Positions 1 to 49,236 of a DNA stretch of 49,236 nt are shown one piece after another. Source of the DNA: Eubacteriaceae bacterium (lineage in GTDB: Bacteria; Bacillota; Clostridia; Eubacteriales; Eubacteriaceae); assembly GCA_017405085.1 (NCBI GenBank), contig JAFRBB010000048.1, forward strand, positions 1 through 49,236, read 5' to 3'. The notes under the pieces are model-generated. The model was not told the DNA's origin, ran no database searches, and saw only the letters and a list, made by a program, of their open reading frames with translations. How positions within the stretch are numbered: position 1 is the first letter of the stretch; every line of letters starts with the position of its first letter. The translations under genes and the position numbers were made by a program.

Positions 1-25
1 CCTGGGGACTTTCTGCCCTTTTTTC

Positions 26-47
26 GGAGCGGTTTGCTCTTTTTTAG
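26..47 (+). terminator. Weak terminator-like hairpin
   Basis: A four-base-pair GAGC/GCTC stem with a GGTTT loop is followed by a run of T. It could end a plus-strand gene lying left of the window. The stem is very short, so this is weak. The rest of 1-173 shows no coding sequence. Confidence 0.25.
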
Positions 48-173
48 GGATTGTTATTCTTTTTCAAAGATTGAGCTGAGTGTTAGAATGTATTTTTGAT
101 GGTTTTGATAAAACATGTCTTTTTTAGACGTAATATTTTTCAGTTTTTGTTTCCCATGAATAATTTGGGATTA

Positions 174-650
174 TTAATCATTCACCTTCGCCTGTCCGAT
201 AAGCTTGCCTTCCCCGCACAGCGCGGCAATCTGACGATAGCATCCCACCGCCGAGTCAAAAACCTCAATGGTTTTGCCGGCAGCGTCGGTGAGCTTGCCC
301 TGCCACTCGCTGCGGTGACGGGTGATCATCGTCAGGTCCACCGTCGCGAGACGGCCGAACCGCCCGGCAATGTCCTCCGAGGTGTGAAAACGCTCCGGCG
401 CGCCGACATAACTCGTCCAATCCTCGCTGGATTCGTCAAAGCTCCGGGGCACCTGTCCCGACTGGGGCTTGCCGATGAGATCAAAAGCCTTATCCACCTT
501 CACAATAAAATCCACATTATTGCCAAAGGGAATCTCCCCCGAAAGGGCAATGCCGCAAATGCGGCCTTCAAAGCGCTCGCCCTCACACACATCAATGAGC
601 AGCCGAACGCAATTATCCACAAATTTCAATCCATTCACCGGTTGTTTCAT
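174..650 (-). CDS. Hypothetical protein coupled to the BTAD regulator
   Basis: A soluble protein of about 158 residues that I cannot assign to a named family. It has no signal peptide or membrane segment. The start at 650 is chosen because its ATG shares an ATGA overlap with the TGA stop of the upstream regulator (647-649); a further upstream Met would read into that gene. The overlap implies translational coupling, so the two proteins are probably made together and may act in the same signalling pathway. The C-terminal half contains a short conserved-looking HRSEWQG segment. Function is unknown; a ligand-binding or partner role for the regulator is only an inference from the coupling. Confidence 0.7.
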   Translation of the reverse strand: MKQPVNGLKFVDNCVRLLIDVCEGERFEGRICGIALSGEIPFGNNVDFIVKVDKAFDLIGKPQSGQVPRSFDESSEDWTSYVGAPERFHTSEDIAGRFGRLATVDLTMITRHRSEWQGKLTDAAGKTIEVFDSAVGCYRQIAALCGEGKLIGQAKVND

Positions 651-1882
651 GGGTTCGTATCCTTTTCTTCCACTTCGCAAAAACTAAAAATGAGTTTGGT
701 ATTCAACTTGCGGGAGGTGTCATAAAACCGCTTTTCGATACGCTTGATGACCCGCTTGGTCGTTTCATATTGACAGGTGGGAAGCAGTACAATGTATTGC
801 GCGCCGCTGTATTGACTGACCACGTCCCCGGAGCGCAGACTGTGATAGAGCACATCTTGAAGTCTGGTCATGCTCTCGCTGACAATGTCGAGATACGCCT
901 TGCTGCTCACCGCCACCGCCGCCGTGGGCTCCACCGTCACCAGCAGCAAAAACACCGAGATGCCGAGACGCCCGGTGCGCCGGCTTTCCAGATGATAGAT
1001 TTTTTTGAACACGCCGTATTCGCAAATGAAAGCGCCGTGTTCCTCATCCTTAGAGAGATCCTTGACGATGGCGCCGATGTCCATCTCCTGGGTGTTGGTT
1101 TCCTCCAAAAGCTTAAGGTAAATGTTGCGAAGCTCCTCCGATGGGGACACGCCCAGGTTCTCATACAGCAGGCTTTTGGCTTCCTGATAGTGATCGAGGG
1201 CCAATTTGGTTTTATTCTGCGCCACCAGCACGCGGATCATCGCCGTGTGAAGCTCCTCATCCAAAGGCTCAATGTGCAGTGCCGCGCTGCACCAATCGGC
1301 CATGTCGTCATAGCGCTTGTCTGCCTCCAGCATCGCAATGAGTTTTTTGACAGAGCTTAGAAACGTGCTTTGATAATAGGTGCCCAAGGTGACCACCCAA
1401 TATTCGCTTTCGAGCATCGGCAAAAAATCGCCGCGGTATAACGAGAGGCCCTGTTGATAGAGCAGAATTTTCTCTTCCCGACTGTGAGAAAGGGCGGCGC
1501 GCTTGAGATGCTCGTCAAAAACCTCGGCGTCAATCACCAGCTTGATGTTTTGATTCCAATTGTACGCGCCGTGTCCGGTGATGATGAAATCGTCGGCGCC
1601 CCACACTTTTTTAAACAGCGTGCGCAGACGGTACATCAAATTTTTAAGCGCCCCGGCCGGATTGTTGCTGCTGTCATCGGGCCACAGGGCTTCGGACAAT
1701 TCCAAAACCGTCATTTCCTGCCGGTGATGCATGATGATATAAGAAAAAAGCTTGGTCAGCATCCGGGAACGAATCTGCTCCTCTTTGAGGGTCTGACCCA
1801 TCCCCTCGATGGAAAGGGTCCCGAAGGTTTTAACCTTCAATGTTCTTTGATTGGGTTCCGGCGAAAAATCCGTAATTGCCAT
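647..1882 (-). CDS. BTAD-domain transcriptional regulator with degenerate GGDEF-like C-terminus
   Basis: A protein of 411 residues. Residues about 10-105 look like a winged-helix DNA-binding domain of the OmpR/SARP type. Residues about 110-260 form the helical bacterial transcriptional activation domain, with the typical RGDFLP and LGVSPSEELR signatures. The last 130 residues resemble a GGDEF fold: the segment RSGDVVSQYSGAQYIVLLP sits where an active enzyme would read RYGGDEF, so cyclase activity is not expected and a sensory or dimerisation role is more likely. The ATG at 1882 follows AGAGGAT at a good distance. It is translationally coupled to the 158-residue protein downstream. Target genes cannot be read from the sequence. 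Confidence 0.85.
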   Translation of the reverse strand: MAITDFSPEPNQRTLKVKTFGTLSIEGMGQTLKEEQIRSRMLTKLFSYIIMHHRQEMTVLELSEALWPDDSSNNPAGALKNLMYRLRTLFKKVWGADDFIITGHGAYNWNQNIKLVIDAEVFDEHLKRAALSHSREEKILLYQQGLSLYRGDFLPMLESEYWVVTLGTYYQSTFLSSVKKLIAMLEADKRYDDMADWCSAALHIEPLDEELHTAMIRVLVAQNKTKLALDHYQEAKSLLYENLGVSPSEELRNIYLKLLEETNTQEMDIGAIVKDLSKDEEHGAFICEYGVFKKIYHLESRRTGRLGISVFLLLVTVEPTAAVAVSSKAYLDIVSESMTRLQDVLYHSLRSGDVVSQYSGAQYIVLLPTCQYETTKRVIKRIEKRFYDTSRKLNTKLIFSFCEVEEKDTNP

Positions 1883-2022
1883 GATACTATCCTCTTTAAC
1901 AAACTGTGGTAATCATTACAAACTATTATACACAATCCCAATTGGTAATACAAGGTCATACGGAGCGAAAATCAAAGGAAAAAACGTGACCGATGGCATC
2001 AGTTGTTCAAATTTCATGCAAA

Positions 2023-2182
2023 TCATGCCATCATTGGCAACCAAAAAGCGGAGACAACCAAAGCAATATCAAAAATCGCAGCCAAAAAAAATCCAAAAAC
2101 GGATGACTGCGCCGAGCGCGATCCGGTCATGACGATCAACACCCAACCCCGCGCGGCATCGCGCGCCAATCGCAAGGCATCG
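2023..2182 (-). pseudogene. Possible remnant of a membrane protein C-terminus
   Basis: Read on the minus strand, this GC-richer stretch is open for about 50 codons with no start and ends in TGA at 2023. The translation has a charged segment followed by a hydrophobic run (VFGFFLAAIFDIALVVSAFW), as in the tail of an integral membrane protein. The open frame stops being plausible at about 2182, exactly where the AT-rich Fic region begins. It may be the surviving 3' end of a gene interrupted by that insertion. I do not recognise the family and it could be chance. Confidence 0.25.
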
Positions 2183-2186
2183 ATTT

Positions 2187-2327
2187 TTAGGGAACAAACT
2201 TCTCGTATTTCATGAAAAAAATTCCCTAAAAATAATGAGACAACCTTTTGTCAAATCAAGCTCACCTGATCTTTATATTGCGATTTAGGGAACAAAACGT
2301 TATAATTTTGTTATAAAAGTTCCCTAA
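2187..2327 (+). promoter_or_regulatory. Two identically spaced TTAGGGAA inverted repeats (candidate operators)
   Basis: Four copies of TTAGGGAA lie upstream of the Fic gene as two inverted pairs. Pair one is TTAGGGAAC at 2187-2195 with TTCCCTAA at 2222-2229. Pair two is TTAGGGAAC at 2285-2293 with GTTCCCTAA at 2319-2327. Each pair spans exactly 43 bp. The last half-site runs directly into the AAGGAG ribosome binding site, so a bound protein would block expression. A possible promoter (TTGTCA at 2248, TTTATA at 2272, 18 bp apart) lies between the pairs. This geometry suggests autoregulation, which is an inference. Confidence 0.6.
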
Positions 2328-2337
2328 GGAGAATCCT

Positions 2338-3276
2338 ATGGAAAATCATTTCGAACAAATACAACAATTACTCAGAGATAAAGCTGATTTTCAAGCAAGG
2401 TTAAAACTCATCGCTTATGACGGCACACCGGAAATCAAAGAGATCAGCGGTCAAAAATACCTTTATGTCAGAAAACGAGTCGGCAGCAGATTAACATCAA
2501 CTTACGTCGATATTTATTCCGATGAACTCTATCAGTTTCTGCTTCGCAGCAACAGAGAAGCGAAAACTTTGCGAAAAAACATTCGACAGACGGACAAACG
2601 TCTTGCCGAACTCGGGTTTTCATCGGGAGAACTGCCCGAACGCGTGGTTCTCAATCTTGATTTTGCCAGAGCGAATATGAAAGCCAATATTTATTCGCAA
2701 GCTGTATTGGAAGGCGTCGCGACATCCTTCCCGCAAACCGAGGAAATTATAGAAAACGGAAAAGTAAACGGTGTGACCGCTTCCGACGTACAAAAAATAC
2801 TCAACCTCAAACATGCCTGGGAATTTATACTCGATCCCGATGTCATTCAAAGCGAAAGCAACTATCATATTCTTTGCCATATCGCGAAACTCGTTAACGA
2901 AGGATTTTTCAGTGATGGCGGCAGAATACGAGGGATCCCCATGACAATCGGCGGTTCAAGTTATGTTCCTCCATTGCCGATTGAAACAGTTGTTATGGAA
3001 AACATCGATAACATGGTCAAAAAAAACATTTCCCCCATCGATAATGCCATCGCCTTATGTCTTTATACGATGAAAACACAGGTTTTTACCGACGGGAACA
3101 AGCGGTCAGCGGTCATCTTCGCCAATCATTATCTCATATCAAAAGGAGAAGGCTTTATTGCCATTCCCGAAGATGATGTGCCGGAATTTAAAAAGCTGCT
3201 GGTTGCCTATTATGAGAATAGAGATCAAGGCGAGATTGAAACATTCATGAAATCAAAGTGTTGGAAAAACTTCTGA
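2338..3276 (+). CDS. Fic-family protein with Gln in place of the catalytic His
   Basis: A protein of 312 residues. The core motif at residues 248-256 reads QVFTDGNKR; canonical Fic enzymes have HPFx(D/E)GN(G/K)R, so the general-base His is Gln248 (codon CAG at 3079-3081) while Phe, Asp, Gly-Asn and Arg are kept. An N-terminal segment ending in LEGV (about residues 120-127) resembles the inhibitory helix of autoinhibited Fic proteins, but lacks a Ser/Thr at the expected position. The first 100 residues are helical and charged. Known Fic enzymes AMPylate or otherwise modify target proteins; without His this one may be inactive, alter its chemistry, or act as a nucleotide-binding regulator. The ATG follows AAGGAG. 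The gene is AT-rich compared with its neighbours, suggesting acquisition. Confidence 0.8.
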   Translation: MENHFEQIQQLLRDKADFQARLKLIAYDGTPEIKEISGQKYLYVRKRVGSRLTSTYVDIYSDELYQFLLRSNREAKTLRKNIRQTDKRLAELGFSSGELPERVVLNLDFARANMKANIYSQAVLEGVATSFPQTEEIIENGKVNGVTASDVQKILNLKHAWEFILDPDVIQSESNYHILCHIAKLVNEGFFSDGGRIRGIPMTIGGSSYVPPLPIETVVMENIDNMVKKNISPIDNAIALCLYTMKTQVFTDGNKRSAVIFANHYLISKGEGFIAIPEDDVPEFKKLLVAYYENRDQGEIETFMKSKCWKNF

Positions 3277-3287
3277 TTTTCCCCAAT

Positions 3288-3315
3288 AAAAAATCCGGCT
3301 CACGCCGGATTTTTA
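3288..3315. terminator. Bidirectional rho-independent terminator
   Basis: AAAAAATCCGGC and GCCGGATTTTT form a stem around a short loop, with A and T tracts on both sides. It lies between two convergent genes and can end both. Confidence 0.85.
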
Positions 3316-3331
3316 AAATCTGTGATGATCA

Positions 3332-4198
3332 TTATTCTTTTCTGCGTTTCTTGGAGATGATCAGATAAATCACCGAGCCGAGGATAAGCAGCACACCGAT
3401 GGCCGCCATCGGTAAAAACCATGTCGGCAGCGCCTGCTGATTGTTGTTCTTCGGGAGCTGCTGGTTGGCCAAAGGCACATCATTGTCGTCAACGGTGGTG
3501 GTTTCACCGGCCTGGTTGACCGCGCCCGCATCGGCGCCGGGGGTTCCCGCCGTCAAAGCGCCGTCGGCATTCGCCGCTGTCCCCGCCGTCGCGCCGCCGG
3601 TGGTGGTGACGGTTGTGCCGCCGGGCACCACAACGGTCTGGATTTGATCGACAATCGTCGGTTCCGCGGTGGAGGTGTAGACAAAGGTGATTTCCGTGCT
3701 CTTTTCGCCTTCTTTGGGCTTGACCACGGTGACGGTCTTGGACGGTTGATCGACGGCATAGCCCGCGATTTCCGGCGCGTATTCCGTCACGCTGACACCG
3801 GACTGGGTGAGCTTGACGCTTTGGGTGGCCAGTTCATTGCCGAAGTTGTCCACATAGTGCACGTGATAGACCGCTTCGTTGATGATGCGTTTGTATTGAG
3901 CCACATAGGTGGCGCGTTCGGTGACGGGATTTTCCACTTCCGGCGACCAACCGGTGCAGTACCAGCCCGATTCGCAATTGACGCGGATTTGGGAGGTGTC
4001 CAGGTTGGTGTCGTAGGGCACGTCGACTTCATAGCTGACACCCTGATCGACATTGCCGTAACTGATGGTGCCGTGGGAGCCGCCTTTGAAGGAAATCTGA
4101 TAGGTATCCGCCGCGAAAGCCGAACCCGAAAACAAAGCGACTGCGGTAAGGATCACGGCCAGAAGAACAGAGGTTTTAAAAACTTGTTTTATTTTCAT
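3332..4198 (-). CDS. MucBP-like cell-surface protein with C-terminal membrane anchor
   Basis: A secreted protein of 288 residues. Residues 1-29 form a signal peptide ending in AFA. The middle contains an extracellular module with the pattern YHVHYVDNFGNELA, then AGYAVDQP and ITFVYT, as in MucBP-type repeats of adhesins. A Gly/Ala/Thr-rich linker follows (about 185-235). The C-terminus has a hydrophobic helix followed by KKRRKE. There is no canonical LPxTG; LPKNN and ALPTW precede the helix, so sortase processing is uncertain and simple membrane anchoring is possible. It is the last gene of a three-gene surface operon, with an ATGA overlap with the gene before it. A role in adhesion or in decorating a fibre is likely but unproven. 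Confidence 0.75.
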   Translation of the reverse strand: MKIKQVFKTSVLLAVILTAVALFSGSAFAADTYQISFKGGSHGTISYGNVDQGVSYEVDVPYDTNLDTSQIRVNCESGWYCTGWSPEVENPVTERATYVAQYKRIINEAVYHVHYVDNFGNELATQSVKLTQSGVSVTEYAPEIAGYAVDQPSKTVTVVKPKEGEKSTEITFVYTSTAEPTIVDQIQTVVVPGGTTVTTTGGATAGTAANADGALTAGTPGADAGAVNQAGETTTVDDNDVPLANQQLPKNNNQQALPTWFLPMAAIGVLLILGSVIYLIISKKRRKE

Positions 4199-4917
4199 GA
4201 TTGGTCTCCTTCATTGCGTTTTCTGCGAACGACGACAGCGGCAATCAGCACGATGGCAACCACGACGAGCAGCAGAGCGACCATGAGCATCGCGCCTCCG
4301 TTCACACCGGTATCCGGCGATGACGCGCTGCCCCGGGTGACGGTTTTGACGATGCGGTTGATGAGGGTGCCGCCGTCATTGGACACCGGCGCGCCGGCGC
4401 TGAAGACGAATTGCACTTTCCCTTCCTTATCTTGATAGGTGTCGTCGGTGGAGTCACCGTCGAGTTTGAGGCTGATGGAAACCGTATCGGTCTGCCCCGG
4501 CACCATGGTGTCGAGGAGAATGTTGTTGTCTTCGGTGAGGTATTCGGCGCCGATGGAAATGTTTTGCTTGTCCGGGCTGCTGCCGCCGATGACGGATTTG
4601 AAGAACACCTGGCCGTTTTTGCTGATATTAAAATCGTAAACGGCGTTTTTGTCACCCTGTTCGGCGATATTGTTCAAGATTTCGGAACTCATGAAGAAAT
4701 CGACGTTTTGTTTATCGTTGTTGGTGAGGGTGAGGGTTAAGTCACGGGCTTCGCCGGGAACCATCCCCGTGAATCCGCCGGTGGCCGAACCCGATACATC
4801 GGTGACGAATTTTTGGGTGTCACCTTGAAAAACAAGATTTTCCGCCGCGAAAGCCGGCGTACACACAAAGGCGAGCAGCGCGATGAGCACTGCGCCGATG
4901 AAACATTGCTTTTTCAT
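4195..4917 (-). CDS. Secreted surface protein with SPDTG sortase-like tail
   Basis: A protein of 240 residues with a signal peptide ending at AFAAEN (about residue 25). The mature part is beta-rich, with the segment PGEARDLTLTLTNND and a second PGQTDTVSISLKLDG, the look of a fibre or TasA-like beta-sandwich. The tail is SPDTG, a hydrophobic helix and VVVRRKRNEGDQS, which matches the architecture of a sortase substrate with S in place of the leading L. No sortase gene is in the window, so it would have to be encoded elsewhere. It lies 14 bp after the SipW/TasA-like gene and overlaps the MucBP-like gene by ATGA, so the three are probably co-transcribed and assembled on the cell surface. Confidence 0.75.
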   Translation of the reverse strand: MKKQCFIGAVLIALLAFVCTPAFAAENLVFQGDTQKFVTDVSGSATGGFTGMVPGEARDLTLTLTNNDKQNVDFFMSSEILNNIAEQGDKNAVYDFNISKNGQVFFKSVIGGSSPDKQNISIGAEYLTEDNNILLDTMVPGQTDTVSISLKLDGDSTDDTYQDKEGKVQFVFSAGAPVSNDGGTLINRIVKTVTRGSASSPDTGVNGGAMLMVALLLVVVAIVLIAAVVVRRKRNEGDQS

Positions 4918-4931
4918 ATTTGGCTCCTCCC

Positions 4932-5606
4932 TTAATCATGCTGTTCGACAGGCATTGACGTCATCACGCCGTTGCCGTCGAAATCGGCAACCACGCCCCA
5001 TTCGGACAGCATTGCCCGTTTGTCGCCAATGGACTGCACGCCGTAAGCTTTAAATTTGATCTCGGTGGAGAGACCCGCGTACTTGTTGCTGTTTTCGTTG
5101 ACTTTGTCCGCCAGAATCGTGAAAGCGTTCATCACGTTGGACGTTTGGGCGCCGGACTGAAGCGGACGCTTGTAGTAGCAGATGACTTGTTCACCGTTGG
5201 GATCGCTGGTTTCATCGACAAACCAATCGCTGCCCGAGGTGTCGGTGATAATGCCGATCTCTCTGGGGTCAACATCCGAGGTTTTTTTGCCGTCGCGGTA
5301 CCAGCTGCGGTTGATGATGACGCGGACATAAGCATCTTGGCCGCCGTCGTTGCGGACAGCCACCCGTTCGTCAACTTGAGCGCCGGGCATGCCGTTGTAG
5401 GCAATGCCGCCGGAGTTTTTGCCGTCTCCCGGAATGACTTGGCCGTTGGCGCCGCCTTCCTGCACAAGGGCGATATCCAGATTGTCCGTCGACACATCTT
5501 CCTGGGTGCTCGCCGAGGTGTAGAACGACGCAAAGGTCACCGCCATCACAAGCAAAAGCACACCGATCAAAACGGGAATCAGAATTTTTTTAACTTCCTG
5601 CTTCAT
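4932..5606 (-). CDS. SipW-dependent/TasA-camelysin-like secreted protein
   Basis: A protein of 224 residues. The start at 5606 is chosen because GGGAG lies just upstream and the reading then begins MKQEVKK followed by a hydrophobic segment; the longer open frame has no ribosome binding site. The N-terminus (hydrophobic helix, then TFASFYTSASTQEDVST and NLDIAL) matches the form of SipW-processed proteins such as TasA and CalY. The mature part includes MPGAQVDERVAVRNDGGQDAYVRV, typical of this group. Relatives form biofilm fibres or act as surface proteases; fibre formation fits the neighbouring surface proteins better. No signal peptidase SipW is encoded nearby. It is the first gene of the operon. 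Confidence 0.75.
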   Translation of the reverse strand: MKQEVKKILIPVLIGVLLLVMAVTFASFYTSASTQEDVSTDNLDIALVQEGGANGQVIPGDGKNSGGIAYNGMPGAQVDERVAVRNDGGQDAYVRVIINRSWYRDGKKTSDVDPREIGIITDTSGSDWFVDETSDPNGEQVICYYKRPLQSGAQTSNVMNAFTILADKVNENSNKYAGLSTEIKFKAYGVQSIGDKRAMLSEWGVVADFDGNGVMTSMPVEQHD

Positions 5607-5732
5607 TTTTCGCTCCCTTTCCGAAATGATTGATTGAATAATATGGTTGGAATCATTTGGTTTTTGATAAAAACATACCGGCAAAAGCGCCGCGCGCCGA
5701 GAAACGCGCAGTTTTTCCGATATTTTGCAATT

Positions 5733-5761
5733 AGTATACCCCGTCTTTGTCACACCAAAGT
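5733..5761 (-). promoter_or_regulatory. Candidate promoter of the surface-protein operon
   Basis: On the minus strand TATACT (5733-5738) forms a good -10 element. The -35 region is weak and overlaps the small palindrome CTTTG-GTGTGA-CAAAG, a possible operator. The resulting leader to the start at 5606 would be about 120 nt. Confidence 0.4.
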
Positions 5762-5785
5762 CACACGGCATTTTTTTTTCGGGGA

Positions 5786-5814
5786 TTGCGTTATTACCGA
5801 TTTAACCTTATAAT
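5786..5814 (+). promoter_or_regulatory. Promoter of the transglutaminase-like lipoprotein gene
   Basis: TTGCGT at 5786-5791 and TATAAT at 5809-5814 are 17 bp apart, a good sigma-A promoter about 70 bp upstream of the lipoprotein start. Confidence 0.6.
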
Positions 5815-5888
5815 ATTTTATAACGATAACGTATAGGATTTCAAGCAAAATCTTGGATTCCGCCGAAATTTAAAAAGGTGGGTAGCAA

Positions 5889-6800
5889 ATGAGAACGCAT
5901 TTGAAAACCGGATATGCTTTAACAAGTCTCATATTGATCGTGCTCGCCTTTGTGCTCACCGGCTGCGGCGGCGGATCATCGGGCGGCAATCGGGACAACA
6001 CGCCCAAAGTCCTGACGCCGACCCCCGACGGCACGGTGGCCTTTGCCGGCCCCTCCACCAACATCGACGCCTCCCACACCGATCAGGGCTATGTGATGGT
6101 GCAGTACACCGGCGCTTCCGACAAGCCCAAACTTCAAATCGCCATGCCGAACGGCAACACCTACACCTATGACATCAACGGCGAATGGAACGCTTTCCCC
6201 TTGACCGGCGGCGACGGCACCTACACCCTGACGGTCCTCGAGCACGCCTACGCCGATCAATACACCACAGCCTTCACCCAGCCCATCGACGTGGCCCTCT
6301 CCAACACCTACGGGCCCTATCTCTATCCCAACATCTACGTCAAGTTTTCGCCGGACTCGGCCTGCGTGTCCAAGGCGGCGGAACTGGCAAACGGCTGCGG
6401 CAACGACATCGACGTCATCACCAAAGTGTATGACTACGTCATCAACAACATCACCTACGACACCGCCAAAGCCCAAACCGTCGACACCGGCTATGTGCCC
6501 AACGTGGACGAGGTGATGGCGTCGGGCACCGGCATCTGTTTTGACTATACGGCCCTCATGTCCGCCATGCTGCGCTCCCAGGGCATTCCCACCCGGCTGG
6601 AAGTCGGCTATGCCGGCACCGCCTACCACGCCTGGCTTTCGGTCTACACCGAAGAGACCGGCTGGATTGACAACGCCGTCGAAATCAAAGGCTCCGACTG
6701 GACACTGATGGATCCCACCCTGGCCGCCAGCAACGACAACTCCTCGGTGGCCGAATTCATCGGCGACGGCAGCAGCTATCAGCCGCGGTTCGTCTATTGA
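5889..6800 (+). CDS. Lipoprotein with transglutaminase-like cysteine protease domain
   Basis: A protein of 303 residues. The signal peptide ends in the lipobox LTGC (Cys about residue 26), followed by a Gly/Ser linker, so it is anchored to the outer face of the membrane. Residues about 165-285 form a transglutaminase-like core: Cys in GTGICFDYTALMSAMLR, His in YHAWLSV and Asp in LMDPT give the Cys-His-Asp triad. Relatives act as peptidases or cross-linkers at the cell surface. The region before it looks like a beta-sandwich. It is transcribed away from the TasA-like operon, so it may act on those surface proteins, which is an inference. The ribosome binding site is AAGGTGGG before the ATG. 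Confidence 0.85.
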   Translation: MRTHLKTGYALTSLILIVLAFVLTGCGGGSSGGNRDNTPKVLTPTPDGTVAFAGPSTNIDASHTDQGYVMVQYTGASDKPKLQIAMPNGNTYTYDINGEWNAFPLTGGDGTYTLTVLEHAYADQYTTAFTQPIDVALSNTYGPYLYPNIYVKFSPDSACVSKAAELANGCGNDIDVITKVYDYVINNITYDTAKAQTVDTGYVPNVDEVMASGTGICFDYTALMSAMLRSQGIPTRLEVGYAGTAYHAWLSVYTEETGWIDNAVEIKGSDWTLMDPTLAASNDNSSVAEFIGDGSSYQPRFVY

Positions 6801-7041
6801 CGAGAAACGAGGTGAGCCGTCATCAAAATCAAAACCGTTCATTTCAGGATAAGTCCACATCTTAGATTCCCCGACAATTTTAAATCGGTGGAAAACACGA
6901 CGCCGTTTTTATTTGAAAGCAATCATCATCTTTAATGCGACAAACACGACAGACAACGACGTGCCGTATAAAACCACAATACAATCGGAATGAAATAAAC
7001 CATAAAAAGCAAATCAACACTTTTGTCTAAAGGAGAGTAAT

Positions 7042-8241
7042 ATGAAATTCGGTCGAAAACGTCAAGAACCCAAACCGGCCACCGAACCGAAAACTGATGT
7101 GAGCGCTGCCGCGGAAACGGCAGTCGACGACAATCAGTACATCGAGGGCTACTACGGCGACGAAAAAGCCATGGCCGCCAAAAAGAAAAAAATCAATCAG
7201 GCCAAGCTCAACAACACCGAAGTCGCCACCTTCTGCAGCCAGATGGCCATGGTCGTCAAATCCGGGATTCCCACCGTGGAGGGCATCCACATCATGATGG
7301 GCGACGCGGGCAAGCTCGGCAATCACGGCAGAGCCATCCTGGAGGTCATCGAAGATGCCTTGGACGGCGGTCTGGCCTTCTCCGACGCCCTGGAGGAAAC
7401 CACCGTCTTCCCCGACTATGTCACCGAGATGATCCGCCTCGGGGAAAGCGCCGGGAAACTCGACGAAGTCCTCGATTCCCTCACCGTTTACTACAGCCGC
7501 GAAGAAGCCATCGCCAAAGGCGTCAAAGCCGCCGTCACCTATCCGATGATCATGATCGGGATGATGATGGTCATCGTCCTGGTGCTGATGGTCAAGGTCA
7601 TGCCGATGTTCAACGAGGTCTTCTCGATGCTCGGCGCCGAAATGACCGGCTTCTCCCTGGCCATCTTAAACGCCGGCAACATCATCAGCCGCTACGCCGT
7701 GGTCTTTGTCGTGCTCCTTGCCGTCATCCTGGCCATCGTGCTCTATCTGGCCAAAACCGAAAACGGCCGCAAAAAATTCTCGGAGTTCGCGTCCAAATTT
7801 GTCCTCACCAGAGGCATCAACTTAAAAATCGCCCTCGGCCGCTTCGCCAACGGGCTGTCCATGACCCTCACCTCGGGGCTCGACCCCACCCAGTGTCTGG
7901 AGCTTGTCGACGCCCTGACCGAACACCCTGTCGTCAAAGAAAAAATCAAAGAGGTCCAGGCCGACATGGAAAAAGGCGTCCCCTTCTCCGAAGCCTTGAT
8001 CAACACCCAGCTCTTCGGCGGCGTCTCCAACAGCATTCTCTCCATCGGCGACAAATCCGGCGCCATGGACGCGGCGATGAACGACATCGCCATTCAATAC
8101 AGCAACGAAGTGGACGAATCCATCGAGCGCATGCTCTCCATTCTGGAGCCGACCCTCGTGGCCATTATTTCTGTCATCGTTGGGCTGATTTTGCTTTCGG
8201 TCATGTTCCCGCTCATCGGCATCATGTCCAACATCGGCTGA
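7042..8241 (+). CDS. pilC: Type IV pilus / type II secretion inner-membrane platform protein (PilC/GspF family)
   Basis: A protein of 399 residues. Two copies of the GspF domain are visible: one beginning around residue 63 (VATFCSQMAMVVKSGIP) and one around residue 268 (LGRFANGLSMTLTSGLD). Hydrophobic segments follow at about 170-195, 220-245 and 370-395, the normal PilC topology. In other systems this protein is the membrane platform on which PilB and PilT ATPases act to add or remove pilin subunits. The N-terminal 60 residues are charged and Lys-rich, in the cytoplasm. It is the first gene of a six-gene operon ending with the PilT-type ATPase. AAAGGAGAG precedes the start. The 241 bp upstream hold no gene and no clear promoter. 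Confidence 0.9.
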   Translation: MKFGRKRQEPKPATEPKTDVSAAAETAVDDNQYIEGYYGDEKAMAAKKKKINQAKLNNTEVATFCSQMAMVVKSGIPTVEGIHIMMGDAGKLGNHGRAILEVIEDALDGGLAFSDALEETTVFPDYVTEMIRLGESAGKLDEVLDSLTVYYSREEAIAKGVKAAVTYPMIMIGMMMVIVLVLMVKVMPMFNEVFSMLGAEMTGFSLAILNAGNIISRYAVVFVVLLAVILAIVLYLAKTENGRKKFSEFASKFVLTRGINLKIALGRFANGLSMTLTSGLDPTQCLELVDALTEHPVVKEKIKEVQADMEKGVPFSEALINTQLFGGVSNSILSIGDKSGAMDAAMNDIAIQYSNEVDESIERMLSILEPTLVAIISVIVGLILLSVMFPLIGIMSNIG

Positions 8242-8254
8242 CAGGAGGAACACT

Positions 8255-8584
8255 ATGAAAAATCGATTCGGCGAAAAAGAAAAAGGACAGGGCGGCTTGG
8301 TCATTTCCGTCGTGATTTTCGTCTTGATTCTCGCCGTGTTTATCTACGGCATCAACGACGTCTCCGCCAAATCCGAATCGGAAAGCATCAAACAGCTCAA
8401 CACGGCGGTGCGCCACGCGGTGGTGCATTGCTATGCCGAGGAAGGCCAGTATCCGCCGAACATCGCCTACCTCGAGCAGCATTACGGACTGCAATACGAT
8501 CACAGCAAATACATCATTGACTACCAGTCCTTCGCGACCAACGTCATGCCCGAAATCAGCGTGATCCGAATAGGAGGCTCCTAA
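8255..8584 (+). CDS. Small pilin-like membrane protein
   Basis: A protein of 109 residues with one hydrophobic helix at about residues 14-35, preceded by the charged stretch MKNRFGEKEKGQGG. The Gly-Gln-Gly-Gly before the helix could serve as a prepilin peptidase site, but the usual Phe-Thr-Leu-Ile-Glu after it is absent (LVISVV is seen). The part CYAEEGQYPPNIAYLEQHYG resembles the YYAENGKYP pattern of type IV pilins just after their N-terminal helix, so it may be a divergent major or minor pilin. It has a strong AGGAGG site and overlaps the next gene by TAATG. The function is an inference from position and this pattern. Confidence 0.7.
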   Translation: MKNRFGEKEKGQGGLVISVVIFVLILAVFIYGINDVSAKSESESIKQLNTAVRHAVVHCYAEEGQYPPNIAYLEQHYGLQYDHSKYIIDYQSFATNVMPEISVIRIGGS

Positions 8585-9084
8585 TGAATTTTAAAGGCTC
8601 TCAGAATCATCTGACCGATTTCATTTTCGTTCTGGGGCTCTTCGTCGTGTTCGCGGGCTCCATCTTTGCCTCCGTCATCATCGGCATCACCGTCTATCAG
8701 GAGACCATCGACAACCTCAACGGTCAATACACCAGTCGGACAGCCACGACCTATGTGGTTCAAAAAATCCGACAAAACAACCGGGACGGCAGCGTGACCC
8801 TCGGCCAGATCGGCGGACAGCCCGCCATCGTCATCAAAGGCGAATCCGAAGGCATCGGCACCACCACCTATCTCTACGGCTATGAAAAGAAGCTCATCGA
8901 GCTCTATGTCAAAGACGGAGCCTACGCCATGCCGGGTCAGGGCCAAACCATCACCGATATCCAATCCTTTGAACCCGCCGACAGCGGCGGCGGCCTCATC
9001 GAACTCAACATCACAGACAGCAAAGGACACAAAGAGGTGACTTATCTGCATCTCTGCCCGAAAGCGGAAGGGGGGAGTTCATGA
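8584..9084 (+). CDS. DUF4860-like pilus-operon membrane protein
   Basis: A protein of 166 residues with an N-terminal hydrophobic helix (about 11-37, DFIFVLGLFVVFAGSIFASV) and a beta-rich extracytoplasmic part. I recognise it as resembling the DUF4860 family that accompanies PilC/PilT genes in Clostridia. No prepilin cleavage motif is obvious. TYVVQKIRQNN and the later YGYEKKLIELYV recall minor pseudopilins, which sense or prime pilus assembly. It overlaps the preceding gene (TAATG) and the following gene (ATGA), so the four small genes are translated as a chain. Exact role unknown. Confidence 0.7.
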   Translation: MNFKGSQNHLTDFIFVLGLFVVFAGSIFASVIIGITVYQETIDNLNGQYTSRTATTYVVQKIRQNNRDGSVTLGQIGGQPAIVIKGESEGIGTTTYLYGYEKKLIELYVKDGAYAMPGQGQTITDIQSFEPADSGGGLIELNITDSKGHKEVTYLHLCPKAEGGSS

Positions 9085-9524
9085 AAGCACCCAAGCACAA
9101 GCATTCCCGATACAGCCTCATCCTGATGGAGCTGATGGCGGCCATTCTGTTTTTCTCTCTGGCCTCCGCCGTCTGCATCCAGCTCTTCGCCAAGGCGCAT
9201 ATCATGAGCCGTGACGCCAGCATGGAATCCTCGGCGGTCATCCACGTGCAAACCGTGGCCGAGCTCATGCTTGCCGACGGGGCTCACATTTCGGATAACC
9301 TCAAAGCTCATTATCCCCAAATGAGCGTCAAAGACAACACCAGATCCATCTATTTTAACAAAGACTGGGATGAATGCGCCGAAAAGGACGCCGCCTACCG
9401 CCTCGATATCGCCGAGAGCGACAAAAGCGGCATCAAAAAAGAAGCGATGAGCATGAACTATATCGCCGGAAATGCCGAACTATACAAACTCGACGTGGAC
9501 ATTCACGTTCCCAACCGGAGGTAG
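9081..9524 (+). CDS. Pseudopilin-like membrane protein
   Basis: A protein of 147 residues. After a Lys/His-rich N-terminus comes SLILMELMAAILFFSLAS: the Glu at the fifth position or so of a long hydrophobic helix is the hallmark of type IV pilins and pseudopilins (normally F-T-L-I-E). The Gly before the cleavage point is missing (Tyr-Ser is seen), so processing by the A24 peptidase is uncertain. The remaining 110 residues are soluble and end in a beta-rich portion. It lies inside the pilus-like operon with an ATGA overlap upstream and GGAGG after it for the next gene. A minor pilin role is likely. Confidence 0.7.
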   Translation: MKAPKHKHSRYSLILMELMAAILFFSLASAVCIQLFAKAHIMSRDASMESSAVIHVQTVAELMLADGAHISDNLKAHYPQMSVKDNTRSIYFNKDWDECAEKDAAYRLDIAESDKSGIKKEAMSMNYIAGNAELYKLDVDIHVPNRR

Positions 9525-9527
9525 CCC

Positions 9528-9977
9528 ATGGAAAGAAACGCCAGCAATTTTACCTTCATCAGCAGCGGACCGTCATTTCTTCTGACCATTTTCGGCGTCC
9601 TGGCCCTGGTGACCTTCGCCGCGCTGTCTTTGGTATCCGCCAACACCAACACCAGACTGGTGGAAACCTCCAAGACCAACACCACGGCCTACTACACCGC
9701 CTGCAACACCGCCGCCGAACGCATCGCGGCGCTGGACAATGCCTTGACGGCCTCCGGCGGCAATTTGGCCGCCGCTGCCCTGCCTGCCGATTGGACGGTG
9801 TCCGGCGGCAAAGCCACCACCAAAATTCCCATTAACGAATACGAAGAGCTGCAAGTGGACGCGGCGCCCCGCACCGGCGGCGACAGCTATTACACCATCA
9901 CCAGATGGCAGACCGTCATCACCCGTCAATGGCAAAACGACAGCAGCTTTACCCTTTTCAACCCCAAAACCAAATAA
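9528..9977 (+). CDS. Membrane-anchored pilus-operon protein of unknown family
   Basis: A protein of 149 residues with a hydrophobic segment at about residues 15-38 (PSFLLTIFGVLALVTFAALS) and a Thr/Ala-rich extracytoplasmic domain. I do not recognise a family. The helix followed by VSANTNTRLVETSKTN resembles the minor components of type IV pili that lack a cleavage site. It has a GGAGG site 6 bp before the ATG and lies 3 bp from the previous gene and 23 bp from the PilT gene. It probably belongs to the same machine. Confidence 0.65.
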   Translation: MERNASNFTFISSGPSFLLTIFGVLALVTFAALSLVSANTNTRLVETSKTNTTAYYTACNTAAERIAALDNALTASGGNLAAAALPADWTVSGGKATTKIPINEYEELQVDAAPRTGGDSYYTITRWQTVITRQWQNDSSFTLFNPKTK

Positions 9978-10000
9978 CCAAAAGGAGCGATAAATCGTCT

Positions 10001-11080
10001 ATGGATATCAAACAACTACTCACCCACGCAACGGATGCCGGCGCATCGGATGTCTTCCTGTGCACGGGTCTTCCGCTCACCTACAAAATCAACGGCCAAC
10101 TGGTGCCCGCCTCCAAAAAACCCTTAAAACCCGCGGACGCCGAACACTTTGTGCGTGAGATCTACGGTCTGTGCAAAGACCGTACCTACGAAGAATATGC
10201 CGAACGCGGCGACGATGATTTCTCCTTTGCCATTCCCGGTGTCTCCCGCTATCGTGCCTGCACCTACAAGCAGCGCGGCACCGACGCCGCCGTCATCCGC
10301 CTGATCTCCTTCGGTCTGCCCGATCCCAAAGAGATGGGCATTCCCGATACCATTCTCAATCTCGCCAATCTGCACAAGGGCATGATTCTGGTCACCGGCC
10401 CCGCCGGCAGCGGAAAATCCACCACCATGGCCTGCATGATCGACCGCATCAACGAAACCCGCAACAGCCACATCATCACCCTAGAAGATCCGCTGGAACA
10501 ACTGCATCATCACAAAAAAAGCATCGTGAGCCAGCGTGAAGTCGGCACCGACACCAAAGACTACGTCACGGCGCTGCGGGCGGCCCTTCGTCAAAGCCCC
10601 GACGTCATTCTCCTCGGGGAAATGCGCGACTACGAAACCATCAGCGTGGCCATGACCGCCGCCGAAACCGGTCATCTCATCTTCTCCACCATGCACTCCA
10701 TGACCGCCGCCGATACCATCGACCGCGTCATCGACGCCTTCCCGCCGGCGCAGCAAAAGCAAATTGCCGTGCAGCTGTCCATGTGTCTCGGCGCCATCAT
10801 CTCCCAACAGCTTTTGCCCGCCGCCGACGGCACCCATCAGGTTCCGGCCTTCGAACTGCTCACCGTTAATCCGGCGCTTCGCAACATGATCCGCGAAAAC
10901 AAAACCCACCAGATCAGCGGTCAGGTCTACTCCTCCAACCGTCCGGATCTGTTCTCCATGGACACCTATCTGTTCAACCTTGTCAAAGACGGCATCATTA
11001 CCGTCAAGACGGGCTACAACCACGCGACCAATCAGGTCATGTTCCAAAAGAAACTGGCCAACGCCGGCATCAAAATCTGA
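10001..11080 (+). CDS. pilT: PilT-type retraction ATPase
   Basis: A protein of 359 residues. The start at 10001 is chosen because AAAGGAGCG lies upstream and the N-terminus MDIKQLL begins the standard PilT N-domain. The Walker A motif is GPAGSGKST (about residue 130), followed by the Asp box ITLEDPLE, Walker B DVILLGEMRD and the His box GHLIFSTMHS. The late motif NPALRNMIRENKTHQI is the PilT signature, which separates it from PilB. In known systems PilT powers pilus retraction and twitching or DNA uptake. No PilB is in this operon or window, so extension must be driven from elsewhere or the single ATPase does both. A terminator follows. Confidence 0.92.
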   Translation: MDIKQLLTHATDAGASDVFLCTGLPLTYKINGQLVPASKKPLKPADAEHFVREIYGLCKDRTYEEYAERGDDDFSFAIPGVSRYRACTYKQRGTDAAVIRLISFGLPDPKEMGIPDTILNLANLHKGMILVTGPAGSGKSTTMACMIDRINETRNSHIITLEDPLEQLHHHKKSIVSQREVGTDTKDYVTALRAALRQSPDVILLGEMRDYETISVAMTAAETGHLIFSTMHSMTAADTIDRVIDAFPPAQQKQIAVQLSMCLGAIISQQLLPAADGTHQVPAFELLTVNPALRNMIRENKTHQISGQVYSSNRPDLFSMDTYLFNLVKDGIITVKTGYNHATNQVMFQKKLANAGIKI

Positions 11081-11104
11081 CACTTACCAATCGGTCAAAT
11101 ATCC

Positions 11105-11132
11105 GCAGGGTCCGCGCTCGGGCCCTGTTTTG
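11105..11132 (+). terminator. Terminator after the pilus-like operon
   Basis: GCAGGGTC and GGCCCTG pair around a short GC-rich loop and are followed by TTTTG, 25 bp after the pilT stop. Confidence 0.7.
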
Positions 11133-11213
11133 CTATACAGCTTTCGCGGCTAAACGGCTATTTTAAAAATTGACCATTCAAACACAAGCCCCTCACGGAT
11201 GAAAGGACGAAAA

Positions 11214-12089
11214 ATGCCTGAAAAAATTTCAATTCGGTTTTTCGATGATCGTGAAGTCCGCGCGGTCTGGGATGATGAAAACAGCAGATGGTTGTTTTCT
11301 GTCATCGATATCGTCGCTGTGCTTCGAAATGAAGATGATTATCAAAAAGCAAGAAACTACTGGAAATACCTCAAAGCAAAGCTAAAAAAAGAAGGCAACC
11401 AACTGGGTAGTGACACTACCCAGTTGAAGCTGCTCGCGCCGGACGGAAAAAGGCGCTTAACGAATGTCATGAGCTATGATCAAATTATCGCTCTCGCCAA
11501 AGAATTTCCGTCAAAACAAGCCAATCGTTTTATTGAATGGTTCACCTATAGTGATGAAACCATTGATGGGAAAAGCAAAACAAAAGCTTACGAACTGTGG
11601 GAAAGCTCTTTTATGGACAGCATAGAAGTTGGGACAGTCAAAGGATTAAAACAAATTCACGGTTATCTTTTCGGCGGATTATACGATTTTGCGGGACAAA
11701 TACGAACAAAGAATATTGCCAAAGGCGGGTTTCAATTCGCAATGGCACAATATTTGGATCGTTCCCTTACCATCATTGAAAAAATGCCGGAGAACAGTTT
11801 TGAACAAATCGTAGACAAATATATTGAAATGAATGTCGCCCATCCTTTTATGGAAGGTAACGGCCGCTCTACACGCATTTGGCTGAATATGATGTTAAAA
11901 AAACGTCTTGGCCTTTGTGTCGATTGGAGCAAGATCAATAAAAGGGACTATCTTGACAGCATGAAAAAAAGCGTTGCCGACGGCACGAATATCAAAAATC
12001 TGCTCAAAGGCGCGTTGACAGATAAGATAGATGATCGGGAAATATTTATGAAAGGAATTGACTATTCATATTATTATGAAGAAAATTGA
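11214..12089 (+). CDS. BRO-N domain / Fic domain fusion protein
   Basis: A protein of 291 residues. The start at 11214 is preferred to the ATG at 11199 because AAAGGA lies just before it. Residues 1-115 match the BRO-N type of phage antirepressor domain (IRFFDDREVRAVWDDE, SVIDIVAVL, LLAPDGKRRLTNV). Residues about 125-270 are a Fic domain with the intact motif HPFMEGNGRSTR at 210-221, so AMP transfer from ATP to a target is chemically possible. The C-terminal SYYYEE resembles the (S/T)xxxE(G/N) inhibitory motif of autoinhibited Fic proteins, with E in place of G/N. A DNA-binding module joined to a modifying enzyme suggests a phage- or stress-linked toxin or regulator. It is AT-rich and stands next to decayed toxin-antitoxin genes. 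Confidence 0.88.
   Translation: MPEKISIRFFDDREVRAVWDDENSRWLFSVIDIVAVLRNEDDYQKARNYWKYLKAKLKKEGNQLGSDTTQLKLLAPDGKRRLTNVMSYDQIIALAKEFPSKQANRFIEWFTYSDETIDGKSKTKAYELWESSFMDSIEVGTVKGLKQIHGYLFGGLYDFAGQIRTKNIAKGGFQFAMAQYLDRSLTIIEKMPENSFEQIVDKYIEMNVAHPFMEGNGRSTRIWLNMMLKKRLGLCVDWSKINKRDYLDSMKKSVADGTNIKNLLKGALTDKIDDREIFMKGIDYSYYYEEN
11400..11426. repeat. Perfect 13-bp inverted repeat inside the BRO-N/Fic gene
   Basis: CAACTGGGTAGTG and CACTACCCAGTTG flank a single A, a perfect 27-bp palindrome in coding DNA. It encodes Gln-Leu-Gly-Ser-Asp-Thr-Thr-Gln-Leu of the BRO-N domain. It could be a binding site for the protein itself or an mRNA hairpin. Confidence 0.85.
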
Positions 12090-12278
12090 CCTGTTTCAGA
12101 CAACATGCAATAAAAAAGACGGCAGATCAAACATCCGCCGCCAAAGAGAGTAAATGGCATGTATCTAAGAAAGCGAGAAAATGACCATTTAGAGCAAAGG
12201 CCAAAAAATGAAAAAAATGCCCTTGCCTAAAATGATTATACAAGCTTATGCGATAGATGACAAGTATTTTTATTAGTA

Positions 12279-12307
12279 TTGATAAGTAATTACAACGTCG
12301 TTACAAT
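12279..12307 (+). promoter_or_regulatory. Intact promoter of the decayed toxin-antitoxin locus
   Basis: TTGATA at 12279-12284 and TACAAT at 12302-12307 are separated by 17 bp. The spacer contains the imperfect palindrome GTAATTACAACGTCGTTAC, a plausible antitoxin operator. The leader to the ATG at 12330 is only about 15 nt. Confidence 0.6.
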
Positions 12308-12329
12308 ATATGTGTTCGGATGTGATAGC

Positions 12330-12635
12330 ATGGAAAAATCATCAACTTTAAATTTAAAAATTAATCCAACATTAAAACATGACGCTGAATCCGTATTAAA
12401 ACGTTTAGGCCTTCCCATGTCTACGACTGTCGATATGTTTCTCCATCAAATTGTTTTAGTGGGCGGCATTCCCTTTTCAGTAACACTGCCCAACGCTCCC
12501 GAAAGCATCGACACCACCAAAATGACCGATGAGTAGCTTCACGCTAAAATTCAAAAAGGATATGAATCATATCAGGCAGGCAGAACCCAAAATGCGGCGG
12601 CCGCCTTTGAAACATTCAGAGGAAGTCACAACTGA
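12330..12635 (+). pseudogene. RelB/DinJ-family antitoxin interrupted by an in-frame TAG
   Basis: From ATG 12330 the frame encodes a ribbon-helix-helix antitoxin (STLNLKINPTLKHDAESVLK, then LGLPMSTTVDMFLHQIV and GGIPFSV). It stops at TAG 12534-12536 after MTDE. The same frame then continues without interruption to TGA 12633-12635 with LHAKIQKGYESYQAGR and AAAAFETFRG, the usual C-terminal half of this family that wraps the toxin. One base change therefore truncates the antitoxin to 68 residues, keeping the DNA-binding part and losing the toxin-binding part. The shortened protein could still repress the promoter. The stop overlaps the next ATG (TGATG), as in an intact module. Confidence 0.85.
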
Positions 12636-12690
12636 TGGAAAAATACACCGTGAAGATTACCGATGAGGCCCTTGCCGATATGGGATTATC
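12635..12690 (+). pseudogene. RelE/ParE-type toxin N-terminal fragment
   Basis: ATG 12635 begins MEKYTVKITDEALADM, the classic first beta-strand and helix of a RelE/ParE toxin. Homology ends after 16 codons and the sequence passes directly into the middle of a second antitoxin. The rest of the toxin, and the start of that antitoxin, appear to have been lost in one deletion joining two adjacent modules. No toxic product is possible. Confidence 0.7.
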
Positions 12691-12695
12691 CATCC

Positions 12696-12878
12696 ATGAG
12701 TGCTGCTTTTACAATTTTTGCTAAAAAAGTTGCCCGTGAAAGACGAATACCTTTTGAGGTTTCGGCTGATCCCTTTTATTCGGACAGCAACATTCGTTAC
12801 CTGGAAGAGATCGCAAAAGATATCAGAGAAGGCAAGGCTCACTTTGCAGAACACGAGCTTATCGAAGACGAGACATGA
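12696..12878 (+). pseudogene. Truncated second RelB/DinJ-type antitoxin
   Basis: The frame opens with MSAAFTIFAKKVARERRIPFEV, the helix pair of a DinJ/RelB antitoxin, and continues to a normal acidic C-terminus and TGA at 12876-12878. The N-terminal strand and first helix are missing. Immediately upstream ATCC is repeated (12688-12691 and 12692-12695). Removing one copy would put GLSMSA in frame with the upstream RelE fragment, so a 4-bp duplication caused a frameshift after the fusion. Translation might restart at 12696 to give a 60-residue toxin-binding fragment. The ATGA overlap with the following toxin gene is preserved. Confidence 0.75.
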
Positions 12879-13143
12879 AAACTTTATGGGAAGATCGTGC
12901 TTGGGATGATTATACCAACCTGCAAACCCAAGACAGGAAAACCCTCAAGCGGATTAATGCGCTTATCAAAGATATAAAACGAAGTCCTTTTAAAGGAATC
13001 AGCAAACCGGAACCACTCAAGGGATCCTTAAGCGGAATGTGGAGTCGCAGAATCAACAAAGAAAACCGCATTGTCGCATTGTATATTATATAGAAAAAGA
13101 CATGCTGTATATTGTTGCATGTCGCGGTCATTATGATATTTAA
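12875..13143 (+). pseudogene. yoeB: YoeB/Txe-type toxin frameshifted by an 8-bp duplication
   Basis: The first 65 codons encode a YoeB-type ribosome-dependent mRNA endonuclease: LWEDRAWDDY, KRINALIKDIKRSPF, KPEPLKGSLSG and WSRRI. The frame then fails and stops early, giving a 72-residue product. CGCATTGT occurs twice in tandem (13067-13074 and 13075-13082). With one copy removed the frame continues IVYYIEKDMLYIVACRGHYDI to TAA at 13141-13143, the normal C-terminus with the catalytic His and terminal Tyr region. The toxin is therefore inactivated by a short slippage duplication that could revert in a single step. Confidence 0.85.
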
Positions 13144-13157
13144 ATGACTGACCGAAA

Positions 13158-13200
13158 ACAAACCCCTTCGATGGAATTCATCAACATCGGAGGGGTTTTT
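13158..13200 (+). terminator. Terminator after the toxin-antitoxin remnants
   Basis: AACCCCTTCGATG pairs with CATCGGAGGGGTT around a loop, followed by TTTTTG. It separates the plus-strand locus from the convergent tsaC gene. Confidence 0.85.
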
Positions 13201-13223
13201 GATTGGCAAAGGGCATCTGCTCA

Positions 13224-14264
13224 TCAGATGAAGGTGTAGCCCGCCGCTTTATACATGCGATTGTTGAGGGCCATCGTCGCGTCGCTCATCGCGATTTCCT
13301 CGGCAAAAATATGGGTGACGCCCATGGCGTCAAATTCCCTGAGTCTCGCGAAAAGGTTGTGACTCATGCTCTCGGGATCATCCCGGCTTCCCAAAGACAC
13401 AATCAGCCCGCGCCGGTAAAGTCCCATCGTCTCATCGGTAGCCAAAATGGCGGGTCTGGCATCGGGCGGAAGGCCTTTGATGGCCGAGGTGATTTTGGCG
13501 GCTTTTTCGTTATCGCTTCCCCGAGCAATGACCATAGCGCCTTTGGGCGCGTAGTGTTTGTACTTCATCCCCGGGGATTTGGCTTTTTCGGGAATCACGT
13601 TTTGGGTGATATTCGGAGAGAGATTGATTTTTCCGATGACCGCTTCGATTTGACCCGCGGTAATGCCGCCGGGACGAAGCATCGTCGGCGGTTCGCTCGT
13701 CATATCCATCACCGTGGACTCGAGACCGACCTCGGTGTCGGCATCGATGAGAATCGCGTCGACTTTTCCAATCATATCCTCCAGAACATGGGTGCTTTTG
13801 GTCGGACTGGGCCTGCCCGAAATGTTGGCCGAAGGCGCGGCAATGGGGGTGCCCGCCGCGTCGATGAGCGCCCGCGCCGCCGGATGCGACGGATAGCGCA
13901 CGGCAACGGTTGAAAGTCCTGCCGTCACGCGGTCGGGGACCCGGTCCGAACGCGCCATAATGAGGGTGAGCGGCCCCGGCCAAAAAGCTTCGGCGAGTCT
14001 TTTGGCCTTTTCGGGAACCGCCTTAACCAACGTTTCAACCTGAGCGAGATCCGACACGTGCACGATGAGGGGATTGTCGCCGGGGCGTCCCTTCGCCTCA
14101 AAAATTTTCGCGACGGCGCCTTCGTCCATGGCGTCGGCGCCGAGGCCGTAAACCGTCTCCGTCGGAAAAACCACAATGCCTCCCCGGGCAATCACCTTTC
14201 CCGCCTCGGCAATGCTCGCTTCAAAGGGATCCGTTTCCAAGTCGTACAATTTCGTTTCGATCAT
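13224..14264 (-). CDS. tsaC: Threonylcarbamoyl-AMP synthase (TsaC/Sua5 family)
   Basis: A protein of 346 residues that condenses threonine, bicarbonate and ATP into threonylcarbamoyl-AMP, the first step of t6A37 formation in tRNAs reading ANN codons. The YrdC core covers about residues 12-205, with GRPGDNPLIVHV and SANISGRPSPT as recognisable motifs. The extra 140 residues form the Sua5 domain, so this is the long form. The start at 14264 is preferred because GGAG lies 6 bp before it; the ATG at 14270 would abut the ribosome binding site. The gene stands alone between two terminators. Confidence 0.93.
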   Translation of the reverse strand: MIETKLYDLETDPFEASIAEAGKVIARGGIVVFPTETVYGLGADAMDEGAVAKIFEAKGRPGDNPLIVHVSDLAQVETLVKAVPEKAKRLAEAFWPGPLTLIMARSDRVPDRVTAGLSTVAVRYPSHPAARALIDAAGTPIAAPSANISGRPSPTKSTHVLEDMIGKVDAILIDADTEVGLESTVMDMTSEPPTMLRPGGITAGQIEAVIGKINLSPNITQNVIPEKAKSPGMKYKHYAPKGAMVIARGSDNEKAAKITSAIKGLPPDARPAILATDETMGLYRRGLIVSLGSRDDPESMSHNLFARLREFDAMGVTHIFAEEIAMSDATMALNNRMYKAAGYTFI

Positions 14265-14328
14265 TTGCATCTCCTTAGCTATATCCTAACACGTGATGAA
14301 TCATTTTTCTCAACAGGCTCCCAATGGA

Positions 14329-14360
14329 AAGCGGAAATCCGGCAAACCGGATTTCCGCTT
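14329..14360. terminator. Strong hairpin between pncB and tsaC
   Basis: AAGCGGAAATCCGG and CCGGATTTCCGCTT form a perfect 14-bp stem with a 4-base loop, 37 bp after the pncB stop. T-rich runs on each side are short. Confidence 0.65.
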
Positions 14361-14396
14361 ATTTCATCGATTCATTTCTCAGTCGTAAAACTATTT

Positions 14397-15842
14397 TTAT
14401 GACTGTTTGACACCGGCATCATCTAATAATTGATACTTGATATCCCATAATTTTTGAGAAAGGTCCACGTGATAGACATGGGGGTTGACCATTCGCTTGA
14501 ACGTCGGCCAAAGTTTGGCTTTTTCTTCAATGAGATGCTTTTGCATGTCGGTGATGGCCGGGGATTCATAGACCTGTTTGCCGCCGCGGAAAATGGGGAC
14601 CAACATTTCTTTGATGTAATAATCTTTAATCACGCGGCGTTTCCAGGTGTGCATCGGATGGAAAATTTCCAGCGGTTTGTCAGTGTCGATGACTTCATCC
14701 TCCAGACAGAGCAAATCCGCCAGGGCCATATCGTTGCTTTTGCCGTAGATGCGGACGATTTTTTTGCAGCCGGGATTGGTGATTTTCCAAGGATCGTTGG
14801 ATATTTTGATCCGCGGTTTGCCGTCAATCTCCGCGAGTTTATAGACACCGCCGAGAGACGGACTGTCATATGCGGTGATCAGTTTGGTCCCGATGCCCCA
14901 GGAGTTGATTTGGGCGCCCTGGACAAGCAAATCTTTAATGAGGTATTCGTCAAGATCCGATGACGCGACGATGGAGGCCGTCTCGAAGCCGGCATCGTCA
15001 AGCATTTTGCGCGCTTCCGCCGTCAAATAGGCAAGGTCCCCGGAGTCGATGCGGATGCCGTAATTGCCTTTCAGTCTGCCGGCAGCCTTTTCTTCGTTAA
15101 AGACTTTGATGGCGTTGGGCACCCCTTGTTCCAAGGTGTTGTAGGTATCGACGAGCAACACAGCGTTGTTGGGATTGTAGCGGGTAAACTGTCTGAAGGC
15201 TTCGATCTCCGAGTCGTAGCTGAGGACAAAGCTGTGGGACATGGTGCCCATGGACGGACGGCAAAGCATGTCTTCGGTCTCCACAACCGACGTGCCGGCG
15301 CAGCCGCCGATCACCGCTGCCCGGGCGCCGAAATAGCCCGCTTCGGTCCCATGGGCCCGACGCAAGCCAAATTCCATCACCGGGCGTCCCTTGGCTTCCT
15401 CGACAATCCGAGACGCCTTTGTCGCGATGAGGGTTTGATGATTCATGATGGCCAAAATCGTCGTTTCGACCAGCTGAGCCTGCACCAAGGGCGCGCGCAC
15501 GCGGATAAAGGGCTCAAAGGGAAAAAACACCGTCCCCTCGGGCAGAGCGTCAATATCGCCGGTAAATTTGAAATGGCGCATATAGTCCAGATAGTCATCG
15601 GTAAATTCGGGATGATTGGCCTTCAGCATCGCGATGTCGTCATCATCAAAGCGCAGACCGTTAATATAGTCAATCACCTGTTCCAAACCGGCCGAAACGG
15701 TGTAGCCGCCGCCGAAGGGGTTTCGTCGGATAAATCCGTCGAACACGGCGATTTCATTTTGTTTGCCGTCATTGACATAAACATTGCCCATGCTCATTTG
15801 ATAGAGGTCGGTGGCCAGTTGTAGTTTTCTCGGAAATTGCAT
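14397..15842 (-). CDS. pncB: Nicotinate phosphoribosyltransferase
   Basis: A protein of 481 residues that joins nicotinate and PRPP to form nicotinate mononucleotide in the NAD salvage pathway. The N-terminus LATDLYQMSMGNVY and the interior FGLRRAHG and GIRIDSGDLAYL are typical family motifs, the latter contributing to phosphoribosyl binding. The start at 15842 has AGGAG before it; a longer open frame runs back into the repeat region and has no ribosome binding site. The length fits the family. The gene is monocistronic, with a large hairpin downstream and a tandem repeat upstream. Confidence 0.94.
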   Translation of the reverse strand: MQFPRKLQLATDLYQMSMGNVYVNDGKQNEIAVFDGFIRRNPFGGGYTVSAGLEQVIDYINGLRFDDDDIAMLKANHPEFTDDYLDYMRHFKFTGDIDALPEGTVFFPFEPFIRVRAPLVQAQLVETTILAIMNHQTLIATKASRIVEEAKGRPVMEFGLRRAHGTEAGYFGARAAVIGGCAGTSVVETEDMLCRPSMGTMSHSFVLSYDSEIEAFRQFTRYNPNNAVLLVDTYNTLEQGVPNAIKVFNEEKAAGRLKGNYGIRIDSGDLAYLTAEARKMLDDAGFETASIVASSDLDEYLIKDLLVQGAQINSWGIGTKLITAYDSPSLGGVYKLAEIDGKPRIKISNDPWKITNPGCKKIVRIYGKSNDMALADLLCLEDEVIDTDKPLEIFHPMHTWKRRVIKDYYIKEMLVPIFRGGKQVYESPAITDMQKHLIEEKAKLWPTFKRMVNPHVYHVDLSQKLWDIKYQLLDDAGVKQS

Positions 15843-15892
15843 AATAACTCCTAATTGATTATAAAAAAATTTTTGTCTGAATTTGGGAAAGA

Positions 15893-16205
15893 ATGTCCGT
15901 TGCCTTGTCATATGTCCGCATGGACTGATGCGCAAGCTCATCGCGGATCTCGCGGGTTTCGCCACGATAAGTCCGAACCCTCCGTGCTTCGCACTCCCGG
16001 CTTCGGCGGCCATTCGTACTCCATGCTTTCGCATTCCGTACTCATGTCCGTTGCCTTGTCATATGTCTGTGTGCCCTGATGAGCAAGCTCATCGCGGATC
16101 TCGCAGGTTTCGCCGCGATAAGCCCGAACCCTCCGTGCTTCGCACTCCCGGCTTCGGCGGCCATTCGTACTCCATGCTTTCGCATTCCGTACTCATGTCC
16201 GTTGC
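15893..16205. repeat. 151-bp tandem repeat, two full copies and a partial third
   Basis: Copy one is 15893-16043 and copy two 16044-16194, each exactly 151 bp and differing at only a few positions. A third copy begins at 16195 with ATGTCCGTTGCCTTGTC and diverges after about 25 bases into a long palindrome. Each unit contains small hairpins such as GATGAGC-AA-GCTCATC (copy two) and TGCGAAAGCA on the minus strand. It fills the gap between pncB and the FIST-GGDEF gene. There is no credible gene in it: both strands have only short frames that simply repeat. Function unknown. Confidence 0.9.
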
Positions 16206-16266
16206 CTTGTCAAATGTCTGTGTGCTTTGACGAACAAGTTCGTCAAGCACACAGCCACTTGACAAG
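16206..16266. repeat. Long imperfect palindrome ending the 151-bp array
   Basis: CTTGTCAAATGTCTGTGTGC on the left is matched by a near-perfect inverted copy (GCACACAGCCACTTGACAAG) on the right, joined by TTTGACGAAC-AA-GTTCGTCAA. The arms are about 30 bp with a few mismatches. It begins just 4 bp past the stop of the minus-strand FIST-GGDEF gene and might act as a transcript end, though no U tract follows. Confidence 0.8.
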
Positions 16267-16269
16267 AGC

Positions 16270-18024
16270 TTATCGCTCAAAGTATACCACTTTGTTTTTG
16301 CCTGTCCGTTTTGCTTGATAGAGGGCATCGTCCACCCGCGAACACATGATATCCGCGTCTTCTCCTTCGGCGTAGCCCGTCACACCGGCACTTAAGGTTT
16401 TGTGGCCGATTTCGCCAAAGCCAATGCTCTCAAAACCGCCCCGAATCGATTCGGCAAGGTCGAGGGCTTCCTCGGTAGTGGCCTTCGTAATCATAACCAT
16501 GAATTCCTCACCACCCCATCTGCCGACGACGGCGCAGCTGTTTTTTTGATACGTGTATAAAAAATTCGACAGGCGAATGAGCACGCGGTCCCCGGCTTCG
16601 TGGCCGTAGGTATCGTTGACCTGTTTAAAATCGTCAACGTCGAGCATAATCAAAAAGGTGCCGGATTCGTGTTTGTCGTCCACCGTTTCGATAATGCGCC
16701 TTTGAATTTCCGCGCGATTGTAAAGCCCCGTCAGCCCGTCGGTGATGGCCATGGCTTCCAGGCGTTTGTTGGCCTCGGTGAGTTCCTCCGTCGTCGCGTT
16801 GATAAAAGAAGCCAGACGGCCGATCATCGACACTTTGCCGTCCTCGTTTTCCTTCCATTCGGACAGATGGGAGATGGTTTTCGGCGCTTCGCCTTCCCGC
16901 ATCGCCGCAATGACCAGGGAGACATTGTGCTGGTTGACATAACCGTTGGTGCGCACAAACTCACCGGAGGTATAAAAGCCCGATGTCGGCGCGATGCGCT
17001 GTAAGGGCAGTGTTTCTTTCCCAATGTTTTGGTTTCCCCAAAAGGTTCGCCTGCCGGCGCAGGAAAAGACAAAAATCGCTTCCGGTGCGAATTGTCTGAT
17101 GGTCTCGGAGCTTTTGCGGACAGATTCCAAAATGGTCCAGGGATCACCATAGGCAATGCGCGCTTTCACGTCGACTTCCATATCGGCCGTCATGGTCAGC
17201 GACCCGTCGGGATTGCTGGCGATGGGCGCCCTTAAAATCTCGATGCCGTGCGTCTGATAGATAAAGGGAAACTCCAAGGTATTGTTGAAGAAATCTTTAT
17301 CATTGCGAATGTGCAAATAGCGGTAATAGGTCTCATAGGCCGGACGATAGTCAAGCTCCTTGAGAATCGGGCCTTCGGCCTTGGTCACCTCCAGAACTTT
17401 GCCCAGGGGTTTCCATCCGGTGATAAATTGGGTGTGAATATGAAATACGTCGCCGCCAAAAAGCACAAACACGATGCTTTTTTCCGCGTAGCCTCCGGCC
17501 TTGGAATAGACACAGGCCGTGTCCTCGTTGATATCGTCACTGAAAGCCCCGCCGCCGAAAATCGCCACATCCTCCCGAACCTCTTTGAGATAATCACAAA
17601 GTCCGGTCATCGACATGCCGCGGATGGTGACAAACATTTCCACCGCTTTCACCCAGGGTCTTCGATTGACTTCGTCAATCAGTCGATCGGCCACAAATCT
17701 CTGCGTCTTTCCGGACAGAGGATATTGCAAAACTTCGATTTGGGTCGTGGGATGTTCAAAAACCGTGCAGACCACCGCGATGGAGTCCTCGGAAAAATCC
17801 CCGCCCACAATATTGCCGTTGGATGAACAGCCGACGTACTCAGCATCGGGCATTTCTTTAGCGATGGTTTGAAAAATGGCTTCAAACCGATCCCGGTCCA
17901 ACATCTCGGTATAAACCTGAAACAGGACGCCGGAGGCCTTATTTTCTTGACACCATTGTCGAATTTTTTTAATTTCCCCCGATAAATTCGATTGGTCGTT
18001 CACAGTAAACTGGAATTGTCTCAT
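16270..18024 (-). CDS. FIST sensor domain protein with active-type GGDEF diguanylate cyclase
   Basis: A protein of 584 residues. Residues about 20-215 look like a FIST_N domain and about 225-390 like FIST_C, a ligand-sensing pair thought to bind small molecules such as amino acids. A short helix joins these to a GGDEF domain from about 420 to 584. The active-site motif is RWGGEEFMV and the preceding DGLTGLYNR and LDVDDFKQVNDTYGH metal and substrate motifs are intact, so it should make cyclic di-GMP from two GTP. There is no membrane segment. The start at 18024 has GAGGTGG before it. It likely couples a cytoplasmic signal to the motility/adhesion switch. Confidence 0.9.
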   Translation of the reverse strand: MRQFQFTVNDQSNLSGEIKKIRQWCQENKASGVLFQVYTEMLDRDRFEAIFQTIAKEMPDAEYVGCSSNGNIVGGDFSEDSIAVVCTVFEHPTTQIEVLQYPLSGKTQRFVADRLIDEVNRRPWVKAVEMFVTIRGMSMTGLCDYLKEVREDVAIFGGGAFSDDINEDTACVYSKAGGYAEKSIVFVLFGGDVFHIHTQFITGWKPLGKVLEVTKAEGPILKELDYRPAYETYYRYLHIRNDKDFFNNTLEFPFIYQTHGIEILRAPIASNPDGSLTMTADMEVDVKARIAYGDPWTILESVRKSSETIRQFAPEAIFVFSCAGRRTFWGNQNIGKETLPLQRIAPTSGFYTSGEFVRTNGYVNQHNVSLVIAAMREGEAPKTISHLSEWKENEDGKVSMIGRLASFINATTEELTEANKRLEAMAITDGLTGLYNRAEIQRRIIETVDDKHESGTFLIMLDVDDFKQVNDTYGHEAGDRVLIRLSNFLYTYQKNSCAVVGRWGGEEFMVMITKATTEEALDLAESIRGGFESIGFGEIGHKTLSAGVTGYAEGEDADIMCSRVDDALYQAKRTGKNKVVYFER

Positions 18025-18370
18025 GTTCCACCTCTTGTTTTTTTTCGCCAACCTGTCCAACAGATCGGCATTGAGAGCAATAGACAGCAAATACTGAAAA
18101 AGACGGTCTTTAAGCGAAAAACACGTTAGCCAAGCATCTATGACTTTAAGTCCTCAATGTAAATTGGGCCTGAAGACATATTGAAGCGATGCTTAAAAAC
18201 CCATTATTTTTCATATCGTTTAATTATAACACAAAACAAAAGAAAAACTGTAAAAAAGCTTTTGTTCAGACAAAGAAATACTTCTTTTTTTCTGGTGACG
18301 CAAAATCGGATAGGTTAAAACCGCGTCCGGTTCATAACCAGTATCATTTATCCGGGCCAATGCCGACGCG
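18025..18370. other. Intergenic region upstream of the FIST-GGDEF gene
   Basis: No gene is visible in these 346 bp. On the minus strand TATAAT (18223-18228) is a good -10 element for the FIST-GGDEF gene with a weak -35; it would give a leader of about 190 nt, unusually long. The plus strand contains AAAGAA-ATAC-TTCTTT followed by a T run (about 18275-18295), a weak terminator-like structure. Confidence 0.4.
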
Positions 18371-19201
18371 TCACTTCCTCAAAAGCGCCGGATCGATCTC
18401 ATATCGAATGCCGAATATCTCCCAAAGCGCGCGGTTAAATTCATCCGCCGTCTTCAATTTTCTTTTTTCTTTCCTTTTCCCCGATGTCATAGTCAGGACA
18501 TAACCGACAATCTGAGCCGTTCCGTCCTCGGTGAAGATGGTGACGATGATGCCCCGGCGCACGGGACTGATGTCCGCCGTGGCGCCGTAGTAATTCAAGG
18601 GAATAAAATCCACCAATTCCACCGGCACGGGAACAAAGCTGACCATGGTCATTCGGTCGTTGGCTTTGTTTCCTTCAAAAACAATGACATGCCCTTGCCG
18701 ATGGGGTTTGTACGCGTAATAGTTCGGGAAAATTGCCGACGGCTGCCAATGCTGTTCGTCGTCGAGGGCCACGGGAACCACCGGAGAAGAATTGCCCAAC
18801 CCCACATCCGCGTAATAGCGCGCGCCGTCAATGGTGACAATGGCGGCGCAGTGGGTGGGAACGACGGGGTCAGCAGAGCCAAATAAACATTTGACAATCA
18901 CAGGATAAAACGTATAGCCGAAGGATTTTAGAAGCCCGAAAAACAACAAATTCATCTCAAAGCATCCCCCGCAACCGTGACGGACGATGATTTTGTCAAA
19001 AATATCAGGTATCGCCAAAGAAGGACATTTGGGCTCCGGGTAAAAATCCAGATTGCCGTAGGGAATATGCGTCAAATGTTGATGCATGAGCGCTTTTAAA
19101 TTGTCTAAGGTCGGCGCGCGTATACCCTGATATTCAATTCTATTCAAATATAAGTCCACATCGGGAATGGGCAGGTATAATTCCGAAAACAAAAACGCCA
19201 C
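18371..19201 (-). CDS. Arylamine N-acetyltransferase
   Basis: A protein of 276 residues that moves acetyl from acetyl-CoA to arylamines, hydrazines or related amines. The catalytic triad is visible: Cys in RHGCGGCFEMN (near residue 78), His in THCAAIV and Asp in YYADVGLGN. The N-terminus PIPDVDLYLNRIEYQG and the following HQHLTHIPYGNLD are the usual opening of the family. Length is normal. It starts with GTG at 19201 after AAAGGGTG. In anaerobes it may detoxify aromatic amines, but the natural substrate is unknown. Confidence 0.88.
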   Translation of the reverse strand: MAFLFSELYLPIPDVDLYLNRIEYQGIRAPTLDNLKALMHQHLTHIPYGNLDFYPEPKCPSLAIPDIFDKIIVRHGCGGCFEMNLLFFGLLKSFGYTFYPVIVKCLFGSADPVVPTHCAAIVTIDGARYYADVGLGNSSPVVPVALDDEQHWQPSAIFPNYYAYKPHRQGHVIVFEGNKANDRMTMVSFVPVPVELVDFIPLNYYGATADISPVRRGIIVTIFTEDGTAQIVGYVLTMTSGKRKEKRKLKTADEFNRALWEIFGIRYEIDPALLRK

Positions 19202-19297
19202 TGTGGTTCACCCTTTCTAAATCTTTAAACAAAACGCCGCGTATTAACCGATTCGTCTTCCTACAAACATTTGATATAATCTAAGAAGCTTTAGTCC

Positions 19298-19858
19298 TCA
19301 CCCGAAAAGCAAAACACTGTATGCCTGAGTCAAAAAGCCGCCGAAGACATAGGCCGCCACCGTGCCGAAAGCCAGATACGGCACAAAGGCCATGCGCTCA
19401 CTAGCTTTTCCCAAAAGGCGCATCATCACGGCGGCCATCCCGGCTGCCATCACCGCGAAGAAAAACGCGACGAGGGTTTTGGGCCATCCGAGAAAAAAGC
19501 CGATCAACGCGCAAAGTTTCACGTCCCCCATCCCAAAGGCCCCAAAGCGCAGAGCGAGGGCGAGCATCGGCAACGCGACAATAACCGCGCCAATCAGTCT
19601 GTCGGTGAGATGAAGGCCGGGGATCAACATCGCCGATAATACCGCCGCCCCAAGCAAAAGCCAATTCAGCCCTCGGTAGACGGTCATCGTTGCCGCGTCG
19701 ATGGCCGCTTGTATGGCAAGCACCGCCAGAAAAACGCCGTCGATGACAGCTTCCGCAGACGCGCCCTTTAACACAAAAGGCAAAACAAAAACCGCGGCAG
19801 CGATGACGGCCGTCATAATTTTTTGCGTTGTGGATAATGATTTGTCTTCCATAGGCAT
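19298..19858 (-). CDS. A24-family prepilin peptidase lacking the methylase domain
   Basis: An integral membrane protein of 186 residues with six or so hydrophobic segments. The aspartate pair of this family appears as AAIDAATM (about residue 54) and GMGDVKLCALIGFF (about 110). The cytoplasmic zinc/N-methylation domain that begins classical PilD is absent, so cleaved pilins would not be N-methylated by this enzyme. It probably processes the pilin-like proteins of the operon at 7.0-11.1 kb, although it is not linked to it. No clear ribosome binding site precedes either possible ATG (19858 or 19852), so the exact start is unsure. Confidence 0.85.
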   Translation of the reverse strand: MPMEDKSLSTTQKIMTAVIAAAVFVLPFVLKGASAEAVIDGVFLAVLAIQAAIDAATMTVYRGLNWLLLGAAVLSAMLIPGLHLTDRLIGAVIVALPMLALALRFGAFGMGDVKLCALIGFFLGWPKTLVAFFFAVMAAGMAAVMMRLLGKASERMAFVPYLAFGTVAAYVFGGFLTQAYSVLLFG

Positions 19859-20076
19859 ATGGCTTATTTAAAGCGTGATTGAATCTCTCAGCGGGAATGC
19901 GCCGCATAACGTCATTGCCCGCCGCTATGTCGTGCCGCGAAACGGCCAACCGCCGAAAACGCGTCTCTTTCCATCAAAACGATCAAGGTTCTTGGCGCCG
20001 GCGGGATCGCCAAAGGGCTTGTGGATTGCCGTCATCGCGTCTTCGCTTAACTGACAAAGCATGGTCATATTATAAC

Positions 20077-20104
20077 AAAAAATCGGCGATAAGGCCGATT
20101 TTTA
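20077..20104 (-). terminator. Terminator of the nfo-efflux operon
   Basis: AAAAATCGGC and GCCGATTTTT pair, with T tracts on either strand, 17 bp after the stop of the minus-strand efflux gene. Confidence 0.85.
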
Positions 20105-20120
20105 AATTCAGTGATATGGG

Positions 20121-21029
20121 TTATTCCGTCTTGCCCTCCCCTTCGGGATTGACATGAATCATGCAGTGTTTAATTTTCGGAAAGCGTCTTTCCAGACCGG
20201 CATGCACCGCTTCCGCCGCTTCGTGGGATTCCCTCAGGGTCAAATCGCCGTCCATCGCGATTTCCAAATCCAGATAATAACCGTTTCCGAAACGGCGCGT
20301 TTTCAAATCGTCAACGCCTTTGACCTTGGGATATTCCATGACGGCTTTGCGCAGCTTTTCCTCGATTTCGTCAGGGGCTGAGGTATCGAGTATGTTGTCG
20401 ATGGACTCTTTGGCCACATCAAACGCCACCTTAATAATGAGCAGTGAAATAATCCCCGCCGCCAGAGGATCCATGAAGGCAAAACCCAGACGCGCGCCGA
20501 CAATCCCGATGAGGGAACCAACGGAGGACAGCGCGTCGCTTCTGTGATGCCAAGCGTCTCCTTTCATCGCTGCCGAATCGATTTTTTTGGCCGCTGCCCG
20601 GGTGTACCAATACATGGCTTCCTTCACCACGATGGACACAATGGCAGCAACCACCGCGAGCATCCCCGGCGTCTCGATGGCCTCGCCGCTGATGAGTTGA
20701 TTGATCGCGTTATAGCCGATCATCGCGCCGGTAAAAAAGAGAATCCCCGCCAGAATAATCGCCGCAACGCTCTCGATGCGATCGTGGCCGTAGGGATGCT
20801 CGGCGTCGGAATCCTTGCCGGACAGATTGATGCCAACCATCACCACCAGGGTTGCCAGCACATCCGACGAGGAATGAATGGCGTCGGAAACCATCGCCCC
20901 GGAACGTCCCACAATTCCGGCGATGAGTTTAAATACTGTCAGCAAGATATTGACGACAATTCCGATGATGGACACGCGGTTGGCAATTTGAAGCTTTTCC
21001 TCTGTGCTGACGTGCATTTCGTTATCCAT
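20121..21029 (-). CDS. Cation diffusion facilitator transporter
   Basis: A protein of 302 residues with six membrane segments. Metal-site motifs are present: SDAIHSSSD in helix II and HPYGHDRIES after helix III, with WHHRSDALSSVG in helix V. The cytoplasmic C-terminal domain (about 215-302) holds the conserved MIHVNPEG ending. Family members export Zn, Fe, Mn or Co by proton antiport; the exact metal cannot be read here. It starts 2 bp after the nfo stop, with GGAG inside the end of nfo, so both are in one operon. Confidence 0.92.
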   Translation of the reverse strand: MDNEMHVSTEEKLQIANRVSIIGIVVNILLTVFKLIAGIVGRSGAMVSDAIHSSSDVLATLVVMVGINLSGKDSDAEHPYGHDRIESVAAIILAGILFFTGAMIGYNAINQLISGEAIETPGMLAVVAAIVSIVVKEAMYWYTRAAAKKIDSAAMKGDAWHHRSDALSSVGSLIGIVGARLGFAFMDPLAAGIISLLIIKVAFDVAKESIDNILDTSAPDEIEEKLRKAVMEYPKVKGVDDLKTRRFGNGYYLDLEIAMDGDLTLRESHEAAEAVHAGLERRFPKIKHCMIHVNPEGEGKTE

Positions 21030-21031
21030 GA

Positions 21032-21874
21032 TTAAAACTCCTTGGTGAATTCTCGAAGAATGGTAATTTCTTCGGCGTAATCTTTAAAATTCTTTTGCGG
21101 TGTCTCCAGAAAAAACGGTTTGTCGCGAAGCGCCGGATGGGTGACGATGCTTTTGAAAGCATCCATCCCGATGCTCCCCTCGCCCAACCGTTCATGTCTG
21201 TCTTTATTGGAATGAAACGGCGTCTTGCTGTCGTTGAGATGCAAAGCCTTCAAACGTTCAAGACCGACCACGCGGTCAAATTCTTCCAAAACCGCGTCCA
21301 ATTGATCTTTGATATCATACCCCGCGGAAAAAATGTGGCAGGTATCGAGACACACGCCGATGTGCTCGGTGTATGTGATCCCATCGATGATGGCCCGAAG
21401 CTCAGAAAAATCCCGGCCGATTTCACTGCCCTTGCCGCTCATGGCCTCCAGGAGCACCGTCGTCGTCTGATCTTCCCACATGACTTCGTTTAAGATGTCT
21501 GTGATAAAAGCAATACCCGCTTCGGCGCCCTGGCCGACATGAGAGCCGGGATGGAAATTATAGAGCGAGCAGGGCAAAATCTCCAGCCGCTTTAAATCCT
21601 CATGAAAAGCCCTGCGGGCAAAATCCCTGACGTCTGCCTTGGCAGATGCCATATTGAGAGTGTAGGGCGCGTGGGCAAGCAGCGAGACCAGTTCGCCCGA
21701 TTCCACCTTCTCCCGAAGCGCTTCGACATCCTTGGGATCCAAGGCCCGCGCCGAACCGCCTCTAGGATTTCTGGTAAAAAACTGAAAGGTATTGGCCCCG
21801 ACAGACAACGCGTCTTTCGCCGCCCGGGCATAGCCTCCGGCGATGGAGACGTGGGGCCCGATGATGAGTGTCAT
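21032..21874 (-). CDS. nfo: Deoxyribonuclease IV (AP endonuclease)
   Basis: A protein of 280 residues, a TIM-barrel enzyme that nicks DNA 5' of abasic sites in base excision repair. It opens with LIIGPHVSIAGGY, and NFHPGSHVG, GVCLDTCHIFSAGYD, HLNDSKTPF and FFLETPQK carry the His/Asp/Glu ligands of its three-zinc centre. The start at 21874 has GGAGA upstream; the longer frame begins in non-coding sequence. It is followed at once by a cation efflux gene, an unusual pairing. Confidence 0.95.
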   Translation of the reverse strand: MTLIIGPHVSIAGGYARAAKDALSVGANTFQFFTRNPRGGSARALDPKDVEALREKVESGELVSLLAHAPYTLNMASAKADVRDFARRAFHEDLKRLEILPCSLYNFHPGSHVGQGAEAGIAFITDILNEVMWEDQTTTVLLEAMSGKGSEIGRDFSELRAIIDGITYTEHIGVCLDTCHIFSAGYDIKDQLDAVLEEFDRVVGLERLKALHLNDSKTPFHSNKDRHERLGEGSIGMDAFKSIVTHPALRDKPFFLETPQKNFKDYAEEITILREFTKEF

Positions 21875-22018
21875 GCTTTTCTCCGTGATCAAAAAATTTG
21901 TTGGTTTTAAAGCGCTTGCGCTTTGGGCCTTCATCGACCGCCACGGCGTCGATCCTTCTCCCTCTACGGATGCTGGTGAGAAAAATTGACATCGCCCGCG
22001 TCAAAGCGCCGCCATGAA

Positions 22019-22045
22019 AAAACGATCGCATCATGACGATCGTTT
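22019..22045 (-). terminator. Terminator downstream of the PAS-GGDEF gene
   Basis: AAACGATCG and CGATCGTTT pair around CATGATG; read on the minus strand a run of T follows. It lies about 245 bp after the stop of the minus-strand gene at 22290. The stretch in between (22046-22289) shows no convincing gene. Confidence 0.75.
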
Positions 22046-22289
22046 GAGAAATTATGTATTATTTAAACATATGATTTGATTGTTAGTCAACATGGAACTT
22101 TGAAAATATTCCAAAAAAATATTGTTAGGTTTATCGGATTTCCCGCGTTTTAAAGCCATTTGTTTGAAGGCTCTGACTTTGGTTGCCCAGGTGTCAAGTC
22201 TCACTTCTTTTGTCCGGTCGACAGAACATTTGTAAAATATTTTAACTTTTATCAGTCTATCCGAACAAAAGCTGTCCTCGCAATCATCC

Positions 22290-23534
22290 CTATGCTTCAT
22301 CGTTGAGTTTTTCGTAAGCCTCGGCGATATTACGATACCAATCCTCGCCGTCTTTGACGGGTTCGATGAACGTCATCACACCAATGGGAACATCCAATGC
22401 CATGTCGCCGATGGCGGCGTCGATATGCTTTTTCATGCGCCGAACAACTTTGGCCGCGTCCCCTTCTTTTTGAATATGTCTGAGCATAAGGATAAAGGCC
22501 GATCCGGAATAACGGCCGACCAAATCCTCTCCGCGAATCCGCGAGGAAATCACCCGGCCGATGGTTCTGATGACCGCGTTGCTTTTTTCCATGCCGTAAG
22601 CTTCATCAACGGCATCCAAACCTTCGATGTTAAAGAGCACCAGCACCATGTCCTCAAGATCGGCCTCCCGATCGTCCATCATCATTTCCATGCCCTGTTC
22701 AAAAGTGCCGCGGTCAATGACGCCGGAGACTTTATCGATGCGGTATTCGTTGGTGACGCGCACATCCCGAAGCTCCAAATGCCCGACGACATGAATTTCG
22801 CCATCGACATCAACGTTTCGAAAATAAGCGCGATTCCAATAATAGAGGTCATCCAACGGATTTTTGATCAATACCTCCGTTTCAAAATCATTGCTTCGCC
22901 CTGAGAGAGCCCAGCGAAAAGTGCGCTCGGAGCTGGGATGCACAAAGTCAATTTTACTTTGCCTGCCCAGATAATTGTCATACAGACGTTCGACGGGTTC
23001 AAGATTTTCGTGATGGTACACATAAAACATTTCATCCCGATTCACATTGTAGTCAAAAGAAATGTGATTGGCGTTTTTGGCAATGGTCTGATAATGTCTT
23101 CCGGCCCGCATATCCGCCGTCAAAGCGCTGTGCTCATCATCCATTGCCGTTAAAATCGTCATGGCCGTCTGTTGGCCGTCGACCGCAAACGGAAAGGCTT
23201 TGATGAGCGCGCCGATGGTTTTGTTCTTCAGTCTGACGCGAACCCAGGCCATGCCTTCGTTTCCGCGGTAGGCTTCAATGATGAGCTTTCGGACTTTCGG
23301 TCTGTCCGATTCCGAATACCATCCGAAAAAATTGTCTTTAAACTCGGCCTCAAGCATATTGTCATAGCCGAAAAACGTATAGTACCATTGATTGCGAAAG
23401 ATCGTTTTGACAAAATCGTCCTTTACTTCAAAAACGGCAATCCCGACGGGAACATCGGTATAACCCTGCAGTCTCTGCTCAATATCTATAAATCGATTTT
23501 TCGTCTCGTTTTTGTTTAAATGATCATTGTGCAT
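22290..23534 (-). CDS. PAS-like sensor protein with degenerate GGDEF domain
   Basis: A protein of 414 residues, cytoplasmic. Residues about 20-135 resemble a PAS fold (VGIAVFEVKDDFVKTIFRN, FGYDNMLE, SESDRPKVRKLI). A second sensor-like region covers 145-260. The C-terminal 150 residues have GGDEF topology but the active-site loop reads GRYSGSAFILML, so GG(D/E)EF is lost. The preceding FNIEGLDAVDEAYGMEKS also lacks the usual metal Asp pair. It is unlikely to make cyclic di-GMP and may bind nucleotides as an effector. This resembles the decayed GGDEF at the end of the BTAD regulator at 0.65-1.9 kb. Confidence 0.8.
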   Translation of the reverse strand: MHNDHLNKNETKNRFIDIEQRLQGYTDVPVGIAVFEVKDDFVKTIFRNQWYYTFFGYDNMLEAEFKDNFFGWYSESDRPKVRKLIIEAYRGNEGMAWVRVRLKNKTIGALIKAFPFAVDGQQTAMTILTAMDDEHSALTADMRAGRHYQTIAKNANHISFDYNVNRDEMFYVYHHENLEPVERLYDNYLGRQSKIDFVHPSSERTFRWALSGRSNDFETEVLIKNPLDDLYYWNRAYFRNVDVDGEIHVVGHLELRDVRVTNEYRIDKVSGVIDRGTFEQGMEMMMDDREADLEDMVLVLFNIEGLDAVDEAYGMEKSNAVIRTIGRVISSRIRGEDLVGRYSGSAFILMLRHIQKEGDAAKVVRRMKKHIDAAIGDMALDVPIGVMTFIEPVKDGEDWYRNIAEAYEKLNDEA

Positions 23535-23751
23535 ATATGCCCCCTCATGCGCTTCTGAAATCAGTTACATAATTTTAACATAATATTTAATAAATCACAA
23601 GATTTAACACATCAACTTTAACTGTTTTTTTAAGATGTCAACTACTATGTTTTAAAAGCGAAGCAAAACTCATTAAATTGAAACCCAATATTCCTTTTGA
23701 ATCACGGATTAACCGGTCGCGCCAAAAGGTTAATGAGAATTTAATATTTTG

Positions 23752-23760
23752 TGGTATAAT
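23752..23760 (+). promoter_or_regulatory. Extended -10 promoter of the small lipoprotein gene
   Basis: TGGTATAAT carries an ideal -10 (TATAAT 23755-23760) with the TGn extension. The -35 is weak (TTAATG at 23730). AAGGAGG then precedes the ATG at 23805. Confidence 0.55.
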
Positions 23761-23804
23761 GTATGTTATCAAAGTACGCAGCGTTAAAATAAGGAGGACT
23801 TTAA

Positions 23805-24209
23805 ATGAAAAAAATTCTGAAATACACGCTCCCGGCCATTGTCTTGGGTCTGTTGGTTCTGACGCTTTCAGGCTGCGGCGGCAAAGCGCCCGCGCCTACC
23901 CCTTCATTAAAACCCTATACCGGTTCGAACACCATTACCACATCTTTTGATTTTAAAAAACTCAATACGTCTGAAATGTACGGCATCGGCACCAACGCCG
24001 ACAACAAACCGATCACCGGAACCGTTACCGTCTCCAGCGGCAGCGCCGATTTAAAAATCTATGATTCCTCAAACAAAGTCGTCTACGAACAAGCCGGCAT
24101 CACCGGCTCCGCCAATGTGGAATACGTCGCTCCCAAAAAAGGCGGCTACATGATCGAAATCACCGGTCATGACGCCACGGGCAGCGGAAGCTTTACAGCA
24201 GACAGATAA
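23805..24209 (+). CDS. Small lipoprotein of unknown function
   Basis: A protein of 134 residues with a signal peptide ending in the lipobox LSGC (Cys about residue 25). The mature part is a short Pro-rich tether followed by about 85 residues of beta-strand-rich sequence, with GTVTVSSGSADLKIYDSSN, GSANVEYVAPKKGGY and IEITGHDATGSGSF, in the style of an extracellular beta-sandwich. I do not recognise a named family. It stands alone with its own promoter and a strong terminator, so it is an independently expressed membrane-anchored surface protein. Confidence 0.8.
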   Translation: MKKILKYTLPAIVLGLLVLTLSGCGGKAPAPTPSLKPYTGSNTITTSFDFKKLNTSEMYGIGTNADNKPITGTVTVSSGSADLKIYDSSNKVVYEQAGITGSANVEYVAPKKGGYMIEITGHDATGSGSFTADR

Positions 24210-24223
24210 ATCTGTGTCATGCA

Positions 24224-24256
24224 AGACCTTCACCCGATTGGGTGAAGGTCTTTGTT
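24224..24256 (+). terminator. Strong terminator of the small lipoprotein gene
   Basis: AGACCTTCACCC and GGGTGAAGGTCT form a perfect 12-bp stem around GATT, followed by TTGTTATT. Confidence 0.9.
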
Positions 24257-24389
24257 ATTGATTGACATGCCAAACCGCTTGTTATCCTGTGTTTTGAAAG
24301 TTAGGATCGTTTTCACATCAATAAAACATCTGACTAAAACTATTTCCACACAACAAACCAAAGGCCTCACCTCCGCGCGAAGCCGCGAA

Positions 24390-24421
24390 AAAAGCCGACG
24401 TGAAACACATCGGCTTTTTAT
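24390..24421. terminator. Terminator downstream of ileS
   Basis: AAAAAGCCGA and TCGGCTTTTT pair around a loop, with T runs in both directions. It lies 35 bp past the ileS stop. Confidence 0.85.
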
Positions 24422-24455
24422 ATTTGATTAAATTTTCTCGCGTTATGATCATCAA

Positions 24456-27400
24456 TTAAACGCGGGTAACGGTCAAGGCTGCCTCATGGCCGTTTAAATC
24501 CACGGTGTTTTCACCCTCTCCGACCGTCAAGCTGTCGGCCAGAGTTTCTGCGCAAATCATGTCAGCGTTGTCCGCAATGGCCGCGGCAGCCACGCCATCG
24601 GTGGCATAGACCACATTGACGTGATCCGTGACATCAAACCCTTGACGCTTGCGCATGTTTTGAATGTGGGAGACACATTCCCGGGCAATGCCTTCAGCGG
24701 TGAGATCATCATCAAGGGCGGTATCCAAAATGGTAAAGCTGCTGCCGTCGGTGGCGACGTCATAGCCTTCCCGGGCGGCGATGCGGACATCGACCATTTC
24801 CGGTGTCACATCAATGGTTTCATCCCCGACGGAAACGGGATAGACTTTGCCCGCCGAGGAAGCCGCGACAAGCGCCGGCGCGTCAACGTTCGCCATGGCT
24901 TTGCCGAGAAGTTTGACCTTTTTGCCGAGAATCGGACCCGCCACCTTAAAGTTGGGTTTGACGGTGTAATTCAGATAGGCGCTCAGATCATCCTGGAAAT
25001 CCACGGTTTTGACATTGAGTTCCTCCGCGATCAAATCCGTGAGGTCAGAAAGCACATCCCGATTGGCGGCGTCGATGATGACCCGGGATAAGGGCTGGCG
25101 CACTTTGATGCTGGCATCCTCTCTGGCGGAACGGCCAAGGCTGACCAGATCCCGCACGAGATCCATCGGTTTCTCAACAGCATCATCAATGAGCGCTGTG
25201 TCGGCCTTGGGATAATCGGCCAGATGCACGGATTCGGCACCAGTGAGATTCCTGTAAATCTCTTCGGTCATATAGGGGGCGAAGGGCGCGCAGAGGCGGC
25301 AAAGTCCTTCGAGCACTTCCCAGGTGGTTCGATAGACAGCTTTTTTGTCGGCATCCATTTCACCGCGCCAGAAACGGCGGCGGTTACGACGGATATACCA
25401 ATTGGATAAATCGTCGGCCACAAAATTTTGAATTTTGTGAACGGCCTTGTTCATGTCATAGACGGCCATGTCCTCGGTCACTTCCGCCACCAAGCGATGA
25501 TATTTGGAGAGCAGCCAACGGTCAATGACCGGACGTTCATCGGCCGGGATATCATAGGTCGCGGGATCGGCGCCGTCGGTGTTGGCATAAAGGGCGAAAA
25601 AGGCGTAGGTGTTCTTGAACGTGTTGAAGAACTTGCTGACCACTTCTTTGAGCCCGCTTTCGTCAAAACGGGTGGGCGTCCACGCCGGCGAGACATAAAG
25701 CAGATACCAGCGAAGGGCGTCGGCGCCATAATCGTCAAAAAGACGGAAGGGATCCACGGTGTTCCCTTTGGATTTGGACATTTTTTGTCCGTCGGCATCC
25801 AGAACAAGGTCATTGACCAGGACGTTTTTATACGGTGCTTTGCCCGTGACAAAGGTGGAAATGGCCAACAGCGAATAGAACCATCCGCGGGTCTGGTCAA
25901 TGCCCTCGCAGATGAAATCCGCCGGGAATTGATCTTCAAATTGTTCCTTGTTTTCAAAGGGAAAATGCTGTTGAGCGAAGGGCATCGATCCGGAATCAAA
26001 CCAGCAGTCAATGACATCGGGAACCCGGGTCATGCGGCCGCCGCATTTGGGACAGGTCAGGTGCACGTCATCCACATAGGGGCGATGAAGCTCGATGTCT
26101 TCGGAAATATCTTCAATTGCCCGTTCCGCCAGCTCCGCCCGGGATCCGACAGAAGCCAGACCGTCGCAGGCTTCATCATCACAACGCCAAATGGGAAGGG
26201 GCGTTCCCCAATAACGGCTTCGGGAGATGGCCCAGTCGTTGAGGTTTTCCAGCCAGTTGCCAAAGCGTTTTTCGCCGACATAGGGCGGATACCAGTTGAC
26301 GCCGTTGTTATTGTCGATGAGCTTGTCTTTGAGCTTGGTGATTTCGATATACCAGCTGGGTTTGGCATAATAGACAAGGGGAGTTTTGCAGCGCCAGCAA
26401 TGGGGATAGTTGTGAAGCACTTTTTCTTTTTTGAAAAGCACATCCTGATCCTTGAGCCATTTGATGATTTCAATGTCAAGGCCGTCTTCCATGACAAACC
26501 GGCCCTTCCAGGGTGTATCGGTATAGGCGCCGTCTTCACCGACGGGTTTTAACACCGGCAGGTTGTAGCGGCGGCCGACCTGATAGTCATCCTCCCCGAA
26601 AGCGGGGGCGATATGGACAATGCCCGTGCCGTCGTCGGTGGTGACATAATCGGCGCAGGTCACGAAGAACGCTTTTTCATGAGCTTTGGGCTTCACAAAG
26701 GGCATGAGCTGATCGTATTCGATATATTCCAGTTCTTTTCCCTTCATCTCGGCGATGATTTCGTAATCTTCCCCGAGAAGCTTATCCGCAAGCACCTTGG
26801 CGCAGATGAAAACATTGCCGTGGCTTTTGGCCTTGATATAGTCGGCGTCGGGGCTCACGCAAAGCGCCACGTTGGCCGCCAAGGTCCATGGCGTCGTGGT
26901 CCAGACGAGGAAATACTCATCGGCATCTTTGCGCTTAAAGGCCACGGTCACGGTGTTGGTTTTGATTTCCTGATAGCCTTGAGCCACCTCATGGGAGGCT
27001 AACCCCGTTCCGCAGCGGGGGCAATAAGGCAAAATCTTATGACCTTCGTAAATATACCCCTCGTTGAAGAAGCGGTTTAAAATGTGCCAGACCGATTCGA
27101 TATAGTCGTTGTCCAGAGTGATATAGGGATGATCCAGATCGATGAAATAACCCATGCGCTTGGTCATTTCCCGCCACATGGCTTCATAGCTGAACACCGA
27201 CTCTTTGCATTTTTGATTGAATTTATCGATGCCGTAGGCTTCAATTTCAGGCTTGTTGTGGATGCCGAGCTGCTTTTCCACCTCGATTTCCACCGGCAGG
27301 CCGTGGGTGTCCCATCCCGCCTTTCGAAGCACCCGGTGCCCAGTCATGGTACGGTGTTTACACACCGAATCTTTTAAGGTGCGGGCGAGCACATGATGAA

Positions 27401-27572
27401 TGCCGGGCTTGCCGTTGGCCGTCGGCGGCCCTTCGAAAAACACAAAATTATCGCAACCTTCCCGGTTCTCGATGGTTTTGTTTAAAATGTCCATCGCTTC
27501 CCAGCGGGCGGCAATGGCCTGTTCCGTCTCTTTGACAGATCCCTTTGACAATTCCGAAAATTTAGTTGTCAC
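24456..27572 (-). CDS. ileS: Isoleucyl-tRNA synthetase
   Basis: A protein of 1038 residues that charges tRNA-Ile, with an editing domain to remove valine. The class I nucleotide motif GPPTANGKPGIHHVLART is at about 50 and KMSKSKGNTVDP near 600. The Cys clusters CPRCGTG and later CDDEAC/CPKCGG are zinc-like sites. WTTTPWTLAANVAL belongs to the editing domain. Length and sequence style are closer to the eukaryote-like type 2 enzymes than to the E. coli type, which in known cases are less sensitive to mupirocin; this is a family inference. Expression is controlled by the T-box upstream. Confidence 0.96.
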   Translation of the reverse strand: MTTKFSELSKGSVKETEQAIAARWEAMDILNKTIENREGCDNFVFFEGPPTANGKPGIHHVLARTLKDSVCKHRTMTGHRVLRKAGWDTHGLPVEIEVEKQLGIHNKPEIEAYGIDKFNQKCKESVFSYEAMWREMTKRMGYFIDLDHPYITLDNDYIESVWHILNRFFNEGYIYEGHKILPYCPRCGTGLASHEVAQGYQEIKTNTVTVAFKRKDADEYFLVWTTTPWTLAANVALCVSPDADYIKAKSHGNVFICAKVLADKLLGEDYEIIAEMKGKELEYIEYDQLMPFVKPKAHEKAFFVTCADYVTTDDGTGIVHIAPAFGEDDYQVGRRYNLPVLKPVGEDGAYTDTPWKGRFVMEDGLDIEIIKWLKDQDVLFKKEKVLHNYPHCWRCKTPLVYYAKPSWYIEITKLKDKLIDNNNGVNWYPPYVGEKRFGNWLENLNDWAISRSRYWGTPLPIWRCDDEACDGLASVGSRAELAERAIEDISEDIELHRPYVDDVHLTCPKCGGRMTRVPDVIDCWFDSGSMPFAQQHFPFENKEQFEDQFPADFICEGIDQTRGWFYSLLAISTFVTGKAPYKNVLVNDLVLDADGQKMSKSKGNTVDPFRLFDDYGADALRWYLLYVSPAWTPTRFDESGLKEVVSKFFNTFKNTYAFFALYANTDGADPATYDIPADERPVIDRWLLSKYHRLVAEVTEDMAVYDMNKAVHKIQNFVADDLSNWYIRRNRRRFWRGEMDADKKAVYRTTWEVLEGLCRLCAPFAPYMTEEIYRNLTGAESVHLADYPKADTALIDDAVEKPMDLVRDLVSLGRSAREDASIKVRQPLSRVIIDAANRDVLSDLTDLIAEELNVKTVDFQDDLSAYLNYTVKPNFKVAGPILGKKVKLLGKAMANVDAPALVAASSAGKVYPVSVGDETIDVTPEMVDVRIAAREGYDVATDGSSFTILDTALDDDLTAEGIARECVSHIQNMRKRQGFDVTDHVNVVYATDGVAAAAIADNADMICAETLADSLTVGEGENTVDLNGHEAALTVTRV

Positions 27573-27718
27573 TGCTTACCTCCGTAATGATTGTAAAACA
27601 ACGGCCGCTTTTTCACGGCGCCGCCGTAACCCGTAAAAACATCATGCCAACCGGTGATGTCCGATGCATCTTTTGAGATCGGTTTTCTTCAAAATAAGAC
27701 ATCATCCTTTTCTGCCGG

Positions 27719-28009
27719 TTACCAACAAAAAAATCCCTTATCACATTGACAAGGGACGATAAATGCAAATTTACCGCGGTACCACCCGCATTGAGCACGC
27801 ATCGCGCGCTCCGCTTCATTGATTGATAACGGAGGGTCTCTCCGGAGGGGCCTAGGTATTTGTCTAAAAACACATTCGACCCTTCTGCTCAAAGGTGATC
27901 CGCGCGACCGACGATAACGGAAATCTTTCACCAAACCGATTTCCTCTCTGGGAACGTCCGCTTCGCGCCGTCCTCGTCGACGCCTTTTTGGTCGTATTCA
28001 AAATAACAC
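27719..28009 (-). promoter_or_regulatory. T-box riboswitch for ileS (tRNA-Ile responsive)
   Basis: The minus strand carries the T-box sequence GGGTGGTACCGCGG (27774-27787), which binds the acceptor end of uncharged tRNA. Upstream is the complex stem I region with GAGGACGG and CAGAGAGG elements. ATC at 27897-27899, followed by ACC, is in the place expected of the Ile specifier codon. After the T-box comes a terminator (TCCCTTGTCA / TGATAAGGGA, then TTTTTTT, about 27726-27757), which uncharged tRNA would disrupt. The ileS ATG follows about 150 bp further on. Confidence 0.92.
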
Positions 28010-28015
28010 CCACCT

Positions 28016-28043
28016 ATTGTAACAGATAAATGATGAAAATCAA
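28016..28043 (-). promoter_or_regulatory. Promoter of the T-box/ileS transcript
   Basis: On the minus strand TTGATT (28038-28043) and TACAAT (28016-28021) are 16 bp apart, placing the transcript start near 28009, just before the T-box. Confidence 0.6.
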
Positions 28044-28051
28044 GCACTTTT

Positions 28052-28080
28052 AAACAAAGGGAAACATCCTTTGTTTTTTA
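28052..28080 (-). terminator. Terminator of the FHA operon
   Basis: AAACAAAGG and CCTTTGTTT pair around a short loop with T runs on either strand; on the minus strand it lies about 30 bp after the last gene of the FHA operon. Confidence 0.7.
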
Positions 28081-28111
28081 GCTTAAAGATGTTGATCAAA
28101 CGCTTGATTTT

Positions 28112-28441
28112 TTATTCGTATACCGGCTCTGCCGCCGGTTGCTCGGGAGTCTGCTGCTCTGCCGGCACCTGCTGCTCCGCGGGCACCTGTCCGGCCGCGT
28201 TGGGATCGGCCGCGGCAGTGGGCTGAGGCTGACCTTCGGGTTGATGCTCGGGTTTTCCCTCTTGGTCGAGACGTTGATGCTGCGCCTCGGGTGATTTAAA
28301 GCTGCCGCCGTTGTGCGCCGACACCGTGACATAAAAAGCGCCCACGACCAGCAGCATGAGCAGTGCCGTCGCCAAAAGGGAAATACCCCAGCGCTTTCCC
28401 CGGCTCATGACGGCTTGACTTTGGGGCTTTTGTTCGTTCAT
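28112..28441 (-). CDS. Small membrane protein with Pro/Gln-rich tail
   Basis: A protein of 109 residues. The start at 28441 follows AAGGAG. A short cytoplasmic N-terminus (MNEQKPQSQAVMSRGKR) leads to one membrane helix at about 20-42. The remaining 65 residues are low-complexity, rich in Pro, Gln, Glu and Ala, with the repeats VPAEQQVPAEQQTPEQPA, and would lie outside the cell, where they could span the wall. It is 31 bp after the FHA gene and shares its transcript, so it may be a partner or target of that protein. No family assigned. Confidence 0.75.
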   Translation of the reverse strand: MNEQKPQSQAVMSRGKRWGISLLATALLMLLVVGAFYVTVSAHNGGSFKSPEAQHQRLDQEGKPEHQPEGQPQPTAAADPNAAGQVPAEQQVPAEQQTPEQPAAEPVYE

Positions 28442-28472
28442 GGGATTCTCCTTCGTGTCAAACCGATAGAAT

Positions 28473-29534
28473 TTATGATAATTTGTCAAAGCGGTAGGTG
28501 CGAAGTCCGACGGTGATCATATCCCCGGGGACGATGGGCACCGGCTTGTGCGGCGCCAGATATTTTCCGTTGACCAAAACGCCGTTGGTCGAACCCATAT
28601 CCTCGATGACAAAGTTTCTGCCTTTTCGATCGATTTTAAAATGTTTTCGGCTGATGCCGCGGTCCAGCATTTGATAATCGACGCCGATGTCGCTTTTGCC
28701 GACGACAAAAGGCGTTTTTGTCACCATGCATAAATCCTTTTTGCCGATCGGGGGATTTTGCCATTCGAGGGTCATCACCTCAAAACCTGACTCATTCGCC
28801 ATGCCGATATCCGGCACGACGCCGGTGATCTGCAGATCGTCCTCATCGTCCAAAGCGGCTTTGGCCTCGTCGCTGACGATGTCGGGCGCCGCCGGTTCGT
28901 CGTGATCGGTTTGATCATAGACAAGGCTGTCCGACACATCGAACACCGCGTTGTTCTCTTCGCCTTCAGGGAGCACTTCTGCTTCATCAAAAGGCGCCGA
29001 AGGAGCGCTCTCTTCAAAGCCATCGTCCTCTTCAGCCGGCACGTCCGCCGCCTCCGGCTGCGCAGCGGGTTGTTGTCCGCGTTCACCACCGAAAAGGGTG
29101 TCCAACACGGCGCCGTCCGCGCGATCGTCGCAGATTTTGATTTTATCCCATAACAGCTCGGCGGTTTTCGTCATGTTGCCGGCTTCAAAGGCCGTCATCA
29201 TCGCCGCCTGTTCCGACTCGGAAAACAGACAAAGATGCCGGAAGGTGAAGCTGAGATCGCCGATATCCAGAGTATCGCCGTCCTTCATCAGGAAAAACAC
29301 GTCTTCCGTCAATAAATTGTGGTTTAAATGAACCCTTTTGCCGCCGGGATAAACCCGGATTTCCCAATGGTCATCCACCAATTTTAATTCGGCGTTAAGG
29401 GCGGATAGTCCGGCGTCCCGGGCGCTGAAATCGCAAAGTCTGGCTTCGCTGCCAATGAAAAAAGGTGATTTTAAGAGCTGTACGCGCTCGCCTTCGGGCA
29501 TCAGCGTCAGGGATGCCGATTGAAATGTGTTCAT
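28473..29534 (-). CDS. FHA-domain protein, probably with two FHA modules
   Basis: A protein of 353 residues, cytoplasmic. The C-terminal 90 residues are a clear FHA domain: GKSDIGVDYQMLDRGISRKH, then IEDMGSTNGVLVNGKYL, with the Arg, Ser and Asn that hold phosphothreonine. Residues 1-95 look like a divergent FHA fold (FIGSEARLCDFSARDAGLS, then VHLNHNLL and GDTLDIGDLSF) without the phosphate-binding signature. An acidic, flexible linker (about 145-240) joins them. FHA proteins read Ser/Thr-kinase signals, but no such kinase is in the window. First gene of a two-gene operon. Confidence 0.88.
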   Translation of the reverse strand: MNTFQSASLTLMPEGERVQLLKSPFFIGSEARLCDFSARDAGLSALNAELKLVDDHWEIRVYPGGKRVHLNHNLLTEDVFFLMKDGDTLDIGDLSFTFRHLCLFSESEQAAMMTAFEAGNMTKTAELLWDKIKICDDRADGAVLDTLFGGERGQQPAAQPEAADVPAEEDDGFEESAPSAPFDEAEVLPEGEENNAVFDVSDSLVYDQTDHDEPAAPDIVSDEAKAALDDEDDLQITGVVPDIGMANESGFEVMTLEWQNPPIGKKDLCMVTKTPFVVGKSDIGVDYQMLDRGISRKHFKIDRKGRNFVIEDMGSTNGVLVNGKYLAPHKPVPIVPGDMITVGLRTYRFDKLS

Positions 29535-29793
29535 ATTTCTCTCCTTACGAAAAATAATGAATCAATCGAAAAGCTCCGAATTGATTAATGGTTATCTTAA
29601 TGTTATAGATATAGTTTGACGCAAAAACCGACCAGCGTCAAGCTTGGAGCATTGGCATTAAAGAAATCAAAAAGGCTTTCGCTGTGTTTTTCTATCACAC
29701 AATACGTCTGTTGACACATCATCTATCCTTCAACGCCAAATCACCCCCAGCCAAAACGTCCAAGCCGTTCGGTCAATCTGAAAACGCTAAAAA

Positions 29794-30930
29794 TCACGCG
29801 TCGATATCTCGGATGATTTTAAAGGTGTGATCGGGAAATGCTTCTTTGACATCTTTGACCACCTCTTCAAAAATCTGCTGTCTGTCTTTGCGGTCAAAAT
29901 CGACGACCACGTCAAAACGAATAACATGGGTTTCGGGATCATGATAAAACCCGTGGCATTGAAGCACCCCATCGTGAGCGTAGGCCCTTTGATACACGCG
30001 CTCTCTTAAAGAGGCGATGCCCGCTTCGGTATTTTGGGAGTAGATGCCGACAGCAGTCAGGATGACGTTATGTTCATCGTAGACCTTTTGCTGAATCCTT
30101 CTCGTCAAGGCGTCGATCTCAGTCGCGATCATCGTGTCGTCCACCTCCACATGGACGGATGCCAACGTCGTTGTCGGACCGTAACTGTGCATAATCAAGT
30201 CATAGGCCCCGTGCACCTCCGGCTCCTCACACACGGTCTTTTTGACCGCCAGCGTCTCTTCTTCATCAACGCGCTTGCCGAGGATGTCATTGAGATTATC
30301 CCGGATCATCTCAATCCCGGATTTGATGATAAAAACAGAAATCAAAACGCCGACATAAGCTTCCAGGCTGATGCCCGTGGTGACAAAAATCAGCGCCGAG
30401 GCCAAAACGGAAGCCGACAAAATCGCGTCGAACAACGCGTCGGATCCCGAAGCTTTGAGTGAGGCGCTTTTGACTTCGTCTCCCTTGCGTCTGACATAGA
30501 TGCCGAGCAGGATTTTGACGGCCACCGCCGCCGCGATGATGATGAGCGACACGGTGTCATAGCTCACCTCTCCCGGTTCAATGATGGCTCTAACAGACTC
30601 AGTGAGGGACGTGATGCCGGCGTAAAGGACGATGGCTGACACGATCATCGCGCTTAAATATTCCACCCGGCCATACCCGAGAGGATGCTTTTTGTCGGCG
30701 CGTCGGGCAGCAAGCTTGGTGCCGATAATAGTGATCACCGACGACATGGCGTCGGAGAAGTTGTTGACGGCGTCCATGATGACCGCCACGGAACCCGTCG
30801 CGGCACCCACCGCCATTTTAAAAGCCACCAGAAACACGTTGGCCAAGATGCCGATGACGCTGGTTCGAACGATGACCTTGTTTCGCGCCTCGGCCGTCAA
30901 AAGGGGATTTTGATTTGCTTTTTTTGTCAT
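29794..30930 (-). CDS. Cation diffusion facilitator transporter with extended C-terminus
   Basis: A protein of 378 residues. The start at 30930 has GGAG 8 bp upstream; a GTG at 30939 would overlap that site. Six membrane segments are visible, with metal motifs MDAVNNFSDAMSS in helix II, KKHPLGYGRVEY after helix III and SDALFDAILS in helix V. The cytoplasmic part is about 80 residues longer than in the other efflux gene here, with a second ferredoxin-like portion (RFDVVVDFDRKDRQQ). The OhrR-like regulator gene ends 82 bp upstream on the same strand, so its metal export may be tied to oxidative stress, for example manganese or iron; this is an inference. Confidence 0.9.
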   Translation of the reverse strand: MTKKANQNPLLTAEARNKVIVRTSVIGILANVFLVAFKMAVGAATGSVAVIMDAVNNFSDAMSSVITIIGTKLAARRADKKHPLGYGRVEYLSAMIVSAIVLYAGITSLTESVRAIIEPGEVSYDTVSLIIIAAAVAVKILLGIYVRRKGDEVKSASLKASGSDALFDAILSASVLASALIFVTTGISLEAYVGVLISVFIIKSGIEMIRDNLNDILGKRVDEEETLAVKKTVCEEPEVHGAYDLIMHSYGPTTTLASVHVEVDDTMIATEIDALTRRIQQKVYDEHNVILTAVGIYSQNTEAGIASLRERVYQRAYAHDGVLQCHGFYHDPETHVIRFDVVVDFDRKDRQQIFEEVVKDVKEAFPDHTFKIIRDIDA

Positions 30931-31012
30931 TTGCTTCACTCCATCTTTTTATCTTTTGAATGTCGCAGGTCGATAGAAATCCGATCGCTTGTCCGGTCGA
31001 CAGTCCGGCCGT

Positions 31013-31447
31013 TTATTCCGTCATGTCGCCCAAAAGTTGATACAATATCCGATAGAGGGTCTTTGCGTCCTCCGGTGAAAGCCGCACGCAGCTTTTCATA
31101 TGCTCCGGCACCGCGAGGGCGCGATCCCGAAGGGCAAGGCCGTCATCCGTCAGGCTGATGATGACCGAACGCTCATCATCGGCGGAGCGCGTCCGGGTCA
31201 GATACCCTTTGGCCTCGAGTTTTTTAAGCAGGGGCGTCAAGGTACCGGAATCCAAATACAGGCGTTTGCCGAGGGCCTTAACGCTCAAATTGTCCTCCTC
31301 CCAAAGCACCATCATCGTGACGTACTGGGTATAGGTTAAATCTATTTCATCCAAATAGGGTTTATACTGCCTGACGATCTCTTTGGCGCAGGCATATAAA
31401 GGAAAGCACAACTGATTGTCGAGCTTTAAGCTGTCGTAATCGGCCAT
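31013..31447 (-). CDS. MarR-family regulator of the OhrR type
   Basis: A protein of 144 residues. The start at 31447 follows AAGGAGG. It opens with LDNQLCFPLYACAKEI: Cys14 lies where OhrR has its peroxide-sensing Cys, and Cys20 is a possible partner. The winged helix (LSVKALGKRLYLDSGTLTPLLKKLEAKGYLTRTRSADDERSV) is intact with the DxRS wing. OhrR proteins release DNA when their Cys is oxidised by organic peroxides. No ohr gene is nearby; instead the downstream gene is a cation efflux protein. Direct repeats around its own promoter fit autoregulation. Confidence 0.85.
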   Translation of the reverse strand: MADYDSLKLDNQLCFPLYACAKEIVRQYKPYLDEIDLTYTQYVTMMVLWEEDNLSVKALGKRLYLDSGTLTPLLKKLEAKGYLTRTRSADDERSVIISLTDDGLALRDRALAVPEHMKSCVRLSPEDAKTLYRILYQLLGDMTE

Positions 31448-31464
31448 TTTATCCTCCTTATTCG

Positions 31465-31516
31465 TGTTATTTAATTGCGTCAAATTCTTATTGTATGCTA
31501 TTTAATTATGACGCAA
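31465..31516 (-). promoter_or_regulatory. Promoter and repeat operators of the OhrR-like regulator
   Basis: TGTTATTTAATT (31465-31476) and TGCTATTTAATT (31496-31507) are direct repeats 31 bp apart, three helical turns. The -10 TACAAT on the minus strand (31490-31495) lies between them. An 8-bp inverted pair TTGCGTCA (31475-31482) and TGACGCAA (31509-31516) is superimposed. A repressor bound here would shut off its own gene. Confidence 0.5.
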
Positions 31517-31661
31517 GACCACACTTCCGTCAATCTTTTTTTGAATGAGTCTTAAAACAACGGGCACTTTTCTTAAATTCGGAACTTTTCTTTGACCTCG
31601 GCCCAAAATTGTATTAAAATTGTAAAGGAAAATATTGAAAATAATGAAGGAGACTGTATTT

Positions 31662-32675
31662 ATGCGAATCTCTGCTTTTAAAAAAACTGGGATCATGCTG
31701 TTGGTGGCGCTTCTGTTATTTCCGATGACCCAAATCTTCGCCGTCACCCAAGATGATCTGAAAGCAACCCAAAAGGAGCTTGACGCCGCGAACCAAAAAC
31801 TCGCGGACATCAACGCACAAATCAAAGAAAACGAATCCCAGATTCAACTCAACGCCGCCCTGCTCCCCCAAAAGCAAGCGGAATATGACGACGCCGTCGC
31901 TCAGGTGGCCTCCCGCTCCAAAGCGCTTTATATGACCGATTCCGCCGATGTGCTCACCTACATCTTCACGTCCAAGGATTTGGGCGAACTGCTCAATCAT
32001 CTGGAAAGTCTCAACACCATCGGCGCCAGCGATATGGCGATGCTCAAACGCGTCGACGCGGCGAAAAACTCCCTGCAATTGTCCAGCGATCAAATCGCTG
32101 CTTCCAAGCAGGCTCTCGAAGAACAAAAGAAGGAAGCCGAAGCCCTTAAACAAAAATACGGCGATCAGCTCAAAGAACAACAAACCGCTTTGGGTGTTAC
32201 CGGCACCACCGGTACCGCCTCCTTGGGCAGCTCACCGGCTTACATCAAAGACATCGCGGCGTCATCGAGTCCTCGCCGTCAAAAACTGGTGGACATCATG
32301 GTGGCCCTGTGCAACGACAACAGCAACGGTTATCAATTCGCCGGTAAAAATCCGCCGGATATGGATTGCTCCGGCTCCATCATTTATTCCCTTCGCACCG
32401 CCGGCTTTGAAACGGGCGGCGCCGCCGCGGCAGACAGTCTGCAGGCCGTCTGCAACTATGGCTGGATCAAGGTGCCCGTCAGCGAGCTTGCTGCCGGCGA
32501 CATCCTGATTAACGAATCTTCCCACGCCGCGCTCTATATCGGCGGCGGCCAGGTAGCGGAATTCAGTTCCGACTATGACGGCGTCTCCGGTGATTCTAGC
32601 GGACAGGAAGCCTGGGTCCATGCCTACTACAGCTTCCCTTGGGACTACGCGCTGCGCTATCCGGGAAATGACTAA
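31662..32675 (+). CDS. Secreted coiled-coil NlpC/P60 peptidoglycan hydrolase
   Basis: A protein of 337 residues. The start at 31662 follows AAGGAG. The signal peptide ends near IFAVTQ. Residues about 30-180 form a long coiled coil (KATQKELDAANQKLADINAQ, later SKQALEEQKKEAEALKQK), as in PcsB/CwlO-type hydrolases controlled by FtsEX. A Gly/Ser/Thr linker precedes the NlpC/P60 domain from about 215, with the catalytic Cys in DCSGSIIYSLRTAGF and His in SHAALYIGGG. It should cut peptide stems during cell division or elongation. TTGACC (31592) and TAAAAT (31615), 17 bp apart, are a good promoter. Confidence 0.88.
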   Translation: MRISAFKKTGIMLLVALLLFPMTQIFAVTQDDLKATQKELDAANQKLADINAQIKENESQIQLNAALLPQKQAEYDDAVAQVASRSKALYMTDSADVLTYIFTSKDLGELLNHLESLNTIGASDMAMLKRVDAAKNSLQLSSDQIAASKQALEEQKKEAEALKQKYGDQLKEQQTALGVTGTTGTASLGSSPAYIKDIAASSSPRRQKLVDIMVALCNDNSNGYQFAGKNPPDMDCSGSIIYSLRTAGFETGGAAAADSLQAVCNYGWIKVPVSELAAGDILINESSHAALYIGGGQVAEFSSDYDGVSGDSSGQEAWVHAYYSFPWDYALRYPGND

Positions 32676-32693
32676 TTAAAATACATCAATGCA

Positions 32694-32728
32694 AGAAATC
32701 AATCGTTGCGGTTGATTTCTTTTTTTTT
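32694..32728 (+). terminator. Terminator of the NlpC/P60 gene
   Basis: GAAATCAA and TTGATTTC pair, followed by nine T, shortly after the stop. Confidence 0.9.
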
Positions 32729-32819
32729 GGTATTAACCAATAAATCCCCGGCTATGCCGGGGGTTTATATGGTTAATACCAACTAAGCGCACCCCCGAGC
32801 CTTTGACTCGGGGTGCGCT
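32729..32819. repeat. Two further large hairpins
   Basis: GGTATTAACC at 32729 is matched by GGTTAATACC ending at 32780; the inner arms (AATAAATCCCCGGC and GCCGGGGGTTTATAT) complete a long imperfect hairpin of about 24 bp per arm. Next, AGCGCACCCCCGAG and CTCGGGGTGCGCT (32786-32819) form a GC-rich hairpin with a 6-7 base loop. With the terminator before them this makes three hairpins in 130 bp. They may be a MITE-like or REP-like element. 32820-32912 shows nothing else. Confidence 0.75.
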
Positions 32820-32912
32820 CATCATGTCTCACGTTTTTTCCAAATTATAAAAAAACGGCAGCGTAACCAAAACAGTCGCTACCGAATAATGACTTTAAAA
32901 ATTTAATGTTTG

Positions 32913-32956
32913 TTAATCATCATAAATGGTATATTCTCCATCTTCGTGGAAAATGA
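32913..32956 (-). pseudogene. Remnant matching the 3' end of the pfpI gene
   Basis: The minus-strand sequence encodes IFHEDGEYTIYDD followed by a stop, closely matching the true end of the PfpI/DJ-1 gene at 33768-33812 (IFPEDGEYTVYDD-stop). About 36 of 44 bases agree. Homology ends abruptly upstream. The two copies flank the vapBC genes. Confidence 0.7.
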
Positions 32957-33022
32957 CCTTAAACTATATGGGAAATCACTGATCGATCGTCAAATCAATC
33001 AATCCCCATTTCCATCATTTCT

Positions 33023-33424
33023 TCAAATAGCCCAATTCTCCAGCTTGAGATTCTCAATTCTCGCAAATTCTCTCGTATTGTTTGTCACAACGGTATAATT
33101 CAAGGATAAAGCATGTCCCGCGATCATCATATCCAACGGTCCTATCGGCATGCCTTTTTTCTCAAGGGTTGCTCTAATTTTTCCATAGCAATTTGCGGCA
33201 TTGACATCAAAATCAAGGATCTCGATTCGAGAGAGCATAAGCGACAGAGCCAATCTGTTCTTTTCAACTGATGCGCTTTTTTCGACGCCGTGAACGAGCT
33301 CCGCGTAAGTCACTGAAGAAATACATAATTCAGACGGCTTATGTTTTTGTAATTCACGAAATACTTTTTCCGGCTTATGCTTTATCGCATAAATACAAAT
33401 ATTTGTATCGAGCATATATCTCAT
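33023..33424 (-). CDS. vapC: VapC-type PIN-domain ribonuclease toxin
   Basis: A protein of 133 residues. PIN-domain acidic residues are visible: Asp in MLDTNICIYAI, Glu in YAELVHG, Asp in GPLDMMIAGHA and a final Asn/Thr-Asn in VVTNNTREFARI. VapC toxins cut RNA, commonly initiator tRNA or rRNA. All key residues and the full length are present, so unlike the toxin-antitoxin genes at 12.3-13.1 kb this one looks functional. The ATG overlaps the antitoxin stop as ATGA, so it is translated from the same mRNA. Confidence 0.9.
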   Translation of the reverse strand: MRYMLDTNICIYAIKHKPEKVFRELQKHKPSELCISSVTYAELVHGVEKSASVEKNRLALSLMLSRIEILDFDVNAANCYGKIRATLEKKGMPIGPLDMMIAGHALSLNYTVVTNNTREFARIENLKLENWAI

Positions 33425-33654
33425 AATGTTTCACGATTTTGACTCAAATCTTCTGCTCTGCCATCTCTCATAAAATCATCCGTAAACATATCGATGGCTT
33501 CCATGAACGTATCCCAATTATCGTTTTTGGGAAGAAGCATGACAATATCTCCTATTTTGTTGACCATAACTTCATCCGATGAAAATCGACAAGCTTTTGG
33601 TAATCTGACCGCCTGACTTCTACCATTTTCAAACACTTTCGCTGTCATCATCAT
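33421..33654 (-). CDS. vapB: VapB-type antitoxin (AbrB-like swapped-hairpin)
   Basis: A protein of 77 residues. AKVFENGRSQAVRLPKACRF is the classical opening of VapB antitoxins with an AbrB-like DNA-binding fold; the C-terminal acidic tail (about 45-77) would block the VapC active site. Three ATG codons in a row (33654, 33651, 33648) are possible starts; AAAGGA lies 9-10 bp before the first, so that is chosen. It sits in an AT-rich patch with its own promoter and overlaps vapC. Confidence 0.88.
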   Translation of the reverse strand: MMMTAKVFENGRSQAVRLPKACRFSSDEVMVNKIGDIVMLLPKNDNWDTFMEAIDMFTDDFMRDGRAEDLSQNRETL

Positions 33655-33675
33655 AATCACCATCCTTTCGAAAAT

Positions 33676-33704
33676 AGTATATATCGTAATATATATCTTG
33701 TCAA
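33676..33704 (-). promoter_or_regulatory. vapBC promoter with operator in the spacer
   Basis: On the minus strand TTGACA (33699-33704) and TATACT (33676-33681) are 17 bp apart, a near-ideal promoter. The spacer contains the palindrome GATATATATTACGATATATAC, a likely VapBC binding site for autorepression. Confidence 0.7.
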
Positions 33705-33725
33705 TCATTTGCCGATATGACAACT

Positions 33726-33757
33726 AAAAAAACACCTATCCATTTAAGATAGGTGCC
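33726..33757 (-). terminator. Terminator of pfpI
   Basis: GGCACCTATC and GATAGGTG pair around TTAAATG on the minus strand and are followed by seven T. It isolates pfpI from vapBC. Confidence 0.9.
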
Positions 33758-33767
33758 TGTATTTCTA

Positions 33768-34322
33768 CTAATCATCATAAACGGTATATTCGCCGTCTTC
33801 AGGGAAAATTCCGTTAAGGGCGTCCAAATACGCCTTCATATATTGGGGCAGATCCGGCGGACGGCGGGCGGAGACAATGTTGCCGCTGACGATGGCCGCG
33901 TGATCCATCCACACGGCGCCGGCGTTGGTCATATCATCGCGGATGCCCGGGGTGCTGGTGACGTGGCGGCCGCCGAGAATGCCGGCGGAAATGAGCACCC
34001 ATCCCGCGTGGCAAATTTCTCCGATGGGTTTGCCCGCGTCGTTAAAATCCCGCACCATTCCCGTCACCTCGGGAAAGCGTCTGAGCTTATCCGGCGCCCA
34101 TCCACCGGGCACCAAAATACCGGCATAATCATCGGGATTGACGTCGGCGAAAACCATATCCGACTCGCAGGGAACGCCGTATTTGCCATGATAGACATGA
34201 TGAGCTTTTTCACCGACCACGTCCACATGATAGCCGGCTTCCCGCAGACGCTGAACGGGATACCAAAGTTCCAAATCTTCAAAATCTTCCGAAATGAGGG
34301 CCACGATTTTTTCTTTTGCCAT
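33768..34322 (-). CDS. PfpI/DJ-1 family protein
   Basis: A protein of 184 residues. The opening KIVALISEDFEDLELWYPV and the nucleophile elbow GEICHAGWVLISAG (Cys near 104, His after it) are typical of the PfpI subgroup of the DJ-1 superfamily. Members are reported as peptidases or deglycases protecting against carbonyl stress; the exact activity here is uncertain. AAGGAG precedes the ATG. It is monocistronic with a strong terminator. A 44-bp copy of its 3' end lies on the far side of vapBC. Confidence 0.87.
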   Translation of the reverse strand: MAKEKIVALISEDFEDLELWYPVQRLREAGYHVDVVGEKAHHVYHGKYGVPCESDMVFADVNPDDYAGILVPGGWAPDKLRRFPEVTGMVRDFNDAGKPIGEICHAGWVLISAGILGGRHVTSTPGIRDDMTNAGAVWMDHAAIVSGNIVSARRPPDLPQYMKAYLDALNGIFPEDGEYTVYDD

Positions 34323-34426
34323 AATCGTTCTCCTTATTCAATGTGATTGCGTGACAATTTTTTAAACATAACGCGACTGAGGTCAATCGAGCCGTTTGCC
34401 GCGGCGGGTTTGCTTGATAAACACTT

Positions 34427-35332
34427 TTACAAAATACCGCGCACATCGTCGATGTGATCCAGATTCTCCCTCTCGCAATAGGCTTCCAGGCCGTCGATGA
34501 TCTTCAACGCCGCCATGGGATCCACCAGTCCTGCCGTCCCCACCTGCACGCAGGCCGCGCCGATCATGATAAATTCCAGAGCGTCCTCCCAAGTCATGAT
34601 GCCGCCCAAAGCCATCACGGGAATGTCCACGGCGTGAATGACCTGATGGGTCATGCGCAGGGCAATGGGTTTCACCGCGGGGCCGGAGAGACCGGCATAG
34701 GTCCGGTCGAAGACAATGCGTTTTCGCTTCACGTCCACAGCCATGGCCGACACGGTGTTGATCAGGCTGAGCGCCGCCGCGCCGCCGGCTTCGCAAGCCT
34801 GGGCCACCGCCGCCACGTCTCCGGCGTTGGGGGTGAGCTTGACCATCACGGGATGCTCGGAAATTGCCGTGACTTTTTGGGTGATATCATGCGCCAAATC
34901 GGGATCGACGCCCAGGGCCATTCCCCCCGCCGCCACATTGGGACATGAGATATTGAGTTCGATCAGGGCAACGGGATAGGGATTTAACTTCTCCACCGCC
35001 TTTAGATAGTCGGCTTCGCTGTGACCGCCGACGTTGACAACGGTCACCGTGTCGAGGGCCGAGAGATGGGGCCATTCATCGCGAAGGAAAGCGTCGATGC
35101 CGGGATTTTCGAGGCCGATGGAATTCATCAGGCCCGCCGGCGTCTCCCAAAGCCGGATGCCGCCGTTGCCCGTGTGGGGATTTAACGTCAATCCTTTGGT
35201 ACACAGGCCGCCGAGTTTTTCAAGGGGATAAAACCGTTCGTATTCTCTGCCGAAGCCGAAAGTTCCCGATGCCGTGACGACGGGATTTTTAAAATCGATG
35301 CCGGCAAAGGTTGTGTGAAGTCTTGTGCTCAT
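34427..35332 (-). CDS. pyrD: Dihydroorotate dehydrogenase, class 1B catalytic subunit
   Basis: A protein of 301 residues that oxidises dihydroorotate to orotate in pyrimidine synthesis. FMN and substrate motifs are visible: NPVVTASGTFGFGREY, the NISCPN loop with the active-site Cys, and ALGGIMTWEDALEF near the end. The class 1B form works with PyrK and uses NAD. The start at 35332 shares an ATGA with the pyrK stop. Last gene of the pyr operon. Confidence 0.94.
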   Translation of the reverse strand: MSTRLHTTFAGIDFKNPVVTASGTFGFGREYERFYPLEKLGGLCTKGLTLNPHTGNGGIRLWETPAGLMNSIGLENPGIDAFLRDEWPHLSALDTVTVVNVGGHSEADYLKAVEKLNPYPVALIELNISCPNVAAGGMALGVDPDLAHDITQKVTAISEHPVMVKLTPNAGDVAAVAQACEAGGAAALSLINTVSAMAVDVKRKRIVFDRTYAGLSGPAVKPIALRMTHQVIHAVDIPVMALGGIMTWEDALEFIMIGAACVQVGTAGLVDPMAALKIIDGLEAYCERENLDHIDDVRGIL

Positions 35333-36027
35333 AAGCCCAGCTCCTCTCTCCGAAATACCGGACCATCTTTGCAAACCTTGCGGTTGCCCTCCGGCGTCTC
35401 GATGTTGCAGCCGAGGCACACGCCAAGTCCGCAGGCCATGCGCGCTTCCAATGAAAGATACAAGGGATTTTCCTTGGGGACGACTTGACTGAGCGCCCGA
35501 AGCATGACGTCGGGGCCGCAGGCAAGCACCGTGTCGCGGGCTTTCACCTCAACCTTATCGGTGATGAAGCCGCCGATGTCGACAATCACGTCGTCGGCGA
35601 GTTCGGAGAACCGCTCATCACCGTAGCTTTCATCGGAAAAGCCGAGATAAACGCGGACATGACTATCGGGATATTTGGCCTTGTGGCCGCGCAGCAGATA
35701 ATAAAGCGGGGCCGTGCCGATGCCGCCGCCGACCAGCACAATATCCCCCGGGACATCGGGAAAGCCGTTTCCCAAAGGTCCGACGAGGCTCACGTCATCC
35801 CCGGCTTCAAGCTCCGATAAAATCCGGGTGCCTTTACCGACGACCTGATAGAGAAAAGAAACGGCACCATCATGATAATCGTGGACGGAAATGGGACGGG
35901 GCAACAAGGGATCGACGTCCCAAGCGCGAAGCATAAAAAATTGCCCGGGAAATATTTTGCCGTCGTAAGAGACGTCCATCAGAAAAATATTTTTGGCGAT
36001 TTGTTTATTTTGTTTGATCAAAGCCAC
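35329..36027 (-). CDS. pyrK: Dihydroorotate dehydrogenase electron transfer subunit
   Basis: A protein of 232 residues that carries FAD and a [2Fe-2S] cluster and passes electrons from PyrD to NAD. RPISVHDY (FAD site), GGGIGTAPLYYLL (nucleotide site) and the Cys cluster CGLGVCLGCNIE with a final KVCKDGPVF are present. The start is GTG at 36027, with GGAGG 10 bp before it; the TTG at 36021 is too far from the site. Overlaps pyrF by 10 bp and pyrD by ATGA. Confidence 0.92.
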   Translation of the reverse strand: MALIKQNKQIAKNIFLMDVSYDGKIFPGQFFMLRAWDVDPLLPRPISVHDYHDGAVSFLYQVVGKGTRILSELEAGDDVSLVGPLGNGFPDVPGDIVLVGGGIGTAPLYYLLRGHKAKYPDSHVRVYLGFSDESYGDERFSELADDVIVDIGGFITDKVEVKARDTVLACGPDVMLRALSQVVPKENPLYLSLEARMACGLGVCLGCNIETPEGNRKVCKDGPVFRREELGL

Positions 36028-36872
36028 TGGGTCAGATCCTCCTTCATGTCCACTGCTGCCTTGCGGATATAGTCGATATAGTCCTCGCCTTCGGTCTTGC
36101 CCTTGTGGGCGCAAATGATCCCTCGGGAGGAATTGACCACCGCGCAGCGCGAACGCTTCAAAATGTCGGCGATATCACGTCCCGTGCCGCCTTGAGCGCC
36201 GTATCCCGGCACCAAGTAAAACATATGAGGATGCGCCTGCTGCAGTGCTTCAAAGGCTTCGGGATAGGTTAGGCCCACAACGGCACCGATGGCCGAAAAG
36301 CCCGATTCGCCAATGTAGGGCTTGCCCCATTCGTCGATGAGATCCGCCATTTTTTCGTAAACCATGCGGCCGTCGGCCATGTTGTCTTCCTGGAGATCAA
36401 CCGCCGACGGATTGGAGGTGTGCAGCAGCACAAACAAGCCTTTTTCGTTGTTTTCGATGTAGGGGAAATAAGGCGAGACGGCATCAAGGCCCATATAGGC
36501 GTTGACCGTTAAAATATCCACCTCAAAATCGCCTTCAAAATGACCTTTGGCATACTGCGCCGCCGTGGAGGAAATGTCGCCGCGTTTACAGTCTCCGATG
36601 ACAATTTTCCCTTGGGTTCTGGCATAGGCCACCGTGTCGGCATAGGCTTTTAAGCCATCGAGCCCCAAAGCCTCGTAACAGGCAATCTGCACCTTGTAGC
36701 AGCCGGCGAGATCCGCCGTCGCGTCGACAATCGCCCGGTTAAACGCCGTGATTTTTTCTCCTGGGGACAAATCCTTTTCCGCCAGACAAGCCGGCAAAAA
36801 ATCAATCTTGGTATCGAGCCCCACACAAACGGGACTGGCTTTGGCCGATTCATACAAACGATCAGCGATCAT
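36018..36872 (-). CDS. pyrF: Orotidine 5'-phosphate decarboxylase (type 2)
   Basis: A protein of 284 residues that converts OMP to UMP, the last step of the pathway. VGLDTKIDFLP and IVIGDCKRGDISSTA, with its Lys and Asp residues, are the catalytic motifs, and the length fits the longer type 2 subfamily. LVPGYGAQGGTGRD binds the phosphate. It overlaps pyrC by 11 bp and pyrK by 10 bp. Confidence 0.95.
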   Translation of the reverse strand: MIADRLYESAKASPVCVGLDTKIDFLPACLAEKDLSPGEKITAFNRAIVDATADLAGCYKVQIACYEALGLDGLKAYADTVAYARTQGKIVIGDCKRGDISSTAAQYAKGHFEGDFEVDILTVNAYMGLDAVSPYFPYIENNEKGLFVLLHTSNPSAVDLQEDNMADGRMVYEKMADLIDEWGKPYIGESGFSAIGAVVGLTYPEAFEALQQAHPHMFYLVPGYGAQGGTGRDIADILKRSRCAVVNSSRGIICAHKGKTEGEDYIDYIRKAAVDMKEDLTQWL

Positions 36873-38022
36873 AGATGATGTTTCCTCCCTTCATGGTCCA
36901 GATGATGTCTCCGGTGAGCAAATCACCGTCAAAAGGTGTGTTGCGGCTTTTGGACACAAATTGTTTGACGTCAACGCGCCATTTTCGCGCGGTATCAACC
37001 AGAATCAAATCCGCGGGACAGCCTTCTTTGATGAGCCCGGTTTTAAGCCCCAGACGCTTCGCGGGATTTTCGCTCATCATCGCGCTGAGCCGCGTGAGGG
37101 GAATGCCCGCCCGGTCAAAGACCGTGTGGTACATGGCAAAGGCCGTCTCGAAATTGACTAGTCCCGGCGCGCCGGCCTGTTTGTCTGCCGCCGAGTGGGG
37201 CGCGTGGTCGGTCCCGCAAATGTCGATGCTGCCGTCCTTCGCCCCTTCGATGAGGGCGTTTTTATCCCTTAAGCTTCGGAAAGGCGGATGCACCCTAAAG
37301 TCCAGCCCGGAGCCGTACAGGTGATGGGGCGTGACCTCACAGGTGAGATCGAGTCCCGCGTCCTTGGCGGCTCTGACCAGATTCAGCGTGGCCTCGGTGC
37401 TGATATGACACAGGTGCAGCCTGGCGCCGGGGATATCCCGCATCATCTCGATATCCCGGCGAATCGTCTCCACCTCGGGCTCGTTGTGCGTCGCGATTAA
37501 AATGCCGGTCTCGGCGGAAATTTCCAGCGCCCGTCGCATGGTGTCCGCGTTGTCGATGTTGTGCCCGTCATTGGAAAAATAGGGCACGCTGTCACGCAGC
37601 GCGTCAAAATCGACAAAATCAGCGTCGGAAAAATCTTTGGTCACCGCCGCCACCTGCAAAAGCTCGGCTTTGCCGATGGTCTTGGCCTTGTCGAGATTGG
37701 TTTTGACCATCTCAATCTTGTCCATCACGGGTTTGGTGTTGGCCATGGCGCAAACGGTGGTAAATCCGCCGCGGGCCGCGGCTGTGAGTCCCGATGTCAA
37801 ATCCTCCTTGTGGGTGAGCCCGGGATCTCTTAAGTGACAATGCATGTCGATGAGCCCCGGCATCAGCTTTTTGCCGCCGCCGTCAATCACCCGTTCAAAA
37901 TGGGTCTGAACCCGCCCGGTCGGTTTGTAGACCTTGCGGATTTTGCCGTTTTCAATCATCACCTGGCCGTCGCGCGCGCCGTCGGCGTCGACGATGGTGA
38001 TGTTTTTGATCAGTGTTCTCAA
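36862..38022 (-). CDS. pyrC: Dihydroorotase
   Basis: A protein of 386 residues that closes carbamoyl aspartate to dihydroorotate. The metal motif is GLIDMHCHLRDPG; further ligands lie in ATHNEPE, LCHIS and GTDHAPHS. The start is TTG at 38022 with GGAG 7 bp upstream, giving MRTLIKNITIVDADG, a normal N-terminus. Such a weak start codon may keep this enzyme's level low. Overlaps pyrF. Confidence 0.93.
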   Translation of the reverse strand: MRTLIKNITIVDADGARDGQVMIENGKIRKVYKPTGRVQTHFERVIDGGGKKLMPGLIDMHCHLRDPGLTHKEDLTSGLTAAARGGFTTVCAMANTKPVMDKIEMVKTNLDKAKTIGKAELLQVAAVTKDFSDADFVDFDALRDSVPYFSNDGHNIDNADTMRRALEISAETGILIATHNEPEVETIRRDIEMMRDIPGARLHLCHISTEATLNLVRAAKDAGLDLTCEVTPHHLYGSGLDFRVHPPFRSLRDKNALIEGAKDGSIDICGTDHAPHSAADKQAGAPGLVNFETAFAMYHTVFDRAGIPLTRLSAMMSENPAKRLGLKTGLIKEGCPADLILVDTARKWRVDVKQFVSKSRNTPFDGDLLTGDIIWTMKGGNIIYDR

Positions 38023-38087
38023 TTCCTCTCTCCTCGTGTCGTGATTGGCCGGTTTGATTATGTTTTACACAGATAGCGGCCCGGGGC

Positions 38088-38522
38088 TTATCTGCTTTCG
38101 TTGAAGGTGGTGTAGGCGTCGCAATACTCGCAACGGTAAATCCGCTTTTCTTCGTTGACCAGATAGAAATGAATGTCGTCAACCTGTTCCGTTTGGGTGA
38201 TGCAGCGGGGATTGACGCAGCGCATGATGCCCACAACTTCCCGGGGAAGGGTGAGTTTCTGTTTTTTCGTGACCGCGCCGTCACGCACATAGTTGATGCT
38301 GACCCCCGGATCGATCAGTCCCAAAACATCCATGTCGATGGGAACATCCGTTTCGATTTTGAGCATGTCCTTTTTGCCCATTTTGTCACTGGGCACATTG
38401 GTCAAGAGCACGACGGGATCCGAAATCTGATCCAGATGCAGCTCTTTATAAATGCGAAAGCCGTGGCCTGCCTCGATATGGTCGATGACAATGCCTTTTT
38501 TGATTTGCGAGACGTTAATCAT
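38088..38522 (-). CDS. pyrI: Aspartate carbamoyltransferase regulatory subunit
   Basis: A protein of 144 residues. The N-terminal effector domain (KKGIVIDHIEAGHGFRIY, then VLLTNVPSDKMGKKD) binds nucleotides. The C-terminal zinc domain has CVNPRC and CEYC. It gives allosteric control to PyrB. Many Gram-positive bacteria lack PyrI, so this organism can regulate the step by feedback. The start at 38522 follows GGAGG; 82 bp separate it from pyrB. Confidence 0.94.
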   Translation of the reverse strand: MINVSQIKKGIVIDHIEAGHGFRIYKELHLDQISDPVVLLTNVPSDKMGKKDMLKIETDVPIDMDVLGLIDPGVSINYVRDGAVTKKQKLTLPREVVGIMRCVNPRCITQTEQVDDIHFYLVNEEKRIYRCEYCDAYTTFNESR

Positions 38523-38604
38523 GTGGTTGCCTCCGATTAAATTGATAAAATCCGCTTGTTTGATTGATAGTCCGATGATTTTTGATGAGTCGCAATCCTG
38601 TAGT

Positions 38605-39522
38605 CTACGCCATGCCCAACAGCTTGGCAATCAGCGCCATGCGCACATACATGCCGTAGCGCGCCTGTTTAAAATACAGCGCCCGGGGATCGTCATCCAC
38701 CTCAACGGCGATTTCATTGACCCGGGGAAGCGGATGCAGCACGATCATATCATCGCGGGCGTGGGCCATTTTTTTCTTGTCGAGGACATAGACATCCTTC
38801 AAGCGAAGATATTCCTCCTCATTGACAAAACGTTCCCGCTGCACACGGCTCATATACAGCAAATCCACGTCTCCGATGACCGCGTCCAGACTGTCCGTTT
38901 CGATATAGGAGCCCTCGGGCAGCATCGACAGAAAATAAGCGGGCATTTTCAACTCTTTCGGCGAAATAAAAACAAACTTGTTGTCCGGATAACGGTTCAA
39001 CGTTTTGACCAGAGAATGAATGGTTCTGCCGAAAAGCAAGTCGCCGCAAACGCCGATGGTGTGACCGCTGAGACTGCCGAGCTCATGTCGGATGGTTAAC
39101 AAATCCGTCAGAGTCTGAGTGGGATGCTCGTGGCCGCCGTCGCCGGCATTGATGATGGGCGTGCCCGGAACCGCCCGTCCCGCCAGCCTGGCCGTGCCTT
39201 CCTTGGGATGGCGAATCACAATGATGTCCGTATAACCCGAGATGACCCGCATGGTGTCCGATAAACTCTCTCCTTTTGAAACCGACGAATTGTCCGGATT
39301 ATCAAAGCCGATAACCCGGCCGCCGAGGCGCATCATCGCCGACTCAAAACTGAAACGGGTCCGCGTCGACGGCTCATAAAAAAGGCTGGCCAATAACTTT
39401 CCCTTGCAAAGATCAATATAGTCCGATTGATTTGCAATGATCCGATCAGCCAGCTCAAATATTTCTTCTAATTCTTCAATTGTAAAATCGCCGGGTTCGA
39501 TTAAGTGTCTTCCTTTTAGCAT
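38605..39522 (-). CDS. pyrB: Aspartate carbamoyltransferase catalytic subunit
   Basis: A protein of 305 residues that joins carbamoyl phosphate to aspartate, the committed step of pyrimidine synthesis. [15 protein letters not shown] is the carbamoyl phosphate motif; [12 protein letters not shown] and [12 protein letters not shown] are the aspartate-side motifs. The start at 39522 follows GGAGG; the open frame can be extended only through unsupported sequence. First gene of pyrB-I-C-F-K-D. Confidence 0.96.
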
Positions 39523-39567
39523 GGAGACCTCCTTTTTGCCTATTAATCCGCCGTTTCTGTTCATTTC

Positions 39568-39596
39568 ATTTTAAATAAAAAGGCCGGAAGCGTCAA
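39568..39596 (-). promoter_or_regulatory. Promoter of the pyr operon
   Basis: On the minus strand TTGACG (39591-39596) and TAAAAT (39568-39573) are exactly 17 bp apart. The leader to pyrB would be only about 40 nt, too short for a PyrR-type attenuator. Confidence 0.7.
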
Positions 39597-40090
39597 CACT
39601 TTTTGCGTCTTTCCTGGGGTCATTCCTTCAAAAGGACAAAAGAAAAATGAGATGCCTGAAAAAATCTTTATTTTTTTATTCAACAAATTTAACAAAGGTG
39701 TTTAATATTCGACATTTTCCAAAAAAATGCATTGTTATATGGCCTGGATTTTTCGAAAAACGCCTTAAGATAAAAGCTTATTTAAAGGTTTGTCCTTTAG
39801 GATAATGGCGAGAGAGTTATCTCCCCTTTTTCTTTTCATTCCTAATTATACCAAAGGCATCCTCCCCGGATGCCTTTGGTATTTTTTGTTTTCTCTGTCT
39901 CAAATTAATTCTCACCAAAAGCTCTTTTGACAAACAAAATCCCGGGATTAAATCCTTTTCGCCCTTTTGGCACAAAAATATAAAAAAAGGTTAAATTATA
40001 GACTTTTGTTTACGGGTAAAACGTGTTAAGATAATTTTGTTTGTAAAAGAAAATGACAACAATCGCAAAGTGATAAACGGGAGGAATACG
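39597..40090. other. Divergent intergenic region with a possible small RNA
   Basis: No protein gene is visible. On the plus strand a strong terminator (ACCAAAGGCATCC / GGATGCCTTTGGT, then six T; about 39848-39887) ends nothing that is coded. Upstream are AAAGG-TTTGT-CCTTT and GGATAA-loop-TTATCTCC (39796-39831), with a purine-rich loop. A short untranslated RNA of about 130-150 nt is possible. Farther right, TTTACG (40009) and TAATTT (40032) form a plausible promoter for the gene at 40091. Confidence 0.4.
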
Positions 40091-41650
40091 ATGCCTTACG
40101 GAAAACAACGGGACTTCGCGGGTCCCACCCTAAATGATTTTGAAACCAAAGCAACCCCCGAGGAAAAACGCCTGTGGGAGGATTTCTTAAAAGACTATCC
40201 GGAACATTTTCAACGCAGCGCCATGGCTGATGTCGATCACTTCTTGTTTGTGTGTCCCTCCGCCAATCTGGCCGTCGATCTTGAAAAATTCCGCAAATTC
40301 TCCGATACCGCCGGCGGCGTCTCCGGGAAAAAAGGCGACGCCCTCCGGGAAATGGGCTTGTCTCTCAAATCCTTCACCAATCGGGAACTCAACACAGACT
40401 TTGACGCGGTTTGTGCCGCCATCGACCGCGCTGTCAAACGCGGCTTAGACAACAAAAGCCTGGTTGAAATCAAACGCGCCCCCCGCCTGCCTCTGGAAGA
40501 CGACGAAGGCGTCACCATCGGCAAGGGCTGGAAAATGACCGTCTCCGGCGAATACAAAAACGACGAACCCGTCGGTTATTCCCCCGCCCGGGAAAGCGTT
40601 CAAAGCTACGGCGGCAATTCCGGCGTCGTCAATCCTTTGGATGACAACGCCGACGAAGGATACAGCTACACACGTTTCAACAAACGCTTTGTTGACAGCG
40701 ATCTGCCCAACGGCAACTGGCAGCGCCAAAGTCAGGGAAGTGAGGCCGACGTCGAAAAAAAAAAGATGACTGACGCCCCCGCTGATGACGTCTCCGCTAA
40801 CGACAAAGACGGCGTGCCATTTTCCGGCGGCAGCATCCCCGACATTCCGGCGCCGGAGCTCGCTCCCCGCGAAAGCTACATGGCTGCCGGTGAAACCTAC
40901 GATCCCAAATCGGCGGCGGAAATCATGGCCGAAGCCGAAGCGAAAGCCGCGGTTAATGCTGCGGATGACGCTCCCGTTCCAACCGGAGAGCCGGCTGAAA
41001 CATCAGAGGCCGAAAACATCTGCGGCCAATCCACCGAAGCCAAACCCAAAATCAATCCCGCGGTGTTAGCCGCCGAAGAGCCCCTCAATCATCCCGAACG
41101 GGTGCCGAAGGGCAGCTTCGCCAACACAACGGAAGGCAAACATTTATTCATTGCCGATAGTGCCGATATCGTCGGAGATGTCCATTTGGGAGACGATGTG
41201 AGCGTCTGGTACCAGGCCGTTGTCAGAGCCGATCAAGCGCCCATTTGCATCGGCGACGGCTCCAACGTCCAGGACGGCACCATCATGCACGTCAGCGAGG
41301 GTTATCCCACCATCATCGGCAATCACGTCACCATCGGCCACAACTGCACCATTCACGGCTGCACCATCGACGATGATGTCTTAATCGGCATGGGCACCGT
41401 CGTGTTAAACGGCGCCCATATCCCGAACAATTGCATTATCGGCGCCAAATCTTTGGTCACCCAAAATAAAACCTTCCCCGAAGGCAAACTCATCATGGGA
41501 TCCCCGGCCAAGGTTGTGCGGGATCTGACTCCCGAAGAAATCGCCGGCATCCGGGAAAACGCCGACGAATACGTGCGCCTCATGGACAACAACCCGGGAA
41601 AAGGCTTTTTCGAAACCGATGACGGCGTCATTATCGTCAGAGACAAATAA
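40091..41650 (+). CDS. Fusion of a decayed DUF559-like domain with a gamma-carbonic anhydrase domain
   Basis: A protein of 519 residues. Residues about 15-125 follow the DUF559 (Vsr-like nuclease) pattern: ATPEEKRLWEDFLKDYPEHF, then DHFLFVCPSANLAVDLEKF and ALREMGLSLKSFTNRELNTD. The usual VDFYC...IELDG acidic residues are replaced (FLFVC, VDLEK), so nuclease activity is not expected. A disordered acidic/Ala-rich linker runs from about 150 to 345. Residues about 355-500 form a left-handed beta-helix with hexapeptide repeats and the three zinc-ligand His of gamma-carbonic anhydrases (TIMHV, TIGHNC, TIHGC). GGGAGG precedes the ATG. The anhydrase part looks functional. Confidence 0.85.
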   Translation: MPYGKQRDFAGPTLNDFETKATPEEKRLWEDFLKDYPEHFQRSAMADVDHFLFVCPSANLAVDLEKFRKFSDTAGGVSGKKGDALREMGLSLKSFTNRELNTDFDAVCAAIDRAVKRGLDNKSLVEIKRAPRLPLEDDEGVTIGKGWKMTVSGEYKNDEPVGYSPARESVQSYGGNSGVVNPLDDNADEGYSYTRFNKRFVDSDLPNGNWQRQSQGSEADVEKKKMTDAPADDVSANDKDGVPFSGGSIPDIPAPELAPRESYMAAGETYDPKSAAEIMAEAEAKAAVNAADDAPVPTGEPAETSEAENICGQSTEAKPKINPAVLAAEEPLNHPERVPKGSFANTTEGKHLFIADSADIVGDVHLGDDVSVWYQAVVRADQAPICIGDGSNVQDGTIMHVSEGYPTIIGNHVTIGHNCTIHGCTIDDDVLIGMGTVVLNGAHIPNNCIIGAKSLVTQNKTFPEGKLIMGSPAKVVRDLTPEEIAGIRENADEYVRLMDNNPGKGFFETDDGVIIVRDK

Positions 41651-41691
41651 CATTCAATGAACATCGGACGATGATATCAATCCTTTAACCC

Positions 41692-41725
41692 AAACAGGAG
41701 GTTTGACAAAGCCTCCTGTTTTTTA
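41692..41725 (+). terminator. Terminator of the fusion-protein gene
   Basis: AAACAGGAGG and CCTCCTGTTTTTT pair around TTTGACAAAG, 42 bp after the stop. Confidence 0.88.
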
Positions 41726-41795
41726 TGAAACAACCATTCGAACCGCGGTCCGCAGCATCGTCCCGGACCAAATAGAATCATACGCCGGAGAGCCC

Positions 41796-42443
41796 ATGCA
41801 TTTAAGACCCAAACCCTGGATGAAACCCGAACTTGACAAAAGCCCTGTTTATTTGAGAGATCCTTTTCGTTTTCGCGGCCGTTGGCACGACCAATTTGAA
41901 GATCCTGCCCGACCTTTTTATATTGAACTCGGATGCGGAAAAGGGGATTTTATCTCCGCCTCGGCCGAAGCGCATCCCGACGCCAATTTCCTCGGCGTCG
42001 ACATGATCGACACCGTTCTCGCCCACGCCAACCGCAAAGTGCTGCGGGACAACCGCGCCAAAACCCACGTGCGCCTCACCGCTTATGACATCACCCGCTT
42101 CACCGATGTTTTCTCCCCCGAAGACATTGCCGACGGACTTTTTATCAACTTCGCCAATCCCTGGCCCAAAAGGCAGCATCACAAACGACGCCTGACCCAT
42201 CCGAGACAGCTCGAAAACTACAAAAGCGTCTTAAAACCCGGAGGTTTTATCCGATTTAAAACCGATGATGACGCCTTTTTTGAGGATTCCCTTGACTATT
42301 TCGACTCCTGCGGCTTTGAAACAGTCCGCCTTAGCCGCGACGCGCGAAACGAAGGCCTCGACATCGGCCCCGAAACTGAACATGAGCGCATGTTTTTCGC
42401 CCGAGGAATTCCCATCAAATATGTCGAGGTGACAAAAAAATAA
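41796..42443 (+). CDS. trmB: tRNA (guanine-N7-)-methyltransferase
   Basis: A protein of 215 residues that methylates G46 of tRNA with S-adenosylmethionine. FYIELGCGKGDFI is the SAM-binding motif; NFANPWPKRQHHKRRL is the family signature (normally NFSDPWPK, here FANPWPK), and TDDDAFFEDSL follows. The start at 41796 is preferred because GGAG lies 5 bp upstream and the family N-terminus is MHLRxKPW; the upstream frame overlaps the previous terminator. Confidence 0.95.
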   Translation: MHLRPKPWMKPELDKSPVYLRDPFRFRGRWHDQFEDPARPFYIELGCGKGDFISASAEAHPDANFLGVDMIDTVLAHANRKVLRDNRAKTHVRLTAYDITRFTDVFSPEDIADGLFINFANPWPKRQHHKRRLTHPRQLENYKSVLKPGGFIRFKTDDDAFFEDSLDYFDSCGFETVRLSRDARNEGLDIGPETEHERMFFARGIPIKYVEVTKK

Positions 42444-42497
42444 TCAAAAAGCCGCTCAGTCCATCAGACCGAACGGTTTTTAAACAATTGACAAAAC

Positions 42498-42526
42498 GCC
42501 GGAGCATTCGCTCCGGCATTTGTTTT
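42498..42526. terminator. Terminator between trmB and the esterase gene
   Basis: GCCGGAGC and GCTCCGGC pair around ATTC, followed by ATTTGTTTT; it lies between two convergent genes. Confidence 0.85.
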
Positions 42527-42553
42527 ATGATTGAAGACTAGCTCCGGGTTAAA

Positions 42554-44959
42554 TTATTTATCTTGTTGTTGTGGGTTGGCTTTCTTTTTTTTAATGATGA
42601 CGGCGATGATAATTCCCAATACAATCACGCCGCACACCCCTCCGATGATGAGATAAATCGTCGTATTGTCGGCAAACAGGGGTTCCAATTCCGACGCGTT
42701 TTCCTCAAAAGCTTCCAAAACATATTTGTCCCAATGCCTTGCGTCTTTTGTCGCGCTGCCGAATACGTAATCCTCTTGCCCATAATCGATCACATCAAAT
42801 CCTGGAATGGCTTTGCTTGCGCCTTCAACGCGGTAGGCTGCCGCGTTTGCCAAGCCAAAAGAGACCTTGCCATTGGTATATTTGACCCATGAACTGATAT
42901 CTTTACCGCTCGCGGAGCTTTCGGTTCCGTTTTTCGTCTGCTTCGTCGGGCCCGCTTTCGTGATTGCTTTTGCGCCGTTGACATATTTGCCATACATCTG
43001 GTCGACATACAAGCTAAAAGAATCGCCCAAAATTTCCGACGGCACATGTCCGCCGTTCCATTGCCAGTCAATGATCGCGTCCGTTCCGTTGGCCAGCCAT
43101 TTGGCCTGCATATTTAACGACGAAAACATCGACATATCCCCTTCGGAAGCGCCCATTAAAATTCTTGTCCAGGTTGGCGCTTTTGTCGTTTTCGCGCCGA
43201 TGTATTGGAGCGGATCATATAAACCGACGATATTTTTTCCGTATTGATCCCCCGCGTATATTTCATCAATATCTTCTTTATAGGCCTGAACCATTGCTTT
43301 AAAGGTTCGATAATTTGATGAATTTTTGGAACCGGATGCGGATTGGGTTGTGCCTTGATCCGGAGTTCCGACTTTTTCCGATCCATTCCCGTTTGTGCCG
43401 TCGGATTTGGATTCTCCGGAGCCGCCTTGGCCATCTTTCATATCACTCGGTGGATTTCCGCTGGGCTTTTCACCGGCATTTGAATCACTCGAACCACCCG
43501 GGCCGCCTTGGCCATTTTGCATATCGCTTGGCGGATTTCCGCTGGGTTTTTCGCCTGAACCGGAATCACTCGAGCCTCCGGGACCGCCTTGTGCATCTCC
43601 CGATGGTGCTCCGCCCATGGTGCCTTTTTTTGCGGATGTCGCGTATCTTCCTTCGATAAAGGCTTTGGCTTTATCTGATTGGCTCATATTGGCCACATCA
43701 CTGTCTGACAAAGCGTTTCCGTTCGCGTCAAACCATGTGAAATTATCGCCGTAATCTAAATTATCAATGTACCATTGCAAATCAGACACAAATTCCGCCA
43801 AATAGAAGTCCAAATAGGTTCCGCCATACCCATTTGTGTCCGGGTATTTGTTTTGATCGTATTCGATGCTGAGTTTGATGGTGTCGGTTTTGTTGCCGTT
43901 GCCGTTGATATCCAAATCGACATCCGACTCTTTGACAGATAAATTTTGGTCATTAATATAAGTCATATATTTTTGGGCCAATTTTTCCGCCAATTTCTTT
44001 TGAAAATCCGTGTTAAAAGAATAATCTTTGTCCAAATAATATTCAAAGGCCATTGCCATATCCGCTGAGTACAGCGGCGTGATCGCGCTATAGGCCATAC
44101 ATCCCCATACACCGTCATCGATCTCACGGTTTGTTCCGTTAATCGTGACCATTGTCGAGTAGGATCCGTCCGTGTTTTGATAAACGCCAACCGCTCCGGC
44201 TTCAATTTCATAATCATAAAAATCCTGATGATTGGATGTGGCCGCGAGCATCGCCGCATGGGCACCGCCGCCGGAGCCGCCGGTTGACACAAAATAATCA
44301 ACGCTGCCGAGAATGTTTCCCAATAATATATTATATTTGACGAATCTTACCGCGTTCTTTTGATCAACCAAACAGCAAGGCGCATCTCCTGTGTAATAGG
44401 TGTTGCCGTCAGCGTCTTTCGCTGTATCCTGTTTCCCTCTATTGCCGCACGCGACATTGATATATCCCTCTTTCGCGTAAGTCGTCGATGCAGTAGAATT
44501 GCTTGAATTGCCGTATCCCGCCGCACCGGTGTTGATGATAACGGGACAGGATGCCGCCGTGTAGACTTGGCCGTTTGTGCTTGTAACGAACCCTGATGGA
44601 TTGGCAATCATATTGCCGTTGACCGCTTGACTGAAATTCGCTGCTGTCACATCCGCTGTTCCATCTCTGTTTGTATCAATGCCCGCGACATAAGCTCCGG
44701 GAACACATACCGAAACGCCTTGTTCGTCTTCTATGACCGGTTTGACAACCGATGTCACAATCGACATAACCCATGCGTCAGAGTTCGAATCATACGACCA
44801 CGTAAATTTATTATTATTTGCTAGGTTCAAACTTTTTTCAATATTGGCTTTTGTTTCCGCCGAAGTAGCATCGCTTTTCGCGTACACCGGATTGTTCACC
44901 AACAAAAGACTTAACAGCAATGTAAAAATAATCGCTGATACAGTTAGTTTTTGTTTCAT
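42554..44959 (-). CDS. Membrane-anchored tannase-like alpha/beta-hydrolase
   Basis: A secreted protein of 801 residues. The signal peptide ends near VYAKSD. The catalytic region resembles bacterial tannases and feruloyl esterases: GNRGKQDTAKDADGNTYYTG, then CCLVDQKNAVRFVKYN, the nucleophile loop STGGSGGGAHAAM (Ser229), and a late GGHVPSEILGDS with the probable catalytic His. Between them (about 445-545) is a Gly/Ser/Pro low-complexity stretch with a 27-residue tandem repeat around EKPSGNPPSDM. A C-terminal helix and KKKKANPQQQDK anchor it in the membrane, facing outward. It may release gallate or similar acids from plant esters; substrate not certain. Its MarR regulator is upstream. Confidence 0.82.
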   Translation of the reverse strand: MKQKLTVSAIIFTLLLSLLLVNNPVYAKSDATSAETKANIEKSLNLANNNKFTWSYDSNSDAWVMSIVTSVVKPVIEDEQGVSVCVPGAYVAGIDTNRDGTADVTAANFSQAVNGNMIANPSGFVTSTNGQVYTAASCPVIINTGAAGYGNSSNSTASTTYAKEGYINVACGNRGKQDTAKDADGNTYYTGDAPCCLVDQKNAVRFVKYNILLGNILGSVDYFVSTGGSGGGAHAAMLAATSNHQDFYDYEIEAGAVGVYQNTDGSYSTMVTINGTNREIDDGVWGCMAYSAITPLYSADMAMAFEYYLDKDYSFNTDFQKKLAEKLAQKYMTYINDQNLSVKESDVDLDINGNGNKTDTIKLSIEYDQNKYPDTNGYGGTYLDFYLAEFVSDLQWYIDNLDYGDNFTWFDANGNALSDSDVANMSQSDKAKAFIEGRYATSAKKGTMGGAPSGDAQGGPGGSSDSGSGEKPSGNPPSDMQNGQGGPGGSSDSNAGEKPSGNPPSDMKDGQGGSGESKSDGTNGNGSEKVGTPDQGTTQSASGSKNSSNYRTFKAMVQAYKEDIDEIYAGDQYGKNIVGLYDPLQYIGAKTTKAPTWTRILMGASEGDMSMFSSLNMQAKWLANGTDAIIDWQWNGGHVPSEILGDSFSLYVDQMYGKYVNGAKAITKAGPTKQTKNGTESSASGKDISSWVKYTNGKVSFGLANAAAYRVEGASKAIPGFDVIDYGQEDYVFGSATKDARHWDKYVLEAFEENASELEPLFADNTTIYLIIGGVCGVIVLGIIIAVIIKKKKANPQQQDK

Positions 44960-45142
44960 TGGTCATTCTCCTTTCAAGATGCATATGAACGCTTGTGATA
45001 ATAAGCCAAAACAAATTTTTAACTCATAGCAAAATTCAAGATGCCAAAATCAACCCGCCATGATGAGCAGAAGCCTGCAAATACCGATCATAACTGATGA
45101 AGTTGCTTGATGAATTTTTTAAATGTTTTGTATCTCTTCCGT

Positions 45143-45583
45143 TTACAACAATATCGGTTTTCGAAAAATATTTTTAGATATTCCTTTTATGTTTGCATAC
45201 ATTTTGTTTAGTTTTTCCTCCATATCTTGAATCTCTTCTTTTGTAAAACCATTTAACAATATTTCCTCAACATCGTATCGCCTCCCGCTTAATCTGTTGT
45301 ATAAGTCTCTTCCTTTTGAACTGATATTGATTATTTTCGACTGTTTATTTTTTGTTCTTGTAATCAACCCCTTTTCCTCTAAGCGTTTGATAATGCCTAC
45401 AACCGTTGTATGTTTAATCTCCAATAATTCACAAATGTCCTTTTGAATGATGCTTTCCCCTTCGTTTTCAAACAGATATTCCAAGACGATAAACTGTGTC
45501 GCTGTCAAATTGTATTTTCTTAATTTATTGTCGAGCTGTGTTTTCATATACAACGTTAGTTTTTTGACCTGTTCGCAAATCAT
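45143..45583 (-). CDS. MarR-family transcriptional regulator
   Basis: A protein of 146 residues. The winged helix is visible: LTATQFIVLEYLFENEGESI, then ICELLEIKHTTVVGIIKRLE and EKGLITRTKNKQSKIINIS as the wing. MarR proteins usually repress neighbouring genes until a phenolic ligand binds. The tannase-like gene lies 183 bp downstream on the same strand, so the regulator probably controls it in response to phenolic acids, an inference. Very AT-rich, unlike the 50% GC backbone, which suggests transfer. Confidence 0.85.
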   Translation of the reverse strand: MICEQVKKLTLYMKTQLDNKLRKYNLTATQFIVLEYLFENEGESIIQKDICELLEIKHTTVVGIIKRLEEKGLITRTKNKQSKIINISSKGRDLYNRLSGRRYDVEEILLNGFTKEEIQDMEEKLNKMYANIKGISKNIFRKPILL

Positions 45584-45753
45584 ACTTTTCTCCTTATGTA
45601 GTATGCTACATTATATTACCACGATTTATAACATTTTGAAACCGTTTCTTATAAATAAAATTGTGAGGATTATCTTTCTTTAGGTTTGCAGCTTCTTATT
45701 TTCTCGATTATCAAATCTTTTGAGAATTCGACGCGATATGTCAAATGACATCA

Positions 45754-45795
45754 AAAAAACTTCTTTCAACGACTTGTCGAAAGAAGTTTTTGTTT
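45754..45795 (-). terminator. Terminator of the ispF-mtnN-alr operon
   Basis: AAAACTTCTTTC and GAAAGAAGTTTT pair around a loop that itself holds CGACTTGTCG; T runs follow on both strands. It lies about 50 bp past the alr stop. Confidence 0.85.
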
Positions 45796-45843
45796 TCATA
45801 AACCGCCATGGCGCATCCAATAAAATGGCATGATTGTCACACA

Positions 45844-47049
45844 TTAATAATTACCGAAAAACCCGTCATTTAGGATTTCCGCTTCCAGATGCTTTTGTCC
45901 CATGAAATTGTAAATGCGAGGAACGCGCTTGTTGACCATGCAGACAATCTCATAATTGATGGTGCCGAGTTTATCGGCAATTTCATCGGCGGTGATGTGC
46001 TCTCCGAAAAGCTCCACCTCGGTGCCGATTTCAACTCCCGGCACATCGGTGACATCCACGGTGCATTGATCCATGCAGATGTTGCCCACCACCGGCGCGC
46101 GCTGTCCGTTGATCCACACCTCGGTATTCTTTCCCGAAAGCATACGGGTATAACCATCGGCATACCCCACAGGCAGCGTGGCAATTACCCGCGGCGCCTC
46201 GGCGATGTAAGCCCTGCCGTATCCGAGCGAATCCCCGGGCTGAATTGTTTTTAAATAAGAAACTGTCGTCTTAAAGCGCATGACAGGCGTCAGAGGCAGA
46301 TTTTCTTTTTTGACTTCATCCGACGGATACAATCCGTAGAGAATGATGCCGGGCCGTACCGCGTTGTAGACGCTTTTATCAAAATCGATGATGGCCGCGG
46401 AATTTTCCACGTGTTTATAGGGAATATCAATCCCTCGATTTTTTAATTCGGATACAATATCCTTAAAGCGCCGCATTTGAAGATCGGTAAAGGCTTTGTT
46501 CGCTTGATCGGCTGTCGCGAAATGGGTGAACAATCCATAGAGTCGAATTCCCGGAAGGCCGGCGAGCTTTTCGATTTCCTCCGCGGCACTCTCCCACCGA
46601 TAACCGATGCGCCCCATACCGGTGTCGACCTTGACGTGAACGCGGACGCTGTCCCCCGTTTCGGCGCAATAATCCGACAATGCCTTGGCAAACTCATAGG
46701 TGTAAACCGCCGGCTCAATATCCCATTCGACAATTTCGGGAATGGCATCCACCGGAGAATAACCGAGGAGCATGATGTCGGTGCGGTCGATGCCCCGCTG
46801 GCGCAGCGCGATGGCTTCATCGAGAAAGGCGACGGCCAACATATCCACTTCCTCATTTTGGAGCATTTCCGGTATGTCCACACCGTGTCCGTAAGCGTCG
46901 GCTTTCACCACGCCGATGATTTTGACCCCGGGCCCCACATGTTTTTTGATGGCGGCGTAATTGTGATAAAAGGCGTCTAAGTCAATCTCGGCCCAGGTCG
47001 GTCGATGGGCCGGAAGGGTTGTCTGAAAAAAATCGTCGTGCTCAGGCAT
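45844..47049 (-). CDS. alr: Alanine racemase
   Basis: A protein of 401 residues that makes D-alanine for the cell wall using PLP. The PLP lysine lies in VVKADAYGHG near residue 50; HVKVDTGMGRIG, RPGIILYG and CMDQCTVDVTD are further family motifs, the last near the active-site region. The start at 47049 is preferred because GGGATG lies upstream; it overlaps mtnN by 8 bp. Farther Met codons at 47073 and 47070 have no ribosome binding site. Last gene of ispF-mtnN-alr. Confidence 0.95.
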   Translation of the reverse strand: MPEHDDFFQTTLPAHRPTWAEIDLDAFYHNYAAIKKHVGPGVKIIGVVKADAYGHGVDIPEMLQNEEVDMLAVAFLDEAIALRQRGIDRTDIMLLGYSPVDAIPEIVEWDIEPAVYTYEFAKALSDYCAETGDSVRVHVKVDTGMGRIGYRWESAAEEIEKLAGLPGIRLYGLFTHFATADQANKAFTDLQMRRFKDIVSELKNRGIDIPYKHVENSAAIIDFDKSVYNAVRPGIILYGLYPSDEVKKENLPLTPVMRFKTTVSYLKTIQPGDSLGYGRAYIAEAPRVIATLPVGYADGYTRMLSGKNTEVWINGQRAPVVGNICMDQCTVDVTDVPGVEIGTEVELFGEHITADEIADKLGTINYEIVCMVNKRVPRIYNFMGQKHLEAEILNDGFFGNY

Positions 47050-47758
47050 TAGCGTCACATCCCGTGTCATCATTGATTAAGCTGACCATCGCGACGGCAA
47101 AGAGGGCGGTGCGCTCCACCGCCGACTGAAAATGCCCGGCGTAGGTTTCCGTTAAATCCTCATCGGCCAAATCGGAAATACCGCGGATAATGATGACTGG
47201 CACTCCGTTGACCTCGGCCACCTGCGCCACGGCAGCCCCTTCCATTTCGGCGCATATTCCTTCAAAATGGGCGTGAATCGCGTCCTTTAACTGTTTGTTC
47301 GCGACCACTCTGTCCGCCGTCAAAACCCGGCCGAAATGCGTGGGCAGACCGGTTTTATCTTTCACGGAGCGGGCGAGGTCGATGAGTTTTTCATCGCTGC
47401 CGTAGGCCACGCGGTCCATTAACGGCACTTCACCAAGGGCGAATTCGGATGCCGTGGCGTCCACATCATATTGGACAGCATCGGTGGCGACGACAATATC
47501 CCCCATCGACAAAAATGATGCCAACGCGCCGGCAACCCCGACATTGATCACCTGCGATACCCCATAGCAGTCAATCATCGCCTGGGTCGCCGCGGCGGCG
47601 TTGACCTTGCCGACCCCAGATATCGCCACGCACACATCATTGTCACCGATTTTTCCAGAGATAAATCGCATCATGCCTTTTTCGTAAACAGTCTGATCGG
47701 TTGTCCATTTTAAAATGGCATCCGCTTCTTCCTGCATTGCTGTCATAATTCCTATCAT
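47042..47758 (-). CDS. mtnN: 5'-methylthioadenosine/S-adenosylhomocysteine nucleosidase
   Basis: A protein of 238 residues that splits adenine from MTA and SAH, recycling SAM by-products. The opening [14 protein letters not shown], the central GVAGAL, and late [29 protein letters not shown] are the family signatures, with catalytic Glu and Asp. The start at 47758 shares an ATGA with the ispF stop. Confidence 0.94.
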
Positions 47759-48240
47759 TTTAACATCAGGCACGCCACCGCCTGAGCAGCAATGCCTTCC
47801 TCCCTTCCGGTAAATCCCAATCGTTCTTCCGTTGTGGCTTTCACGCCGACCTGCGAGACGTCAATGCCCAATGTATCCGCGATGTTTTGCCGCATTTCAT
47901 CGATATACGGCGCGCATTTGGGCACCTGCGCGATGATGACCGAGTCGATATTGCCGACGACGTAGCCTTCGGCGGCAACCTTTTCAGCGACCGTTGCCAA
48001 AAGATTCATGCTGTCCGCGCCCAAATAAGCATCATCGGTGTCCGGGAAAAATTTTCCGATATCACCCAGAGCGAGGGCTCCCAAAAGCGCGTCCATAATT
48101 GCGTGGGTCAGGCAGTCGGCATCGGAATGACCGAGCAGCCCTCGATCGAAGGGAATGTCAACGCCTCCCAAAATCATTTTTCTGTTTTCCACAAGACAAT
48201 GCACATCATAGCCTGTGCCGATTCGTATCGGTTGCTTCAT
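47755..48240 (-). CDS. ispF: 2-C-methyl-D-erythritol 2,4-cyclodiphosphate synthase
   Basis: A protein of 161 residues in the non-mevalonate isoprenoid pathway. GTGYDVHCL binds the metal, [36 protein letters not shown] is the main signature, and [20 protein letters not shown] ends it. AAGGAGG precedes the ATG. First gene of ispF-mtnN-alr, coupled by ATGA to mtnN. IspD is not adjacent. Confidence 0.96.
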
Positions 48241-48320
48241 GTCATCCTCCTTATCATCGGCTTTCGTCCCAACAAGACCTGCCGATCATATCTATCTTTT
48301 TATTATCCGTCTTTTTGGCA

Positions 48321-48345
48321 AAAAAAACAAGCCCCGCAGGCTTGC
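48321..48345 (-). terminator. Terminator of the zinc-ribbon gene
   Basis: CAAGCC and GGCTTG pair around CCGCA; on the minus strand eight T follow. It lies between the zinc-ribbon gene and ispF. Confidence 0.85.
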
Positions 48346-48476
48346 TCTTTTATCTGGATAATCTGCTTATTCTATTGAGAAAGGCCAACATTTTTCGATT
48401 CCGAAATCAAGTATTTTGTCGGATAACACGGATTGCGTCAAATGTTGCCGGAAGTTTAGTCTTTAATCTGCCGATA

Positions 48477-48794
48477 TCAATCGTTTTTGTTGTGTTCGTT
48501 AATTTCTCTGTAAATCCGGTAGGGCTTGGTGATGATGCGATACGGCAAAATGCGCATAAAAGCGTTGAGATCGGCCTGCATCTCTTTGGTCAGGCGAGCG
48601 GGTTTGGTGAAAACGCGTTTTACAAAATCCTGGGTGAAATTGTCGTCAATGTAGTCCTGATCCATTTGAACGGACATCCCGCAGCGGGTACAGGTGATGC
48701 TGTGAATGCGCTCTCCGCGATAAGTGACTTTGTGATCGGTCTCTTCGTCGCAATTTACGCAAAAAAGCGTGGCGTCAATTTGATTGTTTCCCAT
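48477..48794 (-). CDS. Small zinc-ribbon protein
   Basis: A protein of 105 residues. The first 40 residues hold LFCVNCDEETDHKVTY and ITCTRCGMSVQMD, two CxxC pairs that should bind one zinc ion. The remainder is helical and basic (RLTKEMQADLNAFMRILPYR). I know similar short zinc-ribbon proteins of unknown function in anaerobic Firmicutes; RNA or protein binding is possible. GGAGG lies 10 bp before the ATG. Monocistronic. Confidence 0.8.
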   Translation of the reverse strand: MGNNQIDATLFCVNCDEETDHKVTYRGERIHSITCTRCGMSVQMDQDYIDDNFTQDFVKRVFTKPARLTKEMQADLNAFMRILPYRIITKPYRIYREINEHNKND

Positions 48795-49208
48795 AATTTT
48801 TTATCCTCCGAATGTCAAAATTATCGTATTAACCGTTCGATATTTTGTTCCAATCGATATAAAAAGAGCTATTTGTCATTTAATATCTAGATGAAATAAT
48901 TTCTTTTATTATAACATAAATTAGCATGAATCCTATGCGGATTTTAAAGCGGTCAGACATTTTAAAGAATTCTACCTTTTATTTGACAATTGATAATTTT
49001 ACTAACCGTATCCTTACGCCGACCATCACAAAACACGGACTTACCGTCTATTTCGACATTTTCCTTGATTTCAATCCGTTATCATGCGAGGCCACAAGGT
49101 AGTGGCAGTATAATGGTGTAAAATTGAAAACCAAAAAACGAGCCAAGTGCTCCGCCTTTAGGTATAATGTAAATAAGCAAAAAACACATTACCAAGGAGG
49201 CAAAACAC
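48795..49208. other. Intergenic region leading into an insertion sequence
   Basis: No gene is visible. From about 49100 the sequence (TAATGGTGTAAAATTG and following) looks like the left end of an IS256-type element, and AAGGAGG at 49195 serves the transposase start. The terminal inverted repeat cannot be proved because the other end is outside the window. Confidence 0.5.
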
Positions 49209-49236
49209 ATGGCTCAACTCAATATTACATTAAATC
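49209..49236 (+). CDS. IS256-family transposase, N-terminal start only
   Basis: Only nine codons are inside the window: MAQLNITLN. This is the characteristic opening of IS256-family (mutator-type) DDE transposases of Firmicutes. AAGGAGG lies 7-8 bp upstream. The gene continues past the right edge, so intactness is unknown. Confidence 0.75.

Follow-up and report, generated by a model that had tools for sequence, protein, structure and literature searches.

Background

Carbonic anhydrases (CA) interconvert carbon dioxide and bicarbonate, and those of the gamma class are trimers. In CcmM, a gamma-CA-like trimer organises its partners via repurposed small-subunit-like modules carried on flexible linkers (PMC8580825). 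Likewise, the Vsr fold, whose active site includes Asp51 and His69, has been put to another use in FASTKD4, where a Vsr-like domain is repurposed as an adapter and does not cleave (PMC11879112). A gamma-CA candidate of C. autoethanogenum, with all three metal-binding histidines present, had no CA activity (PMC6690855); activity is therefore not to be taken for granted from the presence of the ligands.

The locus described here joins a domain of the DUF559 family to a gamma-CA. Both families are known; what is new is their combination, together with the loss of a nuclease centre under continued selection. The initial annotation knew of no such pairing, and in the literature searched, which covered few subscription papers, DUF559 and carbonic anhydrase are not reported together.

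Gene and domain layout

The window, that is, the whole stretch of 49,236 nucleotides analysed (contig JAFRBB010000048.1 of a Eubacteriaceae bacterium, assembly GCA_017405085.1), holds a reading frame running from the ATG at 40091 to the end of the stop codon at 41650. That it encodes a DUF559-like domain fused to a gamma-CA, as first read from the DNA letters, is confirmed by the frame, by its domains and by homologous fusions. The features are as follows.

40080..40084, + strand: Shine-Dalgarno-like GGAGG, 6 nt 5' of the ATG (read from the sequence)
40091..41650, + strand: coding sequence, 519 aa; DUF559-derived domain, linker and gamma-carbonic anhydrase (frame and homologous fusions)
40091..40468, + strand: residues 1-126, degenerate DUF559 (Vsr-like PD-(D/E)XK) domain (Pfam and relatives' profiles)
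40244..40246, + strand: codon of Leu52, replacing the canonical VDF Asp (alignment with the canonical set)
40277..40297, + strand: residues 63-69, DLEKFRK, replacing canonical ELDGSQH (alignment)
40457..40561, + strand: residues 123-157, conserved tail SLVEIK..LPLEDDE..GWKMTVSGEYK (alignment)
40562..41140, + strand: residues 158-350, low-complexity linker, predicted disordered with pLDDT < 50 (structure model)
40604..40618, + strand: residues 172-176, SYGGN, single copy of a linker motif (alignment)
40661..40687, + strand: residues 191-199, YSYTRFNKR, conserved linker motif (alignment)
41141..41590, + strand: residues 351-500, gamma-class carbonic anhydrase, left-handed beta-helix and C-terminal helix (profiles and model)
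41288..41290, + strand: His400, metal ligand, invariant in nine fusions
41339..41341, + strand: His417, metal ligand, invariant in nine fusions
41354..41356, + strand: His422, metal ligand, invariant in nine fusions
41703..42443, + strand: trmB, tRNA (guanosine-46-N7)-methyltransferase, 52 nt 3' of the fused gene

A terminator-like hairpin follows trmB (42498-42517), so that the fused gene and trmB probably form one transcript.

The N-terminal domain

Residues 19-115 of the window protein match Pfam DUF559 (PF04480) below threshold (E=0.0023; 18.2 bits against a cut-off of 20.6), and a PF04480 profile search of the window's genome gave no match. The assignment to DUF559, already made in the initial annotation, becomes firm at the level of sequence profiles once the relatives are included, the domain being a divergent member of this Vsr-like PD-(D/E)XK family. 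PF04480 is the sole Pfam family matched by the 13 relatives within the Eubacteriaceae, and all 13 match it (best E=5.8e-7); a profile built from these relatives picks up canonical DUF559-type proteins from further clostridial families, with E-values as low as 4e-22; and a profile-profile comparison with 21 canonical DUF559-type proteins gives E=9e-28 over 113 columns, a value that is not fully independent because the same profile picked the 21 proteins. The signatures TxxEkxLW, FxC..A and F.gVC..I are common to both sets. The AlphaFold model of the domain has little confidence (mean pLDDT 44.9, from an alignment of only 8-9 sequences), with a predicted element order a-b-b-b-a-b-a; searched with Foldseek, it ranks 3r3p (I-Bth0305I) first (E=0.057) and 3hrl third (E=0.2), neither of which is significant. 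A sequence search for solved structures related to the domain found none.

The canonical proteins conserve, at 90-100%, Gln43, the Asp of the VDF motif, ELDG, the His of QH and a D..R pair. The VDF Asp, in the second core strand, is present in 21/21 of them and in none of the 13 relatives, which have Leu or Met instead. Likewise, Gln43 is replaced by Ser and the Gly of ELDG by Lys in every relative, the Asp at position 78 is absent from all 13, and His69 is variable, so that of the marks of an active DUF559/Vsr-like centre (VDF Asp, ELDG, His) the Asp and the Gly are found in 0/13 and the His in 6/13. The acidic active site, which had been described as lost, has thus given up its VDF Asp throughout but keeps some acidic residues: the relatives retain the Glu of ELD (as Asp in the window), and the Asp that follows is Glu in 12/13. 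Set against the roles of Asp51 and His69 in Vsr, these losses make a working Vsr-type centre unlikely, and the residues point to a cutting centre that has decayed.

The E. limosum group has the tail that follows (residues 123-157) in its stand-alone proteins too, and the tail therefore belongs to the N-terminal module.

The linker

The long disordered linker of the first description stands in so far as residues 158-350 are predicted to be mostly disordered; it is no plain spacer, however, for it carries conserved motifs. A TYGGN-type motif comes first, then YSYTRFNKR and GNW. TYGGN, or a close form, occurs once in the window and in groups g8 and g9, and in 4-5 copies, with a period of 51-57 nt, in the genomes of Pseudoramibacter type; in one of these (L039:9393-9651) the linker repeat TYGGNAGITDSLG is present in five copies, as against one in the window. 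The stand-alone relative L035 ends in YSYKRFNRR, and a motif of the YSYTRFNKR type therefore goes with the N-terminal module. Elsewhere in the proteins of these genomes, a search for the linker motifs gave no convincing match.

The carbonic anhydrase domain

Residues 351-500 match the NCBIfam model NF050158 (E=1.5e-46; 158.2 bits), below its equivalog cut-off of 250; since the free-standing gamma-CA of the E. limosum group (175.4 bits) likewise falls below it, the low score owes more to the narrowness of the model than to the domain. The same residues match a solved gamma-CA (PDB 9qev) at E=9.7e-46, the Pfam Hexapep repeat is matched at E=7e-16, and the domain is modelled as a left-handed beta-helix with pLDDT of about 75-91. 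As had been supposed, the metal site is complete: His400, His417 and His422, which by motif I take to be the equivalents of Cam His81, His117 and His122, are all present and invariant in 9/9 fusions, and so are R379, D381, N392, Q394 and D395.

Distribution, phylogeny and selection

The N-terminal domain occurs in 14 of the 40 Eubacteriaceae genomes, fused in nine and as a separate gene in five. The fused genomes are that of the window, E. barkeri, E. aggregans, five of Pseudoramibacter type, which include Pseudoramibacter alactolyticus and P. porci, and one MAG genus; they make up four genera of one clade and comprise isolates as well as MAGs, so that the fusion is no artefact and, contrary to what would have overturned the initial annotation, is not confined to a single assembly. 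In the five genomes of the E. limosum/callanderi genus (g5), the module is encoded on its own, as a protein of about 155-175 residues that has the same tail, and the CA is encoded elsewhere. Groups g2, g3 (presumably Acetobacterium-type genomes), g6 and g7 have a free-standing gamma-CA and are without the N-terminal domain. In the class and phylum samples (391 and 398 genomes) no fusion was found outside the Eubacteriaceae; these genomes hold only short DUF559-type ORFs (<=204 aa), none of which is joined to a hexapeptide domain. A second, divergent stand-alone gamma-CA-like gene (38% identity) accompanies the fusion in E. barkeri (G015:C34:7470-7907; also L125).

The IleRS tree unites the fused genomes in a single clade (support 100/99), which fits one fusion event, and all eight placed genomes of this clade (g1, g8, g9 and g4) carry the fusion, none having lost the N-terminal domain. 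In a small CA tree, g6 and g7, which are without the module, fall among the fused genomes with modest support, and a later loss is accordingly possible. The N-domain tree places the stand-alone forms beside E. barkeri and E. aggregans (92/95; long root branch).

Both domains are under purifying selection. By pairwise Nei-Gojobori counts, in which distant pairs are near saturation, dN/dS between E. barkeri and E. aggregans is about 0.04 for the N-terminal domain and 0.02 for the CA, and between P. porci and G024 it is 0.09 and 0.10, respectively. More distant pairs give 0.12 for the N-terminal domain, the CA ranges over 0.02-0.16 and the stand-alone module over 0.03-0.07, whilst the linker is less constrained, at 0.10-0.31 (in one very close pair the changes are too few to judge). 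Values are far below 1 in the tail as well as in the N-terminal domain; the decayed nuclease is, therefore, a kept part of the protein.

Gene neighbourhood and metabolic setting

A search for beta-CA came up empty in the g5 genomes and in all but one of the nine fused genomes; judged from this search, the fused protein appears to be the main carbonic anhydrase of its carriers. In g1, g4 and g8 the fused gene and pyrB are divergently arranged; in g9 a butyryl-CoA:acetate CoA-transferase lies directly upstream, with an acyl-CoA dehydrogenase/Etf operon a few kb further up, and the E. barkeri fused gene is likewise a few kb from an operon of this kind. The context thus differs between genera and points to no consistent pathway. 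The free gamma-CA gene of the E. limosum group (L037:9598-10134) comes immediately downstream of an acyl-CoA dehydrogenase/Etf operon, right after etfA. A TIGR04002-like membrane gene adjoins the free CA in g3 and g5 (by eye) and the fused gene in g8, and on the strength of this common neighbour the fused gene probably sits at the ancestral CA locus.

Three partnerships that the surroundings might bring to mind fare poorly. Bicarbonate supply to pyrimidine synthesis is weak, for the fused gene has no divergent pyrB beside it in g9, unlike in g1, g4 and g8, and g5 has its free CA elsewhere. A link to pyruvate phosphate dikinase is a lead only: the stand-alone module lies 67-69 nt 3' of ppdK, after the gene for the ppdK regulator, in four g5 genomes (L031:9564-10034, L032, L033 and L034), and the fifth, L035, has the module without a ppdK neighbour. 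As for microcompartment cargo, bacterial microcompartment (BMC) genes are present in 37 of the 40 family genomes, almost everywhere, and so do not track the fusion; none adjoins it, none was met among the genes read beside the fusions, and in the window's genome the BMC matches among those listed are on contig C37, the window being C26.

Other neighbours may be recorded here. In genomes of Pseudoramibacter type, a protein of ~720 aa is encoded directly 3' of the fused gene (L039:10621-12786; L042:10524-12683); that of L039 has a partial-length match to the anti-phage sirtuin Dsr2 (E 2e-16), far below the model cut-off. The window also encodes two proteins with the Fic-type motifs FTDGNKRS and HPFMEGNGRS (2338-3276 and 11199-12089; by eye), genes that look like those for a type IV pilus or for secretion, with PilC-like and PilT-like members (7042-11080; by eye), and, on the minus strand, a protein of 801 aa whose N-terminus is signal-like and which has a membrane segment at the C-terminal end and repeats of low complexity of the type GGPGGSSDS..GEKPSGNPPSDM (42554-44959).

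Proposed role and alternatives

The reading that I prefer, and to which I give an even chance of being right, is that of a gamma-class CA with a built-in docking arm, a non-cutting DUF559 fold serving as a binding module on a flexible, motif-bearing linker. The Vsr-like domain would have lost its cutting centre and been retained as a non-catalytic binding module, joined to the CA by a flexible linker with 1-5 aromatic TYGGN motifs and YSYTRFNKR. Gamma-CAs being trimers, each particle would present three pseudo-nuclease heads and multivalent linkers, and these may tether or cluster a presumably active CA at a partner, probably a protein, or at an assembly, so as to balance CO2 and bicarbonate locally. 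The data suggest, in other words, that an old nuclease has been reused as a handle that places the CA in the cell. The initial annotation had likewise held that the decayed nuclease could be a tether to nucleic acid or protein, and its interpretation of the locus is supported, the tether itself being a proposal.

Of the alternatives, the most serious, unlikely though it is, holds that the pseudo-nuclease still binds nucleic acid, and either anchors the CA at DNA or RNA, be it the nucleoid, the ribosome or mRNA, or couples the state of CO2 and bicarbonate to a transcript. The ancestral DUF559 family acts on DNA, the Vsr-like domain of FASTKD4 is a non-cutting RNA binder (PMC11879112), Lys34, Arg42 and Lys66 are present in 13/13 relatives, and in the window trmB lies downstream of the fused gene. 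Yet trmB was not seen beside other fusions among the neighbourhoods read, and the canonical conserved residues Gln43, Lys/Arg44, His69 and Arg94 are replaced in the relatives; moreover, the core of the domain is acidic to neutral in 13/13 (net charge -6 to 0, pI 4.9-7.0), which counts weakly against a nucleic-acid tether since the charge of canonical DUF559 proteins also ranges widely. For the docking arm, the same charge leans weakly towards a protein as the partner.

It is rather improbable that the whole protein is a structural organiser, with a gamma-CA-like C-terminal scaffold that has no CA activity. Gln382, the residue after the RxD motif, presumably stands where Cam has Glu62, as would suit such a scaffold. 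Inactive gamma-CA homologues exist (PMC6690855), and the gamma-CA-like domains of CcmM serve oligomerisation (PMC8580825); however, neither the metal ligands nor the active-site R/D/N/Q/D residues vary, and in most fused genomes no beta-CA is found.

A chance joining of genes, with an N-terminal domain functionless in the fused protein, would fit the odd pairing and its confinement to one family, and is nonetheless very improbable in view of the low dN/dS of domain and tail, of 35 residues invariant across fused and stand-alone forms, and of the lack of any loss of the domain within the IleRS clade. Scarcely credible, finally, is a nuclease with a rearranged active site: the acidic pair 63/65 is mostly kept, with the invariant Lys66 adjacent, but all 13 relatives have Leu or Met for the near-invariant catalytic Asp, and the residues at the His, Asp and Arg positions have not been conserved.

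Carried further, the docking arm leads to a more speculative and improbable picture, in which a decayed nuclease of the restriction or repair type would be an addressing module dedicated to CO2/bicarbonate metabolism and the linker repeats would control valency in a shell-less CA assembly of the Eubacteriaceae, with the module acting in trans in the E. limosum group; if true, this would be something like a carboxysome matrix without the carboxysome. Should the N-terminal domain be an addressing module, a nuclease fold would have been reused to place a CO2 enzyme, and the domain would offer a bait for tracing the purpose of carbonic anhydrase in acetogens and in butyrate-forming bacteria. Relatives in which the parts are fused or separate, or in which the module is absent, provide a natural experiment.

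Comparison with known systems

With the DUF559/Vsr-like PD-(D/E)XK nucleases (PF04480; Vsr, I-Bth0305I, 3HRL), the N-terminal domain shares homology over its full length and, in the low-confidence model, the order of elements; it differs from them in the replaced catalytic Asp, in ELDGSQH having become ELEKF, in the added conserved C-terminal tail and in the fusion to an enzyme of CO2 metabolism. The C-terminal part agrees with the gamma-class CAs (Cam/CamH; NF050158) in the left-handed beta-helix, the three metal histidines and the RxD and NxQD motifs, but is preceded by a 350-residue extension with a pseudo-nuclease.

FASTKD4, with its RAP domain, offers a precedent for a Vsr-like fold that works as an adapter without cleavage, although FASTKD4 is mitochondrial, binds RNA and has a positively charged cavity, whereas the domain here is acidic to neutral. 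Compared with CcmM of beta-carboxysomes, there is no carboxysome and no adjacent BMC gene, and a pseudo-nuclease at the N-terminus takes the place of Rubisco small-subunit-like domains; Pfam and NCBIfam scans found no such repeats C-terminal to the CA, which is followed by just 19 residues. What the two have in common is a gamma-CA-type domain, here presumed trimeric, a repurposed enzyme module, a flexible linker and multivalency. These published analogues make a docking arm plausible and, by analogy, the fusion resembles CcmM in its logic without being CcmM.
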